Shown here: one piece after another, positions 1-64,000 of the stretch
Position numbering within the stretch: position 1 is the stretch's first letter
How the letters are laid out: each line of letters starts with the position of its first letter
Source of the DNA: Lactiplantibacillus garii
GTDB taxonomy: Bacteria; Bacillota; Bacilli; Lactobacillales; Lactobacillaceae
DNA: 64,000 nt
Direction: 5' to 3'
Assembly (NCBI RefSeq): GCF_003885105.1
Contig: NZ_QWZQ01000013.1
Span: forward strand, 1-64,000
Position numbers and translations under genes: made by a program
Notes under the pieces: model-generated
Database searches by the model: none
What the model saw: only the letters and a program-made list of their open reading frames with translations
Told to the model about the DNA's origin: nothing

Positions 1-315
1 GATATGTAATAAGTGCAATATATTCCAGAGTGTATACCCCCACGTTAACAGTGTTGCAAGGAGGCCAGCAATTCCCGCTCGGTTCCAAGTCGACTGGATT
101 GCTTTGAAGGTGTTCAGATCACCTTGATAAGTTGTCCACGCCCACTCGTTCCCTTTAAAACCGACAACAAAGGCCCACCCAAGACCAAAAACTGGGATGA
201 GTGTGAGAAGTGGCCAGTAGGTTTTATTTGCAATTCCCCATATCCAAGTATAGCGGAAAGCTCCCCAATTCCACCCTTTAATGTCGGCTGGTACGTTTCC
301 GTGTGCTTTTTTCAT
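1..315 (-). CDS. Small integral membrane protein, 3' end outside window
   Basis: The minus-strand frame is open from the window edge to an ATG at 313-315, preceded by a GGGGAGG ribosome site. The 105 visible residues start with MKKAHGNVPADIKGWNWGAF and contain repeated W/G-rich stretches (WIWGIANK, GWAFVVGFKGNEWAW) and at least two hydrophobic segments. Small lactobacillar membrane proteins with this GWNWGAF...WIWGI pattern are often labelled 'ribonuclease G' in databases, a label the sequence does not support. Function is unknown. The C-terminus is cut off by the window. Confidence 0.75.
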   Translation of the reverse strand, partial: MKKAHGNVPADIKGWNWGAFRYTWIWGIANKTYWPLLTLIPVFGLGWAFVVGFKGNEWAWTTYQGDLNTFKAIQSTWNRAGIAGLLATLLTWGYTLWNILHLLHI

Positions 316-567
316 GTAAGCCTCCCCATTAAAATTTAACTTAGTAATTAAGTAGCATTAGTTCACTAAAAGTATAGTAAACCTTAGTCACTAGCAACAA
401 TCAAAATAGTGTAAAGAATGAGTGAGAAATATCAACGGCTAACGGGCCAACGTTTTACCCTAACAATACCGTAATTTTACAAAATATTGGTCATGACCCT
501 TGTTTAATTAAGTTAAGCTAGCGGTGAAAACAAAACGGTCAGGTTATTTTGTGAAAGGACTCAGTCT

Positions 568-1158
568 ATGAAAAAAATTCCGGTAACCATTAAACTGCGA
601 TTACTCTGTCTAATGAACAGCTTAATATTGATTCTCCTGTGGGGCCGTCACGTGCTGGGAAATGATCCCCAAAAGTTACATTTTCTGCTTAATTGGCGCT
701 GGTTGAGCGCCATAACAATCAGCTATTTGGGCCTGATGACTTTACCGTGGGTCATTAAACGGTTGTCGCACAGCCAGTTTGACTGGATTAAAGTCTTAAG
801 TAATTTGGCGTTGGGCTGGTTTATATACTCCGGCTTATTTTTAGTTGTTCCCGAATGGTTTGGCCAGGGAGCCTTATGGTGGCTAGGTCCCCTGTATTCC
901 GGTGTGGGCGTCATTATGATGGACGTTCCCCGAAACGCCTACATTGGTTTTCGGGTCATTTGGACGTATAGTTCGTCTACCATTTGGCACCGGGTCAACT
1001 ATTTGGCCGGTTGGCTCATGTTGTTAGGTGGGGTAATTCTTTTTATGATTAACACCCTGTGGCCAATCTTACTGTTACCGATTGGGGTGTTAGTAACCGT
1101 AATTGCGCTGGGTATCCCGTTTATTCAAGCCTATTTGCTGGCGCTCCTTGAGCGTTAA
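568..1158 (+). CDS. Polytopic membrane protein of unknown function
   Basis: A 196-residue protein with about five or six hydrophobic segments, for example near residues 15-30, 43-60, 75-95, 100-118 and 150-190. An AAAGGA ribosome site lies before the ATG. A basic N-terminus (MKKIPVTIKLR) precedes the first segment. I see no catalytic motif and do not recognise the family. It is a single-gene unit: a non-coding stretch lies upstream and a strong bidirectional terminator follows the stop codon directly. Confidence 0.7.
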   Translation: MKKIPVTIKLRLLCLMNSLILILLWGRHVLGNDPQKLHFLLNWRWLSAITISYLGLMTLPWVIKRLSHSQFDWIKVLSNLALGWFIYSGLFLVVPEWFGQGALWWLGPLYSGVGVIMMDVPRNAYIGFRVIWTYSSSTIWHRVNYLAGWLMLLGGVILFMINTLWPILLLPIGVLVTVIALGIPFIQAYLLALLER

Positions 1159-1162
1159 ACCT

Positions 1163-1206
1163 AAAAATACCCACACCGTTGAGTTTTTCAGTGTGGGTAT
1201 TTTTTA
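1163..1206. terminator. Bidirectional rho-independent terminator
   Basis: AAAAATACCCACAC and GTGTGGGTATTTTT form a long perfect stem around a 14-base loop, with A and T tracts on both sides. It separates the convergent genes ending at 1158 and 1230. Confidence 0.9.
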
Positions 1207-1229
1207 AATTGTGGTTAAAAATTCTAAAA

Positions 1230-2318
1230 TTAGTGTTTTTTGATTAAATGGATGGCTCCCATGCTCAGGGTGATCATTCCTAAAATACTTGCGATTAACG
1301 ATGCGTGCTCATTAGTTTGTGGCAACTGGGCTTGGTTAGCGTCGGATTGTTTAGCATCGGATTCTGTAACCGGTTCGTTATCCTCTTTACTTGGCTGATC
1401 GTCTGCTTGATGATCATTGTTTAAAATTGGTTCCGGATTATCTTCTGAAGTTGGTTTTTCCGTGACCGCAGTATCCGTTGGAGCGGTTGATGGTGACGTA
1501 TTTTCAGTATCTTGATTGGACGCTGGCTTTAATGATGATTCTGATTCGGCTGTTAACGCGGTTTGGGCGTTATGCAGGGATTGTTGTTGTTGATCGTAAT
1601 CTTTCTGGAGCGTTTGTTGCTGGTGTTGCGCAGTTACAAGTGTTTGCTGAGCTGTCGCTGCCGTAGCTTGGGATTGTGCCAACTTCGTTTGAGCTTGCTG
1701 CAACAAGGTATTTAATTTATCAAGGGACCGTTGTGAATCCGCTAGAGAATCCTGAGCTGCTTTTACATCCTGTTGAGCTTCCTCTCGGTGTTGAATACTG
1801 TCTTGAAGGGCACTGAGCTTTTTCCAGTCAGCGACGTACACCTTCATGGCCGCTTTGACGGTACCCTGCTTAGTCGCGGCTTTTTCAGCCGCAACCGTTT
1901 TAGCAAACTTAGTGGCATTCGCTTTGTCCTGTGCAAGTTTGGCCTGATCAACGGTGGCCGCAAACTCGGTTTGTTTGGTGAGTTGTGCTTGCTGTTCAGC
2001 TAGTTCAGTCTTGTTGGCATCCACATCGGATTGTAAAGAAGTGATGGTGGCTTCATCATCAGCAACCTGCTGATCTGAAGTGTGGACGTTCGCCGTAGCT
2101 TTAGCCACCGCAGTATTGGCAACATCTAACTGACTCGTTGTGATGGCTAAAGATTGTTGAATTGCATCAACGGTGGTCTTTAAAGCTTGTTCGGTCGGTT
2201 TGGACTGGGCAACGCTTGCGTTAACTGGGGCTTGGAATGCGTGCGCAACCTGTGAAGGCATTAAAATGAGGGTGCTGGCCAGTACGAGACTACCCGCTAA
2301 CGTGGACACTTTTTTCAT
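1230..2318 (-). CDS. LPQTN-anchored surface protein with coiled-coil stalk
   Basis: A 362-residue secreted, wall-anchored protein. Residues 1-27 are a signal peptide ending in VAHA. Residues about 35-265 are rich in Ala, Gln, Lys, Asp and Thr with heptad spacing, which predicts a long alpha-helical coiled coil. An acidic, Pro/Ser/Thr-rich linker follows (about 265-330). The C-terminus has LPQTNEH, a hydrophobic segment and a KKH tail, i.e. a sortase A sorting signal. ATG follows AGGAGATTTCTTC. The neighbouring gene at 2753-3763 carries a very similar sorting signal (LPQTDEH). An adhesin or spacer role is inferred; no ligand-binding domain is recognised. Confidence 0.85.
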   Translation of the reverse strand: MKKVSTLAGSLVLASTLILMPSQVAHAFQAPVNASVAQSKPTEQALKTTVDAIQQSLAITTSQLDVANTAVAKATANVHTSDQQVADDEATITSLQSDVDANKTELAEQQAQLTKQTEFAATVDQAKLAQDKANATKFAKTVAAEKAATKQGTVKAAMKVYVADWKKLSALQDSIQHREEAQQDVKAAQDSLADSQRSLDKLNTLLQQAQTKLAQSQATAATAQQTLVTAQHQQQTLQKDYDQQQQSLHNAQTALTAESESSLKPASNQDTENTSPSTAPTDTAVTEKPTSEDNPEPILNNDHQADDQPSKEDNEPVTESDAKQSDANQAQLPQTNEHASLIASILGMITLSMGAIHLIKKH

Positions 2319-2349
2319 GAAGAAATCTCCTTTTGGATGGAAAGAGTCT

Positions 2350-2372
2350 GGTAACCATTAACCATGGTTACC
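2350..2372. promoter_or_regulatory. Inverted-repeat operator candidate upstream of surface-protein gene
   Basis: GGTAACCA (2350-2357) is repeated inverted as TGGTTACC (2365-2372), and the inner 12 bases TAACCATGGTTA (2359-2370) are themselves a perfect palindrome. The site lies 32 bp before the start codon of the 2318 gene. It could be an operator or a 5'-UTR hairpin. Confidence 0.45.
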
Positions 2373-2675
2373 TTATCAGTGTGGCGTAAGTTTAGGAAAA
2401 CGCAACTAAATGTAGCGAATAGCGGGTGTTACTACTGGCTTAAAATAAATTTATACGTACTTCGTTTTATTAAAAAAATGGCGTAGGCTCACGTCAGGCT
2501 GAATTGTAATTTTTAATAAGCAAATCGCAATCCTACAACTTAAAACGGGAAAATTTATTTTTCGATAATGAGCAGTCGATTTATTTAATCATTTTCTTGT
2601 TACATTGGTAACTCATAGAGCAATATTTGAAGGGATGCTCCTAGTCTCAGTAGTGCTAATTGTTTTTAGAACAAA
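2373..2675. other. Non-coding AT-rich intergenic stretch
   Basis: No credible gene was seen on either strand between the two surface-protein genes. It should hold the promoter of the 1230-2318 gene, but no clear -35/-10 pair was found. Confidence 0.5.
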
Positions 2676-2711
2676 TAAATAACGGACCTGTTCGCAAGAA
2701 CTAGGTCCGTT
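2676..2711 (-). terminator. Rho-independent terminator of second surface-protein gene
   Basis: On the minus strand AACGGACCT pairs with AGGTCCGTT around a 13-base loop, followed by a T-rich run. It lies about 40 bp downstream of the stop at 2753. Confidence 0.8.
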
Positions 2712-2752
2712 ACCAGTAAAAAGTTAAAATGTTGGTCACAAACTGACGATTA

Positions 2753-3763
2753 CTAGTTTGTCCGTTTGCGGTTAGTAAACCAGCCCAGCAACGTTAAGAC
2801 TGCTAAACTGATTACGCCGAGTGTTGCAGCGATTAGATTGGTGTGTTCATCAGTCTGTGGTAACTGAGTCGCTGAATTAGTTTGATTAGCACTCGAAGGT
2901 TGCGTCGTTTCTTGGTTAGTTTGATGAGGTAACTGTGAAACTGAACTCAACGTGCCGCCTTGTGAATTGGCAAAATTTCCCGCCGTTGCGCCCGTTGAAG
3001 GCTGTGCGACCACACTAGTGTCTTGACTAGCAGGTTGGGCTTGGGTTGCTTGAACGAGTGGCTGATTCATCAGTTCATTTGGCTTAGAATTAGTAGGTTG
3101 TTGTTCCGGTTTGTTTGCTGGAACTTCGTCGTTTTCAAGTTCATTTGGGTTAGTAACACCTGGCTTTTCGGGTTGACCCGGTTGCCCCGGTTCTTCAGGA
3201 TTAGTCGGTGCCGTGGTTCCCGGTTGACCCGGTTGCCCAGGTTCTTCGGGATTAGTCGGCGTTGTCGTCCCTGGTTCACCTGGTTGCTCAGGTTCTTCAG
3301 GATTAGTCGGCGTCGTGGTCCCCGGTTCACCCGGCTGCTCAGGTTCCGTAGTCCCGGGTTCTTCGGGATCAACGGTACCGCCAGCACCATCCGTAGCGCC
3401 ACCGTTGGACTCTTCTTCTTCCTCTTCGCCCTCGTCGATGCTGCCACCAGCACCATCAGTCATACCCGAACCAGTATTTTCCTCTTCGTCGACGTCACCA
3501 CCGGCGCCATCGGTCATACCCGAACCAGTATTTTCTTCACCTTCGACACCGCCACCAGCGCCATCGGTCATACCTGAACCGGTATTTTCTTCACCTTCGA
3601 CGCCGCCACCGGCCGCATCAGTCATACCAGACTTTTGAGTACTAGTCGTACCGACGTTGTCACTGATTGTAGCAGTGACCGTGCTGGCCTGACTAATTAG
3701 TGGGGTGCTTGCAAAAGCCGTCCCCGCAACTAGTAATAGTGACCATTGCCAAACTTTATGCAT
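2753..3763 (-). CDS. LPQTD-anchored repetitive acidic surface protein
   Basis: A 336-residue wall-anchored protein. Signal peptide at residues 1-27. Residues 46-120 are 18-residue repeats starting GMTD(G/A)AGG and rich in Glu. Residues 141-208 are four 17-residue repeats of the type PEQPGEPGTTTPTNPEE, a proline-rich wall-spanning stalk. A Gln/Asn/Ser-rich region follows, then LPQTDEH, a hydrophobic helix and a RKRTN tail (sortase signal). ATG follows AGGAGGAATCAAT. The repeats make length variation between strains likely (inference). No enzymatic domain is visible. Confidence 0.85.
   Translation of the reverse strand: MHKVWQWSLLLVAGTAFASTPLISQASTVTATISDNVGTTSTQKSGMTDAAGGGVEGEENTGSGMTDGAGGGVEGEENTGSGMTDGAGGDVDEEENTGSGMTDGAGGSIDEGEEEEEESNGGATDGAGGTVDPEEPGTTEPEQPGEPGTTTPTNPEEPEQPGEPGTTTPTNPEEPGQPGQPGTTAPTNPEEPGQPGQPEKPGVTNPNELENDEVPANKPEQQPTNSKPNELMNQPLVQATQAQPASQDTSVVAQPSTGATAGNFANSQGGTLSSVSQLPHQTNQETTQPSSANQTNSATQLPQTDEHTNLIAATLGVISLAVLTLLGWFTNRKRTN
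3140..3343 (-). repeat. Four 51-bp in-frame repeats (Pro-rich stalk)
   Basis: Encodes four 17-residue units, (E/G)QPG(E/Q)PGTT-type followed by PTNPEE. The last unit has diverged. Confidence 0.8.
3404..3628 (-). repeat. 54-bp in-frame tandem repeats (GMTDGAGG units)
   Basis: Three exact-length 18-residue units (residues 46-63, 64-81, 82-99) and a fourth that is expanded by a poly-Glu run (100-120). A partial fifth unit (ATDGAGG) follows. Confidence 0.85.
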
Positions 3764-4024
3764 ATTGATTCCTCCTGTATAATCGCTTGGTTCTCTTAAC
3801 CAGCATCTCTAACTTACCATGATTGTACATTGAACCAACACACATATTCATTGTTTGATAATTGGCCGAATTAACGGAAAATCTTAGAATTTTGTTTTTT
3901 TATAAATTAATTGATTACTAACAATTGATCTAATTAGAAAATTGGCCCGTTTTAAATTGTAATTGGCAGTTAATTCGTTATTTTTACTATCTGTTATTTA
4001 AATAATAATTGCTCACAAATAAAG

Positions 4025-5251
4025 CTAGTGTGTGCTCGTGTAGTGGTACGCGAATCTTGTCCAGACTAACGTACCGGCAGCAATGGCGATGGCGCAACTA
4101 AACGCTACGTTTGCACCGGATAGGTTGTAGAGCAGCATGAGTCCCGTGCTCCCTACCGGAGTTGCGAGGGTTACAATGGCACTAACGGTTCCTAATAGGG
4201 TCCCCGTTAGACTAGTGTCGACACCGTCCATCAACAATGAAAACGCCACGGGATTTAATTTACCGTCAGTGAACGCCGTAATAAGGACACACCCTAAAAT
4301 TAGGCTTAACCGTGGTGCGACTAGTAACAGGCTAAAATCAAGTATTGTGGTGACAATGGATAAGGTTAGTAGTTGTACCATGTTTAAGTGGTCAAACCAG
4401 GTGTGTTTGGTCATAGCACCTAAAACGTTGCCAACCACAAACGTTACGTTGGTCAGCAAAATGGCAACGGCATACGGGACGGGTAACTGATTGGCCTGAT
4501 CCAAAAAAACGAGGTTTAGAATACCATCAAAGCCCATGGAACTGATGTTTAATAACATTAAAATGCCTAAAAAACTAAAAGCCGATAACCCCATTGTCTG
4601 CTCAATCACGCTCCGTAACGTTTGCCAAACCCGCCGCTCATCAATCTTTGGGTTAACCGTGACTGACGTTTGAATAGTCGTGCGCCCGACGAATAAGCAT
4701 AGCGCGGAGAGTAAAAATGCAAGGGCGTTGAATACCCCGGCTAACGCGTAATTATGGGTTTGCGCGAGAAGTCCAACCCCAATGGCTTGGCCTAACGGTT
4801 CCATTAACGTGCCCACACTTTGATTAAAGCCTAACACTTGTTGCCGTTGTGTTGAGTCGACCCGTTTTTGGATAATTACATTAAGTAAGTTGCCACCGTA
4901 GTTGCCGAGTACGTCAGATATCACGTTAATCCCAACGACGACGTAGAAGACTACCACGGTTTGTTGATCAATGATTTGTGCCAGACATAGGTATAGGGCG
5001 GCTTGAACTAGCTTGGTCGTTATTAGCCACCGTTGCTTTTGTGGTGTGCGGTCTGCTAAGCGGCCGGTGTAACTACCGAAAACGTTTGGCAGGATGGTTG
5101 CAATCGAAACAACTGAAACGAACCAGTGCGGGTGTGGGAAATTTTTAGCGTAGGTCAGCAGAATAATGTTAAACAGGCTGATACCCAACGTGGCAAAAAG
5201 GTTCGCACCGGCTAACGTTTGTAACGTCTTATTTTTGAGGATCATGAACAT
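4025..5251 (-). CDS. MFS-family exporter, about 12 transmembrane segments
   Basis: A 408-residue polytopic protein with the two-lobed MFS layout. The loop between helices 2 and 3 reads GRLADRTPQKQR, the typical G-x-L-A-D-R MFS motif. A charged central loop lies near residue 205 (NPKIDERRVW). The start is ATG at 5251 or the in-frame ATG at 5245; an AAGGA sits 4 or 10 bases upstream. It is transcribed divergently from an Rgg-type regulator with about 100 bp between them, so regulation by that protein is likely (inference). The substrate is unknown. Confidence 0.85.
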   Translation of the reverse strand: MFMILKNKTLQTLAGANLFATLGISLFNIILLTYAKNFPHPHWFVSVVSIATILPNVFGSYTGRLADRTPQKQRWLITTKLVQAALYLCLAQIIDQQTVVVFYVVVGINVISDVLGNYGGNLLNVIIQKRVDSTQRQQVLGFNQSVGTLMEPLGQAIGVGLLAQTHNYALAGVFNALAFLLSALCLFVGRTTIQTSVTVNPKIDERRVWQTLRSVIEQTMGLSAFSFLGILMLLNISSMGFDGILNLVFLDQANQLPVPYAVAILLTNVTFVVGNVLGAMTKHTWFDHLNMVQLLTLSIVTTILDFSLLLVAPRLSLILGCVLITAFTDGKLNPVAFSLLMDGVDTSLTGTLLGTVSAIVTLATPVGSTGLMLLYNLSGANVAFSCAIAIAAGTLVWTRFAYHYTSTH

Positions 5252-5320
5252 CGAATCCTTCCCTTCTTAACTTGGTAGCTTTATCTTAAGCGGGAAGGTT
5301 GTGTTAAAATTAACCAATAA

Positions 5321-5336
5321 GTTGCATATATGCAAC
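5321..5336. promoter_or_regulatory. 16-bp perfect palindrome in rgg/MFS intergenic region
   Basis: GTTGCATATATGCAAC is a perfect palindrome ending 3 bp before the ribosome site of the Rgg-type gene. Its place between divergent genes suggests an autoregulatory operator. Confidence 0.5.
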
Positions 5337-5349
5337 GTTGGAGGCTGCT

Positions 5350-6243
5350 ATGGAAAAGTTAGGGGTTACGGTTCACCAAATTCGACTCGCTAAGGGGTTA
5401 ACGCAACAGGAAGTATACGGTGGGATTGTTTCCCGCTCATTTGCCAACCGGTTTGAACACGGTCAAAATGATATTGGTGCAAGCAAGCTATTTATGGTGT
5501 TGGATAATTTAGGCGTTTCAGCCGACGAACTACGTTTTATTCAGCGGGGCTACCAGCCAACGGAACTTGATCAAGCTTTGGCACAGACCCGGGCCTATTA
5601 TGAACAACTCAATTTTCCCGCATTAGCAACCTGGGTACGCGAACACCGCAACAGTCCAACAGCACATGAGCAACTAGTTGCTAGTTACAATAACCTGTTA
5701 TTACGCGCTTACGATCACAAACACGTGCAGTTAACTCCAACCACCCAAGTTGTCTATGATCACTTGTTAAATACTGAAACTTGGACGCTACAAGAATTAA
5801 AATTAATCGATGCCCTGGTTCCACTAATTGCTAGTAAGGAGGGTTTGGCAGCGTTGTCGCAATTGACGGCTAAGGTTGAAAAAAATTGCCGCCACTATTT
5901 GACCCGCTGGGGAGATCCGTGGCGAACCTACGAGATTCTCCTCGATTACTACGGCACCCTGTTTCAGGTGGACCTAAACTATCAAAATTTTGCGGCGGCT
6001 AAACGGATAAAAGTAAAACTAGATTACGTTGCACCGGCGTCACTAACTTGGGATGGGCGGTTAGTCCGTCAAATTTGGTTAGGAATCTGGGCGCTCTTTT
6101 TTGGCGATGCCGCCGCTGGTCAAGCGACCATTGATGAAGTTTTGGCCCTTGAAAGGCGCTACCGGCCAACGATTGACAATACGCTTTACCAAATAGTCGC
6201 CGTTCGAACGAAACAGGCCCGGGCGTACCGCCAAAAACGGTGA
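5350..6243 (+). CDS. Rgg/GadR/MutR-family transcriptional regulator
   Basis: A 297-residue protein. Residues about 1-60 form an XRE-type helix-turn-helix (VTVHQIRLAKGLTQQEV, then SRSFANRFEHGQNDIG). The rest is helical, as in the TPR-like ligand-binding domain of Rgg regulators, and total length fits that family. ATG at 5350 is preferred because GGAGG lies 5 bases upstream; a TTG at 5338 would sit before the ribosome site. Rgg proteins often sense short peptides, but I see no peptide pheromone gene nearby. The divergent MFS gene is the likely target. Confidence 0.8.
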   Translation: MEKLGVTVHQIRLAKGLTQQEVYGGIVSRSFANRFEHGQNDIGASKLFMVLDNLGVSADELRFIQRGYQPTELDQALAQTRAYYEQLNFPALATWVREHRNSPTAHEQLVASYNNLLLRAYDHKHVQLTPTTQVVYDHLLNTETWTLQELKLIDALVPLIASKEGLAALSQLTAKVEKNCRHYLTRWGDPWRTYEILLDYYGTLFQVDLNYQNFAAAKRIKVKLDYVAPASLTWDGRLVRQIWLGIWALFFGDAAAGQATIDEVLALERRYRPTIDNTLYQIVAVRTKQARAYRQKR

Positions 6244-6323
6244 TCCATAGCACCTGGTTACAACGTTTTAGATGGTGTTTTGAACACGTTGAAATAATGA
6301 AGCTGTGAAATGGAGGAATTACG

Positions 6324-6887
6324 ATGGAGCACGCCCAGCGTTTTCAACACTACTTAACCCTTATCGACCAACCGTACGCAACGGCGGTCAGCCAACTGCA
6401 AGCGTTGCACGGTCCCGTCAAGGACGACTATTTTTTGCAAGCGTCCTACGAACAGTTTTTAGCGGGACGGGTGTTACGGTTGCAACGGGGGAATTATAGT
6501 CGCACCCGTGACGGTCTGTGTACCCACCACGTTGCTGAAAATCGGTTTAGCAATATGTCCGATGCGCCCACCATCAAACGTTTGCAGTACCCCTTTCGGT
6601 TTCAGCAACGTGATCAACTCGTTTACGTCGACGAAGTGGAACACTTGATCCTGCACGCACTGATCACCAAAGAAACCCACGGCCAATTCGGCTACCATGG
6701 TTACCGGGAATACCTTTCAAAGGACGTTTGGGACTGGTACGTAGACCGCCACGTTCCGCAAAAAAACTGGCGTCATCGTTGTTACGGGGTGGCACTCATT
6801 TCACCTACGGAGGCCCGGTACTTATTTGGCCGCTTAAACGCGGGGCCGTTAGCTAAAATTAACGCCCAAAAACCGGCAACGTTTTAA
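6324..6887 (+). CDS. HNH-like protein of unknown function
   Basis: A 187-residue soluble protein preceded by GGAGGAATTACG. Residues about 65-120 contain CTHHVAEN, then QYPFRFQ, then LVYVDEVEHLILHALI. This spacing resembles HNH endonuclease-type proteins (HH...N...L-V-Y-x-x-x-x-E-H-x-x-L-H). The later region has several aromatic and His residues. I assign the resemblance from pattern only; catalytic competence is not shown. It follows the Rgg-type gene on the same strand after 80 bp and ends inside a terminator. Confidence 0.5.
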   Translation: MEHAQRFQHYLTLIDQPYATAVSQLQALHGPVKDDYFLQASYEQFLAGRVLRLQRGNYSRTRDGLCTHHVAENRFSNMSDAPTIKRLQYPFRFQQRDQLVYVDEVEHLILHALITKETHGQFGYHGYREYLSKDVWDWYVDRHVPQKNWRHRCYGVALISPTEARYLFGRLNAGPLAKINAQKPATF

Positions 6888-6903
6888 AAGCGTTGCCGGT
6901 TTT
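6873..6903. terminator. Terminator overlapping the 3' end of the 6324 gene
   Basis: CCGGCAACG pairs with CGTTGCCGG around TTTTAAAAG and is followed by TTTT. The stop codon at 6887 falls in the loop. It also serves the convergent gene ending at 6907. Confidence 0.85.
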
Positions 6904-6906
6904 GGA

Positions 6907-8460
6907 TTAGTCCGGGGTTGTTCGATTCAGCTGTTTTGAGTGAATCCAAGAAGCCATAGCGGCTCCCCCGCAGATAATCAAGAAAATAATTGGTAAGTAC
7001 AGAATCACGTGGTAGCGCCCTTGTACTTCCATGATTAGTGAACTAATTGTGAAACCGTCTAGTAGTAGCGCGCTGTAGAAAAAGTAGTTGTTCAGGTAGT
7101 TCTTTTTAAACAGTACTCCGAGGCCGAGGCCAACGCTCCCCAGTGCCAGTACTAGCATAACTTGAAAATAGTTGTAAGATACAATGGTAATGAGGCCCTT
7201 TAGTTGGTACCACCTAATTGCAGTTTTTCGTTGAGATTTGGCATGGCTTAAGTTATATAAGACCCAGTTGTAGCCGTAATCCTCACCCATTAACCCGCGC
7301 ATTTTTTGATTAATAAACGGTATTTCTTGGCCCCGCAACGCGGTTAAGTTTTTTTGAACGTCCCGCTGCATCGTTTTGGCGATTCGGGGGTACGCCCGGG
7401 TTAAGTTGGGCGTTACTTTCAGTTCGCGGTTAACTTGACTGGCAATTTGCGGGTCGTACATGCCCTTCGTCTGATTACTTGTTCCAATGGCGAGACTGTA
7501 CCCCGCCGTGACGCTGCTAGGTGCGACCTGAAAGCCGTATAACCAGCTATAGATTCCCGTTGAAGCGGCCATTACGAGGACCGTCGCCCCCACGTAGAGC
7601 AAAATCTTTTTCCCGTGTTGACGTAAAACCTTAGTCGACTGCAGACCGAGTGCCAAGGTAAAAATGACCAAGGCAATTAGCCAGATAGTCATAACGGGCC
7701 GGACCATGTTGGCAACTACGGTTGCGACCCACGCTAAAACCAAATTTAGCCACTGATCGTTCGTTGTTGCCGTGGGTAGTGGCACGACGACCCGGGTCAG
7801 GGCGAACATCGTTAAAAGTACGCAGGTCAGAAATAATGGTTCGGCCCCGTTTAACAGCGTACTGTATAACCAGTAAGCGGGAATGCAGTAAAAAATTAAG
7901 CTGGCTAAAACACCCATCCGCCGGGATAGCCAGCGTGCGACTAGCCAGTACAGTAGTAACATGTCTAAGAAAGTGCAGCTGATATTAATAAATTGGCTGA
8001 TGAAAAAGTTGTCGCCGGCTAAAGCGGTACTAAAGCTGAAAAAATTGGCAATGTTGAGCGCGTGCGGAAAAATAACGTAACTGCCAAGGTCGCCCCGTTC
8101 TAACATGCGTTGCCACGTCAGGCCCTGCGCATTAAAGGCCGCCAACGTGTGGTAGTTCCAAAAATCCGAGGTGGGTGCAATTTTAAGCCAGGCGACTACC
8201 GGGAATTTAAGCGCCGTCAAACCGGTAAAGCTCCCGATGATCCAACTTGTTTTTTGCCGGCCAAGCCAGTAACTCCCGCCGATGACTACCAGGAGTAACA
8301 AGCTACTGATCAGAACACTCCCGATGACGGCTCCGGTGGTGACTTTGATGGACGAATGCCACTCAAAGTACCAGTTGGCCATCAACATCCACAGGAGGAG
8401 GAAGCCGGCGACTGCCAGGGTGAACGCCTGAATTATTTTGACAAGACCCCGTCTGAACAT
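6907..8460 (-). CDS. GT-C-type membrane glycosyltransferase-like protein
   Basis: A 517-residue protein with 11-13 hydrophobic segments. An early extracytoplasmic loop reads APTSDFWNYHTLAAF; an acidic residue in the first loop is typical of GT-C enzymes that use polyprenyl-linked sugars (PMT/ArnT-like). A soluble loop at about 325-405 lies between helices. GAGGGGGTAACC precedes the ATG. The GT2 gene upstream ends 15 bp before it, so the two form an operon. A role in surface glycan or glycolipid synthesis is inferred; substrate unknown. Confidence 0.6.
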   Translation of the reverse strand: MFRRGLVKIIQAFTLAVAGFLLLWMLMANWYFEWHSSIKVTTGAVIGSVLISSLLLLVVIGGSYWLGRQKTSWIIGSFTGLTALKFPVVAWLKIAPTSDFWNYHTLAAFNAQGLTWQRMLERGDLGSYVIFPHALNIANFFSFSTALAGDNFFISQFINISCTFLDMLLLYWLVARWLSRRMGVLASLIFYCIPAYWLYSTLLNGAEPLFLTCVLLTMFALTRVVVPLPTATTNDQWLNLVLAWVATVVANMVRPVMTIWLIALVIFTLALGLQSTKVLRQHGKKILLYVGATVLVMAASTGIYSWLYGFQVAPSSVTAGYSLAIGTSNQTKGMYDPQIASQVNRELKVTPNLTRAYPRIAKTMQRDVQKNLTALRGQEIPFINQKMRGLMGEDYGYNWVLYNLSHAKSQRKTAIRWYQLKGLITIVSYNYFQVMLVLALGSVGLGLGVLFKKNYLNNYFFYSALLLDGFTISSLIMEVQGRYHVILYLPIIFLIICGGAAMASWIHSKQLNRTTPD

Positions 8461-8475
8461 GGTTACCCCCTCTTC

Positions 8476-9774
8476 CTAGTACGATTTATTCAAATGCGCG
8501 TAGGTGCGTCGTGAATTCTGCGTTCCGTGACTAGTTTTAGTCCAACCGGTCCGGCCCCGCAGTTGACGATAAATGGCGACGTACGGCGTTAACCCAATAA
8601 TGAGTAAGTACCCCTGAAAACTAAGACTCTGCAATAGTGCCGGCAATAATTTAACGCGTTGCTGAACGTTAGCGTAGTTGCGCAAATAGATGTTTGCGGA
8701 CAACACGCATACGAGTAGTGTGATGGTTACGATGGTGATGATGGCCAGGTGGTGCCAGCCAAAGTTCCAGTCATATAAACTCCGACTGATCAGGACTAGC
8801 AGCGCCACGATCCCGGTAACCGGCATGATACAACCGGTAAAGGGCATCATGACCCAAACTGTGGTATCAATTTTTTGAAAGCGGTTCGGGTGGTCGGAAC
8901 GCCACAGTGCCGGCAAGTAACGGATGCACTGAATGGCGCCCTGGCACCACCGTACCCGTTGTTTAAAGAACGGTCGTAACGTTTCGACCCCTTCCTGTTG
9001 CACAATTAACGTGTGGTCAAAGACCGTTTTACCACCACTTAACCACGTGCGAATGGTGAATTCCAAGTCCTCTAATAAACTATTGCCCCAGGGATTTTTA
9101 AGTGCTAGATCGAGCCGGACAAACTGCCCGTTTCCGGAGGCAATTCCCTGCCCCAGCCGGTTGCGCAGTTGCTGGGTCGCGTTGTTGACGCCCATAAACT
9201 CGAAATTTTGCATGTGGGTCAACCAGTTACCGCGGTTATAGATACTGACGCCGGTTTGTAACATGGTCAGGTCATGATCACGTTCAAAATGGGCCACCGC
9301 CTGCGTTAAATCGTGGCAGGTCATAAACGCGTCGGCATCCAACACCCCGATGATCGTCTTTCTGGAGTCAGAGTGCTTAGCTAGTGTGCGTTGAATGTAA
9401 TCAACGGCCGTATTTAAAACGGCCCCCTTGCCTAACCGGTCGTTACCGGCGCGGTGGAGAACTTGTAGGTACGGCGAAGTTGATTGGGCCAATTCTAGTA
9501 GGCTGTGATCGCTAGAATTGTCGTCCACGGCCACGATCTGTGCGTGAATTGACGCCGGTAATTGCACTAGCTCGGCGGACAGATGACTAATCGTTCCCGC
9601 GATGATGTGTTCCTCATTCAAAACTGGAATGACTAGGAACAATCGGTAGGATTGCGGGCCCTTCACGTACTTTTTAACCGGTTCGCGGTAGTGATTGACC
9701 AGAATAACGTCCAATAAAAAGTAAAGATAAAATAGACCAGAAATAGTAACTGCCACTTTCACAAAAACGTTCAT
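8476..9774 (-). CDS. Membrane-bound processive GT2 glycosyltransferase
   Basis: A 432-residue protein with one N-terminal helix, a cytoplasmic GT2 domain and about four C-terminal helices. GT2 motifs are in order: VAVDDNSSD (nucleotide-binding Asp), LDADAF (DxD), GNGQFVR, LLEDLE and QRVRWCQG, the Q-x-x-R-W of processive synthases of the hyaluronan/cellulose/N-acetylglucosamine type. ATG at 9774 is chosen because AGGGGGTCTGGCC precedes it; longer alternatives up to 9855 lack a ribosome site. It is first in a two-gene operon with a GT-C-like protein. Confidence 0.85.
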   Translation of the reverse strand: MNVFVKVAVTISGLFYLYFLLDVILVNHYREPVKKYVKGPQSYRLFLVIPVLNEEHIIAGTISHLSAELVQLPASIHAQIVAVDDNSSDHSLLELAQSTSPYLQVLHRAGNDRLGKGAVLNTAVDYIQRTLAKHSDSRKTIIGVLDADAFMTCHDLTQAVAHFERDHDLTMLQTGVSIYNRGNWLTHMQNFEFMGVNNATQQLRNRLGQGIASGNGQFVRLDLALKNPWGNSLLEDLEFTIRTWLSGGKTVFDHTLIVQQEGVETLRPFFKQRVRWCQGAIQCIRYLPALWRSDHPNRFQKIDTTVWVMMPFTGCIMPVTGIVALLVLISRSLYDWNFGWHHLAIITIVTITLLVCVLSANIYLRNYANVQQRVKLLPALLQSLSFQGYLLIIGLTPYVAIYRQLRGRTGWTKTSHGTQNSRRTYAHLNKSY

Positions 9775-9996
9775 GGCCAGACCCCCTAAGTGAAATACCA
9801 TTAATTTTATTTCTGGTACCCAACAATTATAGCGAGCCCCCTGCTTAATTCCCATTATCGGAGCGGTGATAGCATAGTGAACTTATTATTTTTATAGTTT
9901 AAAATTGATTCTACCCAACCCTTACGAGCGTTAGATTGAATTAGTTGCGGGTTGTTGCTAAACTATAATTAAATTACCTGTTAAGGAGGCTTGATG

Positions 9997-10425
9997 ATGA
10001 AGAAAATAACGTGGCTACTATTAGGATTGTTAATTGGCCAGCCCGTGCTGGTCTTTTTAGGCCAGGGGTTACTCGTAACGACGGTACCGGTCCACTTTGG
10101 CTGGACCGCGGATATGTGGAATTTAAAAGCTAACCTTAACCTTCAAATCGCCCTCTTTGAAAGTGTATTAGCACCGGCGCTAATTTTGGCGTCCCGTCCC
10201 CTACCAACGACTAGTTTCATTGAACCGACGCGTCAGTGGATCCTCCCACCCAAAACGACCTGGTTATGGTGGTTATTCGGGATGAACTGGTTTATTCTGC
10301 TCTCCTTATTCAGCGTTGCGGCGTGGATCAGTTGGTGTTGGCAAATTTGGACCGTTGGTTGCGGGCTGCAAATTGTGGCCTACATGGTCAACGTTGCCTG
10401 GGGTCGCCACCGGCCCGCCCGGTAA
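9997..10425 (+). CDS. Small polytopic membrane protein of unknown function
   Basis: About 142 residues with four hydrophobic segments, many Trp residues and a short basic tail (GRHRPAR). AAGGAGG lies 7 bases before ATG 9997; ATG 9994 is also possible. TATAAT at 9964-9969 may be its -10 element, with a poor -35. Family not recognised. Ends just before a strong bidirectional terminator. Confidence 0.65.
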   Translation: MKKITWLLLGLLIGQPVLVFLGQGLLVTTVPVHFGWTADMWNLKANLNLQIALFESVLAPALILASRPLPTTSFIEPTRQWILPPKTTWLWWLFGMNWFILLSLFSVAAWISWCWQIWTVGCGLQIVAYMVNVAWGRHRPAR

Positions 10426-10441
10426 GTAGTTTAACTAAGAT

Positions 10442-10495
10442 AAAAAAAGACCGAGTGACGAAATTAGCCTTAATTTCGTCACTCGGTCTTTTTTT
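10442..10495. terminator. Very strong bidirectional terminator
   Basis: A 25-bp perfect stem (A7-GACCGAGTGACG... with its complement ending in T7) around a 4-base loop lies between convergent genes. Confidence 0.95.
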
Positions 10496-11012
10496 AGACT
10501 GGTCGGCTCATCAACAAGTCGGTTTGGGGATCATCACCCATCGTGAAAGTGTGGGCACCGAACTGCTGAAAGCCCCACTTAGCGTAAAAGGCCTTGGCCG
10601 GTTCGTTATGTTCCCAAACACCTAGCCAAACTTTAGTTTTGTGGGCCTGCTTGGCAAGTTCAATGGCCTGCTTAATGAAGGCACTGCCGAGGCCCTGGTG
10701 TTTAAACGCTGGTCGAATGTAAATGCGTTCAATTTCTAAGGCGTCGGGTCCCATCTTTTCCGACTGTGCTTCGTTAACGTTCAGCTTGAGATAGCCCAAT
10801 GGTTCGTGGTCCCGTTCAACAAAGTAAAACCGGGTGTCGGTTGTTTCCAGCTCGGCCGTTAACGTTGGTAAATTGTAAGCCTCATCGAGATAGGCGCGCA
10901 TGTTAGCCGCCGTGTTTTGCGCGGCAAAGGTGTCCGTAAAGGTTTCAATACTAATCGTTTGCAGTGCCTGAACGTCGGCCACCGTTAATAAACGGGTTTG
11001 AGTCGTCATCAT
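10494..11012 (-). CDS. paiA: PaiA-type GNAT acetyltransferase (polyamine N-acetyltransferase)
   Basis: A 172-residue GNAT protein. From memory of Bacillus subtilis PaiA, several blocks match closely: SIETFTDTFAAQNT near residue 20, AQSEKMG..LEIERIYI near 90, the acetyl-CoA loop HQGLGSAF, WLGVWEHNEPAKAFY and GAHTFTMGDD..TDL near the C-terminus. PaiA acetylates spermidine/spermine. AAGGA lies 5 bases before the ATG. The stop codon sits at the edge of a terminator. The upstream HxlR gene runs the same way, 12 bp away, so co-transcription is likely. Confidence 0.85.
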   Translation of the reverse strand: MMTTQTRLLTVADVQALQTISIETFTDTFAAQNTAANMRAYLDEAYNLPTLTAELETTDTRFYFVERDHEPLGYLKLNVNEAQSEKMGPDALEIERIYIRPAFKHQGLGSAFIKQAIELAKQAHKTKVWLGVWEHNEPAKAFYAKWGFQQFGAHTFTMGDDPQTDLLMSRPV

Positions 11013-11024
11013 GTCAATCCTTCC

Positions 11025-11408
11025 TTACTGTAAGCGCATGCTATCAAAGCCACGCTGACTGTGATCTAAAATTTTAACGTCGGTCCCATTAGCCTGAGCT
11101 TGGATGACCCGTTGTTCACCCCAGTCAGACATTGCTAGTAAGATATCCCGTAAGCTTTTACCGTGGTCCGTGAGACAGTATTCGACCCGTGGCGGCACTT
11201 CTTGATAGATGCGCCGTTGAACGATCTCGTCAGCCTCCAATTCCCGTAATTGCTGCGTTAGAACTCGTTGGGATATTTCGGGAATGAGCCGCAGGAGTTC
11301 CCCGTTACGACGGGTCCCCCCACCCAGATGGCACAAAATAATTGGTTTCCACTTACCACCAATCACGTCCAGGGTCGCTTCCACGGCCAAATGATAAATT
11401 TTGCGCAC
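11025..11408 (-). CDS. HxlR-family winged-helix transcriptional regulator
   Basis: About 128 residues with the HxlR signature: VEATLDVIGGKWKPIILCHL near the N-terminus, then RRNGELLRLIPEISQRVLTQQL (recognition helix) and PPRVEYCLTDHGKSL (wing). The start is uncertain: GTG 11408 lies 10 bases after AAGGAG and TTG 11414 lies 4 bases after it. It is divergent from a drug-type MFS exporter and just upstream of the PaiA-type gene, so it probably controls one or both (inference). HxlR proteins often sense electrophiles or redox stress via Cys; one Cys is in the ILCHL helix. Confidence 0.85.
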   Translation of the reverse strand: MRKIYHLAVEATLDVIGGKWKPIILCHLGGGTRRNGELLRLIPEISQRVLTQQLRELEADEIVQRRIYQEVPPRVEYCLTDHGKSLRDILLAMSDWGEQRVIQAQANGTDVKILDHSQRGFDSMRLQ

Positions 11409-11554
11409 AATCAACACACTCCTTCCACGTTGCTGCTTTACGTTAGGTACTTTTAAGTCACTACCGAACATTAAAGTGCGTACTTATTTTTAATTAGCAC
11501 ACGTTTTATAATCAAAAAAGTCACAATTTTTATTATAATTGGGAGGAAGATAAA

Positions 11555-12727
11555 ATGCACGCATTATCCATTAAATCACGCTTGGCATTAATGGCGATGG
11601 CCCTGACGTTTTTCAGTGTTGGGGTGACAGAATTTATTAGCGTTGGGGTCCTACCCGCGGTCGCGGCTGATTTTAAAATCAGTACGGCTACGGCGGGCAT
11701 GATTACGTCACTATACGCCCTTGGGGTGGCCATTGGTGGCCCCGTTCTGGCGGTTTTAACCGTTAAGGCTTCCCGGCGTCGCGTGATTTTAGGCGCGTTG
11801 GTGGCGTTTGTTGCCGGGCACCTATTGATTAGTTTAGCGCCAACGTTTACCTGGTTATTGATTGGTCGGTTTGCAGCGGCCACGGCCCACGGGATCTTAT
11901 TTGCCCTGAGTTCAACCATTGCCGCCGAGCTCGTAAGCCAAGAGCGTCAGGCGTGGGCAATCGCCTTTATCTTTGGCGGCTTCACGGTGGCAACCGCGCT
12001 TGGTGCGCCACTGGGAACCCTTATCAGCGATAACTTTGGTTGGCGGTTACCATTTTTAGTGATTGCGCTTCTCGGCGTACTGGCTTTTCTGATCAATTGG
12101 CAAACCCTGCCGCTTGATCAACGGAATCAGCAAATCCCGACGTGGCATGAACAGTGGCGACTACTGACTAACCGGGCAATCGCACTCATGCTACTGGTAA
12201 CAATTTTAGGTTACGGGGGCACCTTTGTCGCTTTCACGTACCTCTCGCCCATTTTACAAACGGTGACCCACGTTTCGGCTCAGTGGATCAGTTTGATCCT
12301 TGTGATCTACGGATTAGCCATCGCGTTCGGTAATTGGCTCGGTGGTCGGTTAACGCCCACCGAGCCGTTACGCTTGTTAGCGGGTATTTTTTTGTTACAA
12401 GCTGGTGCACTAGTGAGCTTTTACTGGACTTCACAACATCTGCTCCCGGCCGTTCTGACCATCATCGTATTAGGAAGTCTTGGCTTCATGAACGTGCCAA
12501 TTTTGCAAGCGTACGTCTTACAACTGGCTCAACGGCATGAACCGAACGCCGTCAACCTTGCCGCGGCGTTAAACATTGCGGGTTTTAGTGTTGGAATTGC
12601 GCTGGGAACCTTTGTTGGCGGCATTATCACTGATGTCTGGGGGCTGCGGTTAACCGCCATTGCCGCGAGCATCATGGTTTTCTTGGGCTATTTATTAACG
12701 TGGCAGTTACAGCGCCATCAGGATTAA
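11555..12727 (+). CDS. DHA1-type MFS efflux transporter (AraJ/YdhP-like)
   Basis: A 390-residue, 12-helix MFS protein. The N-terminus contains FFSVGVTEFISVGVLPAVA and the A-loop GVAIGGPVLAVLTVKASRRR. These are hallmarks of the DHA1 sugar/drug efflux group. GGGAGG lies 8 bases before the ATG. It is divergently paired with an HxlR regulator, an arrangement typical of inducible efflux of toxic small molecules. A terminator follows the stop codon. Substrate unknown. Confidence 0.9.
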   Translation: MHALSIKSRLALMAMALTFFSVGVTEFISVGVLPAVAADFKISTATAGMITSLYALGVAIGGPVLAVLTVKASRRRVILGALVAFVAGHLLISLAPTFTWLLIGRFAAATAHGILFALSSTIAAELVSQERQAWAIAFIFGGFTVATALGAPLGTLISDNFGWRLPFLVIALLGVLAFLINWQTLPLDQRNQQIPTWHEQWRLLTNRAIALMLLVTILGYGGTFVAFTYLSPILQTVTHVSAQWISLILVIYGLAIAFGNWLGGRLTPTEPLRLLAGIFLLQAGALVSFYWTSQHLLPAVLTIIVLGSLGFMNVPILQAYVLQLAQRHEPNAVNLAAALNIAGFSVGIALGTFVGGIITDVWGLRLTAIAASIMVFLGYLLTWQLQRHQD

Positions 12728-12732
12728 TATTT

Positions 12733-12767
12733 AAGGGGGCATTGCTAAATCGGCAGGCCCCTTTTTT
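12733..12767 (+). terminator. Rho-independent terminator of MFS gene
   Basis: AAGGGG pairs with CCCCTT with a small internal mismatch, followed by a T run. Confidence 0.75.
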
Positions 12768-12896
12768 CGTTTAAATATAAAACTAGTGCAATTTAATATT
12801 GGTAGTATCGCCCCAATGAGGTAAGCTGGTGGCTGGGTTTAGGGTTATTTTTATTAGTTAAAGTAACAACTTACAATTACCATCTTTTGCTTAAAT

Positions 12897-13220
12897 TTAA
12901 TCAGGCGTGTGTCCGTGGGCTAAATCTTGGCTAATCTCCGTCCCGGGATGAACCAAGTGGTGCGTATCACGGAACTCAATCCTCAGTTGGGTATGGGCTT
13001 TTAAGTCCGTTAACACCTGCTGATAAAGGCCAACTTTGTGTGGAATCTCCAGTAAATCATAACTATGAAGCAACTGTTCATTCTCCCGGCGTGCTTGCAA
13101 AAAGAAACTGTAACAGTCAAATAAATGGTTATCAACAATTAACAAGTGGTAGCGCCACCGGTAGCGGCGTAAAAAGTAGTGGTCAAAATTGCGGATAAGC
13201 GTTTGCGATTCTTTTAACAC
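12897..13220 (-). CDS. Conserved-type small protein, third gene of SOS operon
   Basis: A 107-residue soluble protein starting at GTG after GGGAGGCGACGAC. It is rich in aromatic and basic residues near the N-terminus (FDHYFLRRYRWRYHLLIVD). I recognise no domain. It lies 17 bp downstream of the Y-family polymerase gene on the same strand and is probably co-transcribed from the LexA-boxed promoter near 14940. Confidence 0.7.
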   Translation of the reverse strand: MLKESQTLIRNFDHYFLRRYRWRYHLLIVDNHLFDCYSFFLQARRENEQLLHSYDLLEIPHKVGLYQQVLTDLKAHTQLRIEFRDTHHLVHPGTEISQDLAHGHTPD

Positions 13221-13237
13221 GTCGTCGCCTCCCCTCT

Positions 13238-14530
13238 CTATGCTTGGTGACCGCCCACTAATTTAGCCCGGTCAATTGCCGTGCCGGCGGCCTTTTTACT
13301 GTAACCCCGGACAATGGCCCCGTACCCGTAGCGGCGCCGAATTTGGTCGATCGTATGCGCTAACCGCAAGTCAGCCGCGTGCCGTTCAACGTCGTCAAAT
13401 AGCGATAGTTGAAACGTACTGGGATGACTGATCCGGTTGACCCGGACCCCCAAATTACGCAGGGCGTTACCGCGCCACTTCTTTTCAAATAAGTATTGCA
13501 CGGCCCGAATTAAATCGTTAGTGGTGTTCGTTGGGTCAATCTTAGTTTGAGCGCTCCAACCGTGGCGGTGGTGTTCATCCGGGGTCGCAAAGCCCACTTG
13601 AATGCCGACCACTTCTCCCAACACGTTATGCTGGCGCAGCCGGGTCGCAACCTGGTCCGCAATTTCAAACAGTACCGTCTCAATGTCCGTTCGGGTCGTG
13701 TAATCCCGCATTAATACTTGGCTATTACCATACCCCTTATTGGCCGCCCGGGGTAAGTAGCGCTTAGTTAAATCGGAATAATCGATTCCCCAGCTATGAA
13801 AGTACAGGGCGTCGCCCAACACCCCAAAACGCCGTTTCAACCGTCGCCGATCAGTGTGGGCTAAATCGTAAACCGAATGAATACCCATTTGTTCTAGTTT
13901 GACTGCCGTTTGATGGCCAATCGACCAAAAATCAGTTAACCGGGCTAGTTGCCAAACCGTCCGGGGGACGTCCGCGTAAGTCCAGGTTGCCCGCCACGGT
14001 GCCCGTTGCTTAGCGGCGTTATCTAGTGCTAGTTTGGCTAACAACGGGTTTGGTCCCATCCCGATGGTGGTCACGATACCGGTCTCGTTAAAAACCCGCT
14101 GCTGAATCTGATCCGCAATGGCCGCATTCGATCCAAATAATTTATGACTGTGCGTTACGTCAATAAAGGCCTCATCAATACTGTAAACGAACCAGTGTTG
14201 GTCATCCGTAAACTGACGGAAAATTTGGTTGATGCGGTAATTAAGTTCAATGTAGTCCCGCATGTGCGGTGCTGCTAGCTCGATGTCCATGTCGGGCCGT
14301 AGTTCAAAGCGCCGGGTTCCCAACTTAACGCCGTAATCCCGTTTAGTATCCGGAGAAGCCGCCAAGATCAGCCCACCGTTAGATTCTGCTCGTGATAGTA
14401 CCGCGATCTTAGCGGCCAACGGGGACTCTCCCCGTCGAACGGCTTCGGTACTGGCAAAAAAACTTTTACAGTCAATGCACATAATATCTCGTACGGGTAA
14501 CCGACTAGGATCATCAAAGGGGGTCGTCAT
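13238..14530 (-). CDS. Y-family DNA polymerase (UmuC/UvrX type)
   Basis: A 430-residue translesion polymerase. Catalytic carboxylates are present: IMCIDCKSFFAS near residue 18 and YSIDEAFIDVT near 120 (the S-I-D-E motif). A helix-hairpin-helix region follows (GIHSVYDLAHTDRRRLKRRFG near 225), then the little-finger domain with RNLGVRVNRI. It bypasses DNA lesions in the SOS response. The start overlaps the end of the upstream gene by 17 bp, with GGTGG just upstream. It is the middle gene of a LexA-boxed operon. Confidence 0.9.
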   Translation of the reverse strand: MTTPFDDPSRLPVRDIMCIDCKSFFASTEAVRRGESPLAAKIAVLSRAESNGGLILAASPDTKRDYGVKLGTRRFELRPDMDIELAAPHMRDYIELNYRINQIFRQFTDDQHWFVYSIDEAFIDVTHSHKLFGSNAAIADQIQQRVFNETGIVTTIGMGPNPLLAKLALDNAAKQRAPWRATWTYADVPRTVWQLARLTDFWSIGHQTAVKLEQMGIHSVYDLAHTDRRRLKRRFGVLGDALYFHSWGIDYSDLTKRYLPRAANKGYGNSQVLMRDYTTRTDIETVLFEIADQVATRLRQHNVLGEVVGIQVGFATPDEHHRHGWSAQTKIDPTNTTNDLIRAVQYLFEKKWRGNALRNLGVRVNRISHPSTFQLSLFDDVERHAADLRLAHTIDQIRRRYGYGAIVRGYSKKAAGTAIDRAKLVGGHQA

Positions 14531-14906
14531 GGTCCCACCACTTTTCAGTGGCCACTAGGGCGACCCAGCGAACGTTGGCCACCCCAACGGTTTTGATGAC
14601 GCCATCCCCCGTTTGCACGGCCAGTGTTCCGGCGTTAAACCCCACGATCACACCCGTGAGCAACGGCGGGTAGTGGTTATTAACGAGGGTGTTGACTTGT
14701 AATTCAATGACGTTAACGGACTGCCACGCCGTTTGGAGCCGTTCGTTAATCGTTTGCCGGGAGAGTTGCGGTTCAATTGGCGCACCCGCTCGTTGACGGG
14801 CCGCCGACTCTAAGTACGCACTGTGATCACTCAGAAGCCAGCCCATCCATTTCATCATGCCCCGATCGTCATAGAGCCATTTTTCGCGTGGAACGATATT
14901 TTCCAT
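14514..14906 (-). CDS. First gene of SOS operon; small protein of unknown function
   Basis: About 130 residues from ATG 14906. It contains acidic and aromatic residues near the N-terminus (REKWLYDDRGMMKWMGWLLSDHS) and a beta-rich C-terminal half (PPLLTGVIVGFNAGTLAVQTGDGVI). This resembles the small partner genes placed before Y-family polymerase genes in lactobacilli, often called YolD-like. That label is a possibility only. Starts further upstream (TTG at 14930) are unlikely because the predicted transcript begins there. It overlaps the polymerase gene by 17 bp. Confidence 0.65.
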   Translation of the reverse strand: MENIVPREKWLYDDRGMMKWMGWLLSDHSAYLESAARQRAGAPIEPQLSRQTINERLQTAWQSVNVIELQVNTLVNNHYPPLLTGVIVGFNAGTLAVQTGDGVIKTVGVANVRWVALVATEKWWDHDDPL

Positions 14907-14929
14907 AAGCACACCGCCTTTTGCCTCCA

Positions 14930-14958
14930 ATTATACGAACATACGTTCTTTTAATCAA
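14930..14958 (-). promoter_or_regulatory. SOS promoter with LexA (DinR) box in the spacer
   Basis: On the minus strand: -35 TTGATT (14958-14953), a 17-bp spacer and -10 TATAAT (14935-14930). The spacer contains GAACGTATGTTCG, matching the Gram-positive LexA box CGAAC-N4-GTTCG in all but the outermost base of one arm. LexA binding would cover the promoter core. Confidence 0.92.
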
Positions 14959-15099
14959 GGGTTCCAATAAATTTATTTTTTCTTGCAGACAAACTTGCGC
15001 AAGTTACCATGGCCAACGACCACCGCTACCGTCCAAGCGCGGCGGCTATGGTACAATTTAAATAGCTTTAGTAAGCATTCACACGTAGCGGAGGTAAGC

Positions 15100-15380
15100 A
15101 TGATAAATTACGAACAAGCCGTCACCACCCAGTGGGACAACGCGGCCTACGCCCGGGCCACCGGTGACGTTGATTACCAGCACGTCCCATCCCGGGTCAT
15201 GACTAACTGGTACCGGGTACAGTCGTTTGGCGCCGAGGCCTTCGTTTGGCAAAAAAACAACGCGACCTGTTGACCATCCCCACCGCCGAACGGGAAGCCC
15301 GGATTCAGCAGCTCAAACAAGCGTACTTTCAGCCAATCTACGAGGATTTTCTGGCGCACGGCTGGTCCGCGACTGATTAA
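15100..15380 (+). pseudogene. Small gene split by a -1 frameshift at an A7 run
   Basis: ATG 15100 follows GGAGG and opens a frame that stops at 15273 after about 57 residues (MINYEQAVTTQWDNAAYARA...). At 15252-15258 the sequence A-AAA-AAC lies in the zero frame, and a -1 shift there continues for 40 further residues (QRDLLTIPTAEREARI...AHGWSATD) to TAA 15378-15380. A terminator follows. Either one A is missing from an original A8, by mutation or sequencing error, or this is programmed -1 slippage. The family is not recognised. Confidence 0.6.
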
Positions 15381-15401
15381 ACAAGTAACTGAAACATCAT
15401 T

Positions 15402-15447
15402 AAAAGAAGACCGATAACGCGCAGTCGTTATCAGTCTTCTTTTTTTA
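15402..15447 (+). terminator. Rho-independent terminator
   Basis: AAAAGAAGAC-x-GATAACG pairs with CGTTATC-x-GTCTTCTTTT, followed by further Ts. It closes the frameshifted gene. Confidence 0.9.
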
Positions 15448-15570
15448 CGCCCCGATTTCTCCCTAATAAAACGATTAACAACCCGTTTACTGAACGCCTA
15501 GTTAGGGCGTTAACTTCACTGAAGCGTTCACTTTGCCAGCTTTTAACCCCATAAATTGCTATACTTAATT

Positions 15571-16953
15571 GTGAAGAAATTTACGGAATGGTGTGTGAGA
15601 TCATTGAGCAAATTACGAAATTCTAGTTTAGATTTTTCGGTCGCAACCCTGAATTTTTTAGCCAACATCGGGATCGCGTTACCGTACGTGTTAATTTTAT
15701 TTAAGTACCAACAGACCCATAGTATTAATTATTTAGTGGCCATCATTGTTTTTTACGTTGCCCGGGCCGCCAGCGTTTTTTGGACCAAGCACCTCGACTT
15801 AAAGGCTAGCAGTTACCTCCTGATCTGCTTGTGGTTGGGCGTCATTGGTAGTCTGATCTTCAGTTTGACGAGTAACCTCGTCGGCGTGATCATTGCGGCC
15901 CTCTGCTTAGGTTACACGTCCGCTAACATCTGGCCCTACTACCTGACCATTAAACTGCATTTGAGCGAAAGTACCGATTTTAAGCTCAAGCAAATGTACT
16001 GGCTCATTTTTCTGGGCCTAGCCGTCCTGTTTGGCCTCGACTTTTGGCTAGACCTTAAGTACCGGTTAGCCTTCGTCCTGTTGGCCCTGTTATTCATCAT
16101 CGCCATCCCCGCGGGCAAGTTATTAAACCAATTCTCCCTGGCTTTTTATAACGAACACGAAGCCGGCCAGCACCACCCCGTTCGTCTATGGCGGGTACTG
16201 GTCTTCATCGTCTTCTTCGCCGCGATTGGCTTACTGACGCTGCTGCGAAAAGTTAATTTAACGATTGCCCTCCCATACGTGTTAGGCGTCGTTCTGTTAG
16301 CCATCGTTTTATTAAACGTTGAACTGGCCGCCGATTGGAAGTTCATGCCGGCCAATAAGGTCCGCATCCTCAACCGGGGCTTTTTACTCAGTTTTGTCCT
16401 CCTATTTAATAGTTTCTTTGGTTACTTTATGTTTGGTAAAAGCGGTATGTACCTCGTCTTCGGGTTATACCTGCTAGGCTTTGAAGGGGGGCGGCCCCTT
16501 TATTTGGCACTGACGCACCAAGCCAAGCCACAAGCCGCTAAACTAGCCAGTAGCGGCTTGATTTTAGGGCACTTACTCGCACTGACTGCCATCCCCGCCC
16601 TGTACGCGGTGGGGCTGTTATTGATCGCATTGTACATTGGCTTTGAAAACCCCGCCATTAACGACAGCGTATACGCCGCCGAAAAAAATGATCCCGACCT
16701 AGCTATTATTCACAAGTACCGTTTTTCAACTTACGGTGGGCTTTTATGCCAACTCTGTTTCTTCGGCTTACTAGTTGCCGTCAGCGCGCTCAATCATCTT
16801 CAGCTGATGACCTTTTTTAACCCAAGCAATACCGCGTTAAAAATAACTTATCAAATGGGTATGACGTGGCCGCTAGTGGGCCTCTCGCTGATTATTTCAT
16901 TGATCAACCTGTACGGTCAGTTTCACCAGACACCACAACAACCGACCGCTTAG
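15571..16953 (+). CDS. Polytopic MFS-like membrane protein in lactate permease operon
   Basis: About 460 residues with around 12 hydrophobic segments, in an MFS-like layout with a basic central loop (NEHEAGQHHPVRLWR). I see no strong substrate signature. The start is uncertain: TTG 15556, GTG 15571 and GTG 15595 are all in frame and none has a good ribosome site. TATACT at 15560-15565 may be a -10 element, which would favour GTG 15571 or later. The lactate permease gene follows after 26 bp with its own ribosome site, so the two are probably one operon. Confidence 0.6.
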   Translation: MKKFTEWCVRSLSKLRNSSLDFSVATLNFLANIGIALPYVLILFKYQQTHSINYLVAIIVFYVARAASVFWTKHLDLKASSYLLICLWLGVIGSLIFSLTSNLVGVIIAALCLGYTSANIWPYYLTIKLHLSESTDFKLKQMYWLIFLGLAVLFGLDFWLDLKYRLAFVLLALLFIIAIPAGKLLNQFSLAFYNEHEAGQHHPVRLWRVLVFIVFFAAIGLLTLLRKVNLTIALPYVLGVVLLAIVLLNVELAADWKFMPANKVRILNRGFLLSFVLLFNSFFGYFMFGKSGMYLVFGLYLLGFEGGRPLYLALTHQAKPQAAKLASSGLILGHLLALTAIPALYAVGLLLIALYIGFENPAINDSVYAAEKNDPDLAIIHKYRFSTYGGLLCQLCFFGLLVAVSALNHLQLMTFFNPSNTALKITYQMGMTWPLVGLSLIISLINLYGQFHQTPQQPTA

Positions 16954-16979
16954 TTTGTACTAAAAGGAGTTGACCGCTT

Positions 16980-18572
16980 ATGATTATCGTTGCCGCTGCT
17001 GCCATTATTTTACCGTTGATCCTACTAGGGGGCTTGAACCTCCCCGCGACCCGCGGCATGAGTATTAGTGCCGTCGTCGTCATTATCACGAGTTACCTCT
17101 TCTGGCACCTGTCCCCCGCCGTGATTGGCGCTTCGATTCTTCAATCGCTGCACAAGGCGTTACCCATTTTATGGATCTTGTTCGGGGCCCTGCTCATGCT
17201 CAACAGTTTGCGTGCGACCGGGGCTATCGACCGCATTAACCAGGGGTTTCAAGCGTTATCAGCCGACATGCGCCTACAGACCATCTTGGTTGCCTTCCTA
17301 TTTGGGGGACTGATCGAAGGGGTCTCGGGCTTCGGGACGCCCGCCATGGTGACCGCACCGTTACTGATTGCACTCGGCTTTTCCCCGATGGCCGCCGTCA
17401 TTTTAGCCCTGGTAGCCGATTCAACACCGGCCGCATTTGGAGCCGTGGGGACGCCGCTGACCGTCGGGTTAAGTAACGTGACCGAAAAAGCCAGCACGTT
17501 AAATTTAATTGGTTTGCGGGTGACCCAATTAGACCTCTTCGTCGGTGCGTTAATGCCGGCCATTTTAATTCTAATTTTGATCCTCTGGTTTGGCCCAAAA
17601 GAGCACCGGTTTAAGCAGTGGCTCAGTGTGCTGCCCTGGGCCCTGGTGATTGGCTTCGTTTATAGCGGCATCGCCCTGCTAAGCGCGTGGTTGATCGGGT
17701 ACGAGTTTGTTTCCATCATTGCGCCGTTAGGAACGTTGATTATTGCCATTATTAGCATTCGTCGGCGCTGGCTGCTGCCAAAAAGCGTGCAAGCCCAGCC
17801 GTGGCAAGTCGCTAATTTTAGCCAGCAGGCCACCACGACGACGCGTACGATGTCCCTCTTAAAGGCCTGGTTCCCCTACTTGTTAGTCGTGGTACTGTTA
17901 CTGGCCAGTCGGGTCTGGGGCAGTTTACAACGATTCCTGACCAGCTACGTGAACCTATCGTGGCACCACATTTTGGGCTTTACCAGTATCAATTCCGACT
18001 GGGAATTTCTATACTCCCCCGGAACGGTGCTCGTCTTAGCCGCGGTAGTCGGGTTACTCGTCCAGGCTAAGTCCCTAAAGCCCCTCCTGCCAACCGCTAA
18101 AAAGGTCGTGGGGTCCATGGGCAATACCGCCTTTGCCTTAGCCGTCACCCTGGTCATGGTCCAGGTCTTCACCAATTCCGGGTTAAACCAGGCCAACTTA
18201 CCGAGCATGCCCATGTACATTGCAAAGTTCGTTGCGACCTACTTAGCCGGGATCTGGATCTTCATGGCCCCGTTCTTAGGCCAATTAGGGGCGTTTGTTA
18301 CCGGGAGTACCACCGTTTCAACGTTGACGTTTGGCCAGATTCAAGCGGACATCGCGGTCAACGCCCACCTGAATCCTAACGTGATTTTAGCCGCACAACT
18401 GATTGGCGCGGCCGCCGGAAACATGATCTGTGTGCACAACATCGTTGCCGTTAGTTCAGTCGTCAATTTAAGTGGTCAGGAAGGCGCGATTCTTCGTAAA
18501 ACGATTTTGCCAGGACTGACCTACGCCGCCCTCATCGGGATTGCCGGACTCGTCTTGATCAACTTGCTGTAA
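16980..18572 (+). CDS. lctP: L-lactate permease family transporter
   Basis: A 530-residue, roughly 13-helix transporter. Family blocks are clear: GGLIEGVSGFGTPAMVTAPLL near residue 120, LVADSTPAAFGAVGTPLTVG near 145, and FLGQLGAFVTGSTTVSTLTFG near 440. These proteins move lactate or glycolate with protons across the cytoplasmic membrane. ATG follows AAAAGGAGTTGACCGCTT. It is second in a two-gene unit with a membrane protein and is closed by a strong terminator. Confidence 0.93.
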   Translation: MIIVAAAAIILPLILLGGLNLPATRGMSISAVVVIITSYLFWHLSPAVIGASILQSLHKALPILWILFGALLMLNSLRATGAIDRINQGFQALSADMRLQTILVAFLFGGLIEGVSGFGTPAMVTAPLLIALGFSPMAAVILALVADSTPAAFGAVGTPLTVGLSNVTEKASTLNLIGLRVTQLDLFVGALMPAILILILILWFGPKEHRFKQWLSVLPWALVIGFVYSGIALLSAWLIGYEFVSIIAPLGTLIIAIISIRRRWLLPKSVQAQPWQVANFSQQATTTTRTMSLLKAWFPYLLVVVLLLASRVWGSLQRFLTSYVNLSWHHILGFTSINSDWEFLYSPGTVLVLAAVVGLLVQAKSLKPLLPTAKKVVGSMGNTAFALAVTLVMVQVFTNSGLNQANLPSMPMYIAKFVATYLAGIWIFMAPFLGQLGAFVTGSTTVSTLTFGQIQADIAVNAHLNPNVILAAQLIGAAAGNMICVHNIVAVSSVVNLSGQEGAILRKTILPGLTYAALIGIAGLVLINLL

Positions 18573-18575
18573 CCT

Positions 18576-18624
18576 AATAAAACCAACCAGTTAAGTCGCG
18601 TTGACTAACTGGTTGGTTTTATTT
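18576..18624 (+). terminator. Strong rho-independent terminator
   Basis: AATAAAACCAACCAGTTA pairs perfectly with TAACTGGTTGGTTTTATT around a 12-base loop. Confidence 0.93.
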
Positions 18625-18703
18625 TGGACAAATAATCCTGCAAAATGACGCGCAGTGGCTTAAAATAAGGTTAATCACTTTAACGTAAAGGAGGCTTTTT
18701 ACC

Positions 18704-19051
18704 GTGCAAGTCCGCTTAGTTCCAAGTTTACAACTGGGAGACCGGGTCGTGGGACCCACGACCGATCCCACCGCTAACCGGGCCCTCTACCTGCGTTACG
18801 CCAAACGGCTCCAGGCCCGCCTCGGCATCGGCTTCCAGGTCTACGTCGATGACAGCGAGGGCTACGCCTTACTGACGGCACCAGAATACGATACCCAAAC
18901 GTGCTGGGTGGTCGCCGACCTCGTTTACCAGGCCCTGACAAACGACCTACTGACCCACCACCGGATTATGGCAATCAGCGATTCAGCCGTACTCATGAAG
19001 GACACCCGCACAATTGAACAACAGTTAAAACCCGTGCCGCCCACTAAGTAA
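18704..19051 (+). CDS. Small soluble protein of unknown function
   Basis: A 115-residue protein from GTG 18704, preceded by AAAGGAGG. It appears alpha/beta (VQVRLVPSLQLGDRV...; FQVYVDDSEGYALLTAPEY). No motif recognised. It is a single gene between two terminator-bounded units and convergent with a small membrane protein gene. Confidence 0.65.
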   Translation: MQVRLVPSLQLGDRVVGPTTDPTANRALYLRYAKRLQARLGIGFQVYVDDSEGYALLTAPEYDTQTCWVVADLVYQALTNDLLTHHRIMAISDSAVLMKDTRTIEQQLKPVPPTK

Positions 19052-19055
19052 CTGC

Positions 19056-19304
19056 TCACTTTGCGTGGTAGTCCCGCTGAGCTAACCAGTGGTTTAAAGC
19101 CCGCACAGCCCAGATCAACAGGGTGATCACGGCCCAAAGCCCACCAATCAGCGCGAGTGTCCCTAATAAGCTTGACCAGCCCCCCGTAAAGGCGCGCCAA
19201 AGCACTCGTAGCGTCCCCCGGTCAACAAACAGGTCGGTAACGAGACTCAGTAAACTACCAGCCACCATCCAACCAACGGCATCGCGCGCAGACCGTTTAA
19301 ACAT
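19056..19304 (-). CDS. Two-helix small membrane protein
   Basis: About 82 residues with hydrophobic segments near 10-30 and 45-70 and a basic C-terminus (QRDYHAK). ATG 19304 lies 6 bases after a GGGGGGG ribosome site; ATG 19310 would lie directly on it. Function unknown. Confidence 0.6.
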   Translation of the reverse strand: MFKRSARDAVGWMVAGSLLSLVTDLFVDRGTLRVLWRAFTGGWSSLLGTLALIGGLWAVITLLIWAVRALNHWLAQRDYHAK

Positions 19305-19345
19305 CGCCATCCCCCCCTAACAATTATCATTAAGCTCAGGATATC

Positions 19346-19379
19346 AAAAAAGCTGCCGTTCTTCAACGACAGCTTTTTT
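19346..19379 (-). terminator. Rho-independent terminator of amino-acid permease gene
   Basis: AAAAAAGCTG and CAGCTTTTTT form the stem, with an inner ACG/CGT extension. It lies directly after the permease stop codon and is also symmetrical for the other strand. Confidence 0.88.
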
Positions 19380-19387
19380 ATGGACGT

Positions 19388-20734
19388 TTAAGCACGCTGG
19401 TGCCGACGCATCCCCGTTTCAATGACTAATAATAAGATGAACCAGACAACCGAGCCAATCACGGCCCAGCGGTTAACACTGTCAAAACACAAAACGACCG
19501 TGACGGCTAAGAAAAAGATGAGCGTAGCCACGTTGGACAGTGGGAACAACGGTAGTTTAAACGGGTTGTGACTGCTGTCCTGCGTCGTTTTATAAACGTA
19601 GTGACACACTAATAATGAGCACCACACGATAATGAAGTTGGTCGTCGCCACGTTAGAGATCAGCGTAAAGACCGTACTAGGAATCACGTAGTTCAGCACC
19701 ACGATAATGAGCAGGATCAGCGACGAGAAACCTAACGCCCGGGCCGGCACGTTGTAGCGGTTGACTTTGCCCATCCACTTGGGCGCGTTTTTTCCGTGTG
19801 CCAGTGTAAACAACGTTCGGCTGGTACTAAAGATTGCACTGTTGCAGGCCGATAACGCCGCCGTCAAAACGACGAAGTTAATGATACTGGCAGCCGCTTT
19901 GATCCCGATGTCGCTAAAGACCTGTACAAACGGTGACTGGGACGTCGTGATCTGGTCCCACGGATAAATCGCCATGATAACAAACAGCGCCCCCACGTAA
20001 AAGAAGGAGATCCGGATGGGTAAGCTGTTAATCGCCCGCGGTAACTCGGTCTCGGGGTTTTCCGCTTCACCAGCGGTAATCCCGACCATTTCAATTCCGG
20101 TAAACGCGAAGATCACCAGTGAAAACGACGTCAAAAAGCCGCCCAGCCCCTTGGGAAAGAAGCCCCCGTGCGACACTAAGTTCGTAACGGTCACCTGTTG
20201 TCCACCCACGTGCGCGGACGAGCCAATCAAAATGGCCCCGGTAACGATCAACGCCACGATGGCAACCACTTTGATCATTGAAAACCAGTATTCTAATTCC
20301 CCGAAGGCGCTGACCGATAGAAGGTTAAACACCAGTAAAATTAAAATGATCACTAACGGCGTGACCCACTGCGGAATCCACGGGAACCAGTAACGAATGT
20401 AGATGCCGCTGGCCGTTAGATCGGCCATTGCTAAACTGATCCAGCATAGCCAGTACGTCCAGCCAATGGCAAACTCAAATTTTTTACCGAGGTATAAATT
20501 AATAAATTCTAAGAAAGAATGGAGCTTCGTATTGGAGAGTAATAGTTCTCCCAAGGCCCGCATCATCAGGTAACAAAAAAAGCCCCCGATGGCGTACGCC
20601 AATAAAATTGATGGTCCGGCCTGCTTAATGGCCGCTCCCGAACCAAGAAATAAGCCCGTACCAATCGCGCCACCGAGTGCGATCATCTGCACGTGGCGGC
20701 GTTTTAGCTTGCGAGCGAGCTGTTGATTTTCCAT
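19388..20734 (-). CDS. APC-superfamily amino-acid permease (AAT family)
   Basis: A 448-residue, 12-helix permease. The N-terminal signature LKRRHVQMIALGGAIGTGLFLGSG is diagnostic of the AAT family; FTGIEMVGITAGEAENPE near residue 215 matches the conserved helix 6 region. It imports an amino acid with protons. Specificity (aromatic, GABA, Lys or Pro) cannot be decided. The 5' leader of over 200 bases contains hairpins but I could not identify a T-box or other riboswitch. Confidence 0.92.
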   Translation of the reverse strand: MENQQLARKLKRRHVQMIALGGAIGTGLFLGSGAAIKQAGPSILLAYAIGGFFCYLMMRALGELLLSNTKLHSFLEFINLYLGKKFEFAIGWTYWLCWISLAMADLTASGIYIRYWFPWIPQWVTPLVIILILLVFNLLSVSAFGELEYWFSMIKVVAIVALIVTGAILIGSSAHVGGQQVTVTNLVSHGGFFPKGLGGFLTSFSLVIFAFTGIEMVGITAGEAENPETELPRAINSLPIRISFFYVGALFVIMAIYPWDQITTSQSPFVQVFSDIGIKAAASIINFVVLTAALSACNSAIFSTSRTLFTLAHGKNAPKWMGKVNRYNVPARALGFSSLILLIIVVLNYVIPSTVFTLISNVATTNFIIVWCSLLVCHYVYKTTQDSSHNPFKLPLFPLSNVATLIFFLAVTVVLCFDSVNRWAVIGSVVWFILLLVIETGMRRHQRA

Positions 20735-21050
20735 ATAACCTCAACTTTCCTTAACACTGAACGGTTTTACTGACCCGTTCATAAATTTTGGTGCCAGTTT
20801 CTGGCTAACCGCCAGCCGTTTTGGCCCAATATAATGAAACTAATTGTACTACAAATCCGTATTAATCGCATTTAATAAAAGTCCATTGTATAAAACTTCT
20901 GGTTAACCTTCAAGTGACGCCCCAAGCGGCTCACATTACGGCGACCGGGTTAAAAGTGCCCGGGGCAGTCCCGGATATTGATTGCGCTTCCCCGTAGAAT
21001 TTGGTATCGTAAGGTACTTTAAGATAAAACCATTAAAAGGAGCCTTACAC
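20735..21050. other. Intergenic region between divergent permease and DUF368 genes
   Basis: No gene is supported here. On the minus strand TGAACGG...CCGTTCA (20756-20779) and a CTGGC-rich hairpin lie in the permease leader; neither ends in a T run. The plus-strand gene should have its promoter in the right-hand part, but no good -35/-10 was found. Confidence 0.45.
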
Positions 21051-21908
21051 ATGCAACGTCAAACGACTGATAATTTCTGGAGCCGCTTTTTTAAAGGGGT
21101 CGTCATCGCGCTGGGGTTTATTTTACCCGGCGTTTCCGGCGGCGTGTTAGCCGCCATTTTGGGCATTTACGAACGCCTACTAGGCTTTATGGCCCACTTT
21201 CGGCAAAACTTCAAACGCGATTTCTGGTACTTTGTTCCGGTCGGTTTAGGGGGCGTGGCCGGGATCGCCCTGCTATCGGCACCGCTGGAATACTTGCTCG
21301 CCCACGCCCAGGTCATCGTTTTGTGGGGCTTCGCCGGGGCCATCGTGGGAACCTTGCCGGCCCTGATCAAAACGGCCGGTAACCAGGGACCGCGCGATGC
21401 CGGGGACTACCTTTGGTTTTTCGGGACCTTCATCGTCAGTGCCGGATTACTCTACTTTATGAGTGAATTATTCGGAACCTTACCCGCAAACTTTGGCGGT
21501 TTTATCGTTGCCGGGGCGCTCATTGCGCTGGGGGTGCTAGTTCCCGGGCTAAGTCCCTCCAACCTGCTGCTGATTTTGGGATTGTTTACGCCCATGCTGA
21601 CCGGGTTCAAAAAACTAGACGTGCTGGGCGTCTACTTACCGATCGCTATCGGGGGCGTACTGGCCATGGTGCTATTCTCAAAATTAATGGACCACTTACT
21701 GACCCGGTTCCACTCGCGGGTCTACCACTTCATCCTGGGGATCGTAACGGCCAGCACGCTGTTGATCTTAATTCCGAACCCCTACGCCGCGGAAAGCATC
21801 TCTTACGCAAACGCAACGCTAAGCACCTACCTATTTAGTGGGCTGGCCTTAGTCGCCGGGGGGCTGCTCGGTTATTGGATGAGTACCCTGGAAGAAAAAT
21901 ACAAGTAG
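21051..21908 (+). CDS. DUF368 membrane protein, candidate polyprenyl-phosphate transporter (PopT-like)
   Basis: A 285-residue polytopic protein. The two half-repeats of DUF368 are clear: LPGVSGGVLAAILGIYERLL near residue 30 and LVPGLSPSNLLLILGLFTPM near 165. DUF368 proteins have been reported as undecaprenyl-phosphate translocases that recycle the lipid carrier for wall synthesis; this function is transferred from family knowledge. ATG 21051 follows AAAAGGAG. An upstream extension to 20982 has no ribosome site. The convergent DUF1003 gene ends 3 bp away. Confidence 0.85.
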   Translation: MQRQTTDNFWSRFFKGVVIALGFILPGVSGGVLAAILGIYERLLGFMAHFRQNFKRDFWYFVPVGLGGVAGIALLSAPLEYLLAHAQVIVLWGFAGAIVGTLPALIKTAGNQGPRDAGDYLWFFGTFIVSAGLLYFMSELFGTLPANFGGFIVAGALIALGVLVPGLSPSNLLLILGLFTPMLTGFKKLDVLGVYLPIAIGGVLAMVLFSKLMDHLLTRFHSRVYHFILGIVTASTLLILIPNPYAAESISYANATLSTYLFSGLALVAGGLLGYWMSTLEEKYK

Positions 21909-21911
21909 GAG

Positions 21912-22649
21912 TTACTGCTGGTTGCGCTTGCGTTTAGGCTGCAACCGCCTTAATTCGTTGACTTGGGCCTGGATCTCACCGAGCATCTCGGTCTGCATTT
22001 TTTGAATCTCCAACATATTGGGTTCGTCTTGTTGGATCAAATGGTCAACCTTGGAATGCAGCACCCGAATTTCTTCTTCCGACTTGGCGTTGACCCGAAA
22101 ATCGTTTCGCGCTTCTAACCGGTCGTATTCGGCGGCCCGGTTTTGACTCATCATAATTAGCGGGGCTTGGATCGCCGCGACCATGCTCAAAAAGAGGTTT
22201 AATAAAATAAAGGGATACGGATCAAAGTGGTGCGTAAAAATGGGGATCACGTTAATGATCATCCAGGCAAGCATGACCGCGACAAACGAGATAATGAACG
22301 CCCAGCTCCCGCCAAACTGGGCCACACCGTCCGCGATCCGTTGACCAAAGGTGAGCGATTCTTCCAGCTCTTCGTGCGCATCAACGACCTGGTAACTGTT
22401 CTTAGCCAAAATTTTCGACAAATGTTTATTGACCTTGTCGTTTTCACGGTAATCCGCGGCAATCATTTTATCCATTTTAGCTAAACGGTAGTGTACCAAG
22501 TGTTCGCTACAAATAAAACTATGGTCGTGGGCCCGCGGAAAATCCTGTTCCACGGCGGCCCGTAGTTGCGGTTCCAATTCGATGAGCTGCATCCCGTCAA
22601 CCATTTCGTAACGTTGTTGATCCACGATGCAGATGGCAGTTCTTGACAT
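21912..22649 (-). CDS. DUF1003 membrane protein
   Basis: A 245-residue protein. The central part has two transmembrane helices joined by FDPYPFILLNLFLSMVAAIQAPLIMMSQNR, the DUF1003 signature, followed by AEYDRLEARNDFRVNAKSEEEI. A long helical, charged C-terminus suggests coiled coil. ATG 22649 is used because AAAGGAG lies 10 bases upstream; GTG 22658 would sit on the ribosome site. Function unknown. Confidence 0.85.
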   Translation of the reverse strand: MSRTAICIVDQQRYEMVDGMQLIELEPQLRAAVEQDFPRAHDHSFICSEHLVHYRLAKMDKMIAADYRENDKVNKHLSKILAKNSYQVVDAHEELEESLTFGQRIADGVAQFGGSWAFIISFVAVMLAWMIINVIPIFTHHFDPYPFILLNLFLSMVAAIQAPLIMMSQNRAAEYDRLEARNDFRVNAKSEEEIRVLHSKVDHLIQQDEPNMLEIQKMQTEMLGEIQAQVNELRRLQPKRKRNQQ

Positions 22650-22714
22650 GTTGTTCACGCTCCTTTACTTTCATTATACAACTTCCCCAGCTTGTCGCCT
22701 TGCGAAGACCAACC

Positions 22715-22758
22715 TAAAAAAGGCATCACCGACGATCATGCGCCGGTGGTGCCTTTTT
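22715..22758 (-). terminator. Rho-independent terminator of DUF960 gene
   Basis: AAAAAGGCA(T)CACCG pairs with CGGTG(G)TGCCTTTTT, with A/T tracts on both sides. Confidence 0.88.
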
Positions 22759-22766
22759 AAACGGTC

Positions 22767-23075
22767 TTAGACGGATAATTCGTTCATTAACATCATGGTC
22801 TGATACTGCCCATCGTCTAACACGGCGATGGTTTCCGGAAACTCCCGTTGGTAAGCTTCCGGCAGGTCAAATTCAAAAATTGAATCATGGCGATCATCAA
22901 AAACCACCGTCACGTGGCCGGCACGCCGAATCAGGGCAAACTGTAACACCCGTGGCAGTGACACGACGCCCTGCAAATCATCGTCAATAATCTTCCAAAT
23001 ACCATCAATTACGGAACTGGGGAGCTTAGAAGCTAGCCCCAAAGTCGCGTAACGGTCTGCGTTTGCGTTAAACAT
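22767..23075 (-). CDS. DUF960-like small protein
   Basis: About 102 residues starting MFNANADRYATLGLASKLP with IWKIIDDDL, QFALIRRAGHVTVVF and an acidic C-terminal part. The pattern resembles DUF960 proteins of Firmicutes, whose function is unknown. ATG 23075 follows GAGGTGAGCGGG. It lies 27 bp after the gene at 23102-23434 on the same strand, so co-transcription is likely. Confidence 0.6.
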   Translation of the reverse strand: MFNANADRYATLGLASKLPSSVIDGIWKIIDDDLQGVVSLPRVLQFALIRRAGHVTVVFDDRHDSIFEFDLPEAYQREFPETIAVLDDGQYQTMMLMNELSV

Positions 23076-23101
23076 CCCGCTCACCTCGTTATTCAAGTGA
23101 C

Positions 23102-23434
23102 TTAGTTGTCGCGCACGATTACGGCAACTTCCTTTTCGATGCGAATAAACAGGCCCTGTGAATCCTTACGGAAGTCCGCTTCCAGGTCCGCTAGAGTTGG
23201 CTTAATTTGGCCAACCACGCTGCCGGTCGTCCCGTAAATATCGATATTTTGGTGGTTGGGGTCCCACTTAACGGTCCAGTAGCTGCCTTCAAGGGCCTCG
23301 TCAACGAAGTACTGGGTCCCTGCTAGAACCGCATCGTTGATCACACTGCTTTCATCCGCGGTCATCCCGGCGTCTAATTCCCACTTTAGTTTTTGACCAA
23401 CTTCTAACATGTCGCCCGGAATTAAATTTTGCAC
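23102..23434 (-). CDS. Small acidic protein of unknown function
   Basis: About 110 residues from GTG 23434, supported by GGAGG eight bases upstream. It is rich in Asp/Glu and beta-prone residues (YWTVKWDPNHQNIDIYG). No domain recognised. Probably the first gene of a unit with the DUF960-like gene. Confidence 0.6.
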   Translation of the reverse strand: MQNLIPGDMLEVGQKLKWELDAGMTADESSVINDAVLAGTQYFVDEALEGSYWTVKWDPNHQNIDIYGTTGSVVGQIKPTLADLEADFRKDSQGLFIRIEKEVAVIVRDN

Positions 23435-23509
23435 GCTACATTCCTCCACTCATCATTTTACTTATAAATGATTACTAATACTTACCTATCATGATACCAT
23501 ACTCCCCGT

Positions 23510-24310
23510 TTAAAAACGGTTCTGCGACTTAAAAGCCGGCCGCTCCGTCGCGAATTTTTGCCGCACTTCCGCCGCAATTTCCCGCATTCGTTCGGGCGTA
23601 TCGGCCTGGGATAAACGGTAACCAATGTAGTACGGCGACACGTTAAACAACGGGATCACCTTGCAAACGACCCGGTCACCGAGGGGGTAAAAGAACAGGT
23701 TGTAACTGTCGCACCGGCCCTTAAAGTAGTCGTTTAGGCAGTAGCGGACGACCGTTTGGACCGCGTCGGCCATCCGGGCGTGGTCGGTCCACGCCGTTGC
23801 CACGTTGAACTCGACAAACCCCATGACCGGTTGGTCCGAAACGGTCACCCGTAACGCCCCGGTACTGATGATCGGGTAACCGGAAAAGTTAGCCGGAACA
23901 ACGTTAGCGTAACCGTCAACGTCGTCCAGGCCGACAATTTGCATGTGGGGGTGGCGCAAACTACCACCGGAATGCGGCCCAAAGTTTTTATATAACAAAA
24001 CGGAGGCGTACTTGCCACTGGCAATCGTTTCCTGCCAGTGTTGCAGCGCAAACGCGAAGACGGCTTGATTTTGAGCTTCCGGGTACGTCGCCACGTCGCC
24101 TGCATGGTCGGCCGTTTCAATAATAATGGTCTGCCAGGTTGCCTGCAAAGTTGGAAACTTATTTAACAGCCAGATACGGTCCTGGTCCTTAGCTAAAATA
24201 TCCGTTAAGCTGCTCGGATCACAAAACGGGCAGGCATTACCGGTATGGCGAATATTTTCCGGCTTTCCCTTGGCAATGTTAGTATCAAAAATTAGCGGGT
24301 GTGCTTGCAT
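23510..24310 (-). CDS. GalT-like HIT-superfamily protein (DUF4931 type)
   Basis: A 266-residue protein. CPFCDP near residue 27 fits a metal-binding pair, and GGSLRHPHMQIVGL near residue 117 contains H-P-H-x-Q, the nucleophile motif of galactose-1-phosphate uridylyltransferases. Overall length is shorter than GalT (about 350 or more). It is probably a nucleotidyl-transferase or hydrolase of unknown substrate. ATG 24310 follows AAAGGA with 10-base spacing. Confidence 0.7.
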   Translation of the reverse strand: MQAHPLIFDTNIAKGKPENIRHTGNACPFCDPSSLTDILAKDQDRIWLLNKFPTLQATWQTIIIETADHAGDVATYPEAQNQAVFAFALQHWQETIASGKYASVLLYKNFGPHSGGSLRHPHMQIVGLDDVDGYANVVPANFSGYPIISTGALRVTVSDQPVMGFVEFNVATAWTDHARMADAVQTVVRYCLNDYFKGRCDSYNLFFYPLGDRVVCKVIPLFNVSPYYIGYRLSQADTPERMREIAAEVRQKFATERPAFKSQNRF

Positions 24311-24337
24311 CTTAATCAATTCCTTTCAAACGTGACA

Positions 24338-24370
24338 CAAAAATAGAGCCCGGGGGACCCCGAACTCTAC
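24338..24370 (-). terminator. Rho-independent terminator of hicB-like gene
   Basis: On the minus strand TAGAG..CGGGG pairs with CCCCG..CTCTA, with two G-U pairs and a 3-base loop, followed by TTTTT. Confidence 0.85.
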
Positions 24371-24380
24371 GTTAAACTAA

Positions 24381-24668
24381 TTAATTCATCGGTTCTGGCG
24401 TATTCGCCCCCGGACCAAACTTCACGTCGGCCATCGTGATCCAAACCACGAATTCACTCGAAGCTAAACGCCAGTATTGTGGGTTGGATGCCGCGGGTAA
24501 CGGCTGTTCAAAAAGAGCAATGGCTAACGCGTTAGCCGCATTATCCGCAGCGACTTGGACACTAGCGCCAAAAGTTTGCGCGGCGGGAACATCGGGAAAG
24601 CGCACGTCCCAATACGTTCCCTCGTCCCGAAAGATTGCGGGGTACTTCACTTCCACATTGCGATCCAT
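24381..24668 (-). CDS. HicB-like orphan antitoxin-type protein
   Basis: A 95-residue protein whose N-terminal half has the HicB fold pattern: VKYPAIFRDEGTYWDVRFPDVPAAQTFG, then a helix ANALAIALFE. HicB normally neutralises the HicA mRNA interferase and represses the pair. No HicA-sized gene adjoins it, and the C-terminus lacks an obvious DNA-binding motif, so it may be a solitary HicB-like protein. ATG follows GGAGTGATGGAAG. Confidence 0.7.
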   Translation of the reverse strand: MDRNVEVKYPAIFRDEGTYWDVRFPDVPAAQTFGASVQVAADNAANALAIALFEQPLPAASNPQYWRLASSEFVVWITMADVKFGPGANTPEPMN

Positions 24669-24732
24669 CTTCCATCACTCCGATTCACTCACTTAATAAG
24701 TTTATTATACGCAATAATCAAATTAAAACGAC

Positions 24733-25470
24733 CTATTCAGCTTTATCAACGTTATATTTCGAGCCACTCGTCGTGACCTTGTAATTCCCCTTGATCGATT
24801 GACCGTAACTCTGCGCGTCCTTTAAATTATCGAACGTTTGGGTCCCATTCGAACTGGAGCTAGCCGATGAGCTGCTGTCCTTGGAAGCACTGGAAGCCGT
24901 TGACGACGACGTACTGCTCGTTGCGTGACTGCTAGTCGTGGTTGTATGGCTACTGTTAGTGGTCGACGAACTAGTCGTGGTCGTGGCATGATTATTAGTC
25001 GACGTTGTGGGGCTACTATTCGTTGTCGTTCCCGCCGTTGTGGTTCCCGTGGCGTTATCAGTGGTTGTTTGATCACTAGTCGTTGTCCCGTCAGTGGTGT
25101 CACTATCAGTCGTATCACTGTCAGTGGTATCGCTATCGGACGAACTCTTGGACTTCTTTTTCTTCGACGAACTTGAAGACTTTGAGGATGAATTTTTACG
25201 GGCTTTACTGCTGCTGGACGACGTCGCCGTTTCTACTAAATCTTGGCTCGTTGACGCCTTGACGAAGTAAATGATCGAGCCACCCAAAGCCACCACGATT
25301 AAAGCCAATAACCATAACGAAACGTGACGTTTTTTCTTCGGCGACTTTGGTGACTGCGGTTTTTTCGGGTCCTGGGGGCCGCTTGACCGGCCAGTCCGTC
25401 CCCGCTTTTTGCCAGTCGCTTCTTGCCGCGCTTTTAAGCGTGACATCCGCGTCGGTTCTTGTTCAGGCAT
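24733..25470 (-). CDS. Single-pass membrane protein with long Ser/Thr-rich extracellular linker
   Basis: A 245-residue protein. Residues 1-50 are basic and cytoplasmic (RLKARQEATGKKRGR...PKKKRH). One helix (about 52-70) follows, then a 135-residue Ser/Thr/Lys low-complexity linker including DSDTTDSDTTDSDTTD. A short C-terminal domain (TFDNLKDAQSYGQSIKGNYKV) ends the protein. The topology is type II. The linker resembles glycosylated wall-spanning regions; function unknown. Confidence 0.7.
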   Translation of the reverse strand: MPEQEPTRMSRLKARQEATGKKRGRTGRSSGPQDPKKPQSPKSPKKKRHVSLWLLALIVVALGGSIIYFVKASTSQDLVETATSSSSSKARKNSSSKSSSSSKKKKSKSSSDSDTTDSDTTDSDTTDGTTTSDQTTTDNATGTTTAGTTTNSSPTTSTNNHATTTTSSSTTNSSHTTTTSSHATSSTSSSTASSASKDSSSSASSSSNGTQTFDNLKDAQSYGQSIKGNYKVTTSGSKYNVDKAE

Positions 25471-25566
25471 TAACTATCGCACTTCCTTTCTTGCTTTCGC
25501 CAGTTTACCATATTTTAACGACCTTGTCCCGGTCCATTCGGGGTAACTGACGAAATAATTCACGGT

Positions 25567-25597
25567 AAAAGACCCGTCCGGCATCGCCGGCGGGTCC
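25567..25597 (-). terminator. Rho-independent terminator of DUF975 gene
   Basis: On the minus strand GACCCG(C)CCGGC-type arms pair around a 3-base loop and are followed by TTTTA. It lies five bases past the stop codon. Confidence 0.85.
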
Positions 25598-25601
25598 GTG
25601 G

Positions 25602-26339
25602 TTACTGCGCGTTGTTTTGAACGAGGTTATCGTAGTAGTTAGCAAACGTGCCGTAAGTGTACGGGATAAGCCATAGCTGGCCGATTCCGAGCGTTAATCC
25701 GCTCAGAATGCCCCAGCCAATAAAGCTCAACTGTAAGCAAAATAATTGCCACTTATGTCCAACCATTAGTTGTCGACTGCGGGTCAGCGCATCCCGAAAA
25801 CGGGGCCGCGCTTGACCGGTCGGAGTCGCCGCCAGCATGTCCTTATACACGTAAAAACTCTGCGAGTAAGCGTAGGCCTTAATGATCCCCGGAACAATTA
25901 GTAAGAGCGCCCACAGAAAAACAAAAACGCCCTGTAAAATGGCTAACCCAATGATTGGTCCGGCGTACGCCTTGGTAAACCCCACCGTCGAGTCCTTAAC
26001 GGCGTGGATCTCGCGGTCGGGGTTGCGAACCCAGTCCAACATTGAATAGCTGGTACCGACCTTAAAAATCTTAATAATTAGGCCAAACGCGATTTGAACG
26101 AGGAGTGCGACCGCGACGACGACCACGATCAGGCCAATTTCCATCCCCGTAAAGTGCAGGATTTCCGTTAGCGTCCCCGTGTCCGTGCCCCCCGACGAAC
26201 GCTGGTACTGGTCAGAGTACTGGCTCGTAATCGTAAAAATGGATAACAAACTGACCACGATACAAAGTAACACGGCGTCTTTCCAGCGCCCCTTAAACAG
26301 CTGCTTGACTTCACCTTTCAGTTCCGCCCTGGTTTTCAT
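25602..26339 (-). CDS. DUF975 integral membrane protein
   Basis: A 245-residue, six-helix protein. It begins MKTRAELKGEVKQLFKGRWKDAV, the conserved cytoplasmic DUF975 start, and has GTSYSMLDWVR and a long IKAYAYSQSFYVYKD block. Function unknown. ATG 26339 fits the family; GTG 26348 is closer to a GGGAG ribosome site and remains possible. Confidence 0.85.
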   Translation of the reverse strand: MKTRAELKGEVKQLFKGRWKDAVLLCIVVSLLSIFTITSQYSDQYQRSSGGTDTGTLTEILHFTGMEIGLIVVVVAVALLVQIAFGLIIKIFKVGTSYSMLDWVRNPDREIHAVKDSTVGFTKAYAGPIIGLAILQGVFVFLWALLLIVPGIIKAYAYSQSFYVYKDMLAATPTGQARPRFRDALTRSRQLMVGHKWQLFCLQLSFIGWGILSGLTLGIGQLWLIPYTYGTFANYYDNLVQNNAQ

Positions 26340-26474
26340 GAAATGCACTCAACTCCCTATTTTAAGACTTTCACCTCTTATTTTCCCCGAAGAGTCGCGA
26401 CTAGTCAATCGTTATCGACAAAATAAACCACGCGTGCGCTAAAAGTCTGCTTCGGCCCCACCGTCTTAGAAAAC

Positions 26475-26520
26475 AAAGAACACCAATTTCTCAGTTTGGC
26501 ATGAGAAATTGGTGTTCTTT
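26475..26520 (-). terminator. Rho-independent terminator of GNAT/DegV operon
   Basis: A perfect 19-bp stem AAAGAACACCAATTTCTCA with its complement around an 8-base loop. It lies 17 bp after the stop at 26537. Confidence 0.92.
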
Positions 26521-26536
26521 AAAGCTTAGTTGACGA

Positions 26537-26983
26537 TCATTTATTGACTTCAATTAACGGTTTGTTCATCACCACGACCGCGGCCCCGTCTTCATCAAAC
26601 GGACCGGCCGTTACCTGATAACCACAGCGCTCGTAAAACGACTGTGCGGAAAGTTCGCCGTCGATCAAGCCCTGCGTCGCTCCGTGGTTGACGGCCCACT
26701 GTTCAGCCGCCGTTAACAGTTGTTGCCCCAGCCCGCGACCACGGTAGGCCTTACGGGTACAGACCCGGCCAAACCGCATGACGTGATTTTTCTGGGGCTC
26801 TAAACGCAAGGTGGCGACCGGCAAGTCATCTTGCAGGTACATCACGGCGTAGAGCCGCTCGTCGGTGTCCTTGTGGTCGAACTCAACCTTGGCGGGAATT
26901 CCGCGTTCTTCAACGAACACTGCTTGACGTAGGGCGTAGGCCGCCGCCCGGTGAGGTGCTTCATTCGAAAAAATAATTTTCAT
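26537..26983 (-). CDS. GNAT-family N-acetyltransferase
   Basis: A 148-residue GNAT protein: RQAVFVEERGIP near residue 20, FGRVCTRKAYRGRGLGQQLL (acetyl-CoA loop) near 72, and SAQSFYERCGYQ near 115. The layout matches the ElaA/YjcF-like group. The substrate is unknown. Its ATG shares one base with the stop codon of the degV gene (TAATG), so translation is coupled. Confidence 0.85.
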   Translation of the reverse strand: MKIIFSNEAPHRAAAYALRQAVFVEERGIPAKVEFDHKDTDERLYAVMYLQDDLPVATLRLEPQKNHVMRFGRVCTRKAYRGRGLGQQLLTAAEQWAVNHGATQGLIDGELSAQSFYERCGYQVTAGPFDEDGAAVVVMNKPLIEVNK

Positions 26984-27852
26984 TATTTATAAGCCTTATC
27001 AATGTCCTTTAACCAGGCTAACGCTAACGACTTGTCCCCTAAATGGGTCCCAATGACCGGGCCAAAGTAGGTCAGATCAATCGGCATATCGGGGTACTGC
27101 TTTTGCAGCTTGGCCTTCCAAGCCTTAGCCGCCTCAAGGTTGTTACCTTGAACGATAATGGCCCGTAACGGATAATCCACCTTCGCCTGCGCCTCCGCAA
27201 AGAGGTGTTCTACCCGGGCCAAGGCCTTCTTGGTCGAACGAACCTTTTCAAAGGCCACGATTTCGTGTTTATCATCAAAGGTCAATAACGGCTTAATCCG
27301 CAAGACGCTGCCAATGAACGCGGAAGCGTTGGATAAGCGGCCACCCCGAACCAGGTTTTGTAAGTCGTCCACGATGAAGTATTCCCCCATGGACGCCCGC
27401 AGATCATCTAAGCGCGCTAAAATTTCTTCGACGGTGTGACCCGCCTTAGCCATCCGGTCCGCCTCTAAGGCGAGGTACCCCATCAACCGCACCGTGATCT
27501 GTGAATCGTACGGGTACAGTTTGACATTGTCGACCATGTCGCGCATGTTGACCAAACTGTTATAAAAGCCGGAAATGGTGCTAGCCAGATGAATACTGAT
27601 CACGGCATCGTAACCCTCGTCTCCGAGCCGGTTATAAAATTCGATCATTTCCCCAACGGGTGGTTGGGACGTGCTGGGAAACGACTTAAATGATTTCATA
27701 TTGGCATAAAAGTCGGCCGTCGTAATGTCGACGCCTTCTTGATACACTTTTCCATCTATAATCACCGGGATCGGCACAACGTGAATATTGTTATCGGCGA
27801 CCTCTTGCGGTGTTAAATAGCTGGTGCTGTCAGTAACAACAGCAATCTTCAT
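26983..27852 (-). CDS. DegV-family fatty-acid-binding protein
   Basis: A 289-residue protein with the DegV start MKIAVVTDSTSYL and SFPSTSQPPVGEMIEFY, then VISIHLASTISGFYNS and DDLQNLVRGGRLS. DegV/FakB-type proteins bind fatty acids and, with a FakA kinase, deliver acyl-phosphate for lipid synthesis. ATG 27852 follows AGGTGTATGTC. It forms an operon with the overlapping GNAT gene. Confidence 0.92.
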   Translation of the reverse strand: MKIAVVTDSTSYLTPQEVADNNIHVVPIPVIIDGKVYQEGVDITTADFYANMKSFKSFPSTSQPPVGEMIEFYNRLGDEGYDAVISIHLASTISGFYNSLVNMRDMVDNVKLYPYDSQITVRLMGYLALEADRMAKAGHTVEEILARLDDLRASMGEYFIVDDLQNLVRGGRLSNASAFIGSVLRIKPLLTFDDKHEIVAFEKVRSTKKALARVEHLFAEAQAKVDYPLRAIIVQGNNLEAAKAWKAKLQKQYPDMPIDLTYFGPVIGTHLGDKSLALAWLKDIDKAYK

Positions 27853-27946
27853 GACATACACCTACTTCTCATCTTTAAAGTAATATTCATCATTCTAGCA
27901 TAAAACGAACTCAGACTCTACCTCCCACGCCTTAGTTCATTCTAAC

Positions 27947-28369
27947 TTAAACTTCTAAGGTCCGGTCGACCGATTTATTTAACCGGTTCAACAAAATGCG
28001 CAACAAGTTTTGTTCGTCCTGGGGCCACTTATCAAACACGGCGGCCTCGTATTGCTGGTACGCAGCGTTGATCTGTTCTACGGCACTGGCTCCCGCCGGC
28101 GTGACCGAATAAATCAACTGCCGCCGATCACGGCCGACCGCTTCCTTACTTAGCCGGTCCTTTTTAACCAAACTAGCCAACTGCCGACTCAGAGTGGACG
28201 TGTCCAACTGCATGGCCGCCGCCAATTTTTCCTGGGTGTCGTACCCGGCCTGAAGCCGCATTAACAGCTGCCACTCCGCAACGGTCACCCCCTGCGCTTT
28301 CGTGATTTTTTTGAGCATTACGGTCTGCTGCTTTGCGGTCGCAGCTAACGCGGCTAAACTCGATTTCAT
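27947..28369 (-). CDS. MarR-family transcriptional regulator
   Basis: A 140-residue winged-helix protein. VTVAEWQLLMRLQ (helix 2-3 entry), MQLDTSTLSRQLASLVKKDRL (recognition helix) and GRDRRQLIYSVTPAG (wing) are all present. ATG follows GGAGGGACCGCG. It is divergent from rqcH; the adjacent genes do not suggest a specific target. Confidence 0.9.
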   Translation of the reverse strand: MKSSLAALAATAKQQTVMLKKITKAQGVTVAEWQLLMRLQAGYDTQEKLAAAMQLDTSTLSRQLASLVKKDRLSKEAVGRDRRQLIYSVTPAGASAVEQINAAYQQYEAAVFDKWPQDEQNLLRILLNRLNKSVDRTLEV

Positions 28370-28526
28370 CGCGGTCCCTCCTAAAAAACTAATTCCTATG
28401 TATTATACAATATCTAGTGGCCGCGTGCGACTGAATTTTGGTAAAAATCGTGTTAAATTGGTTTTTGCATATAGCATTGATTTGGCTGACCATCCCGGGC
28501 AAAGCCCCACCGGACGGGCAGGTTAC

Positions 28527-28556
28527 TTGTTTTCACCCCCGTTAAAACGGTATACT
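28527..28556 (+). promoter_or_regulatory. Predicted promoter of rqcH
   Basis: TTGTTT (28527-28532), an 18-bp spacer and TATACT (28551-28556), 65 bp before the start codon. Confidence 0.55.
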
Positions 28557-28620
28557 ATTAAGCGGTCAACTGCCATTAACGCAGTTATGAACGAAACTTT
28601 AGATGAAAGCGAGTGATCAC

Positions 28621-30327
28621 ATGTCTTTTGACGGATTATTTACGCACGCCATGGTCACCGAATTACACCAAAACTTATTAAACGGCCGCATCGCCAAGAT
28701 CAATCAACCGTACCAAAACGAGCTGATCTTAACGGTCCGGGCCAACCGCAAAAACTGGCCGGTTTTACTCTCGGCCGACCCGACTTACCCGCGGATCCAG
28801 GTCACGGAGATCCCCTACGTGAACCCGGCGGTCCCGACGAACTTTGCCATGATGATGCGCAAATATCTACAGGGTGCCATCATTACCGATATCCAGCAGC
28901 CCGCTAACGACCGGGTTGTCCAGTTAACGATCACCACCCGTAACGAACTGGGTGACGCTGAACAGTTAATGCTGATCATTGAAATTATGGCCCGTCACAG
29001 CAACGTCATTTTAATTGATAAAAAAACGAACCGTATTTTAGACGTCATCAAGCACGTTGGGGCCGATCAAAACCGTTACCGGCTGCTTTTACCGGGGGCC
29101 ACCTACATCGAGCCGCCTAAGCAGGATAAGCTCGACCCGTTCACGCCCAACACCGACTACTTAGAACTAGTCAAACAGTATCCGAGTGAGGACGTGTTAG
29201 CTAAACAGTTGCAACAACATTACCAGGGACTCGGGCGTGATAGCGCGCAACAGCTTGCCGCCGACTTACACCAGCCCGGCGATTTGACTAAACATTACCA
29301 AGCATTTTTAGCCCAGTTTGACGCGCCCACGGCCACCCTGCTGACTTTGCCAAACCATAAGACGATGTTTGCCGCCGGCCGCTTTGACCACTTCGGTGAC
29401 CAGCACCGCGAATTCGACTCGCTGAGCCGCTTACTCGACTTTTACTACGCGGACGCCGCGCAACGGGAACGGGTCCAACAGCAGGCCGGTAATCTGATCC
29501 GCGTCGTGCGCAACGACCTTAAGAAAAACCGGAATAAGCTGAAAAAGTTACAGCAGACGTTAGCTAATACGAAGCAAGCCGACGAACTCCGTTTAAAGGG
29601 TGAAATCTTAACGACCTACCTCCACGAAGTTAAACGCGGCATGACCGAAATTACGTTGCCCGATTATTACCACGATAACCAGCCGCTAAAGATCAAACTA
29701 TCTAACCAGCTGTCGCCTTCCCGCAACGCGCAAAAGTATTTTTCCCGTTACCAGAAACAAAAAAACGCGGTGGGCTTCGTTGGTGAGCAAATTAAGCTGA
29801 CCCAGGCCGAGATCGACTACCTCGATAACATCCAAACGCAGATCGAACTCGCCGCCCCGGCCGACATTGCCGAGATTCGCGAAGAATTGACGCAACAGGG
29901 CTACTTAAAGCAGCATAAGGCCAAGAAGAAACAGCGCAGCTCCCGCAAGCCGAGCCAACCCCAAAAATTTGTGGCTAGCGATGGCACCGAAATTTCGGTC
30001 GGTAAAAATAACCGGCAAAACGACCAGTTAACGTTAAAAACGGCTCGCAAGAGTGATTACTGGCTGCACACGCAAAAGATTCCGGGGTCCCACGTGATTA
30101 TCCATTCCGACGATCCTAGTGAACAGACCCTGACCGAAGCGGCCAACCTCGCCGCCTACTTCTCCAAGGCTCGCGACTCCGCCACGGTGCCGGTCGACTA
30201 CGTTCAGGTCCGGCATATTCGTAAACCGAACGGGGCCAAACCCGGTTTGGTGATCTACGAAGGTCAAAAGACCCTCTACGTTTCACCAAGCGCCGACCTG
30301 GTCGACCAGTTAACGCTCAAAAAGTAA
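28621..30327 (+). CDS. rqcH: NFACT-family ribosome quality-control protein RqcH (FbpA)
   Basis: A 568-residue protein. It has the NFACT-N domain (SFDGLFTHAMVTEL..., with MARHSNVILID near residue 125), a coiled coil at about 285-330 and 375-430, and the NFACT-R domain (SDYWLHTQKIPGSHVII near residue 480, then ARDSATVPVDYVQVRHIRKPNG). RqcH binds stalled 50S-peptidyl-tRNA and adds alanine tails for degradation; older labels call it fibronectin-binding protein. The ATG at 28621 fits the conserved start. The ribosome site is weak. Confidence 0.93.
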   Translation: MSFDGLFTHAMVTELHQNLLNGRIAKINQPYQNELILTVRANRKNWPVLLSADPTYPRIQVTEIPYVNPAVPTNFAMMMRKYLQGAIITDIQQPANDRVVQLTITTRNELGDAEQLMLIIEIMARHSNVILIDKKTNRILDVIKHVGADQNRYRLLLPGATYIEPPKQDKLDPFTPNTDYLELVKQYPSEDVLAKQLQQHYQGLGRDSAQQLAADLHQPGDLTKHYQAFLAQFDAPTATLLTLPNHKTMFAAGRFDHFGDQHREFDSLSRLLDFYYADAAQRERVQQQAGNLIRVVRNDLKKNRNKLKKLQQTLANTKQADELRLKGEILTTYLHEVKRGMTEITLPDYYHDNQPLKIKLSNQLSPSRNAQKYFSRYQKQKNAVGFVGEQIKLTQAEIDYLDNIQTQIELAAPADIAEIREELTQQGYLKQHKAKKKQRSSRKPSQPQKFVASDGTEISVGKNNRQNDQLTLKTARKSDYWLHTQKIPGSHVIIHSDDPSEQTLTEAANLAAYFSKARDSATVPVDYVQVRHIRKPNGAKPGLVIYEGQKTLYVSPSADLVDQLTLKK

Positions 30328-30337
30328 TCATAAAATT

Positions 30338-30386
30338 CAAAAATCGGTGACACCTAATTACTAAACGGGTGCCACCGATTTTTTTA
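30338..30386 (+). terminator. Rho-independent terminator of rqcH
   Basis: AAAAATCGGTG(A)CACC pairs with GGTG(C)CACCGATTTTT, followed by more Ts. Confidence 0.88.
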
Positions 30387-30464
30387 ATAAACGGGATGCG
30401 TCAAAACGTCCCAAGTTTGGTAGGTGGTGTCAGCGCAATCAAAGTGTTCGCCAGTTAGCAAATA

Positions 30465-30884
30465 CTATTTGGCTTTCAGCACTAGTGGCGAGGCGTTCGC
30501 CACGGTCAGTTGAGTTAACGGCAACTGCACGGCCCCGTGGGAATCCTGCCCCGCAAAGTTGGGAACCTTGGCTGCTAATTCGCCAGACAGCGACTTGACC
30601 CGGTAAAAAACGCCAATATGCTGGTTAAACTGCCACCGTTCAAATTGCCACGGGTAGCGAAAACTCGTCGCCCCCAGCTGAATCACCCGGACTGCCGTTA
30701 GTCCCGTTTCTTCACGAATTTCCCGTCTGATTGCGTGCTCAAGGGGTTCCCCGTCTTCTAAGCTGCCGCCGGGTAAGTCGTAACGGTTTGTGTAAGGACC
30801 CCCGAATTTCTTAGTAACGACCAAGCCGGGTTGTAAATCGCCAATAATACCATAAACCCCAAACGCACGGTGATAAGTTGTCAT
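30465..30884 (-). CDS. Nudix hydrolase
   Basis: A 139-residue protein with a complete Nudix box G-x5-E-x7-R-E-x-x-E-E-x-G near residues 40-62 (GGSLEDGEPLEHAIRREIRE then ETGL). These enzymes hydrolyse nucleoside diphosphates linked to another moiety; the substrate here is unknown. ATG 30884 follows GGAGG by eight bases; a start 15 bp upstream would sit on the ribosome site. The promoter should lie in the shared region with the DUF2087 operon. Confidence 0.9.
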   Translation of the reverse strand: MTTYHRAFGVYGIIGDLQPGLVVTKKFGGPYTNRYDLPGGSLEDGEPLEHAIRREIREETGLTAVRVIQLGATSFRYPWQFERWQFNQHIGVFYRVKSLSGELAAKVPNFAGQDSHGAVQLPLTQLTVANASPLVLKAK

Positions 30885-30979
30885 TGCTGCTTCCTCCATT
30901 AGTTATCGCTAGCTATTAATGTAAGCGTTTTATTAGTCGATTGCAACTTTCACGTGTTATTGATGACCCGCCAAAACAC

Positions 30980-31072
30980 TGTTTACCGTTTTGATAAACA
31001 ATTGATTCAACATAGTGTTTATCAAAATAATAAACTTTATTACTTTTTACATGTTTACAAATACTATAAACA
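30980..31072. promoter_or_regulatory. Three TGTTTA-N9-TAAAC(A/T) operators at 36-bp intervals
   Basis: Inverted repeats of identical 21-bp layout start at 30980, 31016 and 31052. Each has TGTTTA, nine variable bases, then TAAACA (TAAACT in the middle copy). Start-to-start distance is exactly 36 bp both times. The third copy overlaps the -35 element and spacer of the promoter at 31054-31082. Confidence 0.8.
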
Positions 31073-31082
31073 TCAGTATACT
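31054..31082 (+). promoter_or_regulatory. Promoter of the DUF2087 operon
   Basis: TTTACA (31054-31059), 17-bp spacer, TATACT (31077-31082), 24 bp before the start codon and overlapped by the third operator. Confidence 0.8.
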
Positions 31083-31106
31083 AGTTGGTGCTAGGAGGTT
31101 TGAACC

Positions 31107-31835
31107 GTGCAACTTAATCATTTAACCCTAACCGACCTTAAACGGGGCTGGCACCCCGTTCCTACCGGCTGGCAGTGTAACTACTGTCAGGCCCACTGGT
31201 CAACCGCATCCCCCGAACAGGAGCGTAACGAACACCTAACGCTCGTTCACGGGGGTAACTTATCACAACTGATTCACCTAGATAGTCGTTATAATACGCT
31301 GACCAACAAACAGCAGGACCTGCTGACCGCGTTTGCGACCGGAATCAAGGATCAGGCGTTGGCCAACCAGTTACAAGTGGCCGCCGCGACAATTCGTCAT
31401 CAGAAATTTACTTTCCGGGAAAAGGCCAAACAGGCCCGGCTTTATCTCGCCATTTACGAAGCCGTTTTTGAACAAACCGCGGCTCAGGAAACACCACTAA
31501 TTGACGTTCCCGACCAACCGGGACCCGTTGACGACCGCTTTATCATTACCGAAGACGAAGCCGCCGCGACACTTCAGCACTACTTCGACTTTGACCAACA
31601 ACCGTTACGTTTAAAACGGTGGCCTAAAAAACAGAAAGTCATCTTAACGGTGCTGACCCGCATCATTGACGAAATTCCGGCCAATCACCATTTTTCCGAA
31701 ACTGAACTTAACCAACGACTCAAGCCCATTTACTTTGACTATCCCACCGTCCGGCGGTACCTCGTCGATTACGGGTTTCTTAACCGCACCACGGATGGCC
31801 GGGAATATTGGCGTAACACGAACGGAAAGGACTAA
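31107..31835 (+). CDS. DUF2087 transcriptional regulator with N-terminal zinc-binding motif
   Basis: A 242-residue protein in three parts. Residues about 15-48 have C-x2-C...H-x5-H (WQCNYCQAHW...NEHLTLVHGG), a likely zinc finger. Residues about 65-110 look like a LuxR-type helix-turn-helix (LTAFATGIKDQALANQLQVA). The C-terminal 70 residues are DUF2087 (LKRWPKKQKVILTVLTRII... YPTVRRYLVDYGFLNRTTDG). It starts at GTG 31107 after AGGAGG and heads a three-gene operon. The operator array just upstream points to autoregulation (inference). Confidence 0.8.
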   Translation: MQLNHLTLTDLKRGWHPVPTGWQCNYCQAHWSTASPEQERNEHLTLVHGGNLSQLIHLDSRYNTLTNKQQDLLTAFATGIKDQALANQLQVAAATIRHQKFTFREKAKQARLYLAIYEAVFEQTAAQETPLIDVPDQPGPVDDRFIITEDEAAATLQHYFDFDQQPLRLKRWPKKQKVILTVLTRIIDEIPANHHFSETELNQRLKPIYFDYPTVRRYLVDYGFLNRTTDGREYWRNTNGKD

Positions 31836-31837
31836 CT

Positions 31838-32218
31838 ATGGAAACAGAACGTAAGAAACAGCTTCAACGAGCTTTTAAAATGGCCCCGACCTATTACGGG
31901 GTCATTCAAATCGAGAACCAAACCAATCATAAAATTTTTATCGACGTGGTTCCCAATTTGCATAACCGTTGGCAATTTTACCAACTAAACCTGAACAAGG
32001 ACTTTTATCGCAACACCCCGCTACAAGCGGACTGGAATGAACAGGGGGCCGCTAACTTTACTTACAGCGTCCTGTTTAAAGAAGACACCGCTAACGTCCT
32101 GAACATGCGGGCAACGCTAAAAGCCTTAAAAAATAAGTGGCTGCACAAACTAACCCCCTTTGACGACCGCGGTTATAACCGGCGGCCCAGGGACTGGGAG
32201 CAAACTGAAAATGACTGA
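31838..32218 (+). CDS. GIY-YIG-like protein with degenerate catalytic motif
   Basis: A 126-residue protein. Residues about 18-75 align by eye with the GIY-YIG domain: YYGVIQIENQTNHKIFIDVV-type start, NLHNRW (conserved Arg kept), then LQADWNEQGAANFTYSVLF. The GIY Tyr is replaced (YGV) and the YIG Gly is replaced by Asp (IFID), so nuclease activity is doubtful. Genes of this type often sit next to DUF2087 regulators. It starts 2 bp after the regulator stop codon and overlaps the next gene by 8 bp. Confidence 0.65.
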   Translation: METERKKQLQRAFKMAPTYYGVIQIENQTNHKIFIDVVPNLHNRWQFYQLNLNKDFYRNTPLQADWNEQGAANFTYSVLFKEDTANVLNMRATLKALKNKWLHKLTPFDDRGYNRRPRDWEQTEND

Positions 32219-32876
32219 ACAACTTAATAACCACTACACGGTGATCGACCAACAAAACTGGCCGCGCCAACAGTACTTTTACTACTTTACTAAAATGAAC
32301 CCCACCGGCTTTTCGTTAACGGTCGACCTGGATATCACCGCCACTTTAACTTGGGCCCACACCCACCACGTGAAGTTCAACGCGGTGTACCTCTACCTCG
32401 TCAGCCAGTTATTGACCCGCCACCCGGAAATGCGGGTCGGCTACGTGAACGACCAATTGGTGACCTTTGACGTCTTGCACCCGTCGTACACGGTGATCCA
32501 CGCCGACCATTCGATTTCAAATTTATGGACCGCTTACGATGCCGACTTTAACGTCTTTTATCAGCGTTACTTAGCCGACTTACAACGGTACGGTGACCAA
32601 CCGGGACCGATGCCCAAAGCTCCACAATCCCCGAACTTAGTTAACGTGGGTAGTTTGCCATGGGTCAACTTCACTAGCTACACCCCCTTGCCGTTTAAAC
32701 CGCTCGACACGTTTTTCCCAATTTTCCAAGCCGGGCAGTTCAAGCAAACTGGAACACAAACTACGATGCCGTTAAGCCTCACGATCAACCACGCGACCGC
32801 CGACGGTTACCACGTTAGCTGCTTTTTTAACGAACTCCAAGCGCTGTTCACCGCGCCAACAACGAGCTTAGCTTAA
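32211..32876 (+). CDS. Chloramphenicol-acetyltransferase-like protein
   Basis: A 221-residue protein with the CAT fold. The N-terminus has WPRQQYFYYFTKMNPTGFSLTVDLD and the C-terminal part has INHATADGYHVSCFFNELQ, matching the H-H-A-x-x-D-G active-site motif with the catalytic His kept and the first His replaced by Asn. It may acetylate a substrate other than chloramphenicol. GGGAG lies 10 bases before ATG 32211. It is the last gene of the DUF2087 operon, overlapping its neighbour. Confidence 0.8.
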   Translation: MTEQLNNHYTVIDQQNWPRQQYFYYFTKMNPTGFSLTVDLDITATLTWAHTHHVKFNAVYLYLVSQLLTRHPEMRVGYVNDQLVTFDVLHPSYTVIHADHSISNLWTAYDADFNVFYQRYLADLQRYGDQPGPMPKAPQSPNLVNVGSLPWVNFTSYTPLPFKPLDTFFPIFQAGQFKQTGTQTTMPLSLTINHATADGYHVSCFFNELQALFTAPTTSLA

Positions 32877-32921
32877 TGGGGACCATTGGGGTGGTTTGCC
32901 CCTTAGCTGTTCAATTCAAAT

Positions 32922-32995
32922 ATAAGTGCCTTTCTAAGAAAAACTTATGGGGTCCTTAGTAAAAAGCGGTAGTTGTGCAAACCGTTTTTTACTAA
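32922..32995 (+). other. Structured leader or small RNA ending in a terminator-like hairpin
   Basis: ATAAGT (32922-32927) pairs with ACTTAT (32943-32948). Next, TTAGTAAAAAGCGGT (32956-32970) pairs with ACCGTTTTTTACTAA (32981-32995) over 15 bp with one G-U pair. The second hairpin carries a T run in its 3' arm. It lies 36 bp before a tiny ORF and may be an attenuator, a small RNA or simply the terminator of the CAT-like operon. Confidence 0.5.
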
Positions 32996-33031
32996 ACTAG
33001 GGTCATTCAATGATGAAAGGACCTGATCAAC

Positions 33032-33172
33032 ATGCTAACCAACTACCTGACTAAACCCACCCCAACGGCCCCTAAAATTACCGTTAAAAGCGGTACGAAC
33101 GCCCTGCGACCCATGATTTACACCACTAATCAGCGCCCCACCTGCCAGTGGCGCTTAAGCCGTAGCCATTAA
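33032..33172 (+). CDS. 46-residue small ORF with its own terminator
   Basis: ATG 33032 follows AAAGGA with a 10-base gap and encodes MLTNYLTKPTPTAPKITVKS followed by a basic, Thr/Arg-rich tail ending RLSRSH. It has no hydrophobic segment. A perfect terminator begins 15 bp after the stop codon, which argues for a real transcription unit. Function unknown; it could also be a leader peptide or chance ORF. Confidence 0.45.
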   Translation: MLTNYLTKPTPTAPKITVKSGTNALRPMIYTTNQRPTCQWRLSRSH

Positions 33173-33186
33173 AATAAATTTTCATC

Positions 33187-33229
33187 AACACCCCTGACTA
33201 GCCGTGTGGGCACTAGTCAGGGGTGTTTG
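33187..33229 (+). terminator. Rho-independent terminator after the small ORF
   Basis: AACACCCCTGACTAG pairs perfectly with CTAGTCAGGGGTGTT. Confidence 0.9.
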
Positions 33230-33304
33230 CTTGCATCCGGATTTAACAATCTTTAAACTTAAAAAAACTTAACTAATCACTTACTAAAAGGAGTGCCGCT
33301 GCCC

Positions 33305-33691
33305 ATGTCATTAGCTTCCCGTCTAACCGTATTCGAACCCTACCTCGAAAAAATTACCGACCAGTCTCACCGGGCCAGCCTAATCACCGTTCTCAACTGG
33401 GTCGCCCAAACGTTCCCCGAGCTTGAACCGCGGCTGGCTTGGAACCAGCCGATGTTTACCGCCCACGGCACGTTCATCATCGGCTTTAGTCTGGCTAAGG
33501 CCCACTTCAATATCGCCCTTGAAAAAGTTACGCTGGACCGGTTTGCCGACCAAATTACCGCGGCGGGCGACCACGTCACCAAAATGCTGTGGCAGGTTAA
33601 CTTTGATCAGCCGGTAAATTATCCCTTACTTAACCAGGCCATCACGTACAACTTAACAACGAAGGCGGAGACCACGACCTTTTGGCGCTAA
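33305..33691 (+). CDS. DUF1801 / YdhG-like protein
   Basis: A 128-residue protein with SHRASLITVLNWVAQTFPELEPRLAWNQPMFTAHGTFIIGF and a later FNIALEK, matching the YdhG/DUF1801 fold (called intracellular iron chaperone-like, or frataxin-like, in Bacillus). Function in this organism is not known. ATG 33305 lies 11 bases after AAAAGGAG; GTG 33293 would sit on the ribosome site. Confidence 0.75.
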   Translation: MSLASRLTVFEPYLEKITDQSHRASLITVLNWVAQTFPELEPRLAWNQPMFTAHGTFIIGFSLAKAHFNIALEKVTLDRFADQITAAGDHVTKMLWQVNFDQPVNYPLLNQAITYNLTTKAETTTFWR

Positions 33692-33699
33692 TAACCATT

Positions 33700-33748
33700 A
33701 AAAAGGCTCCCGTTACCATTTTTTACACGTGGTAACGAAAGCTTTTTT
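33700..33748. terminator. Bidirectional terminator
   Basis: AAAAAGGCT..CGTTACCA pairs with TGGTAACG..AGCTTTTTT. It separates convergent genes ending at 33691 and 33776. Confidence 0.85.
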
Positions 33749-33775
33749 AGTTAACATAACTTTAATTTATCGTAG

Positions 33776-34369
33776 TTAATCCGGATCATCCAGATTATGT
33801 ACGGATTCAAACGTGAACTGCCCGGCATCGTAACTGAACTTGAACACGGCACAGTTATCAAACCGAATCTGCCGGCGCTTGATCTCGTCGATCGATAACC
33901 ACCGGCGTAAGAACATGAAACTGGCGCCACCGTGACTAACGGCGAGGACCTGCTGGTGGTCCGGTCGTTCCATGACGGCGGTCAGCGTTTTAACGACCCG
34001 TTCCTGAACTTGAAAATCGTTCTCGCCGCCGTACTGTAAAAAGAAATCACCGTGGGTTTGGCGGACGGGATCCGGTTGCGGGTTCAAGACTTCGCTTTCC
34101 CCTTCGAATACGCCGAAGCCCCATTCCTTAATCCCTTTGAGCCGTTCGTAGGACTGGTCGGTCACGAGTTCTAGGGTGTCGCTGGCCCGTTCCTGAGTAG
34201 AGCAGTACGCGTGATCAAAGTGAATATCGTGGCTTTTAAAGTACGCCCCCACCTGCTTGGCCCCCGCGATGCCCTGTTCCGTGAGTGGTGAGTCGCTCCA
34301 TCCCTGGATCCGGTGGAGTTTATTAAACAGCGTCTGACCATGACGCATGAGGTACAGTGTCTTTGCCAA
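33776..34369 (-). CDS. Histidine phosphatase (phosphoglycerate-mutase-like)
   Basis: A 197-residue protein with the catalytic LMRHGQT at residue 8, ER near 60 (QERASDTLEL), and the second His in VSHGGASFMF near 148. The branch contains broad phosphatases as well as cofactor-dependent mutases; the short length and lack of long insertions favour a phosphatase. It starts at TTG 34369 with a weak ribosome site. Confidence 0.88.
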   Translation of the reverse strand: MAKTLYLMRHGQTLFNKLHRIQGWSDSPLTEQGIAGAKQVGAYFKSHDIHFDHAYCSTQERASDTLELVTDQSYERLKGIKEWGFGVFEGESEVLNPQPDPVRQTHGDFFLQYGGENDFQVQERVVKTLTAVMERPDHQQVLAVSHGGASFMFLRRWLSIDEIKRRQIRFDNCAVFKFSYDAGQFTFESVHNLDDPD

Positions 34370-34443
34370 AGTAATCCCAACTTTCTAAGTAAATTCTTAC
34401 CTTCAATGATAACACAATTGTAATCGCTATCATCAGCAAACTT

Positions 34444-34480
34444 AAAAACCGCCCTGCTAACCCAAGCCAGGGCGATTTTT
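34444..34480 (-). terminator. Terminator of the pyrR-carA-carB unit
   Basis: On the minus strand, an AATCGCCCTG arm pairs with CAGGGCGGTT (one mismatch), followed by TTTTAAG. It lies 15 bp past the carB-like stop codon. Confidence 0.8.
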
Positions 34481-34494
34481 AACACCAGTCACGT

Positions 34495-37056
34495 TTAAAA
34501 ATCAGTATCTTCGTTACCGGCGTTCAGTTCAGTTAACGCGTCCCTTAACGTTTTTCCGTGGGCAATCACGGTCCCGGTCGCGTGCCCCGGTTCACCGGTG
34601 ACTTCGTTTTCGTCGTAGATTTGGAGTTGATTATACGGGAACGTGTTGGCTTGAACGTAGACCGTCTCCAACCGGTTAACGTCCGGATAATCGTACATGA
34701 CCTTGCGCAGCGCTTCGCCTAACTTAATGTGCAGCAATAGCCGGGTCACACTGGAACCGCTGGCCTTACTAATTAACGCCATCATCGCAATGCTCATCGG
34801 CTCGATCGTCGCTAACTGCAACTGACCGTCCACAATCGTCAAACGCACCGTGTAAAGTCCCGGCACGCCAAACGCGAGTACCCGTTTCTTAATTTCTTGG
34901 TTCAACGCTTTAATGGCCTGATTTTCAACTTTATCGCGAATCGGGAAAACCTCGATCGACCCGCGCACGTTGGTCCGCAAGTTGTTACCGGCAATGATCT
35001 CGCTGATACCAAAAATAGTGACGTCTTGTCCGTCGGTAATCACTTCAACGGCTGGCGAATCGTTGGTTTTGATCTGCTCACGCGGCAGGTCGTTATTGAT
35101 CTGAATGACCTGGTAACCGTCCTGACTGAGTTGCTGACCTAACCGGTAATCGTGGTAGGTCGTAAAAATCAGTAGCGGCTTTTCAATGGCCAAGATGTTT
35201 AAAATATCGGAATACTGCTTGGGTTCCACGTAGCGTTTAGACGCGAGCCGCGGCGTCATCGCAACGCTGTTCGGGTTAGCGTTGATTAAAATCGGTTCAT
35301 AATCCGCCTTCTTGAGGTAAAACAGCAGTTGCGAAACTAAATAATCATTCCCGTGGTTGGTCCCGATCCGGTTCGCACCGGTCCCAATCACCACCACCCG
35401 GCGACCGGTTTGTTGCTGACTCTCATTATCAAACTCATAAGTGGAGTAGTAAGTATTGGTCTGTTCGGTAAATTCCCCGGCGGTCGGTTCGACTTCTTTA
35501 AAGGTCGCCTGAATCTCGTTTTCAAGGGCAAACTGGTGGACCTTGGTGACGTCACTGTGCCAAGCGTCGGCGGCGTCTTCGTCGGTAAAACCAAAGTACT
35601 TGGCCCGGCCCAACGCGTGGACGTCAAACGGCCGCTCGCGCAGCGCCTTTTCAATTTCGATGATGTGACTTAGTTTGTAAAAATAAAACGCGTCGATCTT
35701 CGTTAGTTCGGCTAATTCATCAATTTGATACCCGCGGTTTAACGCTTCCAGCAGGACTAACATGCGCCCGGCTTGCGGGTGGATCAACCGCTGGATCAGT
35801 TCGCCTTCCGAATAATTTTGCGGTCGGTTGGCGATCACGTGGTAGCGGGATTCGTCGGTGGACCGCAGCCCCTTTAACAGGGCTTCTTCGGTCGAACGAC
35901 CGATTCCAATTACCGATCCCGTCGATTCCATGACGGTGTCCAGTTGGTGGCTGACCTTTTTCAAGACGTTAAACGGCCAAACCGGGATGCGGCAAACGAT
36001 GTGGTCTAAAACTGGTTCGATCAACGCCGTTTGTTTGCGGTAATTGCTGGGCAACTTGACTTCCGCTAAGCTGATGCCCACCAGCAGGTTAGCAACCACC
36101 CGCGCTAACGGGTAGCCGGTCGCCCGGGCCGCCAACGCCATCGTTCGATCAAAATACGGCGTCACCTTGATCACGTAATAGTTTTGGGTCGTCGGGTCCA
36201 GCGCGAACTGCACGTGACAACTCCCCACGATCCGTAAATTGCGCATGATTTTTAACGTGGCCGTGCGGAATTGTTGGTACTCCTGATCGGTGATCGTCTG
36301 GGTCGGGGCAAAGATAATCGAATCGGCCGAGTGAATCCCAACCGGGTCAAAGTTTTCCATCCCGCTGATCAGTAACGCGGTGTCTTTTTGATCCCGCACA
36401 CCGACAAATTCCAGTTCTTTATAACCGACGATGCTTTGTTCAACGATGCACTGCTTTGTGGCCGAAACCTTAAAGCCCATCGTCAGGGCCCGTTCAAGGT
36501 CGTCTTCGTCCTCACAGAGCTGCCGACTGGCCTCAATGCGGGGGGCGACCGACTTAACGATCACCGGAAAACCGACTTTGCGGACGACCGCGAAGGCTTC
36601 CGGTTCACTGGCAACGACCTGCGAAGCAATCACCGGTTCGCCGAGTGCCTTTAAGCGGTTGCTCATCAACGCCGGGTTAACGATCATGTCAATGGTTTCC
36701 TGGTCCCACTGCAACAACCGCACCTGGTTGTTTTTTAACACGTTATTGCGGATCAGCCCCTGGATTAAATTAACGCCCTGGATACCGCCCAGCGAAGGAA
36801 TCAGCCCATCCGGTTGTTCAGTTTCGATAATTTTAGACAACGCCGCGACCGTTAACGGTTCAATGTAAACCTTATCGGCAAAGTTATTCTCCGCCGCGAC
36901 AGAATAGGCGTTATTGTCCACCAACACCACGGCAATGCCGAGTTTGCGGATGGCCGCCCCAATCTGGGTCACGGCCGCGTCGTGTTGTCCTTCCCGGCCG
37001 ATGTCGTTATGGCCCGCACCGATGATGAGGACTTTTTGTAACGCTTGATTATTCAC
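34495..37056 (-). CDS. CarB-like protein with lost ATP-grasp residues (pseudo-carbamoyl-phosphate synthetase large subunit)
   Basis: 853 residues against about 1060 for CarB. The first half aligns by eye along its length (KVLIIGAGHNDIG..., MENFDPVGIHSADSI). Key positions are changed. The glycine-rich RPAYTLGGTGGG loop reads KSVAPRIEASR (168-178). The metal-binding E..N of IEVNPRVSRSS are K297 and T299 (IKVTPYFDRT); one metal ligand, Q283, is kept. The Arg-rich D-R-x-x-F ATP site reads NPALMS. The second synthetase unit is shortened by about 200 residues. GTG 37056 overlaps the CarA-like stop by 4 bp (GTGA). Enzyme activity is very unlikely; a regulatory or binding role is inferred. Confidence 0.85.
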   Translation of the reverse strand: MNNQALQKVLIIGAGHNDIGREGQHDAAVTQIGAAIRKLGIAVVLVDNNAYSVAAENNFADKVYIEPLTVAALSKIIETEQPDGLIPSLGGIQGVNLIQGLIRNNVLKNNQVRLLQWDQETIDMIVNPALMSNRLKALGEPVIASQVVASEPEAFAVVRKVGFPVIVKSVAPRIEASRQLCEDEDDLERALTMGFKVSATKQCIVEQSIVGYKELEFVGVRDQKDTALLISGMENFDPVGIHSADSIIFAPTQTITDQEYQQFRTATLKIMRNLRIVGSCHVQFALDPTTQNYYVIKVTPYFDRTMALAARATGYPLARVVANLLVGISLAEVKLPSNYRKQTALIEPVLDHIVCRIPVWPFNVLKKVSHQLDTVMESTGSVIGIGRSTEEALLKGLRSTDESRYHVIANRPQNYSEGELIQRLIHPQAGRMLVLLEALNRGYQIDELAELTKIDAFYFYKLSHIIEIEKALRERPFDVHALGRAKYFGFTDEDAADAWHSDVTKVHQFALENEIQATFKEVEPTAGEFTEQTNTYYSTYEFDNESQQQTGRRVVVIGTGANRIGTNHGNDYLVSQLLFYLKKADYEPILINANPNSVAMTPRLASKRYVEPKQYSDILNILAIEKPLLIFTTYHDYRLGQQLSQDGYQVIQINNDLPREQIKTNDSPAVEVITDGQDVTIFGISEIIAGNNLRTNVRGSIEVFPIRDKVENQAIKALNQEIKKRVLAFGVPGLYTVRLTIVDGQLQLATIEPMSIAMMALISKASGSSVTRLLLHIKLGEALRKVMYDYPDVNRLETVYVQANTFPYNQLQIYDENEVTGEPGHATGTVIAHGKTLRDALTELNAGNEDTDF

Positions 37057-38135
37057 CAGATTGGCCCCCTTGCTTGTTGCATTGATTCGACGAACTCGTC
37101 AAAAACGTCTCGGGCTTCGGTCGGCCCCGGGGCGCCGTCCGGGAAAAACTGTACGGAAAACGCCGGGAAGTCCCGGAACCGTAAACCTTGAATCGTCCCG
37201 TCGATCAAGTCCACGAAAGTGGTGATCAGCTTATTCCGGTCAATCGTCGCCGGATCGACGGCGAACCCCTGACCCTGTGACGCGTAAATGATTTGGTTGG
37301 TAATGACTTCGCGGATCGGGTGGTTCGCCCCGTGGTGTTCCGGTGACAGTTTCATAATGGACGCCCCGTTCGCCATGGCAAAGAGTTCGTGACCCAGACC
37401 AATGGCAAACAACGGGACCCGGTTTTGAATGTTTTGAATCATCGTCAACACGCTGTCCGGCAGATCCTGGGGTTTCCCGGGACCGGTCGACAGCACGACG
37501 CCGTCCGGATCAAGGTTAATAATTTCTTCCGTCGTGGCGGTGTACGGTAACACCGTGACGTTGCAAGCGCGCTTACTGAGTTCGCGTAAGATCCCGTGCT
37601 TAAGCCCAAAGTCGACCACCACGACGTTTAGCCCGGTGCCCGGGTTAGGAAACGGTTTGGGCGTCGCCACCGCTGCCACCTGTTGGTTAGTCAGCACGGT
37701 CGCGCCGAGTTGGTCAAACGCGTGCGCATCGGCCACGTCAACGATGCTGGCCTTCATCGGGCCGCTCGCCCGCAACTGTTTGGCCAGGTGGCGGGTATCA
37801 ATGTGGCTGATTCCCGGAATATTTTGTTGCTTTAAGTACTGGTCCAATGACCAGCGCCGCTGCCGGTTGGTTGAAATGCTGGCCACGTCGCGCACCACGA
37901 CCCCCTTGACCGTTGGTAAAATCGATTCATAGCTGTCGTGATTGATGCCGTAACTCCCAATCGTTGGTTGGGTGAAAGCGATAATCTGATTATGATAAAT
38001 TTGGTTCGTAATAATTTCTTGATAGCCCGTCATACTCGTATTAAACACGATTTCACCAGTTGAAACCGCTGGTGAGCCAAAGCCTTCACCGAGGTAGGCA
38101 CTGCCGTCTTCAAGAATCAAATAGCGGTCTGCCAT
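37053..38135 (-). CDS. CarA-like protein with lost glutaminase triad (pseudo-CPSase small subunit)
   Basis: A 360-residue full-length CarA homologue: DGSAYLGEGFG near the start, SHIDTRHLAKQLR (120s), VVVVDFGLKHGILREL and GPGKPQDL. The glutaminase nucleophile Cys of G-I-C-L-G-H-Q is Gly246 (AIGLGHE). The catalytic His of Y-H-P-E is Phe331 and the Glu is Asp333 (QFFPDGAPGP). It therefore cannot use glutamine. It sits between pyrR (33 bp upstream) and the overlapping carB-like gene, downstream of a PyrR attenuator. AAGGGA lies five bases before the ATG. Confidence 0.88.
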   Translation of the reverse strand: MADRYLILEDGSAYLGEGFGSPAVSTGEIVFNTSMTGYQEIITNQIYHNQIIAFTQPTIGSYGINHDSYESILPTVKGVVVRDVASISTNRQRRWSLDQYLKQQNIPGISHIDTRHLAKQLRASGPMKASIVDVADAHAFDQLGATVLTNQQVAAVATPKPFPNPGTGLNVVVVDFGLKHGILRELSKRACNVTVLPYTATTEEIINLDPDGVVLSTGPGKPQDLPDSVLTMIQNIQNRVPLFAIGLGHELFAMANGASIMKLSPEHHGANHPIREVITNQIIYASQGQGFAVDPATIDRNKLITTFVDLIDGTIQGLRFRDFPAFSVQFFPDGAPGPTEARDVFDEFVESMQQARGPIW

Positions 38136-38168
38136 TGCGATCCCTTCTCATCTGTTTGTCTTCAAAAA

Positions 38169-38848
<680 letters not shown>

Positions 38849-38850
38849 GA

Positions 38851-39807
38851 TTAATGATTCAAGTCGGTTTTGTCAAGCCGCGCAAGGGTCGCCTGAAAAA
38901 TCGGCGGCAGCGGTGCTTCAAAGGTCAGCTGTTCACCCGTGACCGGGTGTTTAAACCCGAGTAAACGCGCGTGGAGGAACTGACCGTGGCCCTTAATGGT
39001 CTTTTTAGGGCCGTACAGCGGGTCACCGACCAGCGGGTGCCCGATCGACTGTAAGTGGACCCGAATCTGGTGAGTCCGGCCGGTTTCCAACCGACAACTG
39101 ATCAGCGTGTAGTGCTGGTAACGTTTTAACACTTTAAAGTGGGTCACCGCTGGCCGACCGTTCGCGACGATTGCCTGCTTTTTACGATCCTTGGGTGAGC
39201 GGCCCAGCGGTGCGTTTACGGTCCCGGTGTCCTCTTTAATAACGCCGTGAACTAACGCCACGTACTCCCGCAAGTTAGTCTTAGCCTTCAACTGCGCTGC
39301 CAGCGAGCGGTGGGCGTGATCATTTTTAGCCACCATCAGTAAGCCGGACGTGTCCTTATCAATGCGGTGCACGATGCCCGGCCGAAACTCGCCGTTAATG
39401 GTCGACAACGGACTGTGGTACAGCAGGGCGTTGACCAGGGTGTGGTCGGGATGCCCCGGTGCCGGGTGGACGACCATCCCCTGCGGCTTATTGACCACGA
39501 GCACGTCGTCGTCTTCGTACACCACGTCAAGCGGGATATTTTCCGGTTTAATTTCGGTGGACTGGACTTCCTGCGCCGCCACCACGATAACGTCACCATT
39601 TTTAACCTTATACTTGCTGGCCTGTAATTGGCCGTTGACCGTCACTTGGTCCGTTTTAATGAGTTTATCAATTTGCGACCGCGTCCACAGCGACTGTAAT
39701 CCGGCCAGGACTTTATCTAACCGGCCCGTTTGGTCACTAATGGTAAACTGCTGTGCCGCGGTCGCTAAATCGGCGGCGCTTTTTGCCCTATTTGTCAAAA
39801 CTATCAT
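38851..39807 (-). CDS. rluD: RluD-type 23S rRNA pseudouridine synthase
   Basis: A 318-residue protein. An N-terminal S4 domain (GRLDKVLAGLQSLWTRSQIDKLI near 25-45) precedes the catalytic domain with PGIVHRIDKDTSGLLMVAK near residue 143, whose Asp is the catalytic residue, and RLETGRTHQIRVHLQSIGHP near 240. ATG 39807 lies within the end of lspA (20-bp overlap); a GTG 12 bases upstream is also possible. The order lspA-rluD-pyrR is conserved in Bacilli. Confidence 0.9.
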   Translation of the reverse strand: MIVLTNRAKSAADLATAAQQFTISDQTGRLDKVLAGLQSLWTRSQIDKLIKTDQVTVNGQLQASKYKVKNGDVIVVAAQEVQSTEIKPENIPLDVVYEDDDVLVVNKPQGMVVHPAPGHPDHTLVNALLYHSPLSTINGEFRPGIVHRIDKDTSGLLMVAKNDHAHRSLAAQLKAKTNLREYVALVHGVIKEDTGTVNAPLGRSPKDRKKQAIVANGRPAVTHFKVLKRYQHYTLISCRLETGRTHQIRVHLQSIGHPLVGDPLYGPKKTIKGHGQFLHARLLGFKHPVTGEQLTFEAPLPPIFQATLARLDKTDLNH

Positions 39808-40237
39808 CCCGTAAAACACCAATCAAAATTAAGATCACCCCGACCGTCAAACACGTGTCGGCAAAGTTAAAGATTGGAAAATTAATAAAATCCAGTTGGA
39901 ACATGTCCACAACGTACCCGATCCGGACCCGGTCAATAAAGTTGCCCAGGGTCCCGGCGATCATCAGGACGATTCCAAATTCATATAAGCGGTGTTGCCG
40001 CAGCCGCCATAATAAGTACACCATGACGCCCAGTGCGACGACCGAAATCAGGTAAAAGAAACTCATCTTACCTTGCAAAATGCTCCAAGCAGCACCGCTA
40101 TTATGTAAGTTCGTCAACGATAACAAGCCCGGTACCACCGTCACACTCGCGCCTAACGCGATGTGCCCCACAATGGCGGACTTGATGACCTGGTCTACGA
40201 TGACCAGTACAAACATTAATACCCAATAAATCCACAT
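39788..40237 (-). CDS. lspA: Lipoprotein signal peptidase (signal peptidase II)
   Basis: A 149-residue, four-helix membrane aspartyl protease. Motifs: VIVDQVIKS near residue 14, NLHNSGAAWS near 50, and GTLGNFIDRVRIGYVVDM near 100-115, with the two catalytic Asp in NFIDR and VVDM. It removes signal peptides from diacylglyceryl-prolipoproteins. GAGGGTCAATTT precedes the ATG. It is the first gene of an apparent lspA-rluD-pyrR-carA-carB transcription unit. Confidence 0.95.
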   Translation of the reverse strand: MWIYWVLMFVLVIVDQVIKSAIVGHIALGASVTVVPGLLSLTNLHNSGAAWSILQGKMSFFYLISVVALGVMVYLLWRLRQHRLYEFGIVLMIAGTLGNFIDRVRIGYVVDMFQLDFINFPIFNFADTCLTVGVILILIGVLRDDSFDK

Positions 40238-40272
40238 AAATTGACCCTCACATTCAGCTAAGCTTGTGTTTT

Positions 40273-40281
40273 ATTATACCA
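40273..40281 (-). promoter_or_regulatory. Extended -10 promoter of lspA
   Basis: On the minus strand TGGTATAAT, a perfect extended -10, lies 36 bp before the lspA start codon. No strong -35 is visible. Confidence 0.65.
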
Positions 40282-40460
40282 AAAGAATGCCGCTATGCGC
40301 GCCTAACACCCACGAAAAGCCGGTTTTCTTAGTGGAATCCCCCGTTAAGGCGCATCGAACACGGCCACCAGCTTCGTTTTGCCAGTGGCGGCGTGGTCCT
40401 TCGTCCAATTGACGTTCATTCAATTAACCAAGTTGCCGCCGTCAATCCCCATTTGAGGGC

Positions 40461-40505
40461 AAACAAAATGAGCAAATCACCCGGTCACCCCGCGTCACTT
40501 GCTCA
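40461..40505 (-). terminator. Probable terminator of fhs
   Basis: On the minus strand TGAGCAA pairs with TTGCTCA over a longer imperfect stem, followed by TTTTGTTTG. Confidence 0.5.
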
Positions 40506-40529
40506 CTTTAATATCGTTTGTTTTAAATT

Positions 40530-42185
40530 TTAAAAGAGTCCGGAGATCTTCCCGTCGTCTGAAATGTCCATATCCAGTGCAGCCGGATGCTTAGGCAAGC
40601 CGGGCATGGTTAAAACGTTTCCGGTTAACGCCACCACGAACCCCGCACCCAGCTTCGGCACGAACTCACGCACGTTGATCGTAAAGTCCTTGGGCGCTCC
40701 TAATAACTTCGGGTTATCACTCAAAGAGTACTGGGTCTTGGCCATGCAGACGGGCAGGCGGTCCCAGCCGCGCTTAGCAAAGGTCTTTAGCTGCCGTTTG
40801 GCCTTACCGGAATATTCGACGTTAGCCCCGCCATACGTCTTGGTGACGATGGCGTTGATCTTCGTTGCCAAGTCGTCGTCCGCGTTATAGATCGACTTAA
40901 AGTCACTCGGCTGATCACACAGCGAAACGACCGCGTTTGCGAGGTCGGTCGCGCCGGCACCGCCCTGACCCCAAACGTCCGCTAAGATCGCCTGGACACC
41001 CAGGTCGGCACAGTAATCCTTAACGGCTTGGATCTCGTTGGCCGTATCGGCGGTAAACTGGTTGATCGCCACGACGACCGGCACGCCGTAACGCTGCATG
41101 GCACGGACGTGGTGCCCTAAGTTAGCGGCCCCGGCTTTTAACGCCGCCACGTTTTCTGCACCGAGGTCCTTTAACGCCACCCCACCATGCATCTTAAGGG
41201 CCCGAATCGTCGCCACGATCACGACCGCGTTCGGAGCTTGACCCACGGCGGGGACGTTAATGTCCATGAACTTTTGACCACCGAGGTCGGCTCCGAAGCC
41301 GGCTTCCGTTACGGTGTAATCCGCCAAGTTTAACCCGGCCTGGGTTGCCAGGACACTGTTACAACCGTGGGCAATGTTGGCAAACGGGCCCCCGTGAACT
41401 AGTGCCGGCGTGTGGGCTAACGTTTGAACCAAGTTCGGGCGTAACGCGTCCTTTAACAGCAGCGCAATCGCGCCGCCAACTTGGAGGTCCGCCACGGTCA
41501 CCGGTTGCCGGTCGTGCGTATACCCCACCACGATCCGGTTGATGCGCCGCTTTAAGTCGGCGATATTTTCGGATAAACACAAAATCGCCATTAATTCACT
41601 TGCCACCGTGATGTCAAAGCCGTCTTCACGGGGAACACCGGACGTTGGACCGCCCAAACCGATCACAATGCGCCGCAGGGCCCGGTCGTTAATGTCGAGC
41701 GCGCGTTTCCACTGAATTCGGCGCTGGTCAATGCCGAGCTGGTTACCCTGTTGAATATGGTTATCGATCAGGGCCGCCAAGGTGTTATTGGCCGCGGTCA
41801 AAGCGTGCATGTCACCGGTAAAGTGCAGGTTGATGTCCTCCATCGGGATCACCTGGGAGTAACCGCCACCGGTCGCGCCACCCTTCATGCCCATGACGGG
41901 TCCGAGTGACGGTTCCCGCAAGGCAATCATCGTTGACTTCCCAATTTTAGTTAAGGCGTCCCCTAAACCAATGGTAACGGTCGACTTGCCTTCACCGGCC
42001 GGCGTTGGGTTGATCGACGTCACTAAGATCAGCTTGCGCTTCGTGTCCTTAACGGGGAGTGGCAGCTTCAGCTTAGCCTTAGCGCTTCCGTATTGGTCGA
42101 TCTGGTCAGCCGTTAAACCGGCCTTGGCCGCAATCGTAGTGATTGGTTCCGGTGTGACTTGTTGTGCGATTTCAATGTCTTTCAT
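40530..42185 (-). CDS. fhs: Formate-tetrahydrofolate ligase
   Basis: A 551-residue enzyme that makes 10-formyl-tetrahydrofolate from formate, THF and ATP. The P-loop [20 protein letters not shown] lies near residue 60, and [20 protein letters not shown] near 90 is the family signature. [13 protein letters not shown] and [10 protein letters not shown]-type regions follow. Length matches the family. ATG 42185 follows GGTGGAATTA. It is a single gene with its own leader. Confidence 0.96.
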
Positions 42186-42280
42186 TAATTCCACCCCTTT
42201 TTAATCATTAACTTAGTCTCATTATACCGAATAATCGTAAAATAGGAACAATAAATATAAAAGTTGCTTAGTTAGTTCGG

Positions 42281-42670
42281 TTATCGAGTGCTTTGCGCCA
42301 ACTCAATTAGGCTGGTCCGGGCCTTTTTACGCATTAAAAAATGGTACTCGTTACCATCGATTTGAACTTTAATCCCGCCACGAACGGGCGCAATCAGTTC
42401 CAGTTGGTCGCGGGGAATGACCAACCACGACCGGTTGAACACGCTGCTAAAAATTAACAGGTTGCGGTCAATCGAGACCCGGCGCAGGCTGACCTGAATC
42501 GCAACGGCGATGACAAAGATCAACCCAATAATCACGAAGGCCCACTTAAATTTCATGACTTCCAGCCAGTAGACTAAGCCCACCATCGCAATCAGGAGGG
42601 TCCAGGACCAAACAATTAGACTCGAAGCTAGATTTGGTTGATACTTAAAGGTATGCTTAACATTATTCAC
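42281..42670 (-). CDS. EbsA-like small membrane protein
   Basis: A 129-residue protein with two adjacent helices (ASSLIVWSWTLLIAMVGLVY and WAFVIIGLIFVIAVAI) and a C-terminal domain resembling a PH-like fold (ISRNLLIFSSVFNRSW-type strand, VRGGIKVQIDGNEYHFLMRKK). It resembles EbsA-family proteins of enterococci and lactobacilli, whose role is unclear. It starts at GTG 42670. Only about 35 bp separate it from the divergent RNase-H-like gene. Confidence 0.55.
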   Translation of the reverse strand: MNNVKHTFKYQPNLASSLIVWSWTLLIAMVGLVYWLEVMKFKWAFVIIGLIFVIAVAIQVSLRRVSIDRNLLIFSSVFNRSWLVIPRDQLELIAPVRGGIKVQIDGNEYHFLMRKKARTSLIELAQSTR

Positions 42671-42705
42671 GTTGATAAATTCCTTTCAAAATGGAGCGAT
42701 CATCA

Positions 42706-43089
42706 TTGCAATTATACACGGACGCGGCCACGACGCCGCAAACTAACCGGAGTGCCGCGGGCATTCTTTTAATTGACCAAGGCCAGCAACACCAGTATAA
42801 ACAGGTTTTGCCGGCCAGTGATAACCATACCGCGGAATTCTTAGCCGCGATTGCTGGATTCAAAATTTTATTAGATTCTTACGGTCCCGACCAGGTCGTC
42901 TTTTTTTACACGGACAGCCAGGTCGTCGCCGAGAGTGTCGACAAAGCGTACAGTAAACACTTCGCCGTCGAACTAGCCACCCTGTTACACTTGCAAGACC
43001 AGTGCCAAGTGGTCGTGACCCAGTGGATCGCGGAAAGCGCCAACCACGGGGCCCACCAGCTTGCGCAGCAGGGCCTGCACTTAAACTAA
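42706..43089 (+). CDS. Ribonuclease HI-like protein lacking the fourth catalytic Asp
   Basis: About 127 residues. RNase H carboxylates are present in LYTDAAT, HTAEFLA and FYTDSQ. The C-terminal N-x-x-A-D-x-L-A motif reads NHGAHQLA, so the last Asp is His. TTG 42706 is preferred: GGAG lies nine bases upstream and the protein then starts at QLYTDAAT, as in relatives; ATG 42691 has no ribosome site. It would cleave RNA in RNA-DNA hybrids if active. It overlaps the convergent oxidoreductase gene by four bases. Confidence 0.75.
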   Translation: MQLYTDAATTPQTNRSAAGILLIDQGQQHQYKQVLPASDNHTAEFLAAIAGFKILLDSYGPDQVVFFYTDSQVVAESVDKAYSKHFAVELATLLHLQDQCQVVVTQWIAESANHGAHQLAQQGLHLN

Positions 43090-44192
43090 TCGGCCGGTGT
43101 TAGGTAGTGGTCGACCGGTAATTGATACTGCGCCCAGTCGTGTTGACCGGTCAAGACGTAGTTGGCTAATAATTTACCGATCATCGGTCCGGTGGTTAAC
43201 CCGGAGGACCCGAGGCCGCTCGCCACTAAGATGTGGGGGTTGTCGGGTAACGGGCCAAAGAACGGCGCAAAGTCACTGGTGTACGCGCGGGTCCCGACCT
43301 TGACCTGGGTGATCTGTTCTTTTTTGAGCCGGTCGTCCAACTTAACACCACTGGCAAACAGGTCGTCTTCCACTAACGATGACACTTGCAAATCGTACCC
43401 CTGGTCATTTTCATGGGTCGCCCCGACCACCAGTTTACTCCGGGTAAACGGAATAAAATCGCGTTCACCTTCGGGCATCAGTACCGGTACGTCGTCGCCC
43501 CAAGTTTCGGGGAGTTGCAATTCAATTAACTGGCCCTTTTGCGGCCGCACGTCGGCCACGATCTTCATTGGTAACAATAACGGTTTTAACCAGGCCCCGA
43601 CCGCTAAAATCAGGGTATCGTAGGCCTGCTCCCCGTTAACGGTCAGTAACTGACCCTGATCACCCAAGCGAACCTTGCCCTTGTGACGAACTAAGTTGCG
43701 TTTTTCCGCGTACTTTAAAAGGTTATGGGCAAACTTGTCCCCGTCGACGCGGGCGCCCCCACTGACGAAAACGCCCGGTTGGGGCGCCGTTAACAGGGGA
43801 ATCTTAGCCTGGACCTGTGCCGCCGTCAACTTTTCAACGGTTCCCATTTGCGGGGCCGTTTTTTTGCGTTCCACGGCCAGCTGGTACAGGGCCTCTAAAG
43901 CGGCCGGGTCTTCACGGGTGACGACCGTTCCGGACTGCTGGTAAACCGAATAGCCCATCTGGGTATCCGCCACAATTTTGGGGTACAGGGCCGCCCCGGC
44001 CTTGGCTAATTGGTACCACCGCTTATTGCGCCGCTTTGACAGCCACGGCGAGATGATACCGGCCGCGTTCTTAGTGGCCTGGCCAATGCCTTCATCATAA
44101 ATGGTCACACTCAACGACGGATCAGCACTTAAGTAGTAAGCCGTTACGGCCCCTACAATTCCACTTCCAATGATCGTTACTTGTTTTTGCAT
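43086..44192 (-). CDS. FAD-dependent oxidoreductase (DAO family)
   Basis: A 368-residue protein with the dinucleotide-binding start VTIIGSGIVGAVTAYYLS, then AAGIISPW near residue 45, DTLILAVGAWLKPL near 190, RPQKGQLIEL, and a C-terminal GLGSSGLTTGPMIGKLLA. It matches glycine/D-amino-acid oxidase-like flavoproteins. The substrate is unknown. GGAGGCGTCGAT precedes the ATG. Single gene. Confidence 0.88.
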   Translation of the reverse strand: MQKQVTIIGSGIVGAVTAYYLSADPSLSVTIYDEGIGQATKNAAGIISPWLSKRRNKRWYQLAKAGAALYPKIVADTQMGYSVYQQSGTVVTREDPAALEALYQLAVERKKTAPQMGTVEKLTAAQVQAKIPLLTAPQPGVFVSGGARVDGDKFAHNLLKYAEKRNLVRHKGKVRLGDQGQLLTVNGEQAYDTLILAVGAWLKPLLLPMKIVADVRPQKGQLIELQLPETWGDDVPVLMPEGERDFIPFTRSKLVVGATHENDQGYDLQVSSLVEDDLFASGVKLDDRLKKEQITQVKVGTRAYTSDFAPFFGPLPDNPHILVASGLGSSGLTTGPMIGKLLANYVLTGQHDWAQYQLPVDHYLTPAD

Positions 44193-44321
44193 ATCGACGC
44201 CTCCAGAACCAATCTACCCTTATTTTAGCATACCCAACCCGCTGGTGGGCTGCCTAGCGGGGAACGTCGCCAATTTGTTGACCCGCACGACTGTTAAAAA
44301 CGCTCGCTAGTACCCGCCACC

Positions 44322-44357
44322 AAAAAACGCCAGCCTCCCCAACGGGAAGCTGACGTT
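44322..44357 (-). terminator. Terminator of the first GH25 gene
   Basis: On the minus strand AACGTCAGCTTCCC pairs with GGGAGGCTGGCGTT through G-U pairs around a short loop, followed by TTTTTG. Confidence 0.85.
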
Positions 44358-44374
44358 TAAACTAGAACTGCTTA

Positions 44375-46072
44375 CTATTTCACTTTATTAACAACGCTCA
44401 CTTTAGCGGTAACGTAGCCGCCGCCGTTGAGCTTGACCCGGTATAGGCGGCCCTTCTTGACCACCTTACCCTTGACCTTCTGGTTCTTGGTGAGCTTGCG
44501 GACTTTCCGTTTCAAACTGGCCGTGGTGTACACGTTTGCTTTGGAACGGACTTTAAAGGTGCCCTTGGTCCCCTTCTTCCAAAAGCCAACCATGTCCTGC
44601 GCGCGGACCCACTGTTTTAAGTGGCCGACGTAGACCAGTTTCCGGGAACGGCTGGTGACCTTCGACTTGACCTTCGTAATCTTGAAAGCCCTGCGTTTAG
44701 CATTAGCCGGGATGACCGCCCCGCCGTAGTACGTTTTGGCTTTCGCCGGAATGTAGGCGTACTCGCCCGCTTTATAACTACTAAAGACGTATTTAACGGC
44801 TTTAAAGCTGACGTAGCGAACCTTGGCGGACACGTAACCGCCCTTATCCAGTTTGATCCGGTAGTAATTACCGGAACGCACCACGTGACCGGTGACCGTT
44901 TTGCCCTTTAAGACTTTTTTACCGGTCTTTTGCGACTTCGACAACTTGGCGTTACGGTAAATATTTAAGTTAGTCTTGGCCTTAAACTTGCCCTTGCTGC
45001 CACTGCGCCAGAAACCGGTCACGTCCTGCGTCAAGACCCACTTGTTTAAGCCGGACAGGTACACGATCTGTTTGGAAGTTCCGGCCGTCACGGCCTTGAC
45101 TGCTTTAATAGTGTACGGCTTCTGACGTTTATCAACCGGAATCGCTTCACCGCCGTAGTAGTTGGTCGCCCGCTTTTTGAGGTAAGCGCGTTGACCAACC
45201 TTATACTTGCTATAGGCGTATTTGACTTTAGCCGTGGTTTTGGCGGGAGCCTTCGTAGTCGTTTGCGTCGTTGTTTTAGCTGGCGTCTTAACGGCGGTCG
45301 TCGTTGTGGCCGGTTTGGCCGTAGCGGTCGTCTTAGTCGTCGTTGCTTTTTTAGTCGTCGTCGCCTTTTTGGTGGTGGTGGCCTTTTTCTTCGTTGACTT
45401 ACCTAACCACCAGTTCAACGTATGGTACTTGGGTACCGTGGCCTTATCGTACAGGCTGTTATCCACGTGTTGGTTCAACGACGAGAGGTAGTAGTTACTC
45501 GAATACTGCCACAGTGAAAACGAGATCGTTGGCCGGTGCGAGTAGTTGGCGATCCACTGGGCGTCAAACGCCTGCCGTGCGGAGTTCGCGTAGGTCGTTG
45601 CAAATGATTGGTAAGAATAGAAAATTAAGTGTTTCTTAGTTAATTTCCGCATTTCTTGGTACCAGGCTTTAACGGCCGCGTTAGCCGCGGCACTGCCCAT
45701 CGACGTCGTTTCAAAGTCTAATACGTAAAAACGGGTCTTTTTATTCGCCCGCTGGTAAAAACGCTTAGCTTCCGCTTTGGCACCGGCAACGCTCTTAAAA
45801 GTTGCGAAATCGTACGAGCCAAACGGGACCCCGTACTTCACGTACAAACTTTCGTTATTTTTATGATGAATATCTTCATAATTGTAACCGTATTGCACCC
45901 GGTTGATCACAAACTTAACCTGCGACTTCATGCTGTGGACCTGGGTACTCGTCAAGTTCCCCTGCCACTCAGAAATATCGGGTACGGCCGCCTTAGCCTG
46001 CGTCGTCGCGCCCATCGTTAAACAAAAGCCCACGGTTGTTAATGCTAATCCCCATCCTTTTTTTAGTCCCAC
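44375..46072 (-). CDS. Secreted GH25 muramidase with two wall-binding modules
   Basis: A 565-residue secreted enzyme. The signal peptide ends near TQAKAA. The GH25 domain (about 30-215) starts VPDISEWQG and has the acidic pair in FYVLDFETT and FSLWQYSSNYY. A TTTKKA-type Thr/Lys/Pro linker follows (about 228-290). Two copies of an SH3-like, DUF5776-type module then follow (YKVGQRAYLKKRATNYYGG... and YKAGEYAYIPAKAKTYYGG...). It cleaves MurNAc-GlcNAc bonds. GTG 46072 follows AAAGGTGA. A WalR-type box lies 231 bp upstream. Paralogue at 49647-50963. Confidence 0.92.
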   Translation of the reverse strand: MGLKKGWGLALTTVGFCLTMGATTQAKAAVPDISEWQGNLTSTQVHSMKSQVKFVINRVQYGYNYEDIHHKNNESLYVKYGVPFGSYDFATFKSVAGAKAEAKRFYQRANKKTRFYVLDFETTSMGSAAANAAVKAWYQEMRKLTKKHLIFYSYQSFATTYANSARQAFDAQWIANYSHRPTISFSLWQYSSNYYLSSLNQHVDNSLYDKATVPKYHTLNWWLGKSTKKKATTTKKATTTKKATTTKTTATAKPATTTTAVKTPAKTTTQTTTKAPAKTTAKVKYAYSKYKVGQRAYLKKRATNYYGGEAIPVDKRQKPYTIKAVKAVTAGTSKQIVYLSGLNKWVLTQDVTGFWRSGSKGKFKAKTNLNIYRNAKLSKSQKTGKKVLKGKTVTGHVVRSGNYYRIKLDKGGYVSAKVRYVSFKAVKYVFSSYKAGEYAYIPAKAKTYYGGAVIPANAKRRAFKITKVKSKVTSRSRKLVYVGHLKQWVRAQDMVGFWKKGTKGTFKVRSKANVYTTASLKRKVRKLTKNQKVKGKVVKKGRLYRVKLNGGGYVTAKVSVVNKVK

Positions 46073-46558
46073 ATTCAATTCACCTTTCAAAGAAAAAATT
46101 TATAATTCCAAATTAAAATCCAACACGTTAGTTCCGTAAGCTTCAAAACTTTCCCCGCAAAACTAGCGGCTGACGCAGTGAAACTGCCAACCGTAACCGT
46201 TTAACTATGTAAATTTTTAAACACTCCCGTAATAACCAGTCAAAAACTAGCCCGTTGAACAATTCTTACTAATAACTTAACATAAATAAACTAATATTAG
46301 CAGTTACAAAAAGATTACAAAAAGTAACTTAATGCGGTGACTAGAAGCCTTCTTGGTTATAACAGCCGAGTTTAGGGGCCCATAACTCTCAATCATTTCC
46401 TAATAGGCGTGATTATTTTTAGGACGTGAACGGCTCACCAATTGTTTCGAATTAGGTGGCAAAATGATAAAATTTCAATTATCGTCACAATTTATGCATA
46501 ATTTAGTTCTAAACTTGAATTTAAGCACGACTATATTTTTTTAAAGGACTTACCGTTT
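46073..46558. other. AT-rich divergent regulatory region
   Basis: No gene was seen. It holds the promoters of the GH25 gene (minus) and the membrane-protein gene (plus) and the WalR-type box. I could not fix either promoter with confidence. Confidence 0.5.
46303..46319 (-). promoter_or_regulatory. WalR (YycF) box upstream of GH25 gene
   Basis: On the minus strand TGTAAT-CTTTT-TGTAAC fits the published WalR consensus TGTWAH-N5-TGTWAH at every position. Confidence 0.75.
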
Positions 46559-47647
46559 ATGTTAATTACTATTTGCATTCTTTTAGCCCTGCTACTAGCT
46601 GTCGGTCTTTGGCTTATTTACCGTAACCTGAAGCAACCGTACTTACAGCCAACTAAGGCGCTGCCCGTGCAAGACCAGCTGAAGCTGCAGCACCGCGCTC
46701 GCAAACACCTGACCCAGCAGTCACCCCGGTTACGGGCCCTGTTTAGCGTCACGCAAGCCGCTTGGATCGTGGGACTGGTGCTTATTTTGATCAGTGTCTA
46801 CGACCTTGAAGCCAAGTTATCATTGCTGATTTTTCCCACCGGGACGGCGATTACGAGCGTGATTTTGTTACTTTGTGGATTGGTCTTACTATTCGTCGTA
46901 CCGTTAACGTGGCCCACCCAAAGTTACGATTACTGGGTCCGCGCTAAAGCCGACCAGCTGGGCTTTAAACCGGCTCCCGTGGCCACTTTTAAACGTTACC
47001 GGCGGCAAGCCGTCTGGAGCGTGCTCGCCTTTGACCTGTTTATCCTGGTCGCCTGGATCAGTCGGGCCTTAGCAACCAGCACCGCGCCCGTTTTAGTGGT
47101 TGAATATCTAATTATCTGTGCCATCATTGCCATCCCGGTCGTGGCCCTGCTAACGCTGCTGATCCAGTTACCGTACCTTTATCAGTCCCGTTATTTAGAA
47201 TTAAAGTCCGGTCAAAGCGTTAAATTTGGAACCCTGCACTACCAAGCCAACCGGGCGTTACTCAAGCAACAGCCCGACCTCAAAAAACGGGTCGTGACGG
47301 TGGCCGTGGCCCGCTTGATTGCGTTCATATTTGCCATCATTGCTTTTTGGACCCTTTACGCTAACATCATTGCACCCAGTTTTGCGGTGGACACTTCCGC
47401 CGTCTTCCCGGCCGCCATTTACGCGCTGATCACCCTCGTGATTTTAGAGACCATCGGCGCGCTGTGGCCGACGAAGCTGTACGATTACTTACGCCTATTA
47501 AAAACTGACCAATTACCCTTTAAAGTCAGTGGTAGTGACCGTTTTGCCAAGTTTCATTACCACCTGTACTACTTCCACCTCTGTGCCGGCATCGTGTGGT
47601 TAACGATCTGGTTAGCCATCGTGGGGGCGTACTACTACTTCGGTTAA
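46559..47647 (+). CDS. Membrane protein with internal duplication
   Basis: A 362-residue protein with about seven hydrophobic segments. Two halves share a pattern: WPTQSYDYWVRAKADQLGFK near residue 120 and WPTKLYDYLRLLKTDQLPFK near 310, each preceded by three helices. The N-terminal helix is separate. Family not recognised. AAAGGA lies ten bases before the ATG. It sits between cell-wall hydrolase genes and shares their divergent upstream region. Confidence 0.7.
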   Translation: MLITICILLALLLAVGLWLIYRNLKQPYLQPTKALPVQDQLKLQHRARKHLTQQSPRLRALFSVTQAAWIVGLVLILISVYDLEAKLSLLIFPTGTAITSVILLLCGLVLLFVVPLTWPTQSYDYWVRAKADQLGFKPAPVATFKRYRRQAVWSVLAFDLFILVAWISRALATSTAPVLVVEYLIICAIIAIPVVALLTLLIQLPYLYQSRYLELKSGQSVKFGTLHYQANRALLKQQPDLKKRVVTVAVARLIAFIFAIIAFWTLYANIIAPSFAVDTSAVFPAAIYALITLVILETIGALWPTKLYDYLRLLKTDQLPFKVSGSDRFAKFHYHLYYFHLCAGIVWLTIWLAIVGAYYYFG

Positions 47648-47658
47648 CAAAAGCTATT

Positions 47659-47708
47659 AAAAAATAGACGGTTCCCCAGAAAATCATTCGGGAAATCGTC
47701 TATTTTTT
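47659..47708. terminator. Bidirectional terminator
   Basis: AAAAATAGACG(G)TTCCC pairs with GGGAA(A)TCGTCTATTTTT around a 13-base loop. Confidence 0.9.
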
Positions 47709-47726
47709 GATATGTACTCACCAAGC

Positions 47727-48269
47727 CTAAGCCACTTCAACCGGGGTATTAGGACGCACGTTTTCATAGAACCACTTGGCATCCGCCACCGTTAACCGAA
47801 TACATCCATGGGAGTTTGGAATCTGGCCCAACTGTTCGGCTTCGTTAACGACGTAGTGACCGTTAACGTCCATTGGAACCGAATGAAATAAAAATTCACC
47901 GTAATTTTTAAACGAAACCCAGTAGTTGGCTCCTTCCTTAGAAACCGGATTATAAAAATGTAACCCCCACTCCGGCAGAATGACGAACAGCCCGGTCGGT
48001 GTGTCCGCCCCGGAGCGGCCGGTTGAAGCTAACATCGTCTAAAGCGTTTGGTCACCATCCACCAAATAAACCCGCTGCCGGGCCAACGCAACCTTAACTT
48101 GGAGGTACGGGTGCCGGGGGATTTCGGGATAGGCGTGCCGCATTGATGGGTGTCGTCGCCCCCGCCGCTTAACCGCGGACTGTTGAACCGGCCGAGCCGG
48201 TTCACGTAACCTTGCCCGGAGTATGACGTTATACCATCCCACCAGTAGAACCCCAACGCAGCCAACCAT
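47727..48269 (-). pseudogene. L,D-transpeptidase (YkuD) gene interrupted by an amber codon
   Basis: The frame from ATG 48269 encodes a membrane-anchored N-terminus and the start of a YkuD domain (HPYLQVKVALARQRVYLVDG). TAG at 48041-48039 then interrupts it. The same frame continues with TMLASTGRSGADTPTG and reaches the active-site motif SHGCIRL near the C-terminus. Relatives usually have Tyr at the interrupted position, so one base change (TAY to TAG) explains it. The N-terminus also shows competing open frames between 48029 and 48300, so a second lesion is possible. Restart at ATG 48035 would lack the anchor. Confidence 0.8.
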
Positions 48270-48544
48270 GGTTAACCCTTAATTAGGACCACTTTCATCA
48301 TTTATCTTCCCTCGGGTGGACTTAAATGCCCTTTGTTTTTGTAATTTGCTTTTTAAAGTAACACCCGGTCGAACTAGTCACAAGGGAATATTTACATATT
48401 AATTTATTCATATTGAACGGTTCCTGGCGAGTAAACATTTATTTTGCTTCAGCGGTGACGTGTTTAAGTGATTACCACGCGATTAATTCTAAGTCGTTGC
48501 AAAACTTAAAGCCCACCGTACTTCGGACTCACCACCGATCCGCC

Positions 48545-49510
48545 TTAAAAATCTTGAAACGTGATGGTCCGCTGTTCAGCGTCAATTTGAACGTGGCTTC
48601 CCAGCGGTGTGCTGATCATTGGCACCGTGTGACAACTATCATAGTCGTAAATAATTGGTAACGGTTGCCCGTTCAACACTTCTAATAAAATATCAACGGG
48701 CCGCCGGTGAGTCCCGGCATCGTCAAACAGCGCGTGTTTGCCCAAAATCACACCGGCAACTCGCTGAAAAACGCCCGCCAGTTGTAACATCACAAAGTTT
48801 TTCTCCAAGGTTGCGGCGTCCTTTTCGGCGTCCTCGATAAATAACAGGTCACCGGCTTGCAGCTCAGGGTAGTATTGCGATTTGAACAACCCGTACATCG
48901 TATTGAGATTCCCACCCATTAAACGACCACTCAAAACGGGTTGCTGGGTGTAGTGCCAAGCGTTGGGCCGTAATTTTTTAGGATGCTCAAACTGCTCCCA
49001 GTTGCACGCTTCATCCGTCCATTTTTCCGGTGCCGACACGGTCACGGTTGCGTGCGACGCCGCGCTGACAATCGTGAGAAAGTTTTCCCAGGTCGGTTCC
49101 ACCAGCGGCGACCACTCCCCCAGTGAAGCCACTAAGGCCGGGCCGTAAATCACCCGGCAAGCCGGGGCCTGCGTTTGAACTGCCAACAATAACGCGGTCA
49201 CATCCGAATAACCCACCACCGTTTTGGGGTGGCGGTTCAGGTACTCGTAATCTAAATACGGTAAAACGGCGTTCGTATTATTGCCACCAATGGTTGCCAT
49301 TAAGACGTCCAGCCGGTCGTCATGGATCAGCGCGTTAATTTCGGCGGCCCGTGCTTGAATAGTCCCCGCGCGGTAACCATCCCGCCGTCCCGTTAAGGCC
49401 CCACAAACTAGTTGGACGTGATGAGCCGCTAGAAAGGCCCGCGCCCGGGCAAACCGGTGCGGCGACAACGCCGTAATTGGCGTCGAACTGGAAAAACAGC
49501 CAATAATCAT
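48545..49510 (-). CDS. S66-family LD-carboxypeptidase (MccF/LdcA-like)
   Basis: A 321-residue serine peptidase. The nucleophile Ser is in VVGYSDVTALLLA near residue 103, Glu in DLLFIEDAEKDAATLE near 225, and His in DYDSCHTVPM near 295: the S66 triad. MccF-like members cleave microcin C-type or muropeptide substrates; LdcA members trim tetrapeptides to tripeptides during wall recycling. The sequence alone does not decide. GGTGGATTT precedes the ATG. It is placed between two GH25 genes. Confidence 0.88.
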   Translation of the reverse strand: MIIGCFSSSTPITALSPHRFARARAFLAAHHVQLVCGALTGRRDGYRAGTIQARAAEINALIHDDRLDVLMATIGGNNTNAVLPYLDYEYLNRHPKTVVGYSDVTALLLAVQTQAPACRVIYGPALVASLGEWSPLVEPTWENFLTIVSAASHATVTVSAPEKWTDEACNWEQFEHPKKLRPNAWHYTQQPVLSGRLMGGNLNTMYGLFKSQYYPELQAGDLLFIEDAEKDAATLEKNFVMLQLAGVFQRVAGVILGKHALFDDAGTHRRPVDILLEVLNGQPLPIIYDYDSCHTVPMISTPLGSHVQIDAEQRTITFQDF

Positions 49511-49606
49511 AAATCCACCACTTTCTCATCGTTTTGTTATTTAGCATACCGCTAACCACTGCAAAAGACAAAGCTCAGTGGGACTAGTGCAGCATCCGCT
49601 AATTAT

Positions 49607-49639
49607 AAAAAAATGGTTCCCATTAACTGGCAACCATTT
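49607..49639 (-). terminator. Terminator of the second GH25 gene
   Basis: On the minus strand GAAATGGTT pairs with AACCATTT, followed by T7. Confidence 0.85.
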
Positions 49640-49646
49640 CAAAAAC

Positions 49647-50963
49647 TTATTTAGTTTTGACGTAATTCTTATTCGCCGTAAAGAAGTTCCCCTTATTCGT
49701 CATGTAGTAACGGGATCCGGTCGAACGCTTGTAGACGGCGACCGTTTTAATGGCCTTGCCCTTTTTATGCATCACAACCCGGTCGGCCTTTTTGAAGGAA
49801 CCGTTTTTGTAAGTGTAAACGTTCTTCTTAGCCACGACTTTTTTACTGCTTGGTACCGATTCGTAGTAGGCGTGGTCGGTCTTAGAAACCTTCCCCGTCA
49901 CGTAACCGCCGGCAAACTTGATCCGGTAGTAGTTGCCGTGTTTAACCAGCTTGCCTTTGTAAGTCCCGCCCTTAGGCAAAATGGTGCCGGTCGGGTTCTT
50001 TAAGTTGATGTCACTGTAAAGTTTAGCCTTACCGCGTAAAGTGTAACTACCGTGTTGACCGACCCAGTAGCCCGTCACATCCTGTGAACGTACCCACTGG
50101 TTTAACCCTTTGAGGTACACGAGCTGCTTGGATGAACCGGTTGTGACCGACTTAACGGCGCTAATCTTGTAATACTTTTGTTTCGCACTACTTGGAATGC
50201 TAGCACCCGAATAGTAAGTCGTCGCCGCCTTGTGTAGGTAAACGTGCTGATTCTTTTTATACTTGCTATAAGCATAACTAGTCGTTTGGTTCAGCCACCA
50301 ACTGAGCGGGTGGTACGTGGTGACCGAGGCACTGTCAAACAAGTTATTATCCACGTACTGGTTTAGCGCGGACAAGTAGTAGTTGCTGGAGTACTGCCAG
50401 AGTGAAAACGAAATGGTCGGTTTTGACGAGTAGTTCGCGATCCACTGGGCGTCAAAACTTTGCCGCGCCGTGTTGGCGTAAGTCGTCGCAAACGACTGGT
50501 ACGAATAAAAAATCAGGTGCTTACTCGTTAACTTCCGCATCTCCGTGTACCAAGCCTTGACCGCCGCGTTGGCCGCCGAACTACTCATCCCGGTGGTTTC
50601 AAAGTCTAAAACGTAAAACTTGGTATTTTTATTGGCCCGGTTATAGAAATCCTTGGCTTCCTGAACGGCACCACTCGTGGACGTAAAGGTTGCAAAATCG
50701 TACGAGCCAAACGGCACCCCGTACTTCACGTATAAGTTTTCGTTACTAACGTGGTGAATATCCTCGTATCCACTGCCGTATTGAACCCGGTTGATCACAA
50801 AATCCGTTTGACTCTTCAAACTTTGAACCTGGGTACTCGTTAACGCCCCCTGCCATTCCGAAATATCCGGTACCGCCGCCTGTGCGTGCGTCGCCGTCAC
50901 TAATCCTACGAAACTTCCAACGACCATTAGGACTAACCGCCACTTTTTATGCAATTTCACCAT
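49647..50963 (-). CDS. Secreted GH25 muramidase, paralogue
   Basis: A 438-residue secreted enzyme, closely similar to the product of 44375-46072 across the GH25 domain (AVPDISEWQG..., FYVLDFETT, SLWQYSSNYYLSALNQYVDN). It lacks the Thr/Lys linker. One SH3-like module (YKKNQHVYLHKAATTYYSG) is followed by a different C-terminal repeat ending TNKGNFFTANKNYVKTK, typical of lactobacillar wall-binding domains. ATG 50963 or 50966 follows GGGAAGG. A WalR-type box and promoter lie at 51020-51079. Confidence 0.92.
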   Translation of the reverse strand: MVKLHKKWRLVLMVVGSFVGLVTATHAQAAVPDISEWQGALTSTQVQSLKSQTDFVINRVQYGSGYEDIHHVSNENLYVKYGVPFGSYDFATFTSTSGAVQEAKDFYNRANKNTKFYVLDFETTGMSSSAANAAVKAWYTEMRKLTSKHLIFYSYQSFATTYANTARQSFDAQWIANYSSKPTISFSLWQYSSNYYLSALNQYVDNNLFDSASVTTYHPLSWWLNQTTSYAYSKYKKNQHVYLHKAATTYYSGASIPSSAKQKYYKISAVKSVTTGSSKQLVYLKGLNQWVRSQDVTGYWVGQHGSYTLRGKAKLYSDINLKNPTGTILPKGGTYKGKLVKHGNYYRIKFAGGYVTGKVSKTDHAYYESVPSSKKVVAKKNVYTYKNGSFKKADRVVMHKKGKAIKTVAVYKRSTGSRYYMTNKGNFFTANKNYVKTK

Positions 50964-51019
50964 CATTCGCCTTCCCATAAAACATTTTATATGTAAAATA
51001 ATATCTACCATTAATATTA

Positions 51020-51079
51020 ACGATAAAATGGCCGGAAAGGTTCTCAAACTGATGTCATTCGCTTTACAATTTCTTTACA
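51020..51079 (-). promoter_or_regulatory. WalR box and promoter of second GH25 gene
   Basis: On the minus strand TGTAAA-GAAAT-TGTAAA (51079-51063) fits TGTWAH-N5-TGTWAH fully. Fourteen bases downstream is a possible promoter, TTGAGA (51048-51043), 17-bp spacer and TATCGT (51025-51020). Confidence 0.72.
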
Positions 51080-51098
51080 TTGGTCTGGTTAAAGCGTT

Positions 51099-51130
51099 AA
51101 AAAAACGCGGCCCTAGTAAGTCGGGCCGCG
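51099..51130 (-). terminator. Rho-independent terminator after small gene at 51189
   Basis: CGCGGCCC pairs with GGGCCGCG, followed on the minus strand by T7. Confidence 0.88.
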
Positions 51131-51188
51131 CATTTGGCGTTTGTTACAATCAATTAAAACGATTATGTAAATTATCAATCAGTAGTCA

Positions 51189-51368
51189 TTAATGGGCCGC
51201 AGAATGCGTTGGCGTCCCGTTCAGTGACCGTACCCGGGCCACGTTTTGCTGGGGCGTTAAAACGTTCATCCCCGGCACAAACCGGTTAAGCCCGTACGTA
51301 AACGTCGTCTGAGCCGTCACGTTACCTTCAATGGCCGCTTCAATGCGTTGGTCATGCCAATCTTCCAT
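51189..51368 (-). CDS. 59-residue small protein, translationally coupled to a GNAT gene
   Basis: ATG 51368 begins 2 bp after the GNAT stop codon, and GGAGG lies seven bases upstream inside the GNAT end. The protein starts MEDWHDQRIEAAIEGNVTAQ and continues with TFTYGLNRFVPGMNVLTPQQ. It ends with TAA at 51191-51189 and a terminator follows. No signal peptide or membrane helix. Function unknown; the coupling and terminator support a real gene. Confidence 0.7.
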   Translation of the reverse strand: MEDWHDQRIEAAIEGNVTAQTTFTYGLNRFVPGMNVLTPQQNVARVRSLNGTPTHSAAH

Positions 51369-51370
51369 CG

Positions 51371-51853
51371 TTATCCCTCCCCACTACGAAATTTTTCCAG
51401 CCGGTACAGGCCTTCCTCATCGGGAAACGGTCCACCGGCCTTCACGTGATACCCCATTCGCCGGTAAAAGTTGACCGCCGTAATTGACGCTGGGATCTCA
51501 ATGCGGTGGGCCCGTTTAAAGTACGGGTCCGCCTCTAACGTGTTAATGATCAACCGGCCGCATCCCCGCCCCTGAAACTGGGGGTCCACAAAAATCGTGA
51601 ACAGGCTGCTCTCATCTTGACGTCCCCAGTAAGGTCCGATGGCGCCGGTCGCAATAATCGTTGGACCCGCGCATATGACGTAAAAATGGGTCGCGGCCGC
51701 CCGTTCGCAAAACCAGGCGGGGGTCATTCGCTGAACAAGCTTATTTAAGTACGCTGCGGAGTAGTCGGCTGCGTTGCTGCTCCGCAACGTTTTAGCGACC
51801 AGGTGGGTTACTGCGTTAGCATCTTGGTCTTGAAATTTACGTACCGTTAACAT
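51371..51853 (-). CDS. GNAT-family N-acetyltransferase
   Basis: A 160-residue protein with IFVDPQFQGRGCGRLIINTL near residue 87 (acetyl-CoA loop) and AVNFYRRMGYHV near 128. The substrate is unknown. The ATG directly follows the TAA of the S66 remnant, and AAGGTGG lies seven bases upstream. Second gene of a three-gene unit. Confidence 0.87.
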   Translation of the reverse strand: MLTVRKFQDQDANAVTHLVAKTLRSSNAADYSAAYLNKLVQRMTPAWFCERAAATHFYVICAGPTIIATGAIGPYWGRQDESSLFTIFVDPQFQGRGCGRLIINTLEADPYFKRAHRIEIPASITAVNFYRRMGYHVKAGGPFPDEEGLYRLEKFRSGEG

Positions 51854-52102
51854 TTAATTTCCACCTTTCTGGGTACTCGCAAACCACGGTTCGTCAATCG
51901 TTAGCCCACCGGCATTCAAATCAACGGTCGCACGGGCCCCATACGGTAAGGCTGTCCGGGAGAACGCGTACCCAAAGTTAACGTTATATAAAATGGGTAA
52001 GGCTAAGTCGGCCGTTTCTTCACCCAAAGTTCCCGCGGATAGTGAAACAACGGCCATCCGATCACCGGGTTGTAGTGCTGGCGGTTTCAACACGGCTTTC
52101 AC
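51854..52102 (-). pseudogene. Internally deleted S66 LD-carboxypeptidase remnant
   Basis: 82 residues. The N-terminus (LKPPALQPGDRMAVVSLSAG) is the start of an S66 peptidase and the C-terminus (LALPILYNVNFGYAFSRTAL, PYGARATVDL) is its end; the two are joined in frame near residue 35. About 250 central residues are missing, including the catalytic Ser and Glu, and the expected H of N-F-G-H is Tyr. The frame still has AAAGGAGG and a GTG start and drives the GNAT gene behind it. Confidence 0.8.
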
Positions 52103-52315
52103 TCCCTCCTTTAAATGAATTAATTCTCATTTTATCATTAAAAATTAATAATTCAATTACTCCTTTACTTTAACGCTCGTTATTACCCCGCTAATAATCG
52201 TCCTGATTCTGAAGGACTTCCCAGACGCTTTTCATAAACACCCGGTTTGTTTTTTAGCACCAAGTCTGTCACAGTAATCAGTAAATAATAAATTTAATAA
52301 AGTGAGTTTAACCAA

Positions 52316-53068
52316 ATGTTAAGTGTAAAACAACAATTGATCCAGGACGTCCCGACGATCGAAGTCGTGGACGCAAGTTTAATCGACCGACCGCTCCCCC
52401 TCGTCATTTTTTACCACGGCTGGCGTTCCCAAAAGGACCTGGTCCTGACCCAGGCCCGTAAACTGGCCAATAAACGGCTGCGGGTCGTTTTACCCGACGC
52501 CATGAACCACGGCGACCGGCAAGAACCCGTCAGCAGTTTACCCTCGTTTACGTTTTGGAACAGCATCCAGGGAAACCTGGCCGAATTCGACCTGCTCGTT
52601 TCGACTTACCGCGACCGGGGGCTAATTTTAGACGGAAAAATTGGGGTCGGCGGTTATTCCATGGGCGGGATGACCACCGGCGCGCTTTTGACCCAGCATC
52701 CCGAGATCACGGCAGCCACCATCATCATGGGGACCCCCAATTTAAACGCCTACGCCCAATTAGTCCGCGACTACGCGGCCGAACACCACGTTTACCTGCC
52801 AACTAGCATGGCGGCTTTGACCAGTTGGATCGACCACTTCGACTTAAACCGGCACCCCGAAAAAATCGCGAACCGGCCCGTGTTGTTCTGGCACGGGACC
52901 GCGGACGAACGGATCCCGTACGAGCAGTCCCGGGACTTCTTTGACCGCGTGCACACCGCCCCCTATGCTAGTCAGGTCGCGTTTATCACCGGCTATCAGG
53001 CCAAGCATTTGGTCAAAATTCCGTTAATGAATAAAATTGCCAATTTTTTTGACTACTACCTTAATTAA
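52316..53068 (+). CDS. Alpha/beta hydrolase (esterase, YitV-like)
   Basis: A 250-residue protein. VIFYHGWRSQKD (oxyanion region) near residue 30, GVGGYSMGGMTTG near 112 with the nucleophile Ser, HGTADERIPYEQ near 200 (Asp) and AKHLVKIPLM near 232 (His) form a full catalytic set. No signal peptide, so cytoplasmic. Substrate unknown. ATG 52316 has only GTGAG upstream. The acyltransferase gene follows after 16 bp. Confidence 0.87.
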   Translation: MLSVKQQLIQDVPTIEVVDASLIDRPLPLVIFYHGWRSQKDLVLTQARKLANKRLRVVLPDAMNHGDRQEPVSSLPSFTFWNSIQGNLAEFDLLVSTYRDRGLILDGKIGVGGYSMGGMTTGALLTQHPEITAATIIMGTPNLNAYAQLVRDYAAEHHVYLPTSMAALTSWIDHFDLNRHPEKIANRPVLFWHGTADERIPYEQSRDFFDRVHTAPYASQVAFITGYQAKHLVKIPLMNKIANFFDYYLN

Positions 53069-53084
53069 GAAACCCGCGTGAAAG

Positions 53085-54167
53085 ATGACTCAAAATTCAA
53101 CAACAATTCAATCCGCCGATACCGGCGACTATTTGAAAGTGGCCGCTTGCACCGCGGTCATCATGCAATCGGTCCTCGCCGTCGCCTTAAAACAACCGTT
53201 ACCCACTAAGTTTGAGTGGCTGATTGGGTTAACTTATAACTTCGTAAAATTCACGGCACCCGCGTTTATCTTTGGAATTTTATATACGACGACCCGCACC
53301 ACTTTTCCTAGCACCCTCAAAGCTTACCCGGCGTACCTGCAACAACAGTGGTCGGCCCTATTCGTCCCCACGATTTTTTGGACACTGGTGTACCTGCTGG
53401 GATTGCCGGGGCAGCAACAGGGGCGACCGTTTAATAGTTGGTTAACGTTTGGTTGGCAGGCAATCAACGGTAACGCCGCGCCCCACCTGTGGTATAACAC
53501 CATGATGTTGCAATTTATTTTACTGATGCCGCTTTTTTGGGGGCTGGCCCGCTGGTTAAAACGGCGTCCCAAACTGGTCCTGCTGATCCTCAGCTCGTTG
53601 TTTGCGGCGTGGGTCATTTTTTACGACCGCTTCGTTTGGCACGGACCGTTACAACGTTCATGGTACCTACTAGACCGGGTCTGGTTAAGCTTTGGGCTGT
53701 ACGCCGGGTTCGGCACAGCCGCCGCCGTTTTTCCCACAACTTACCGGGATTTATTGCGCCGTTACCGGTGGGGACTGCTCCTCGCTTGGGGCGTGGCGTT
53801 TAGTTGGACCGCAATTCAATTATTTTCGGCGGGACTCCCCGTGCGTTTCAGTAACGCGCCCTACGTCCAGCCGTCCATGGTCCTCTACGCACTCGCGACC
53901 ATTGGGCTGATCAGTTGGTTTGCGGCCCACCAAATCACCCGTCACGCCCGCAGTTTACACTGGATCCACTGGTTAGCCACCTACGCCTACCGGGCCTACC
54001 TGGGGAACGTCTGCTGGTTACAACTAGTTTGGCGTTTCAGCCGCCACTGGCTAACGGCCGCCCCAATCGCGGTCACTTTGCTCAGTTACGCGCTGACCTG
54101 GGTGCTCGCGTTTGCCGGGGCGGTCGGCTTACACCACCTTAAACGCCGGTTACTTCAATCAAAATAA
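53085..54167 (+). CDS. Acyltransferase-3-type membrane protein
   Basis: A 360-residue protein with about ten helices. The N-terminal block DYLKVAACTAVIMQSVLAVAL and FVKFTAPAFIFGIL, and the loop NAAPHLWYNTMMLQFILLMPLFW, fit the acyltransferase-3 family, although the usual helix-1 His is Gln here (IMQS). Such proteins O-acylate surface sugars. The ribosome site is weak; translation may depend on the hydrolase gene upstream. A terminator follows. Confidence 0.75.
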   Translation: MTQNSTTIQSADTGDYLKVAACTAVIMQSVLAVALKQPLPTKFEWLIGLTYNFVKFTAPAFIFGILYTTTRTTFPSTLKAYPAYLQQQWSALFVPTIFWTLVYLLGLPGQQQGRPFNSWLTFGWQAINGNAAPHLWYNTMMLQFILLMPLFWGLARWLKRRPKLVLLILSSLFAAWVIFYDRFVWHGPLQRSWYLLDRVWLSFGLYAGFGTAAAVFPTTYRDLLRRYRWGLLLAWGVAFSWTAIQLFSAGLPVRFSNAPYVQPSMVLYALATIGLISWFAAHQITRHARSLHWIHWLATYAYRAYLGNVCWLQLVWRFSRHWLTAAPIAVTLLSYALTWVLAFAGAVGLHHLKRRLLQSK

Positions 54168-54172
54168 GCGTC

Positions 54173-54224
54173 AAAAAGGGTGAACCCTCGCAAGCTAGCA
54201 CAGCTTACAACGGTTCACCCTTTA
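54173..54224. terminator. Bidirectional terminator
   Basis: AAAGGGTGAACC pairs perfectly with GGTTCACCCTTT, with a 25-base apical region. It lies between convergent genes. Confidence 0.85.
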
Positions 54225-54250
54225 ATTACGGTGCAATGTTATTGTCAACG

Positions 54251-55396
54251 TTAATTTTGACGAGCGGGCCGGATGCGTTTGCCCCAATACTGGAAGTAAT
54301 CAGTCCGTAACGCCCCGTTATAGAGCTTCCGGCGCTTCGTGGCCTTTTGACCAAAGTAGTCTTCAAATTCCAAGTCACTGGTCAAAATGTACTTACTCCA
54401 ACTTGGTAACTTGGCGTAGACCTGCCCCATTTGCCGGTACAAGATCCGAACACTGTCCCGGTCGCTCAACCGTTCCCCGTATGGCGGGTTGGCGATGATG
54501 ACCCCGTTGATCTTATCGGTCGTAAAATCTTTTACGGCTAATTGTTTGAAGTGAATGTCGTGCAATAATCCGGCTTCACGGGCGTTTAACTTAGCAATGT
54601 CGATCATGCTGCCGTCAATATCATAACCGCTGATGTCCAGTTCGGTATCGTAATCGGCCTGACTGTCCGCCTCGTCGCGCAGTTCCTGACTAAGCCCCTT
54701 CGGCACCCAGTCCCACTTTTCACAAGCAAAGCTCCGGTTAAAACCAGGAGCAATGTTGCGCGCAAGCAGGGCCGCTTCAATGGGGATGGTCCCCGACCCA
54801 CAAACCGGGTCAACGAACGGGTTGTCCGGGTACCACTTCGCTAACATGACTAAGGCCGCCGCCATGTTTTCCTTTAACGGCGCGCCCCCCTTTTCGACCC
54901 GGTAGCCCCGTTTGAACAAACTGGAGCCGGTCGTATCCAGGGTCAGTAACACGTGGTCCTTGTTGATAGCCACTTCTAGCGGGAACAGCGCCCCGGTTTC
55001 GGGTAAGTGCCCGTTGCGGTGGTAAGTGTCGGCTAATTGGTTAACGATGGCCTTTTTTACGATCGACTGCACGTCGGGGACGCTGTGCAACTTGGAATTA
55101 CGGGACTTCCCTTCAACCGGGAACTCCGCGTCCATTGGTAATAATTGGTCCCACGGTAACGCCAACGTTTTTTCAAACAATTCATCAAAGGTGTAGGCGT
55201 CAAATTCACCGACGATGATCTTAATCCGGTCGGCCGTCCGTAACCATAAGTTAGTCCGTAAAATATCCTTGATCGTCCCGTTAAACCGGACCCGACTGTT
55301 TTCAACCTGGGTGTGGTAGCCGAGGTCCCGTAATTCGCGACCCACCAGGGCTTCAATGCCGCTAGCCGCGGTCGCAATTAATCTAAATTCTTCCAT
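54251..55396 (-). CDS. RlmL/YpsC-type rRNA guanine-N2 methyltransferase
   Basis: A 381-residue protein. An N-terminal THUMP domain (ASGIEALVGRELRDLGYHTQ... LWLRTADRIKIIVGEFDAYTF) precedes the SAM-dependent methyltransferase domain with FVDPVCGSGTIPIEAALLARN near residue 190 and the catalytic NPPYGERL near 305. The family methylates 23S rRNA guanine. ATG follows AGGAGGATACAA. It lies beside rnpB and gpsB, as in other lactobacilli. Confidence 0.93.
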   Translation of the reverse strand: MEEFRLIATAASGIEALVGRELRDLGYHTQVENSRVRFNGTIKDILRTNLWLRTADRIKIIVGEFDAYTFDELFEKTLALPWDQLLPMDAEFPVEGKSRNSKLHSVPDVQSIVKKAIVNQLADTYHRNGHLPETGALFPLEVAINKDHVLLTLDTTGSSLFKRGYRVEKGGAPLKENMAAALVMLAKWYPDNPFVDPVCGSGTIPIEAALLARNIAPGFNRSFACEKWDWVPKGLSQELRDEADSQADYDTELDISGYDIDGSMIDIAKLNAREAGLLHDIHFKQLAVKDFTTDKINGVIIANPPYGERLSDRDSVRILYRQMGQVYAKLPSWSKYILTSDLEFEDYFGQKATKRRKLYNGALRTDYFQYWGKRIRPARQN

Positions 55397-55492
55397 TTGT
55401 ATCCTCCTAAAAGGGTGTGCTTGGTTAAAGATTCGTTTAAAATTGATTTCACCGTCTAGTTTACCATATTTACTTGTTCGGTAACTTTCCGC

Positions 55493-55531
55493 ATAAAAAA
55501 ACTAGGACAAAAGCGAACTTTTGCCCTAGTT
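55493..55531 (-). terminator. Terminator of rnpB
   Basis: On the minus strand AAACTAGG-CAAAAG pairs with CTTTTG-CCTAGTTT around TTCG, followed by T residues. Confidence 0.93.
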
Positions 55532-55540
55532 TCCTGTCTA

Positions 55541-55934
55541 AATGTAAATTCCTGTAGGCCATGTTTTGTACCATACCAAAGAACAGGCGTCTGTTGATAC
55601 GGCGGTAATCATCTATCTCGAGATCACTAGAATCTCCCCCCACATTTAGTTCAGTTACCTATGTGAAGCGCCCCTACCGTAGTTTGGGTTGCCCGCTCGC
55701 GGGGTTTACCTCGTTCCACCTTGGTCATTTCCAACCAAGTATCGTCACTGTGGCACTTTTCAGGGATACTAGAGCATAGCTTGCGCCTTAGCTGGTTTTC
55801 CCGCCGTTACCGATAAAATCGGTACCCCGGCTTATTTTTTCACCGAGCACGAACACTACAAGCATCGCAGCTTGTGCGAGCATGGACCTTCCTCAGCCGA
55901 CATAAGCCGACCGCGATTACCCAGAATTTACATT
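55541..55934 (-). ncRNA. rnpB: RNase P RNA, class B
   Basis: On the minus strand AATGTAAATTC (55934-) pairs with GAATTTACATT at the 3' end (helix P1). The universal element GAGGAAGGTCCATGCTCGCA lies near the 5' end. Other conserved blocks follow, such as GGTAAACCCC and a 3' region with AGATAGATGATTACCGCC. The catalytic RNA matures tRNA 5' ends. Length of about 394 nt fits Bacillus-type RNAs. It lies between gpsB and the rRNA methyltransferase gene. Confidence 0.95.
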
Positions 55935-55943
55935 GAATCACGT

Positions 55944-56285
55944 TTAAAGACGGTGTGATTCATTTTGATTATTATCTAATTGTGCCCCGAAAACGTGGCG
56001 TTCCAAATTAGACAAACGTTTCAGAATATCCATATTCGTCACCGTACTTGCCGGTTGTGAAGATGGCGTGGAAACACCCACGGCGACCTGTTTGGTCAAC
56101 TCGTCAACCTTGGCACGTAACCGTTCGTTTTCATCTGAAAGTTGTTGGTTATCTTTAGTAAATGACTCATAGTCCTTAATGACATTATCCAAGAAGCCGT
56201 CCACGTCAGCCGGGTCATAACCCCGCATCTTGGGCTTGAATTCTTTTTGAAGGATGTCTTTGGGAGTAAAATTACGTTTAGCCAT
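55944..56285 (-). CDS. gpsB: Cell-division regulator GpsB
   Basis: A 113-residue DivIVA-like protein. [35 protein letters not shown] is the N-terminal membrane/partner-binding domain. A coiled coil and a short C-terminal helix ([15 protein letters not shown]) follow. GpsB links PBP1-type synthases to the divisome. ATG 56285 follows AGGTGTTTTTAAAT. pbp1A is encoded nearby at 57669. Confidence 0.95.
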
Positions 56286-56359
56286 ATTTAAAAACACCTC
56301 ATTGTTATTCGCGCAATGCCTAGTAAGCATCCGCATTACTTAAAACATTGTAGCAGACT

Positions 56360-56929
56360 TTATTCAAAATTAAAACCATTATTCTGTTTTTCTGCATATT
56401 CGTTGGCACTTTCCTGTAACCAATCGAAGTCGATCAAGGTCAGCGGGTACGGATGCCCCTCCGCGTAAGACCGAATCAAATCGTAGTCGTACGAAGGTTT
56501 ACCAGGGTTATCAGGATCATACACCAAGGTGGCCGCGTCGGTGTGGGTCACCATGAAATCTTGGTAATTTTTTAATTGTTGCGGATTCTCATAAGCTTGC
56601 TTACTAACCGGCGCGTGAAAATCGACCCGAGCCAACAGTGTTTGTAACTTAGCCTGATTATTCTCGTTCCAGCGTCCGCCAAATTCTCCGTACGGTAACA
56701 TCATTGCGACTTTTAATTCAGGATAAGTCTTTTTTAATTCCAAGCCAACTTCGGCCGCCCACTGTTCAATGCCGAGTTGACCGCCCGTGATCAGCCAATC
56801 CACCCCGTCTTCGATCTGGGTCGTCAGGTAATTCGTCAGTGCATATTTAATCACTTTAAGTTTATCATCCTGCTCCCCAAACACGTTCAATTCGTAACTG
56901 CGGTAACCACTCAGCCACAAGCGACTCAC
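56360..56929 (-). CDS. ypsA: DUF1273 protein, YpsA family
   Basis: A 189-residue SLOG-superfamily protein. RLWLSGYRSYELNVFGEQD is the start, and LITGGQLGIEQWAAEVGLEL (near residue 60) is the nucleotide-binding loop. In Bacillus, YpsA affects cell division. GTG 56929 is used because AAAGGGG lies nine bases upstream and the N-terminus then fits the family. It is upstream of gpsB and divergent from recU, as in Bacilli. Confidence 0.92.
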   Translation of the reverse strand: MSRLWLSGYRSYELNVFGEQDDKLKVIKYALTNYLTTQIEDGVDWLITGGQLGIEQWAAEVGLELKKTYPELKVAMMLPYGEFGGRWNENNQAKLQTLLARVDFHAPVSKQAYENPQQLKNYQDFMVTHTDAATLVYDPDNPGKPSYDYDLIRSYAEGHPYPLTLIDFDWLQESANEYAEKQNNGFNFE

Positions 56930-57033
56930 AAAAAAAGTCCCCTTTCTATCAAGAAGTACGGACAAAACATCACAGATATTTCACATTACTTCTAATAATG
57001 GTAAAATGTAACATTATTAGGAGGTTGATTAAT

Positions 57034-57657
57034 GTGACGATTCGCTATCCAAACGGTAAAGTCTATCGCCAACCTAGCCACTCAAAGTCAAAACCTTCCA
57101 AGTTTGCCAACGTTAATTTTGGCGACCGGGGAATGAGTTTGGAAGAAGAGATCAATGATAGCAATACCTATTATCTCGAAAATGATATCGCAGTTATCCA
57201 TAAAAAGCCAACGCCCATTCAAATTGTGAAGGTTGATTACCCTAGTCGTAGCGCCGCCGTCATTAAGGAAGCTTACTTTCAACACGCCTCGACGACCGAC
57301 TACAACGGGGTTTACCGCGGCAAGTACTTAGACTTTGAAGCTAAGGAGACGAAAAGCAAAACGGCCTTTCCGCTCAAAAATTTTCATGATCACCAAATTA
57401 AACACATGCGCCAGTGTTTGCACCAGGGCGGGATTTGTTTTGTGATCATCCGGTTTGCTAGTTTGGGGCGTTTATTTTTATTAAAAGCTACCGACCTGTT
57501 TAGCTACTGGGATCACCAACAAGACGGTGGTCGCAAGTCAATTCCACTCACGGACATTGAACAGCGGGCCGCGGAGTTGCAGTACCATATCAATCCCCTC
57601 ATTCCTTACTTGAATGCGATTGATAACATCATTGATGAGAAACCATCAAGTAATTAA
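57034..57657 (+). CDS. recU: Holliday junction resolvase RecU
   Basis: A 207-residue nuclease. It starts MTIRYPNGKVYRQP at GTG 57034, nine bases after AGGAGG. Conserved blocks: GMSLEEEINDSNTYYLENDIAVIHKKPTP, STTDYNGVYRGKYLDFEAKETKSKTAFPL (Asp and Glu of the PD-(D/E)xK-like site) and FHDHQIKHMRQC. It resolves recombination intermediates and aids segregation. pbp1A follows after 11 bp, an arrangement conserved in Bacilli. Confidence 0.95.
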   Translation: MTIRYPNGKVYRQPSHSKSKPSKFANVNFGDRGMSLEEEINDSNTYYLENDIAVIHKKPTPIQIVKVDYPSRSAAVIKEAYFQHASTTDYNGVYRGKYLDFEAKETKSKTAFPLKNFHDHQIKHMRQCLHQGGICFVIIRFASLGRLFLLKATDLFSYWDHQQDGGRKSIPLTDIEQRAAELQYHINPLIPYLNAIDNIIDEKPSSN

Positions 57658-57668
57658 AGGAGAACATC

Positions 57669-59969
57669 ATGGCAGGTAACAATGAACAAAACTCACGGGT
57701 GGCTCGTAATAAGAACCAACCGCAGCCGCCGAAAAAGCACTGGTTTCGGCGAATTATTTTGACGTTATTAGCGCTGTTTGTGATTGGCGTCTTAGCGGGG
57801 ACCGGGTTGTTTTTCTACTACGCCCAGACCTCACCGAAGATCTCGGAAGCCGCAATGAAGAGCGAAGCTTCCACTAAGATCTATGATTCAAATAATAAGT
57901 TAGTCGCCGACCTCGGGACCAACAGCCGTAAGTACGTCAAATCCAGTCAGATTCCCGACACGCTCAAAAACGCGGTCGTTTCCATTGAAGACCGGCGCTT
58001 TTATAAGCATAAGGGGGTCGATTACACCCGGATCCTCGGCGCGGCCCTCGGAAACTTAAAGGGCAGTTCACTGGGAATGCAAGGTGGGAGTACCCTGACG
58101 ATGCAACTCGTCAAACTCTCGGTCTTCTCCACCAAAACTTCCGACCGGAACTTAAAAGTCAAGGCCCAGGAGGCTTGGTTAGCCCTCAACGTGGAAAAGC
58201 ATTTCAGTAAATCCCAAATTTTGGAATTTTACATCAACAAAGTTTACATGGGTAACGGTGTTTACGGGATGGGCACCGCGGCGTGGTACTACTACAATAA
58301 GCCGCTTAAAGACTTAAGCCTCAGCCAGTTAGCGTTATTAGCCGGCATGCCACAGTCGCCGACCTACTACGACCCAACGTCCTACCCGGCTTACGCGAAG
58401 AACCGGCGCGACCTCGTTTTACAAGCCATGTACGATAATAAGGCGATTACGAAGCAGCAGGAAACCGCCGCCCAAAACGTCAGCATCAAGTCCGGCCTCT
58501 CTTCCGCGGGTCAAAAGAACCTCGCCTCGCAACAGTATAAGAGTAAGGTTGCCGATTCTTATATCACCGAGGTTCGTAAAGAGATCGTTAAGAAGGGCTA
58601 CTCAACGACCGATAACTTGAAGGTGTACACCAACCTCAATATGAACGCCCAACAGCGCTTATATGATATTGCGAACACCTCCACTTACGTCAACTACCCG
58701 AATAACCGTTTCCAACTCGGGGTTTCCGTCGTCGATTCGTACACCGGGAAAGTTTCCGCAATGATTGGTGGGCGTAAACACACCAACGTCACCTACGGAC
58801 TGAACCGGGCCGTTCAAACCGACCGTTCAAACGCTTCGACCATGAAACCAATTTTGGCATACGGGCCGGCCATCGAATACAACAGTTGGCCAACCTATAA
58901 GTCATTAGCCGATACTAAGTACAAGTACCCGGGCACCGACATTACCCTAAATGACTTTGACAACAAGCACTTAGGGAACATGACGATGCGGCAAGCCCTC
59001 GTCCAATCACGGAACATTCCGGCCGTGCGGACTCTGGAAGCCGTTGGCCGGGACAAGGCCAAGACCTTCGCCAATAACCTGGGGATGGGCCTGAAGACCG
59101 TGAACTACTCGAATGCCATCGGAGCCGAAGTTTCCTCCTTACAAGTTGCCGCTGCCTACGCCGCCTTTGCCAACGGCGGGACCTACCACAAGCCGTACTA
59201 CATCAACAAAATCGTTACGCCGGATAACCAGTCGACGTCGTACAGCAGTAGTGGTAAGCGTGTCATGAAAGCGTCCACCGCCTACATGATCACCGACATG
59301 CTCAAAGGCGTCATCAACAGTGCCACCGGGACCGGGACGACCGCTAAGATCAGCGGTGTTTACCAAGCCGGTAAGACCGGGACCGATAACTACGCCGATA
59401 AGTACAAGGGCAAGGTGCCTTCCGACGCCGAACCGGATTCGTGGATGGCGGGTTACACCAAGAACTACTCGGTAACGGTTTGGACGGGTTACGACAAACC
59501 GGGCGACTTCTCGCAAGTCAACTACATTGATAACAGCACGTCAAAAATTTCACAGGATATTTACCGTGAAATGATGACTTACTTGCAAGAACACTCGCCA
59601 AACTCCGATTGGACCAAGCCAAGTTCCGTCGGCACGGTCAAGAAGAACGGGGTCGAAGAACTGTACGTGGTCGGCCACCTTTTCTCCAATTCCGAAGCCG
59701 CTTCGGGAACGTCCAGCAAGGACAACACGAGCTCGTCAATTACTTCCAGCACCGAATCAAAAGCTGAAAGCAGCAGTAGCAGTGAGTCTTCGTCCGAATC
59801 TTCGAAGGAGTCTTCTTCTTCGGAATCATCGAAGGAATCCTCCTCTGAAGAATCCAGCAGCAGCGAAGCTAGCAGCAGTAGTTCGGAAGCAAGCTCCAGT
59901 TCGGAAGCCAGTTCCAGTTCGGCTAGTTCGGAAGCCGCACCGGCTACTGACACAAATAAAGCCGAATAA
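57669..59969 (+). CDS. pbp1A: Class A penicillin-binding protein 1A
   Basis: A 766-residue bifunctional wall synthase. Transmembrane helix at about 27-50. The GT51 domain has EDRRFYKHKGVDY near residue 106 and GGSTLTMQLVK. The transpeptidase has STMK near 391, SRN near 447 and KTGT near 568. The C-terminal 95 residues are a Ser/Glu-rich low-complexity tail. It polymerises and cross-links peptidoglycan on the outer membrane face. Co-transcribed with recU; a terminator follows. Confidence 0.95.
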   Translation: MAGNNEQNSRVARNKNQPQPPKKHWFRRIILTLLALFVIGVLAGTGLFFYYAQTSPKISEAAMKSEASTKIYDSNNKLVADLGTNSRKYVKSSQIPDTLKNAVVSIEDRRFYKHKGVDYTRILGAALGNLKGSSLGMQGGSTLTMQLVKLSVFSTKTSDRNLKVKAQEAWLALNVEKHFSKSQILEFYINKVYMGNGVYGMGTAAWYYYNKPLKDLSLSQLALLAGMPQSPTYYDPTSYPAYAKNRRDLVLQAMYDNKAITKQQETAAQNVSIKSGLSSAGQKNLASQQYKSKVADSYITEVRKEIVKKGYSTTDNLKVYTNLNMNAQQRLYDIANTSTYVNYPNNRFQLGVSVVDSYTGKVSAMIGGRKHTNVTYGLNRAVQTDRSNASTMKPILAYGPAIEYNSWPTYKSLADTKYKYPGTDITLNDFDNKHLGNMTMRQALVQSRNIPAVRTLEAVGRDKAKTFANNLGMGLKTVNYSNAIGAEVSSLQVAAAYAAFANGGTYHKPYYINKIVTPDNQSTSYSSSGKRVMKASTAYMITDMLKGVINSATGTGTTAKISGVYQAGKTGTDNYADKYKGKVPSDAEPDSWMAGYTKNYSVTVWTGYDKPGDFSQVNYIDNSTSKISQDIYREMMTYLQEHSPNSDWTKPSSVGTVKKNGVEELYVVGHLFSNSEAASGTSSKDNTSSSITSSTESKAESSSSSESSSESSKESSSSESSKESSSEESSSSEASSSSSEASSSSEASSSSASSEAAPATDTNKAE

Positions 59970-59989
59970 TTTCAAAACGTTTTAACCTA

Positions 59990-60021
59990 AAAAGGCTGTG
60001 ACATAAGTCACAGTCTTTTTT
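59990..60021 (+). terminator. Terminator of recU-pbp1A
   Basis: AAAAAGGCTGTGAC pairs with GTCACAGTCTTTTT (one G-U type mismatch) around ATAA, followed by Ts. Confidence 0.9.
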
Positions 60022-60054
60022 GTATCTCCGCACAATTATTGTCGAAACGGGTTT

Positions 60055-60153
60055 CAAAAGTCAGCGGGCTCCGCTTAACGGCGGATGTCAAACAATCCAA
60101 GCCCAGGATTATCCGCCATCCGCCGTTAATGCTCACCAACTAACCGACTTTTG
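60055..60153. repeat. Long imperfect palindrome, about 99 bp
   Basis: Nested inverted repeats: CAAAAGTC (60055-) with GACTTTTG (60146-60153), TTAACGGCGGATG (60075-60087) with CATCCGCCGTTAA (60117-60129), and AATCC with GGATT near the tip. No T run follows on either strand. Confidence 0.75.
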
Positions 60154-60166
60154 ACACACGCTGTTT

Positions 60167-61060
60167 TTATAGGTTTAACCGCTGATTAAGCCAGTAGAGC
60201 TGCAGCCCGTTCTTTGCCAGGCTTTGGCGGACAAAGTGGGATAAGCGCCCCGCCTCCACGGTAACGTCCTTAGCGGTCAAATTAGCCCGTTTTAAACGCC
60301 GCTTGACTTGTAGGGCGCTCGGCACTTGGATTCGTAAATGGTGGGCGGTCACTTCCGACTGCGGGAAACTAGCCAGCAACCGTTCCTGACCGTCCGTCGT
60401 GAGCGCGCGCCGATCAATTCGCAATAACGTCGCGTGCTGAACGTCCCGTTTAATTGTGGTCATCGGCGCGTCGATCACGACCCGTTCGTTTTTGATTACG
60501 ATTAGGCGGGTCAGCCACCCGCTTAAAAGGTCTAAATCCCGCGTCCGCAGTAGCCACCCTAACGAGCAGTACCGGGTGACTTGCGAAACGGCCCGCCAAT
60601 AGTCTTGCCGTTCCCAGTAAGTTAACTTGACCGGTGGATCGTCCAATAACAAACAGTCGGTCGTATTTACGGCAGCGACCGCTAATTGAATCTTTTTTTC
60701 GGTCAGCCACGTCATGGCGGGGCGGTGATCAACGACGACGTCTAACGCGGCCAATAAGCGGGTTAGTTTCCGCGCGGCCGCCGTACTTTTAGTGACCCGT
60801 TGCTCCCACCCGGGACTTAAGGCCTTACCAATACTGACCGTCGCGTCAATCAATGCCACCCGGTCATCACGGGAGCAGTAGTCGGTAATGACTTCGTAAC
60901 TGTACGCAACGTGACTTAAAATGCGGCGGTCAAAATCAACAAACTGGGGCGCACTGACGCCCGCGACCGCCACCACGTCGTGTCGATAGACCCGCAGCGC
61001 AACGTCCCCGTATGCCCGCGCAAGCTTATCAGGTTGAATTTCAAACACTGGCATTGCCAT
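60167..61060 (-). CDS. ABC-ATPase-like protein lacking Walker A and signature motifs
   Basis: About 297 residues. The start MAMPVFEIQPDKLARAYGDVALRVYRHDVVAVAG follows the beginning of ABC ATPases such as L-T-K-R-Y-G-D...G-D-V-V-A-L-x-G. The Walker A position reads VSAPQFVDF, and the signature region (LTEKKIQLAVAA) has no LSGGQ. A Walker-B-like block LLLDDPPVKLTYWERQDYW and a D-loop/H-region-like LLRTRDLDLLSGW remain. The protein probably cannot bind ATP in the usual way. ATG 61060 lies eight bases after GGGGAG. Role unknown; no permease partner adjoins it. Confidence 0.55.
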   Translation of the reverse strand: MAMPVFEIQPDKLARAYGDVALRVYRHDVVAVAGVSAPQFVDFDRRILSHVAYSYEVITDYCSRDDRVALIDATVSIGKALSPGWEQRVTKSTAAARKLTRLLAALDVVVDHRPAMTWLTEKKIQLAVAAVNTTDCLLLDDPPVKLTYWERQDYWRAVSQVTRYCSLGWLLRTRDLDLLSGWLTRLIVIKNERVVIDAPMTTIKRDVQHATLLRIDRRALTTDGQERLLASFPQSEVTAHHLRIQVPSALQVKRRLKRANLTAKDVTVEAGRLSHFVRQSLAKNGLQLYWLNQRLNL

Positions 61061-61332
61061 CTCCATCGCTCCCCTTTTTTTATCGTTACTTGCATTATAG
61101 GGAACAGCGGTTTTCATGAAAATTAATCACACCTATTTCAATTAGTTGCCATATTTAAATAACGATGTGGAAATCCGCGCCGTTATTTTGATCCCGGACA
61201 CTCATAATGCGACTGTGCACCGCCCCGTGCGACTTAACCAAAATAATACTCAATTTTTACATAAAGTACATTCGATAACCAACTTTTACCTTTAGAATAC
61301 AATGTATACATCAATAAAGGAGTTAGATTTTT

Positions 61333-62295
61333 GTGGTAGCCATTAAGTTAACCAACCTAACGAAACGTTATCGGGATACCGAGGTGATTGCCCCCCTCAA
61401 CCTGACCCTGCCTGATCAACAGATCACCGCCCTGATTGGTCCTTCCGGCTCGGGTAAATCCACCCTGCTCAACATGCTGGCCGGACTGACCCAGCCCACC
61501 AGCGGTCAGATCAGTTTTGATCAGCAGGTCGTTTTTGACAGTCAGCAAAACGTTAACGTCTCGCCCGCCAACCGCGGCCTCGCCATGGTCTTTCAAGACT
61601 TCGCACTCTGGCCGCATATGACCGTCGCCCAAAACGTCGCCTTTGCGCTCGAAACCAAACTCAGTAGCGCTGAACTAACCGAACGGGTTGCATGGGCCTT
61701 AGACCAAGTCGGGCTCAACGACCTGCGGGACCGTTACCCCCGTGAACTTTCGGGTGGACAACAACAGCGGGTCGCGTTAGCGCGCGCCATTGCCGTTAAG
61801 CCCAAACTGATTTTATTCGACGAAGCACTCAGCGCGTTAGACCCGCAGTTGCGGGCCAGCTTACAGGGAGAGATCAGCAACTTAATCCACGATAATCACT
61901 TAACGGCGGTGTTCGTGACCCACGACCGGCAAGAAGCCCTGCGGATCGGGGACCACGTCGTTTTGATCCATGACGGGGCGGTCGCCCAAAGCGGCCGGGC
62001 AACCGAACTCTACCAGCACCCGCAAAGCGCGTTTGCGGCGAGTTTTATTGGCCCCGTGAACGAAATTGACGCCCACACAGCCGTCCGTCCCGAACACGTC
62101 CAGTTAGTGACAAACCTAACACCGGCCGACGCGCCGCGCTTTAGTGGTCAAATTTTAAGCTCAGCTTTCATCGGTGACCACTTTGACACCCTGATTCAGG
62201 TCGGCGACCACCAGTGGCACGTCAACACGCTGACACCGTGTCAACCCGCACCCACGCAGTTAGCCGTCGATTCAGAACAATTGATAACTTATTAG
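61333..62295 (+). CDS. ABC importer ATPase (iron / phosphonate type)
   Basis: A 320-residue ABC ATPase with Walker A GPSGSGKST near residue 37, Q-loop VFQDFALWPHM, signature LSGGQQQR near 140, Walker B LILFDEALSALD and H-loop VTHDRQEA. The C-terminal TOBE-like region starts near 255 (RPEHVQLV). It belongs to the FbpC/AfuC/PotA group. GTG 61333 lies ten bases after AAAGGAG. It is first in an operon with a binding protein and permease. Confidence 0.9.
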   Translation: MVAIKLTNLTKRYRDTEVIAPLNLTLPDQQITALIGPSGSGKSTLLNMLAGLTQPTSGQISFDQQVVFDSQQNVNVSPANRGLAMVFQDFALWPHMTVAQNVAFALETKLSSAELTERVAWALDQVGLNDLRDRYPRELSGGQQQRVALARAIAVKPKLILFDEALSALDPQLRASLQGEISNLIHDNHLTAVFVTHDRQEALRIGDHVVLIHDGAVAQSGRATELYQHPQSAFAASFIGPVNEIDAHTAVRPEHVQLVTNLTPADAPRFSGQILSSAFIGDHFDTLIQVGDHQWHVNTLTPCQPAPTQLAVDSEQLITY

Positions 62296-62305
62296 GAGGA
62301 ACAAC

Positions 62306-63316
62306 ATGTCTAAAGCACCCATTCTCGCACTATCCGCCCTCGGCATCTTAATCATTGGGGGTGGCGCGTACGTCGCTAACCACCAAAGCAAGCCGGCCAC
62401 CGCGGCCACGGCTAAAAACCAGGTCCTGACCGTTTACGCGGCCGGTCCCAAACCGCTGTCCGATAAAATCGTAAAGGGTTTTGAAAAGCAGTCCGGCATC
62501 AAAGTTAAAACGTTTGACGGCACCACCGGTAAAATCTTAAGCAAACTCAAAGCCGAGGACCGCAACCCACAGGCCGACGTGTTGATCTTAGCGTCGATGG
62601 CCGCCGGAGTCGATTTACAAAACCAGGGCAAGCTGGTCACATACGATGCCAAGCGGGTCACCAAGTTGAACCCCAAGTTCCAAGACACTAAGCACCAACT
62701 CTTTAACTACAGTGCTTCGGCCGTCGGCATCACTTACCATAAAACTAGCGGCCAAACAGCACCGACTGACTGGACGGACCTCACCAAGAGCACGTATAAA
62801 AACGCGGTGACCATCCCCGATCCTAAAACGTCCGGTTCCAGTTTAGACTTCATCAACGTTTACCAGCAAAAACACGGTGACAGCCTATTCAAAGCCTTAA
62901 ACCAAAACGGGGCCGACATTGGCGGGGCCAATAAGGAAGTTCTGGACGCCGTCGTCACCGGCCAAAAGAAAGCCGTATTGGGTGGTGTTGACTACATGAG
63001 TATCAGCGCCATCAAAAAGGGTGAAAAAATCGGCTTCGCCTACCCGAAGAGCGGGACTCTCGTCAATCCGCGGCCCGCAATGATCTTGAAATCCAGTCAA
63101 CACCAGGCGGCCGCTAAAAAGTTTGTCGACTACCTGCTTTCTGACAAGGTCCAAAAACAAGTCAAAGCAAAGTACTTAATTCCGGGGACGGCAACGGAGC
63201 TGGTCAACCCGTTAAACGGTGAAACCATCAAGAGTTACGACGTTAACTGGAAAGCCGCCAACGACAGTCTTCAAAAAAACATCCGCACGTTTAACCGGGT
63301 CTTAAAAAATGACTAA
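62306..63316 (+). CDS. Extracellular substrate-binding protein of ABC importer
   Basis: A 336-residue secreted protein with an N-terminal hydrophobic segment (LALSALGILIIGGGAYVA) and no lipobox Cys, so it is probably membrane-tethered by an uncleaved anchor. LTVYAAGPKPLSDKIVKGFEKQSGIKVKTFDGTTGKILSKL and ADVLILA match AfuA/FbpA or 2-aminoethylphosphonate-type binding proteins. The metal or phosphonate ligand cannot be decided. ATG follows AGGAGGAACAAC. Confidence 0.87.
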   Translation: MSKAPILALSALGILIIGGGAYVANHQSKPATAATAKNQVLTVYAAGPKPLSDKIVKGFEKQSGIKVKTFDGTTGKILSKLKAEDRNPQADVLILASMAAGVDLQNQGKLVTYDAKRVTKLNPKFQDTKHQLFNYSASAVGITYHKTSGQTAPTDWTDLTKSTYKNAVTIPDPKTSGSSLDFINVYQQKHGDSLFKALNQNGADIGGANKEVLDAVVTGQKKAVLGGVDYMSISAIKKGEKIGFAYPKSGTLVNPRPAMILKSSQHQAAAKKFVDYLLSDKVQKQVKAKYLIPGTATELVNPLNGETIKSYDVNWKAANDSLQKNIRTFNRVLKND

Positions 63317-64000
63317 CCACCGGACCCGCAACTGGCTAAGTGGGGTCCTGACGCTAGGGCTCGCCCTCCTGATCATTGGCCCCCTCGTCGCGCTAGTTAG
63401 CCAAACGTTATTCGGCAGTCGCCCGGGTGAGCTGTGGCGCCAATTGACCGCCCCGGTGACGCTGACCAGTCTGCGACACAGTTTATTACTAGGCGCTGGC
63501 ACGATCATCGGGACCACCCTGATTGCGTCGCCAATCGCGTGGATCATGACCCGGACCAAACTAGCACGCGCAACCTGGTTACACTGGTTACTGCTCGTCC
63601 CGTTCATGACACCACCCTACATCAACGCCATGGGTTGGATCTATTTTTTTCAACCCCACGGGCTGCTCAACCAACTTGGCGCCCCCGCCGGTAACTTTCA
63701 CTGGTTATTTTCACCGTTCGGCATGATGTTGATCATGAGCTTGCACTTATATCCGGTGGCCTACCTACTGCTCAAAACGGCCTTAAACCAGTTTAACCAG
63801 CGCTGGCTCGACGCCGCGACCGTGCACGGCGTTTCCGCGTGGCGCCAACTGACCCGGGTGACCCTACCAATCCTGCTGTTGCCGTACCTGGCCGTTTGGG
63901 TACTGGTTTTTACTAAAACTTTGGCTGAATTCGGTACGCCGGCCACGTTTGGGCGCAACATTCATTTTGAAGTGTTAACGACAACCATCCAAAAGGACCT
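63309..64000 (+). CDS. ABC importer permease, N-terminal part
   Basis: The frame from ATG 63309 is open to the window end (230 residues). It overlaps the binding-protein gene by eight bases. It has repeated hydrophobic helices (LTLGLALLIIGPLVALVSQTLF first) and a binding-protein-dependent transport loop with LDAATVHGVSAWRQLTRVTLP, the EAA-type motif contacting the ATPase. FbpB-like permeases carry two such halves, so the missing part probably holds the second. Confidence 0.88.
   Translation, partial: MTNHRTRNWLSGVLTLGLALLIIGPLVALVSQTLFGSRPGELWRQLTAPVTLTSLRHSLLLGAGTIIGTTLIASPIAWIMTRTKLARATWLHWLLLVPFMTPPYINAMGWIYFFQPHGLLNQLGAPAGNFHWLFSPFGMMLIMSLHLYPVAYLLLKTALNQFNQRWLDAATVHGVSAWRQLTRVTLPILLLPYLAVWVLVFTKTLAEFGTPATFGRNIHFEVLTTTIQKD

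Follow-up and report, generated by a model that had tools for sequence, protein, structure and literature searches.

What reads the three evenly spaced palindromes that precede the DUF2087 gene in the Lactiplantibacillus garii window (the whole stretch of DNA analysed here, 64,000 nucleotides, contig C44 of a 2.97-Mb assembly), and how would their occupation affect the genes behind them? The motif TGTTTA-N9-TAAAC(A/T) occurs here three times with start-to-start distances of 36 and 36 bp, as an earlier note on this DNA had described with exact coordinates (Table 1). We consider it likely that these three 21-bp palindromes are operators for the regulator encoded next to them, a dimer of which would bind through its helix-turn-helix (HTH) domain and repress the operon.

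Apart from these three copies, the 64 kb contain no match to TGTTTAN9TAAACW without a mismatch, and the form ending in A is found at 2 places in the entire 2.97-Mb assembly, both at this promoter. Among 20,000 dinucleotide shuffles of the 207-bp intergenic region that holds the three perfect copies, one copy appeared in 16 and two or more in none. Loose matches elsewhere in the window carry little weight because, with up to two mismatches, there are 26 against 14.7 expected, a number that 2 of 100 shuffles also reach. For the comparisons below, the site was refined to TGTTKAY-N7-RTMAACA and scored out of 14 letters; O1 is the copy that has counterparts in other species.

Table 1 Features of the operator region and of the genes around it (window coordinates)
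Feature	Position	Strand	Description
NUDIX gene, divergent	30465..30899	-	not needed for the operators
Operator O3, distal, predicted	30980..31000	.	TGTTTACCGTTTTGATAAACA; 14/14 to TGTTKAYN7RTMAACA; centre about -99 from the inferred transcription start
Operator O2, middle, predicted	31016..31036	.	TGTTTATCAAAATAATAAACT; 13/14 to TGTTKAYN7RTMAACA; centre about -63
Operator O1, proximal, predicted	31052..31072	.	TGTTTACAAATACTATAAACA; 14/14 to TGTTKAYN7RTMAACA; centre about -27
-35 element TTTACA	31054..31059	+	inside O1
-10 element TATACT	31077..31082	+	17-bp spacer after the -35 element
Regulator, 242 aa, GTG start	31107..31835	+	zinc finger (C24, C27, H43, H48), LuxR/NarL-like HTH at about 61-128, DUF2087 at 168-236
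GIY-YIG-like partner, 126 aa	31838..32218	+	without a Pfam match of its own; homologous to Bacilli proteins that match GIY-YIG
CatA-like O-acetyltransferase, 221 aa from the ATG at 32211	32211..32876	+	start overlaps the end of the GIY gene

The regulator, 80% identical to that of Lactiplantibacillus xiangfangensis, had been labelled a zinc-finger/HTH DUF2087 protein, and the zinc-finger and DUF2087 parts of the label are right: PF09860, which we take to be the same family as COG3860, is matched with 86.4 bits against a cut-off of 22.4, and the four zinc-finger residues are invariant in all 47 aligned relatives, the finger presumably binding a metal. The stretch T95-E105 is nearly as conserved, with ten of eleven residues invariant in 47 of 47. 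The GerE profile (PF00196) scores 13.6 bits, below its cut-off of 23.5, such that we do not count the regulator as a LuxR/NarL member; there is no Pfam match of the ArsR/HTH_5 type at E<=0.1, and a zinc finger is present instead. The AlphaFold model has a pLDDT of 92 overall and about 95 in the HTH, and its domain arrangement is uncertain because pTM is 0.62. In the structural comparison, residues 61-128 of the model match DNA-binding domains of the LuxR/NarL type, DesR best (Z 6.6, rmsd 2.0, 52 residues), where the VIA score should be read with the reservation that a Z below 8 can mean a common arrangement only; the best Foldseek E value is 0.019. The list of fold matches is filled by HTH proteins, the DUF2087 part contributing one winged-helix entry, MCM8, at residues 180-242 with Z 5.5.

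Relatives were gathered by protein alone, yielding 66 loci and, with the window, 67 promoters. The loci span seven Lactobacillaceae genera, Enterococcus, Listeria, Paenibacillus and the actinobacterium Raoultibacter (one locus), along with three assemblies named Halanaerobiales, Clostridiales and Herbinix; the gene starts of five (L037, L047, L050, L083, L087), where the protein match begins late, were shifted by hand. All 66 relatives and the window have a site of at least 12/14 no more than 200 bp upstream of the start, and 66 of the 67 promoters have one of at least 13/14, the only 12/14 case being L079. When the remainder of these loci was divided into 2062 control bins of about 200 bp, 2 contained a site of at least 13/14; the bins are mostly coding and less AT-rich. 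The composition-matched test is a motif-blind dyad search with shuffled upstream regions as the null, from which 6 of the 67 regions were dropped as near-duplicates. In this search, GTT-N13-AAC occurs in 61 of 61 non-redundant upstream regions against 5.4 expected (z 22.8) and TGT-N15-ACA in 53 of 61; the eight highest-scoring dyads (z 21.7 to 30.1) all fall within this site, the null maximum being 5.8. This search is the independent line of evidence, given that the proximal and distal sites were picked by pattern and letter frequencies at the pattern positions are partly so by construction. Hence, the absence of the motif upstream of orthologues, which the earlier note had named as the observation that would count against its reading, did not occur. 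Because the same kind of site precedes the gene in such distant relatives, binding by its own product is very probable; judging from these sequences, this is very probably a site through which the protein holds down its own operon, with similar sites in lactobacilli, Listeria and an actinobacterium.

In the window, the third copy was said to cover the -35 element of a near-ideal promoter, and indeed O1 holds the -35 box together with part of the -35/-10 spacer of a promoter with 10 of 12 consensus letters, promoter-like sites as such being common (5 in the 3-kb scan against 3.0 in shuffles). Across the 61 non-redundant promoters, the site has a -35-like left half (at least 4/6) in 57 and a -10 of at least 4/6 behind it in 58, counts obtained with a script that favoured sites with a -10 behind them. 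The right half of the site lies in the spacer, a region free of sigma-A constraint. The start from which the O1 centre is reckoned follows from the -10 box, and a protein bound there would block polymerase, whereas activators with a LuxR/NarL-like HTH normally bind further upstream. A site on the core promoter combined with a promoter close to consensus points to autorepression.

The number of sites and their distances differ between lineages. At a threshold of at least 12/14, the 61 promoters have one site in 21 cases, two in 31 and three or four in 9, such that 40 of the 61 carry further upstream copies. Steps between sites peak at 35-36 bp (18, all in Lactiplantibacillus) and at 31-32 bp (12); outside this genus, promoters have a single site or steps that lie mostly at 24-34 bp, 31-32 being the most frequent, or at about 95-114. 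Of the 19 genus promoters, nine show three sites at steps of 36 and 36, to which G005 adds a further weak one; in the remaining ten, there are two to four sites and the steps range from 27 to 37 bp. The linkers between copies share 3-8 of 15 identities with those of the window while the step remains 35-36 bp, which argues for selection on spacing in the genus; the 36-bp step is a Lactiplantibacillus trait. The spacing may reflect cooperative binding, as the earlier note suggested, although steps elsewhere differ and 36 bp makes 3.4 turns of DNA. Recent tandem duplication was considered as its source and rejected, the linkers agreeing at 1 of 15 positions within the window promoter and at 2/14 to 8/14 within the other eight. 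A step of 36 bp corresponds to 3.43 turns at 10.5 bp and one of 31-32 bp to about 3 turns, from which we draw no inference; the facing half-sites in a 36-bp step are 21 bp, or 2 turns, apart.

The genes that would be governed by these sites, probably as one transcript, differ among loci. The GIY-YIG-like protein of the window has no Pfam family match at E<=0.1; in a phmmer comparison within an 8-sequence set, it matches proteins of L122 (E 1e-23) and L135 (E 8e-21), which themselves reach 32.2 and 35 bits for GIY-YIG (PF01541, cut-off 22.6). I-TevI provides the criterion of a catalytic Arg and Glu for GIY-YIG proteins. The Arg R44 is kept by 42 of 42 GIY-like proteins of clade L, most aligned Bacilli ones being without it, and no Glu is found among the columns kept in at least 85% of the alignment; the Lactobacillus form looks degenerate yet retains one Arg. 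The acetyltransferase passes the Pfam CAT cut-off (165.2 bits against 23.5) and falls below the equivalog cut-off of NCBIfam chloram_CatA (182.5 against 270). A CatA-like gene accompanies the regulator in 47 of the 66 loci; both partner genes are present in 42, one in 10 and neither next door in 14, one of which (L032) lies at a contig edge and another (L076) shows a short GIY-like frame at a distance of 3.5 kb. We found no account of a plantarum CAT/GIY-YIG operon in the open-licence literature. Because the site is present in all 66 loci, partners or not, it goes with the regulator and not with the cargo. The divergent NUDIX gene was rejected as the target of the distal sites, L059 (4 sites) and L070 (3 sites) being without a NUDIX match.

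Several loci of this set have features of their own. L059 and L070 have no GIY or CAT match downstream of the regulator, yet keep four and three operators; the gene directly after the regulator is of the DUF1801 type (Pfam-confirmed in L059, similar by eye in L070), and a DUF1801-type gene also lies further downstream in the window, at 33293-33691. In six Levilactobacillus-type loci (L044, L049, L051-L054), the regulator and the GIY-like part form one frame of 359-364 residues, and a second good operator lies 95-102 bp upstream of the proximal one. In the Herbinix assembly (L081, 3849-4160), a second short DUF2087-like frame of 103 aa follows the regulator.

Whole genomes were compared as well, with the proviso that the genus and family genomes overlap with the 66 loci (for example, G011/L023, G328/L074 and G283/L087), so that the sets are not independent. 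The protein is matched in 19 of 21 Lactiplantibacillus genomes, and all 19 have at least two sites (at least 12/14) at the gene; the two genomes that lack it contain no perfect match and one, located within an open frame, respectively. In the sample of 81 family genomes, the protein is matched in 12 and the perfect motif in 42, so one motif copy alone is not diagnostic. A perfect site lies just upstream of the gene in G000, G014, G284, G320, G328 and G280 (at least 46% identity over most of the protein; the G280 frame holds one stop) as well as in G283 (residues 5-145 matched, 47%). Weaker or partial matches (G316, 37%; G325, 34%; G332, G298 and G274) have no perfect site at the gene, with related half-sites retained, by eye, in G316 and G325.

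No wider regulon is seen in the genome of the window, because its 11 sites with at most one mismatch, three of them at this promoter, hardly exceed the 10 of the reversed control. A regulon elsewhere in the genus was likewise considered and rejected: 12 perfect matches are located elsewhere than at the gene in the 21 genomes, the reversed control giving 5, and of ten inspected, 8 lie inside the longest open frames, some near the frame start. The remaining two, in G000 and G020, are identical in sequence, TGTTGATTACAGATGTAAACA, which includes TACAGATGTA, similar to a CopY 'cop box'; the G000 copy (L179 position 1637; G000:C127:5636-5656) lies beside a gene for a protein that looks cupredoxin-like by eye, and for these two reasons we read TGTTGATTACAGATGTAAACA as the site of another regulator. 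In L080 (Secundilactobacillus kimchicus), genes that look similar to the cupredoxin-like one precede the DUF2087 gene. Another candidate, TGTTTACGCATTTCATAAACA, recurrent in family genomes among the places listed, lies inside an ABC ATPase-like frame (by eye) in both genomes checked.

DUF2087 is widespread: of 250 genomes sampled from the class, 110 have a match. Its other branches serve as controls, and 40 regions from the class survey were chosen by frame length. Among 70 Bacilli loci (L109-L178), 48 encode full-length proteins and 19 an ArsR type, L128, L143 and L163 being left out; the ArsR-like call relies on length and on a profile match that starts at about residue 75-87 (exception L157), not on a family scan. 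In the 48 full-length loci, a set unfiltered for redundancy (44 appear in the anchored view), the recognition helix reads RNHRF, RHHRF or similar compared with RHQKF in the window's group, most with a one-residue insertion before the helix. Here AAC-N12-TGT, the same half-site re-arranged, occurs in 45 of 48 (4.4 expected), whereas TGT-N15-ACA occurs in 11 of 48 (3.8 expected) and the exact Lactobacillus form is mostly missing. The best-kept arrangement is the outward-facing AAAC-N12-TGT, so that the pairing of half-sites per dimer is ambiguous; in many of these Bacilli, TGTYTA...AAACR follows, by eye, directly after the -10 box and, here too, sits on the core promoter. GIY-YIG is fused to the C-terminus of the regulator in 8 of the 48 (L129, L132, L136, L173-L177) and adjacent in 24, 32 in total; 16 lack a GIY match, 6 of them with less than 420 bp of DNA after the gene. 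Three of five such Bacilli GIY proteins scanned exceed the Pfam GIY-YIG cut-off.

Upstream of the ArsR-DUF2087 genes, some of these regions starting inside a coding frame, TGT-N15-ACA is found in 0 of 19 (0.5 expected) and GTT-N13-AAC in 2 of 19 (1.1 expected). These genes have a palindrome of their own, with ATT-N10-CTA in 17 of 19 and TAG-N8-CTA in 11 of 19, by eye (T)ATCTAATTAGAT. In the L139-L158 upstream regions (for example, L139, L154 and L153), it lies near the promoter, twice in some, as a second predicted operator; no report of TCTAATTAGA together with ArsR was found in the open-licence literature. Because the site differs with the helix and the ArsR-type genes carry another palindrome, the operator follows the HTH and not the DUF2087 domain. 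The earlier suggestion that the DUF2087 protein is the binder thus holds insofar as, in comparison, the motif has the distribution expected for an operator bound by the neighbouring regulator, whereas the part to which the site is tied is the N-terminal HTH.

These observations can be set against other readings of the locus. Conceivably, the motif is a mere promoter signature (TTGACA plus an AT-rich spacer) kept by common descent, its left half overlapping a -35-like box in 57 of 61 promoters; we give this next to no credence, given that the dyad ties the -35 half to an AAC in the spacer in 61 of 61 (5.4 expected), that further copies (at least 12/14) stand upstream in 40 of 61, and that the linkers have drifted to 3-8 of 15 identities while the step stays at 35-36. 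It is improbable, too, that the motif is recognised by a different cellular regulator, the DUF2087 protein being no more than one target among others. Such a reader might account for a perfect motif in 42 of 81 family genomes with a protein match in just 12, but the own genome has no excess over the control (11 against 10) and three of its 11 sites are here, and the site accompanies the gene amid differing neighbours and differs where the HTH differs.

The alternative that we take most seriously, although we still regard it as unlikely, is that the regulator binds these sites as an activator or in both capacities, O2 and O3 recruiting RNA polymerase and O1 limiting the level of expression as a homeostat. 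Most LuxR/NarL proteins are activators, activation being common for their type of HTH, and the distal sites, centred near -63 and -99 and held at 36 and 36 bp in nine genus promoters, could act upstream of polymerase; both points count against repression. Yet 21 of 61 promoters have a single site (at least 12/14), and 57 of 61 have one that overlaps both the -35 box and the spacer. The core promoters moreover seem strong by themselves, 58 of 61 having a -10 of at least 4/6.

We therefore return to repression by the regulator itself, for which the sequences suggest the following course. A dimer would bind TGTTKAY-N7-RTMAACA through the LuxR/NarL-like HTH, with a recognition helix around TIRHQKFTFRE; on the proximal site, it would cover the -35 box and the -35/-10 spacer and exclude RNA polymerase, so that its own gene and the GIY-YIG-like and CatA-like genes would be repressed. 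Apart from the two points given for activation, this reading has against it the GerE score below the cut-off and the modest Z, the ambiguous pairing of half-sites in other Bacilli, the five family matches that have no perfect site and the lower score of L079. The two distal copies, at 36 bp in many species of the genus, probably raise the occupancy or local concentration of the repressor, and release may come from a signal, perhaps one read by the zinc finger, the DUF2087 domain or the GIY-YIG partner. More speculatively, and with little probability in our estimate, the regulator and its GIY-YIG partner could form a split machine, a chromosomal counterpart of I-TevI, in which the regulator would bring the GIY-YIG domain to its own tandem operators and the operator or site-bearing foreign DNA would be nicked or sensed, such that occupancy would report invasion or damage and induce the operon.

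If repression is correct, one control point ties the regulator to the GIY-YIG partner and, in many lactic acid bacteria, to the CatA-like acetyltransferase. The analysis also predicts specific operators: one for the zinc-finger/LuxR-like branch, a modified form for the relatives in other Bacilli, and a distinct palindrome for the ArsR branch. The earlier note knew of no described DNA target for this family, which agrees with our searches: in the accessible portions of open-licence papers, we found none for DUF2087/COG3860 proteins, and a description may exist elsewhere. The protein would then be an autoregulated one-component regulator, and its predicted operator is the first that we know of for its branch.

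Among known systems, the LuxR/NarL regulators (DesR, NarL, LiaR) resemble the window regulator in the HTH-like fold modelled at 61-128 and in a dyad operator of about 20 bp, here a predicted one. The window regulator differs in falling below the GerE cut-off, in lacking a Pfam receiver or autoinducer domain, in placing the HTH between a zinc finger and DUF2087, and in its core-promoter site, which suggests repression. ArsR-type DUF2087 regulators, including BtmL of Streptomyces scabies, have the C-terminal DUF2087 domain in common with it, but their N-terminal part is ArsR-like, and the 19 Bacilli loci carry ATCTAATTAGAT instead. BtmL, the closest studied case, modulates btmD expression; the available part of that paper gives no DNA target, and the term 'EMSA' is absent from its main text (PMC7113386). 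In Symbiobacterium thermophilum, a LuxR-COG3860-GIY-YIG fusion, pointed out in 2006 in a paper that places it with relatives of homing endonucleases and whose available part describes no operator for it (PMC1564403), has the same domain combination, with the difference that the GIY-YIG part in the window is a separate gene. I-TevI of phage T4, according to the part of the account available, is a GIY-YIG protein that contains a zinc finger and acts as a repressor of its own synthesis via an operator over the promoter (PMC2988022). It is a homing endonuclease with another DNA-binding domain, whereas the GIY-like protein of the window looks degenerate, and the self-repression of I-TevI is a parallel, not evidence. 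Autorepression as such is ordinary; what is new relative to these systems is the family-wide operator.
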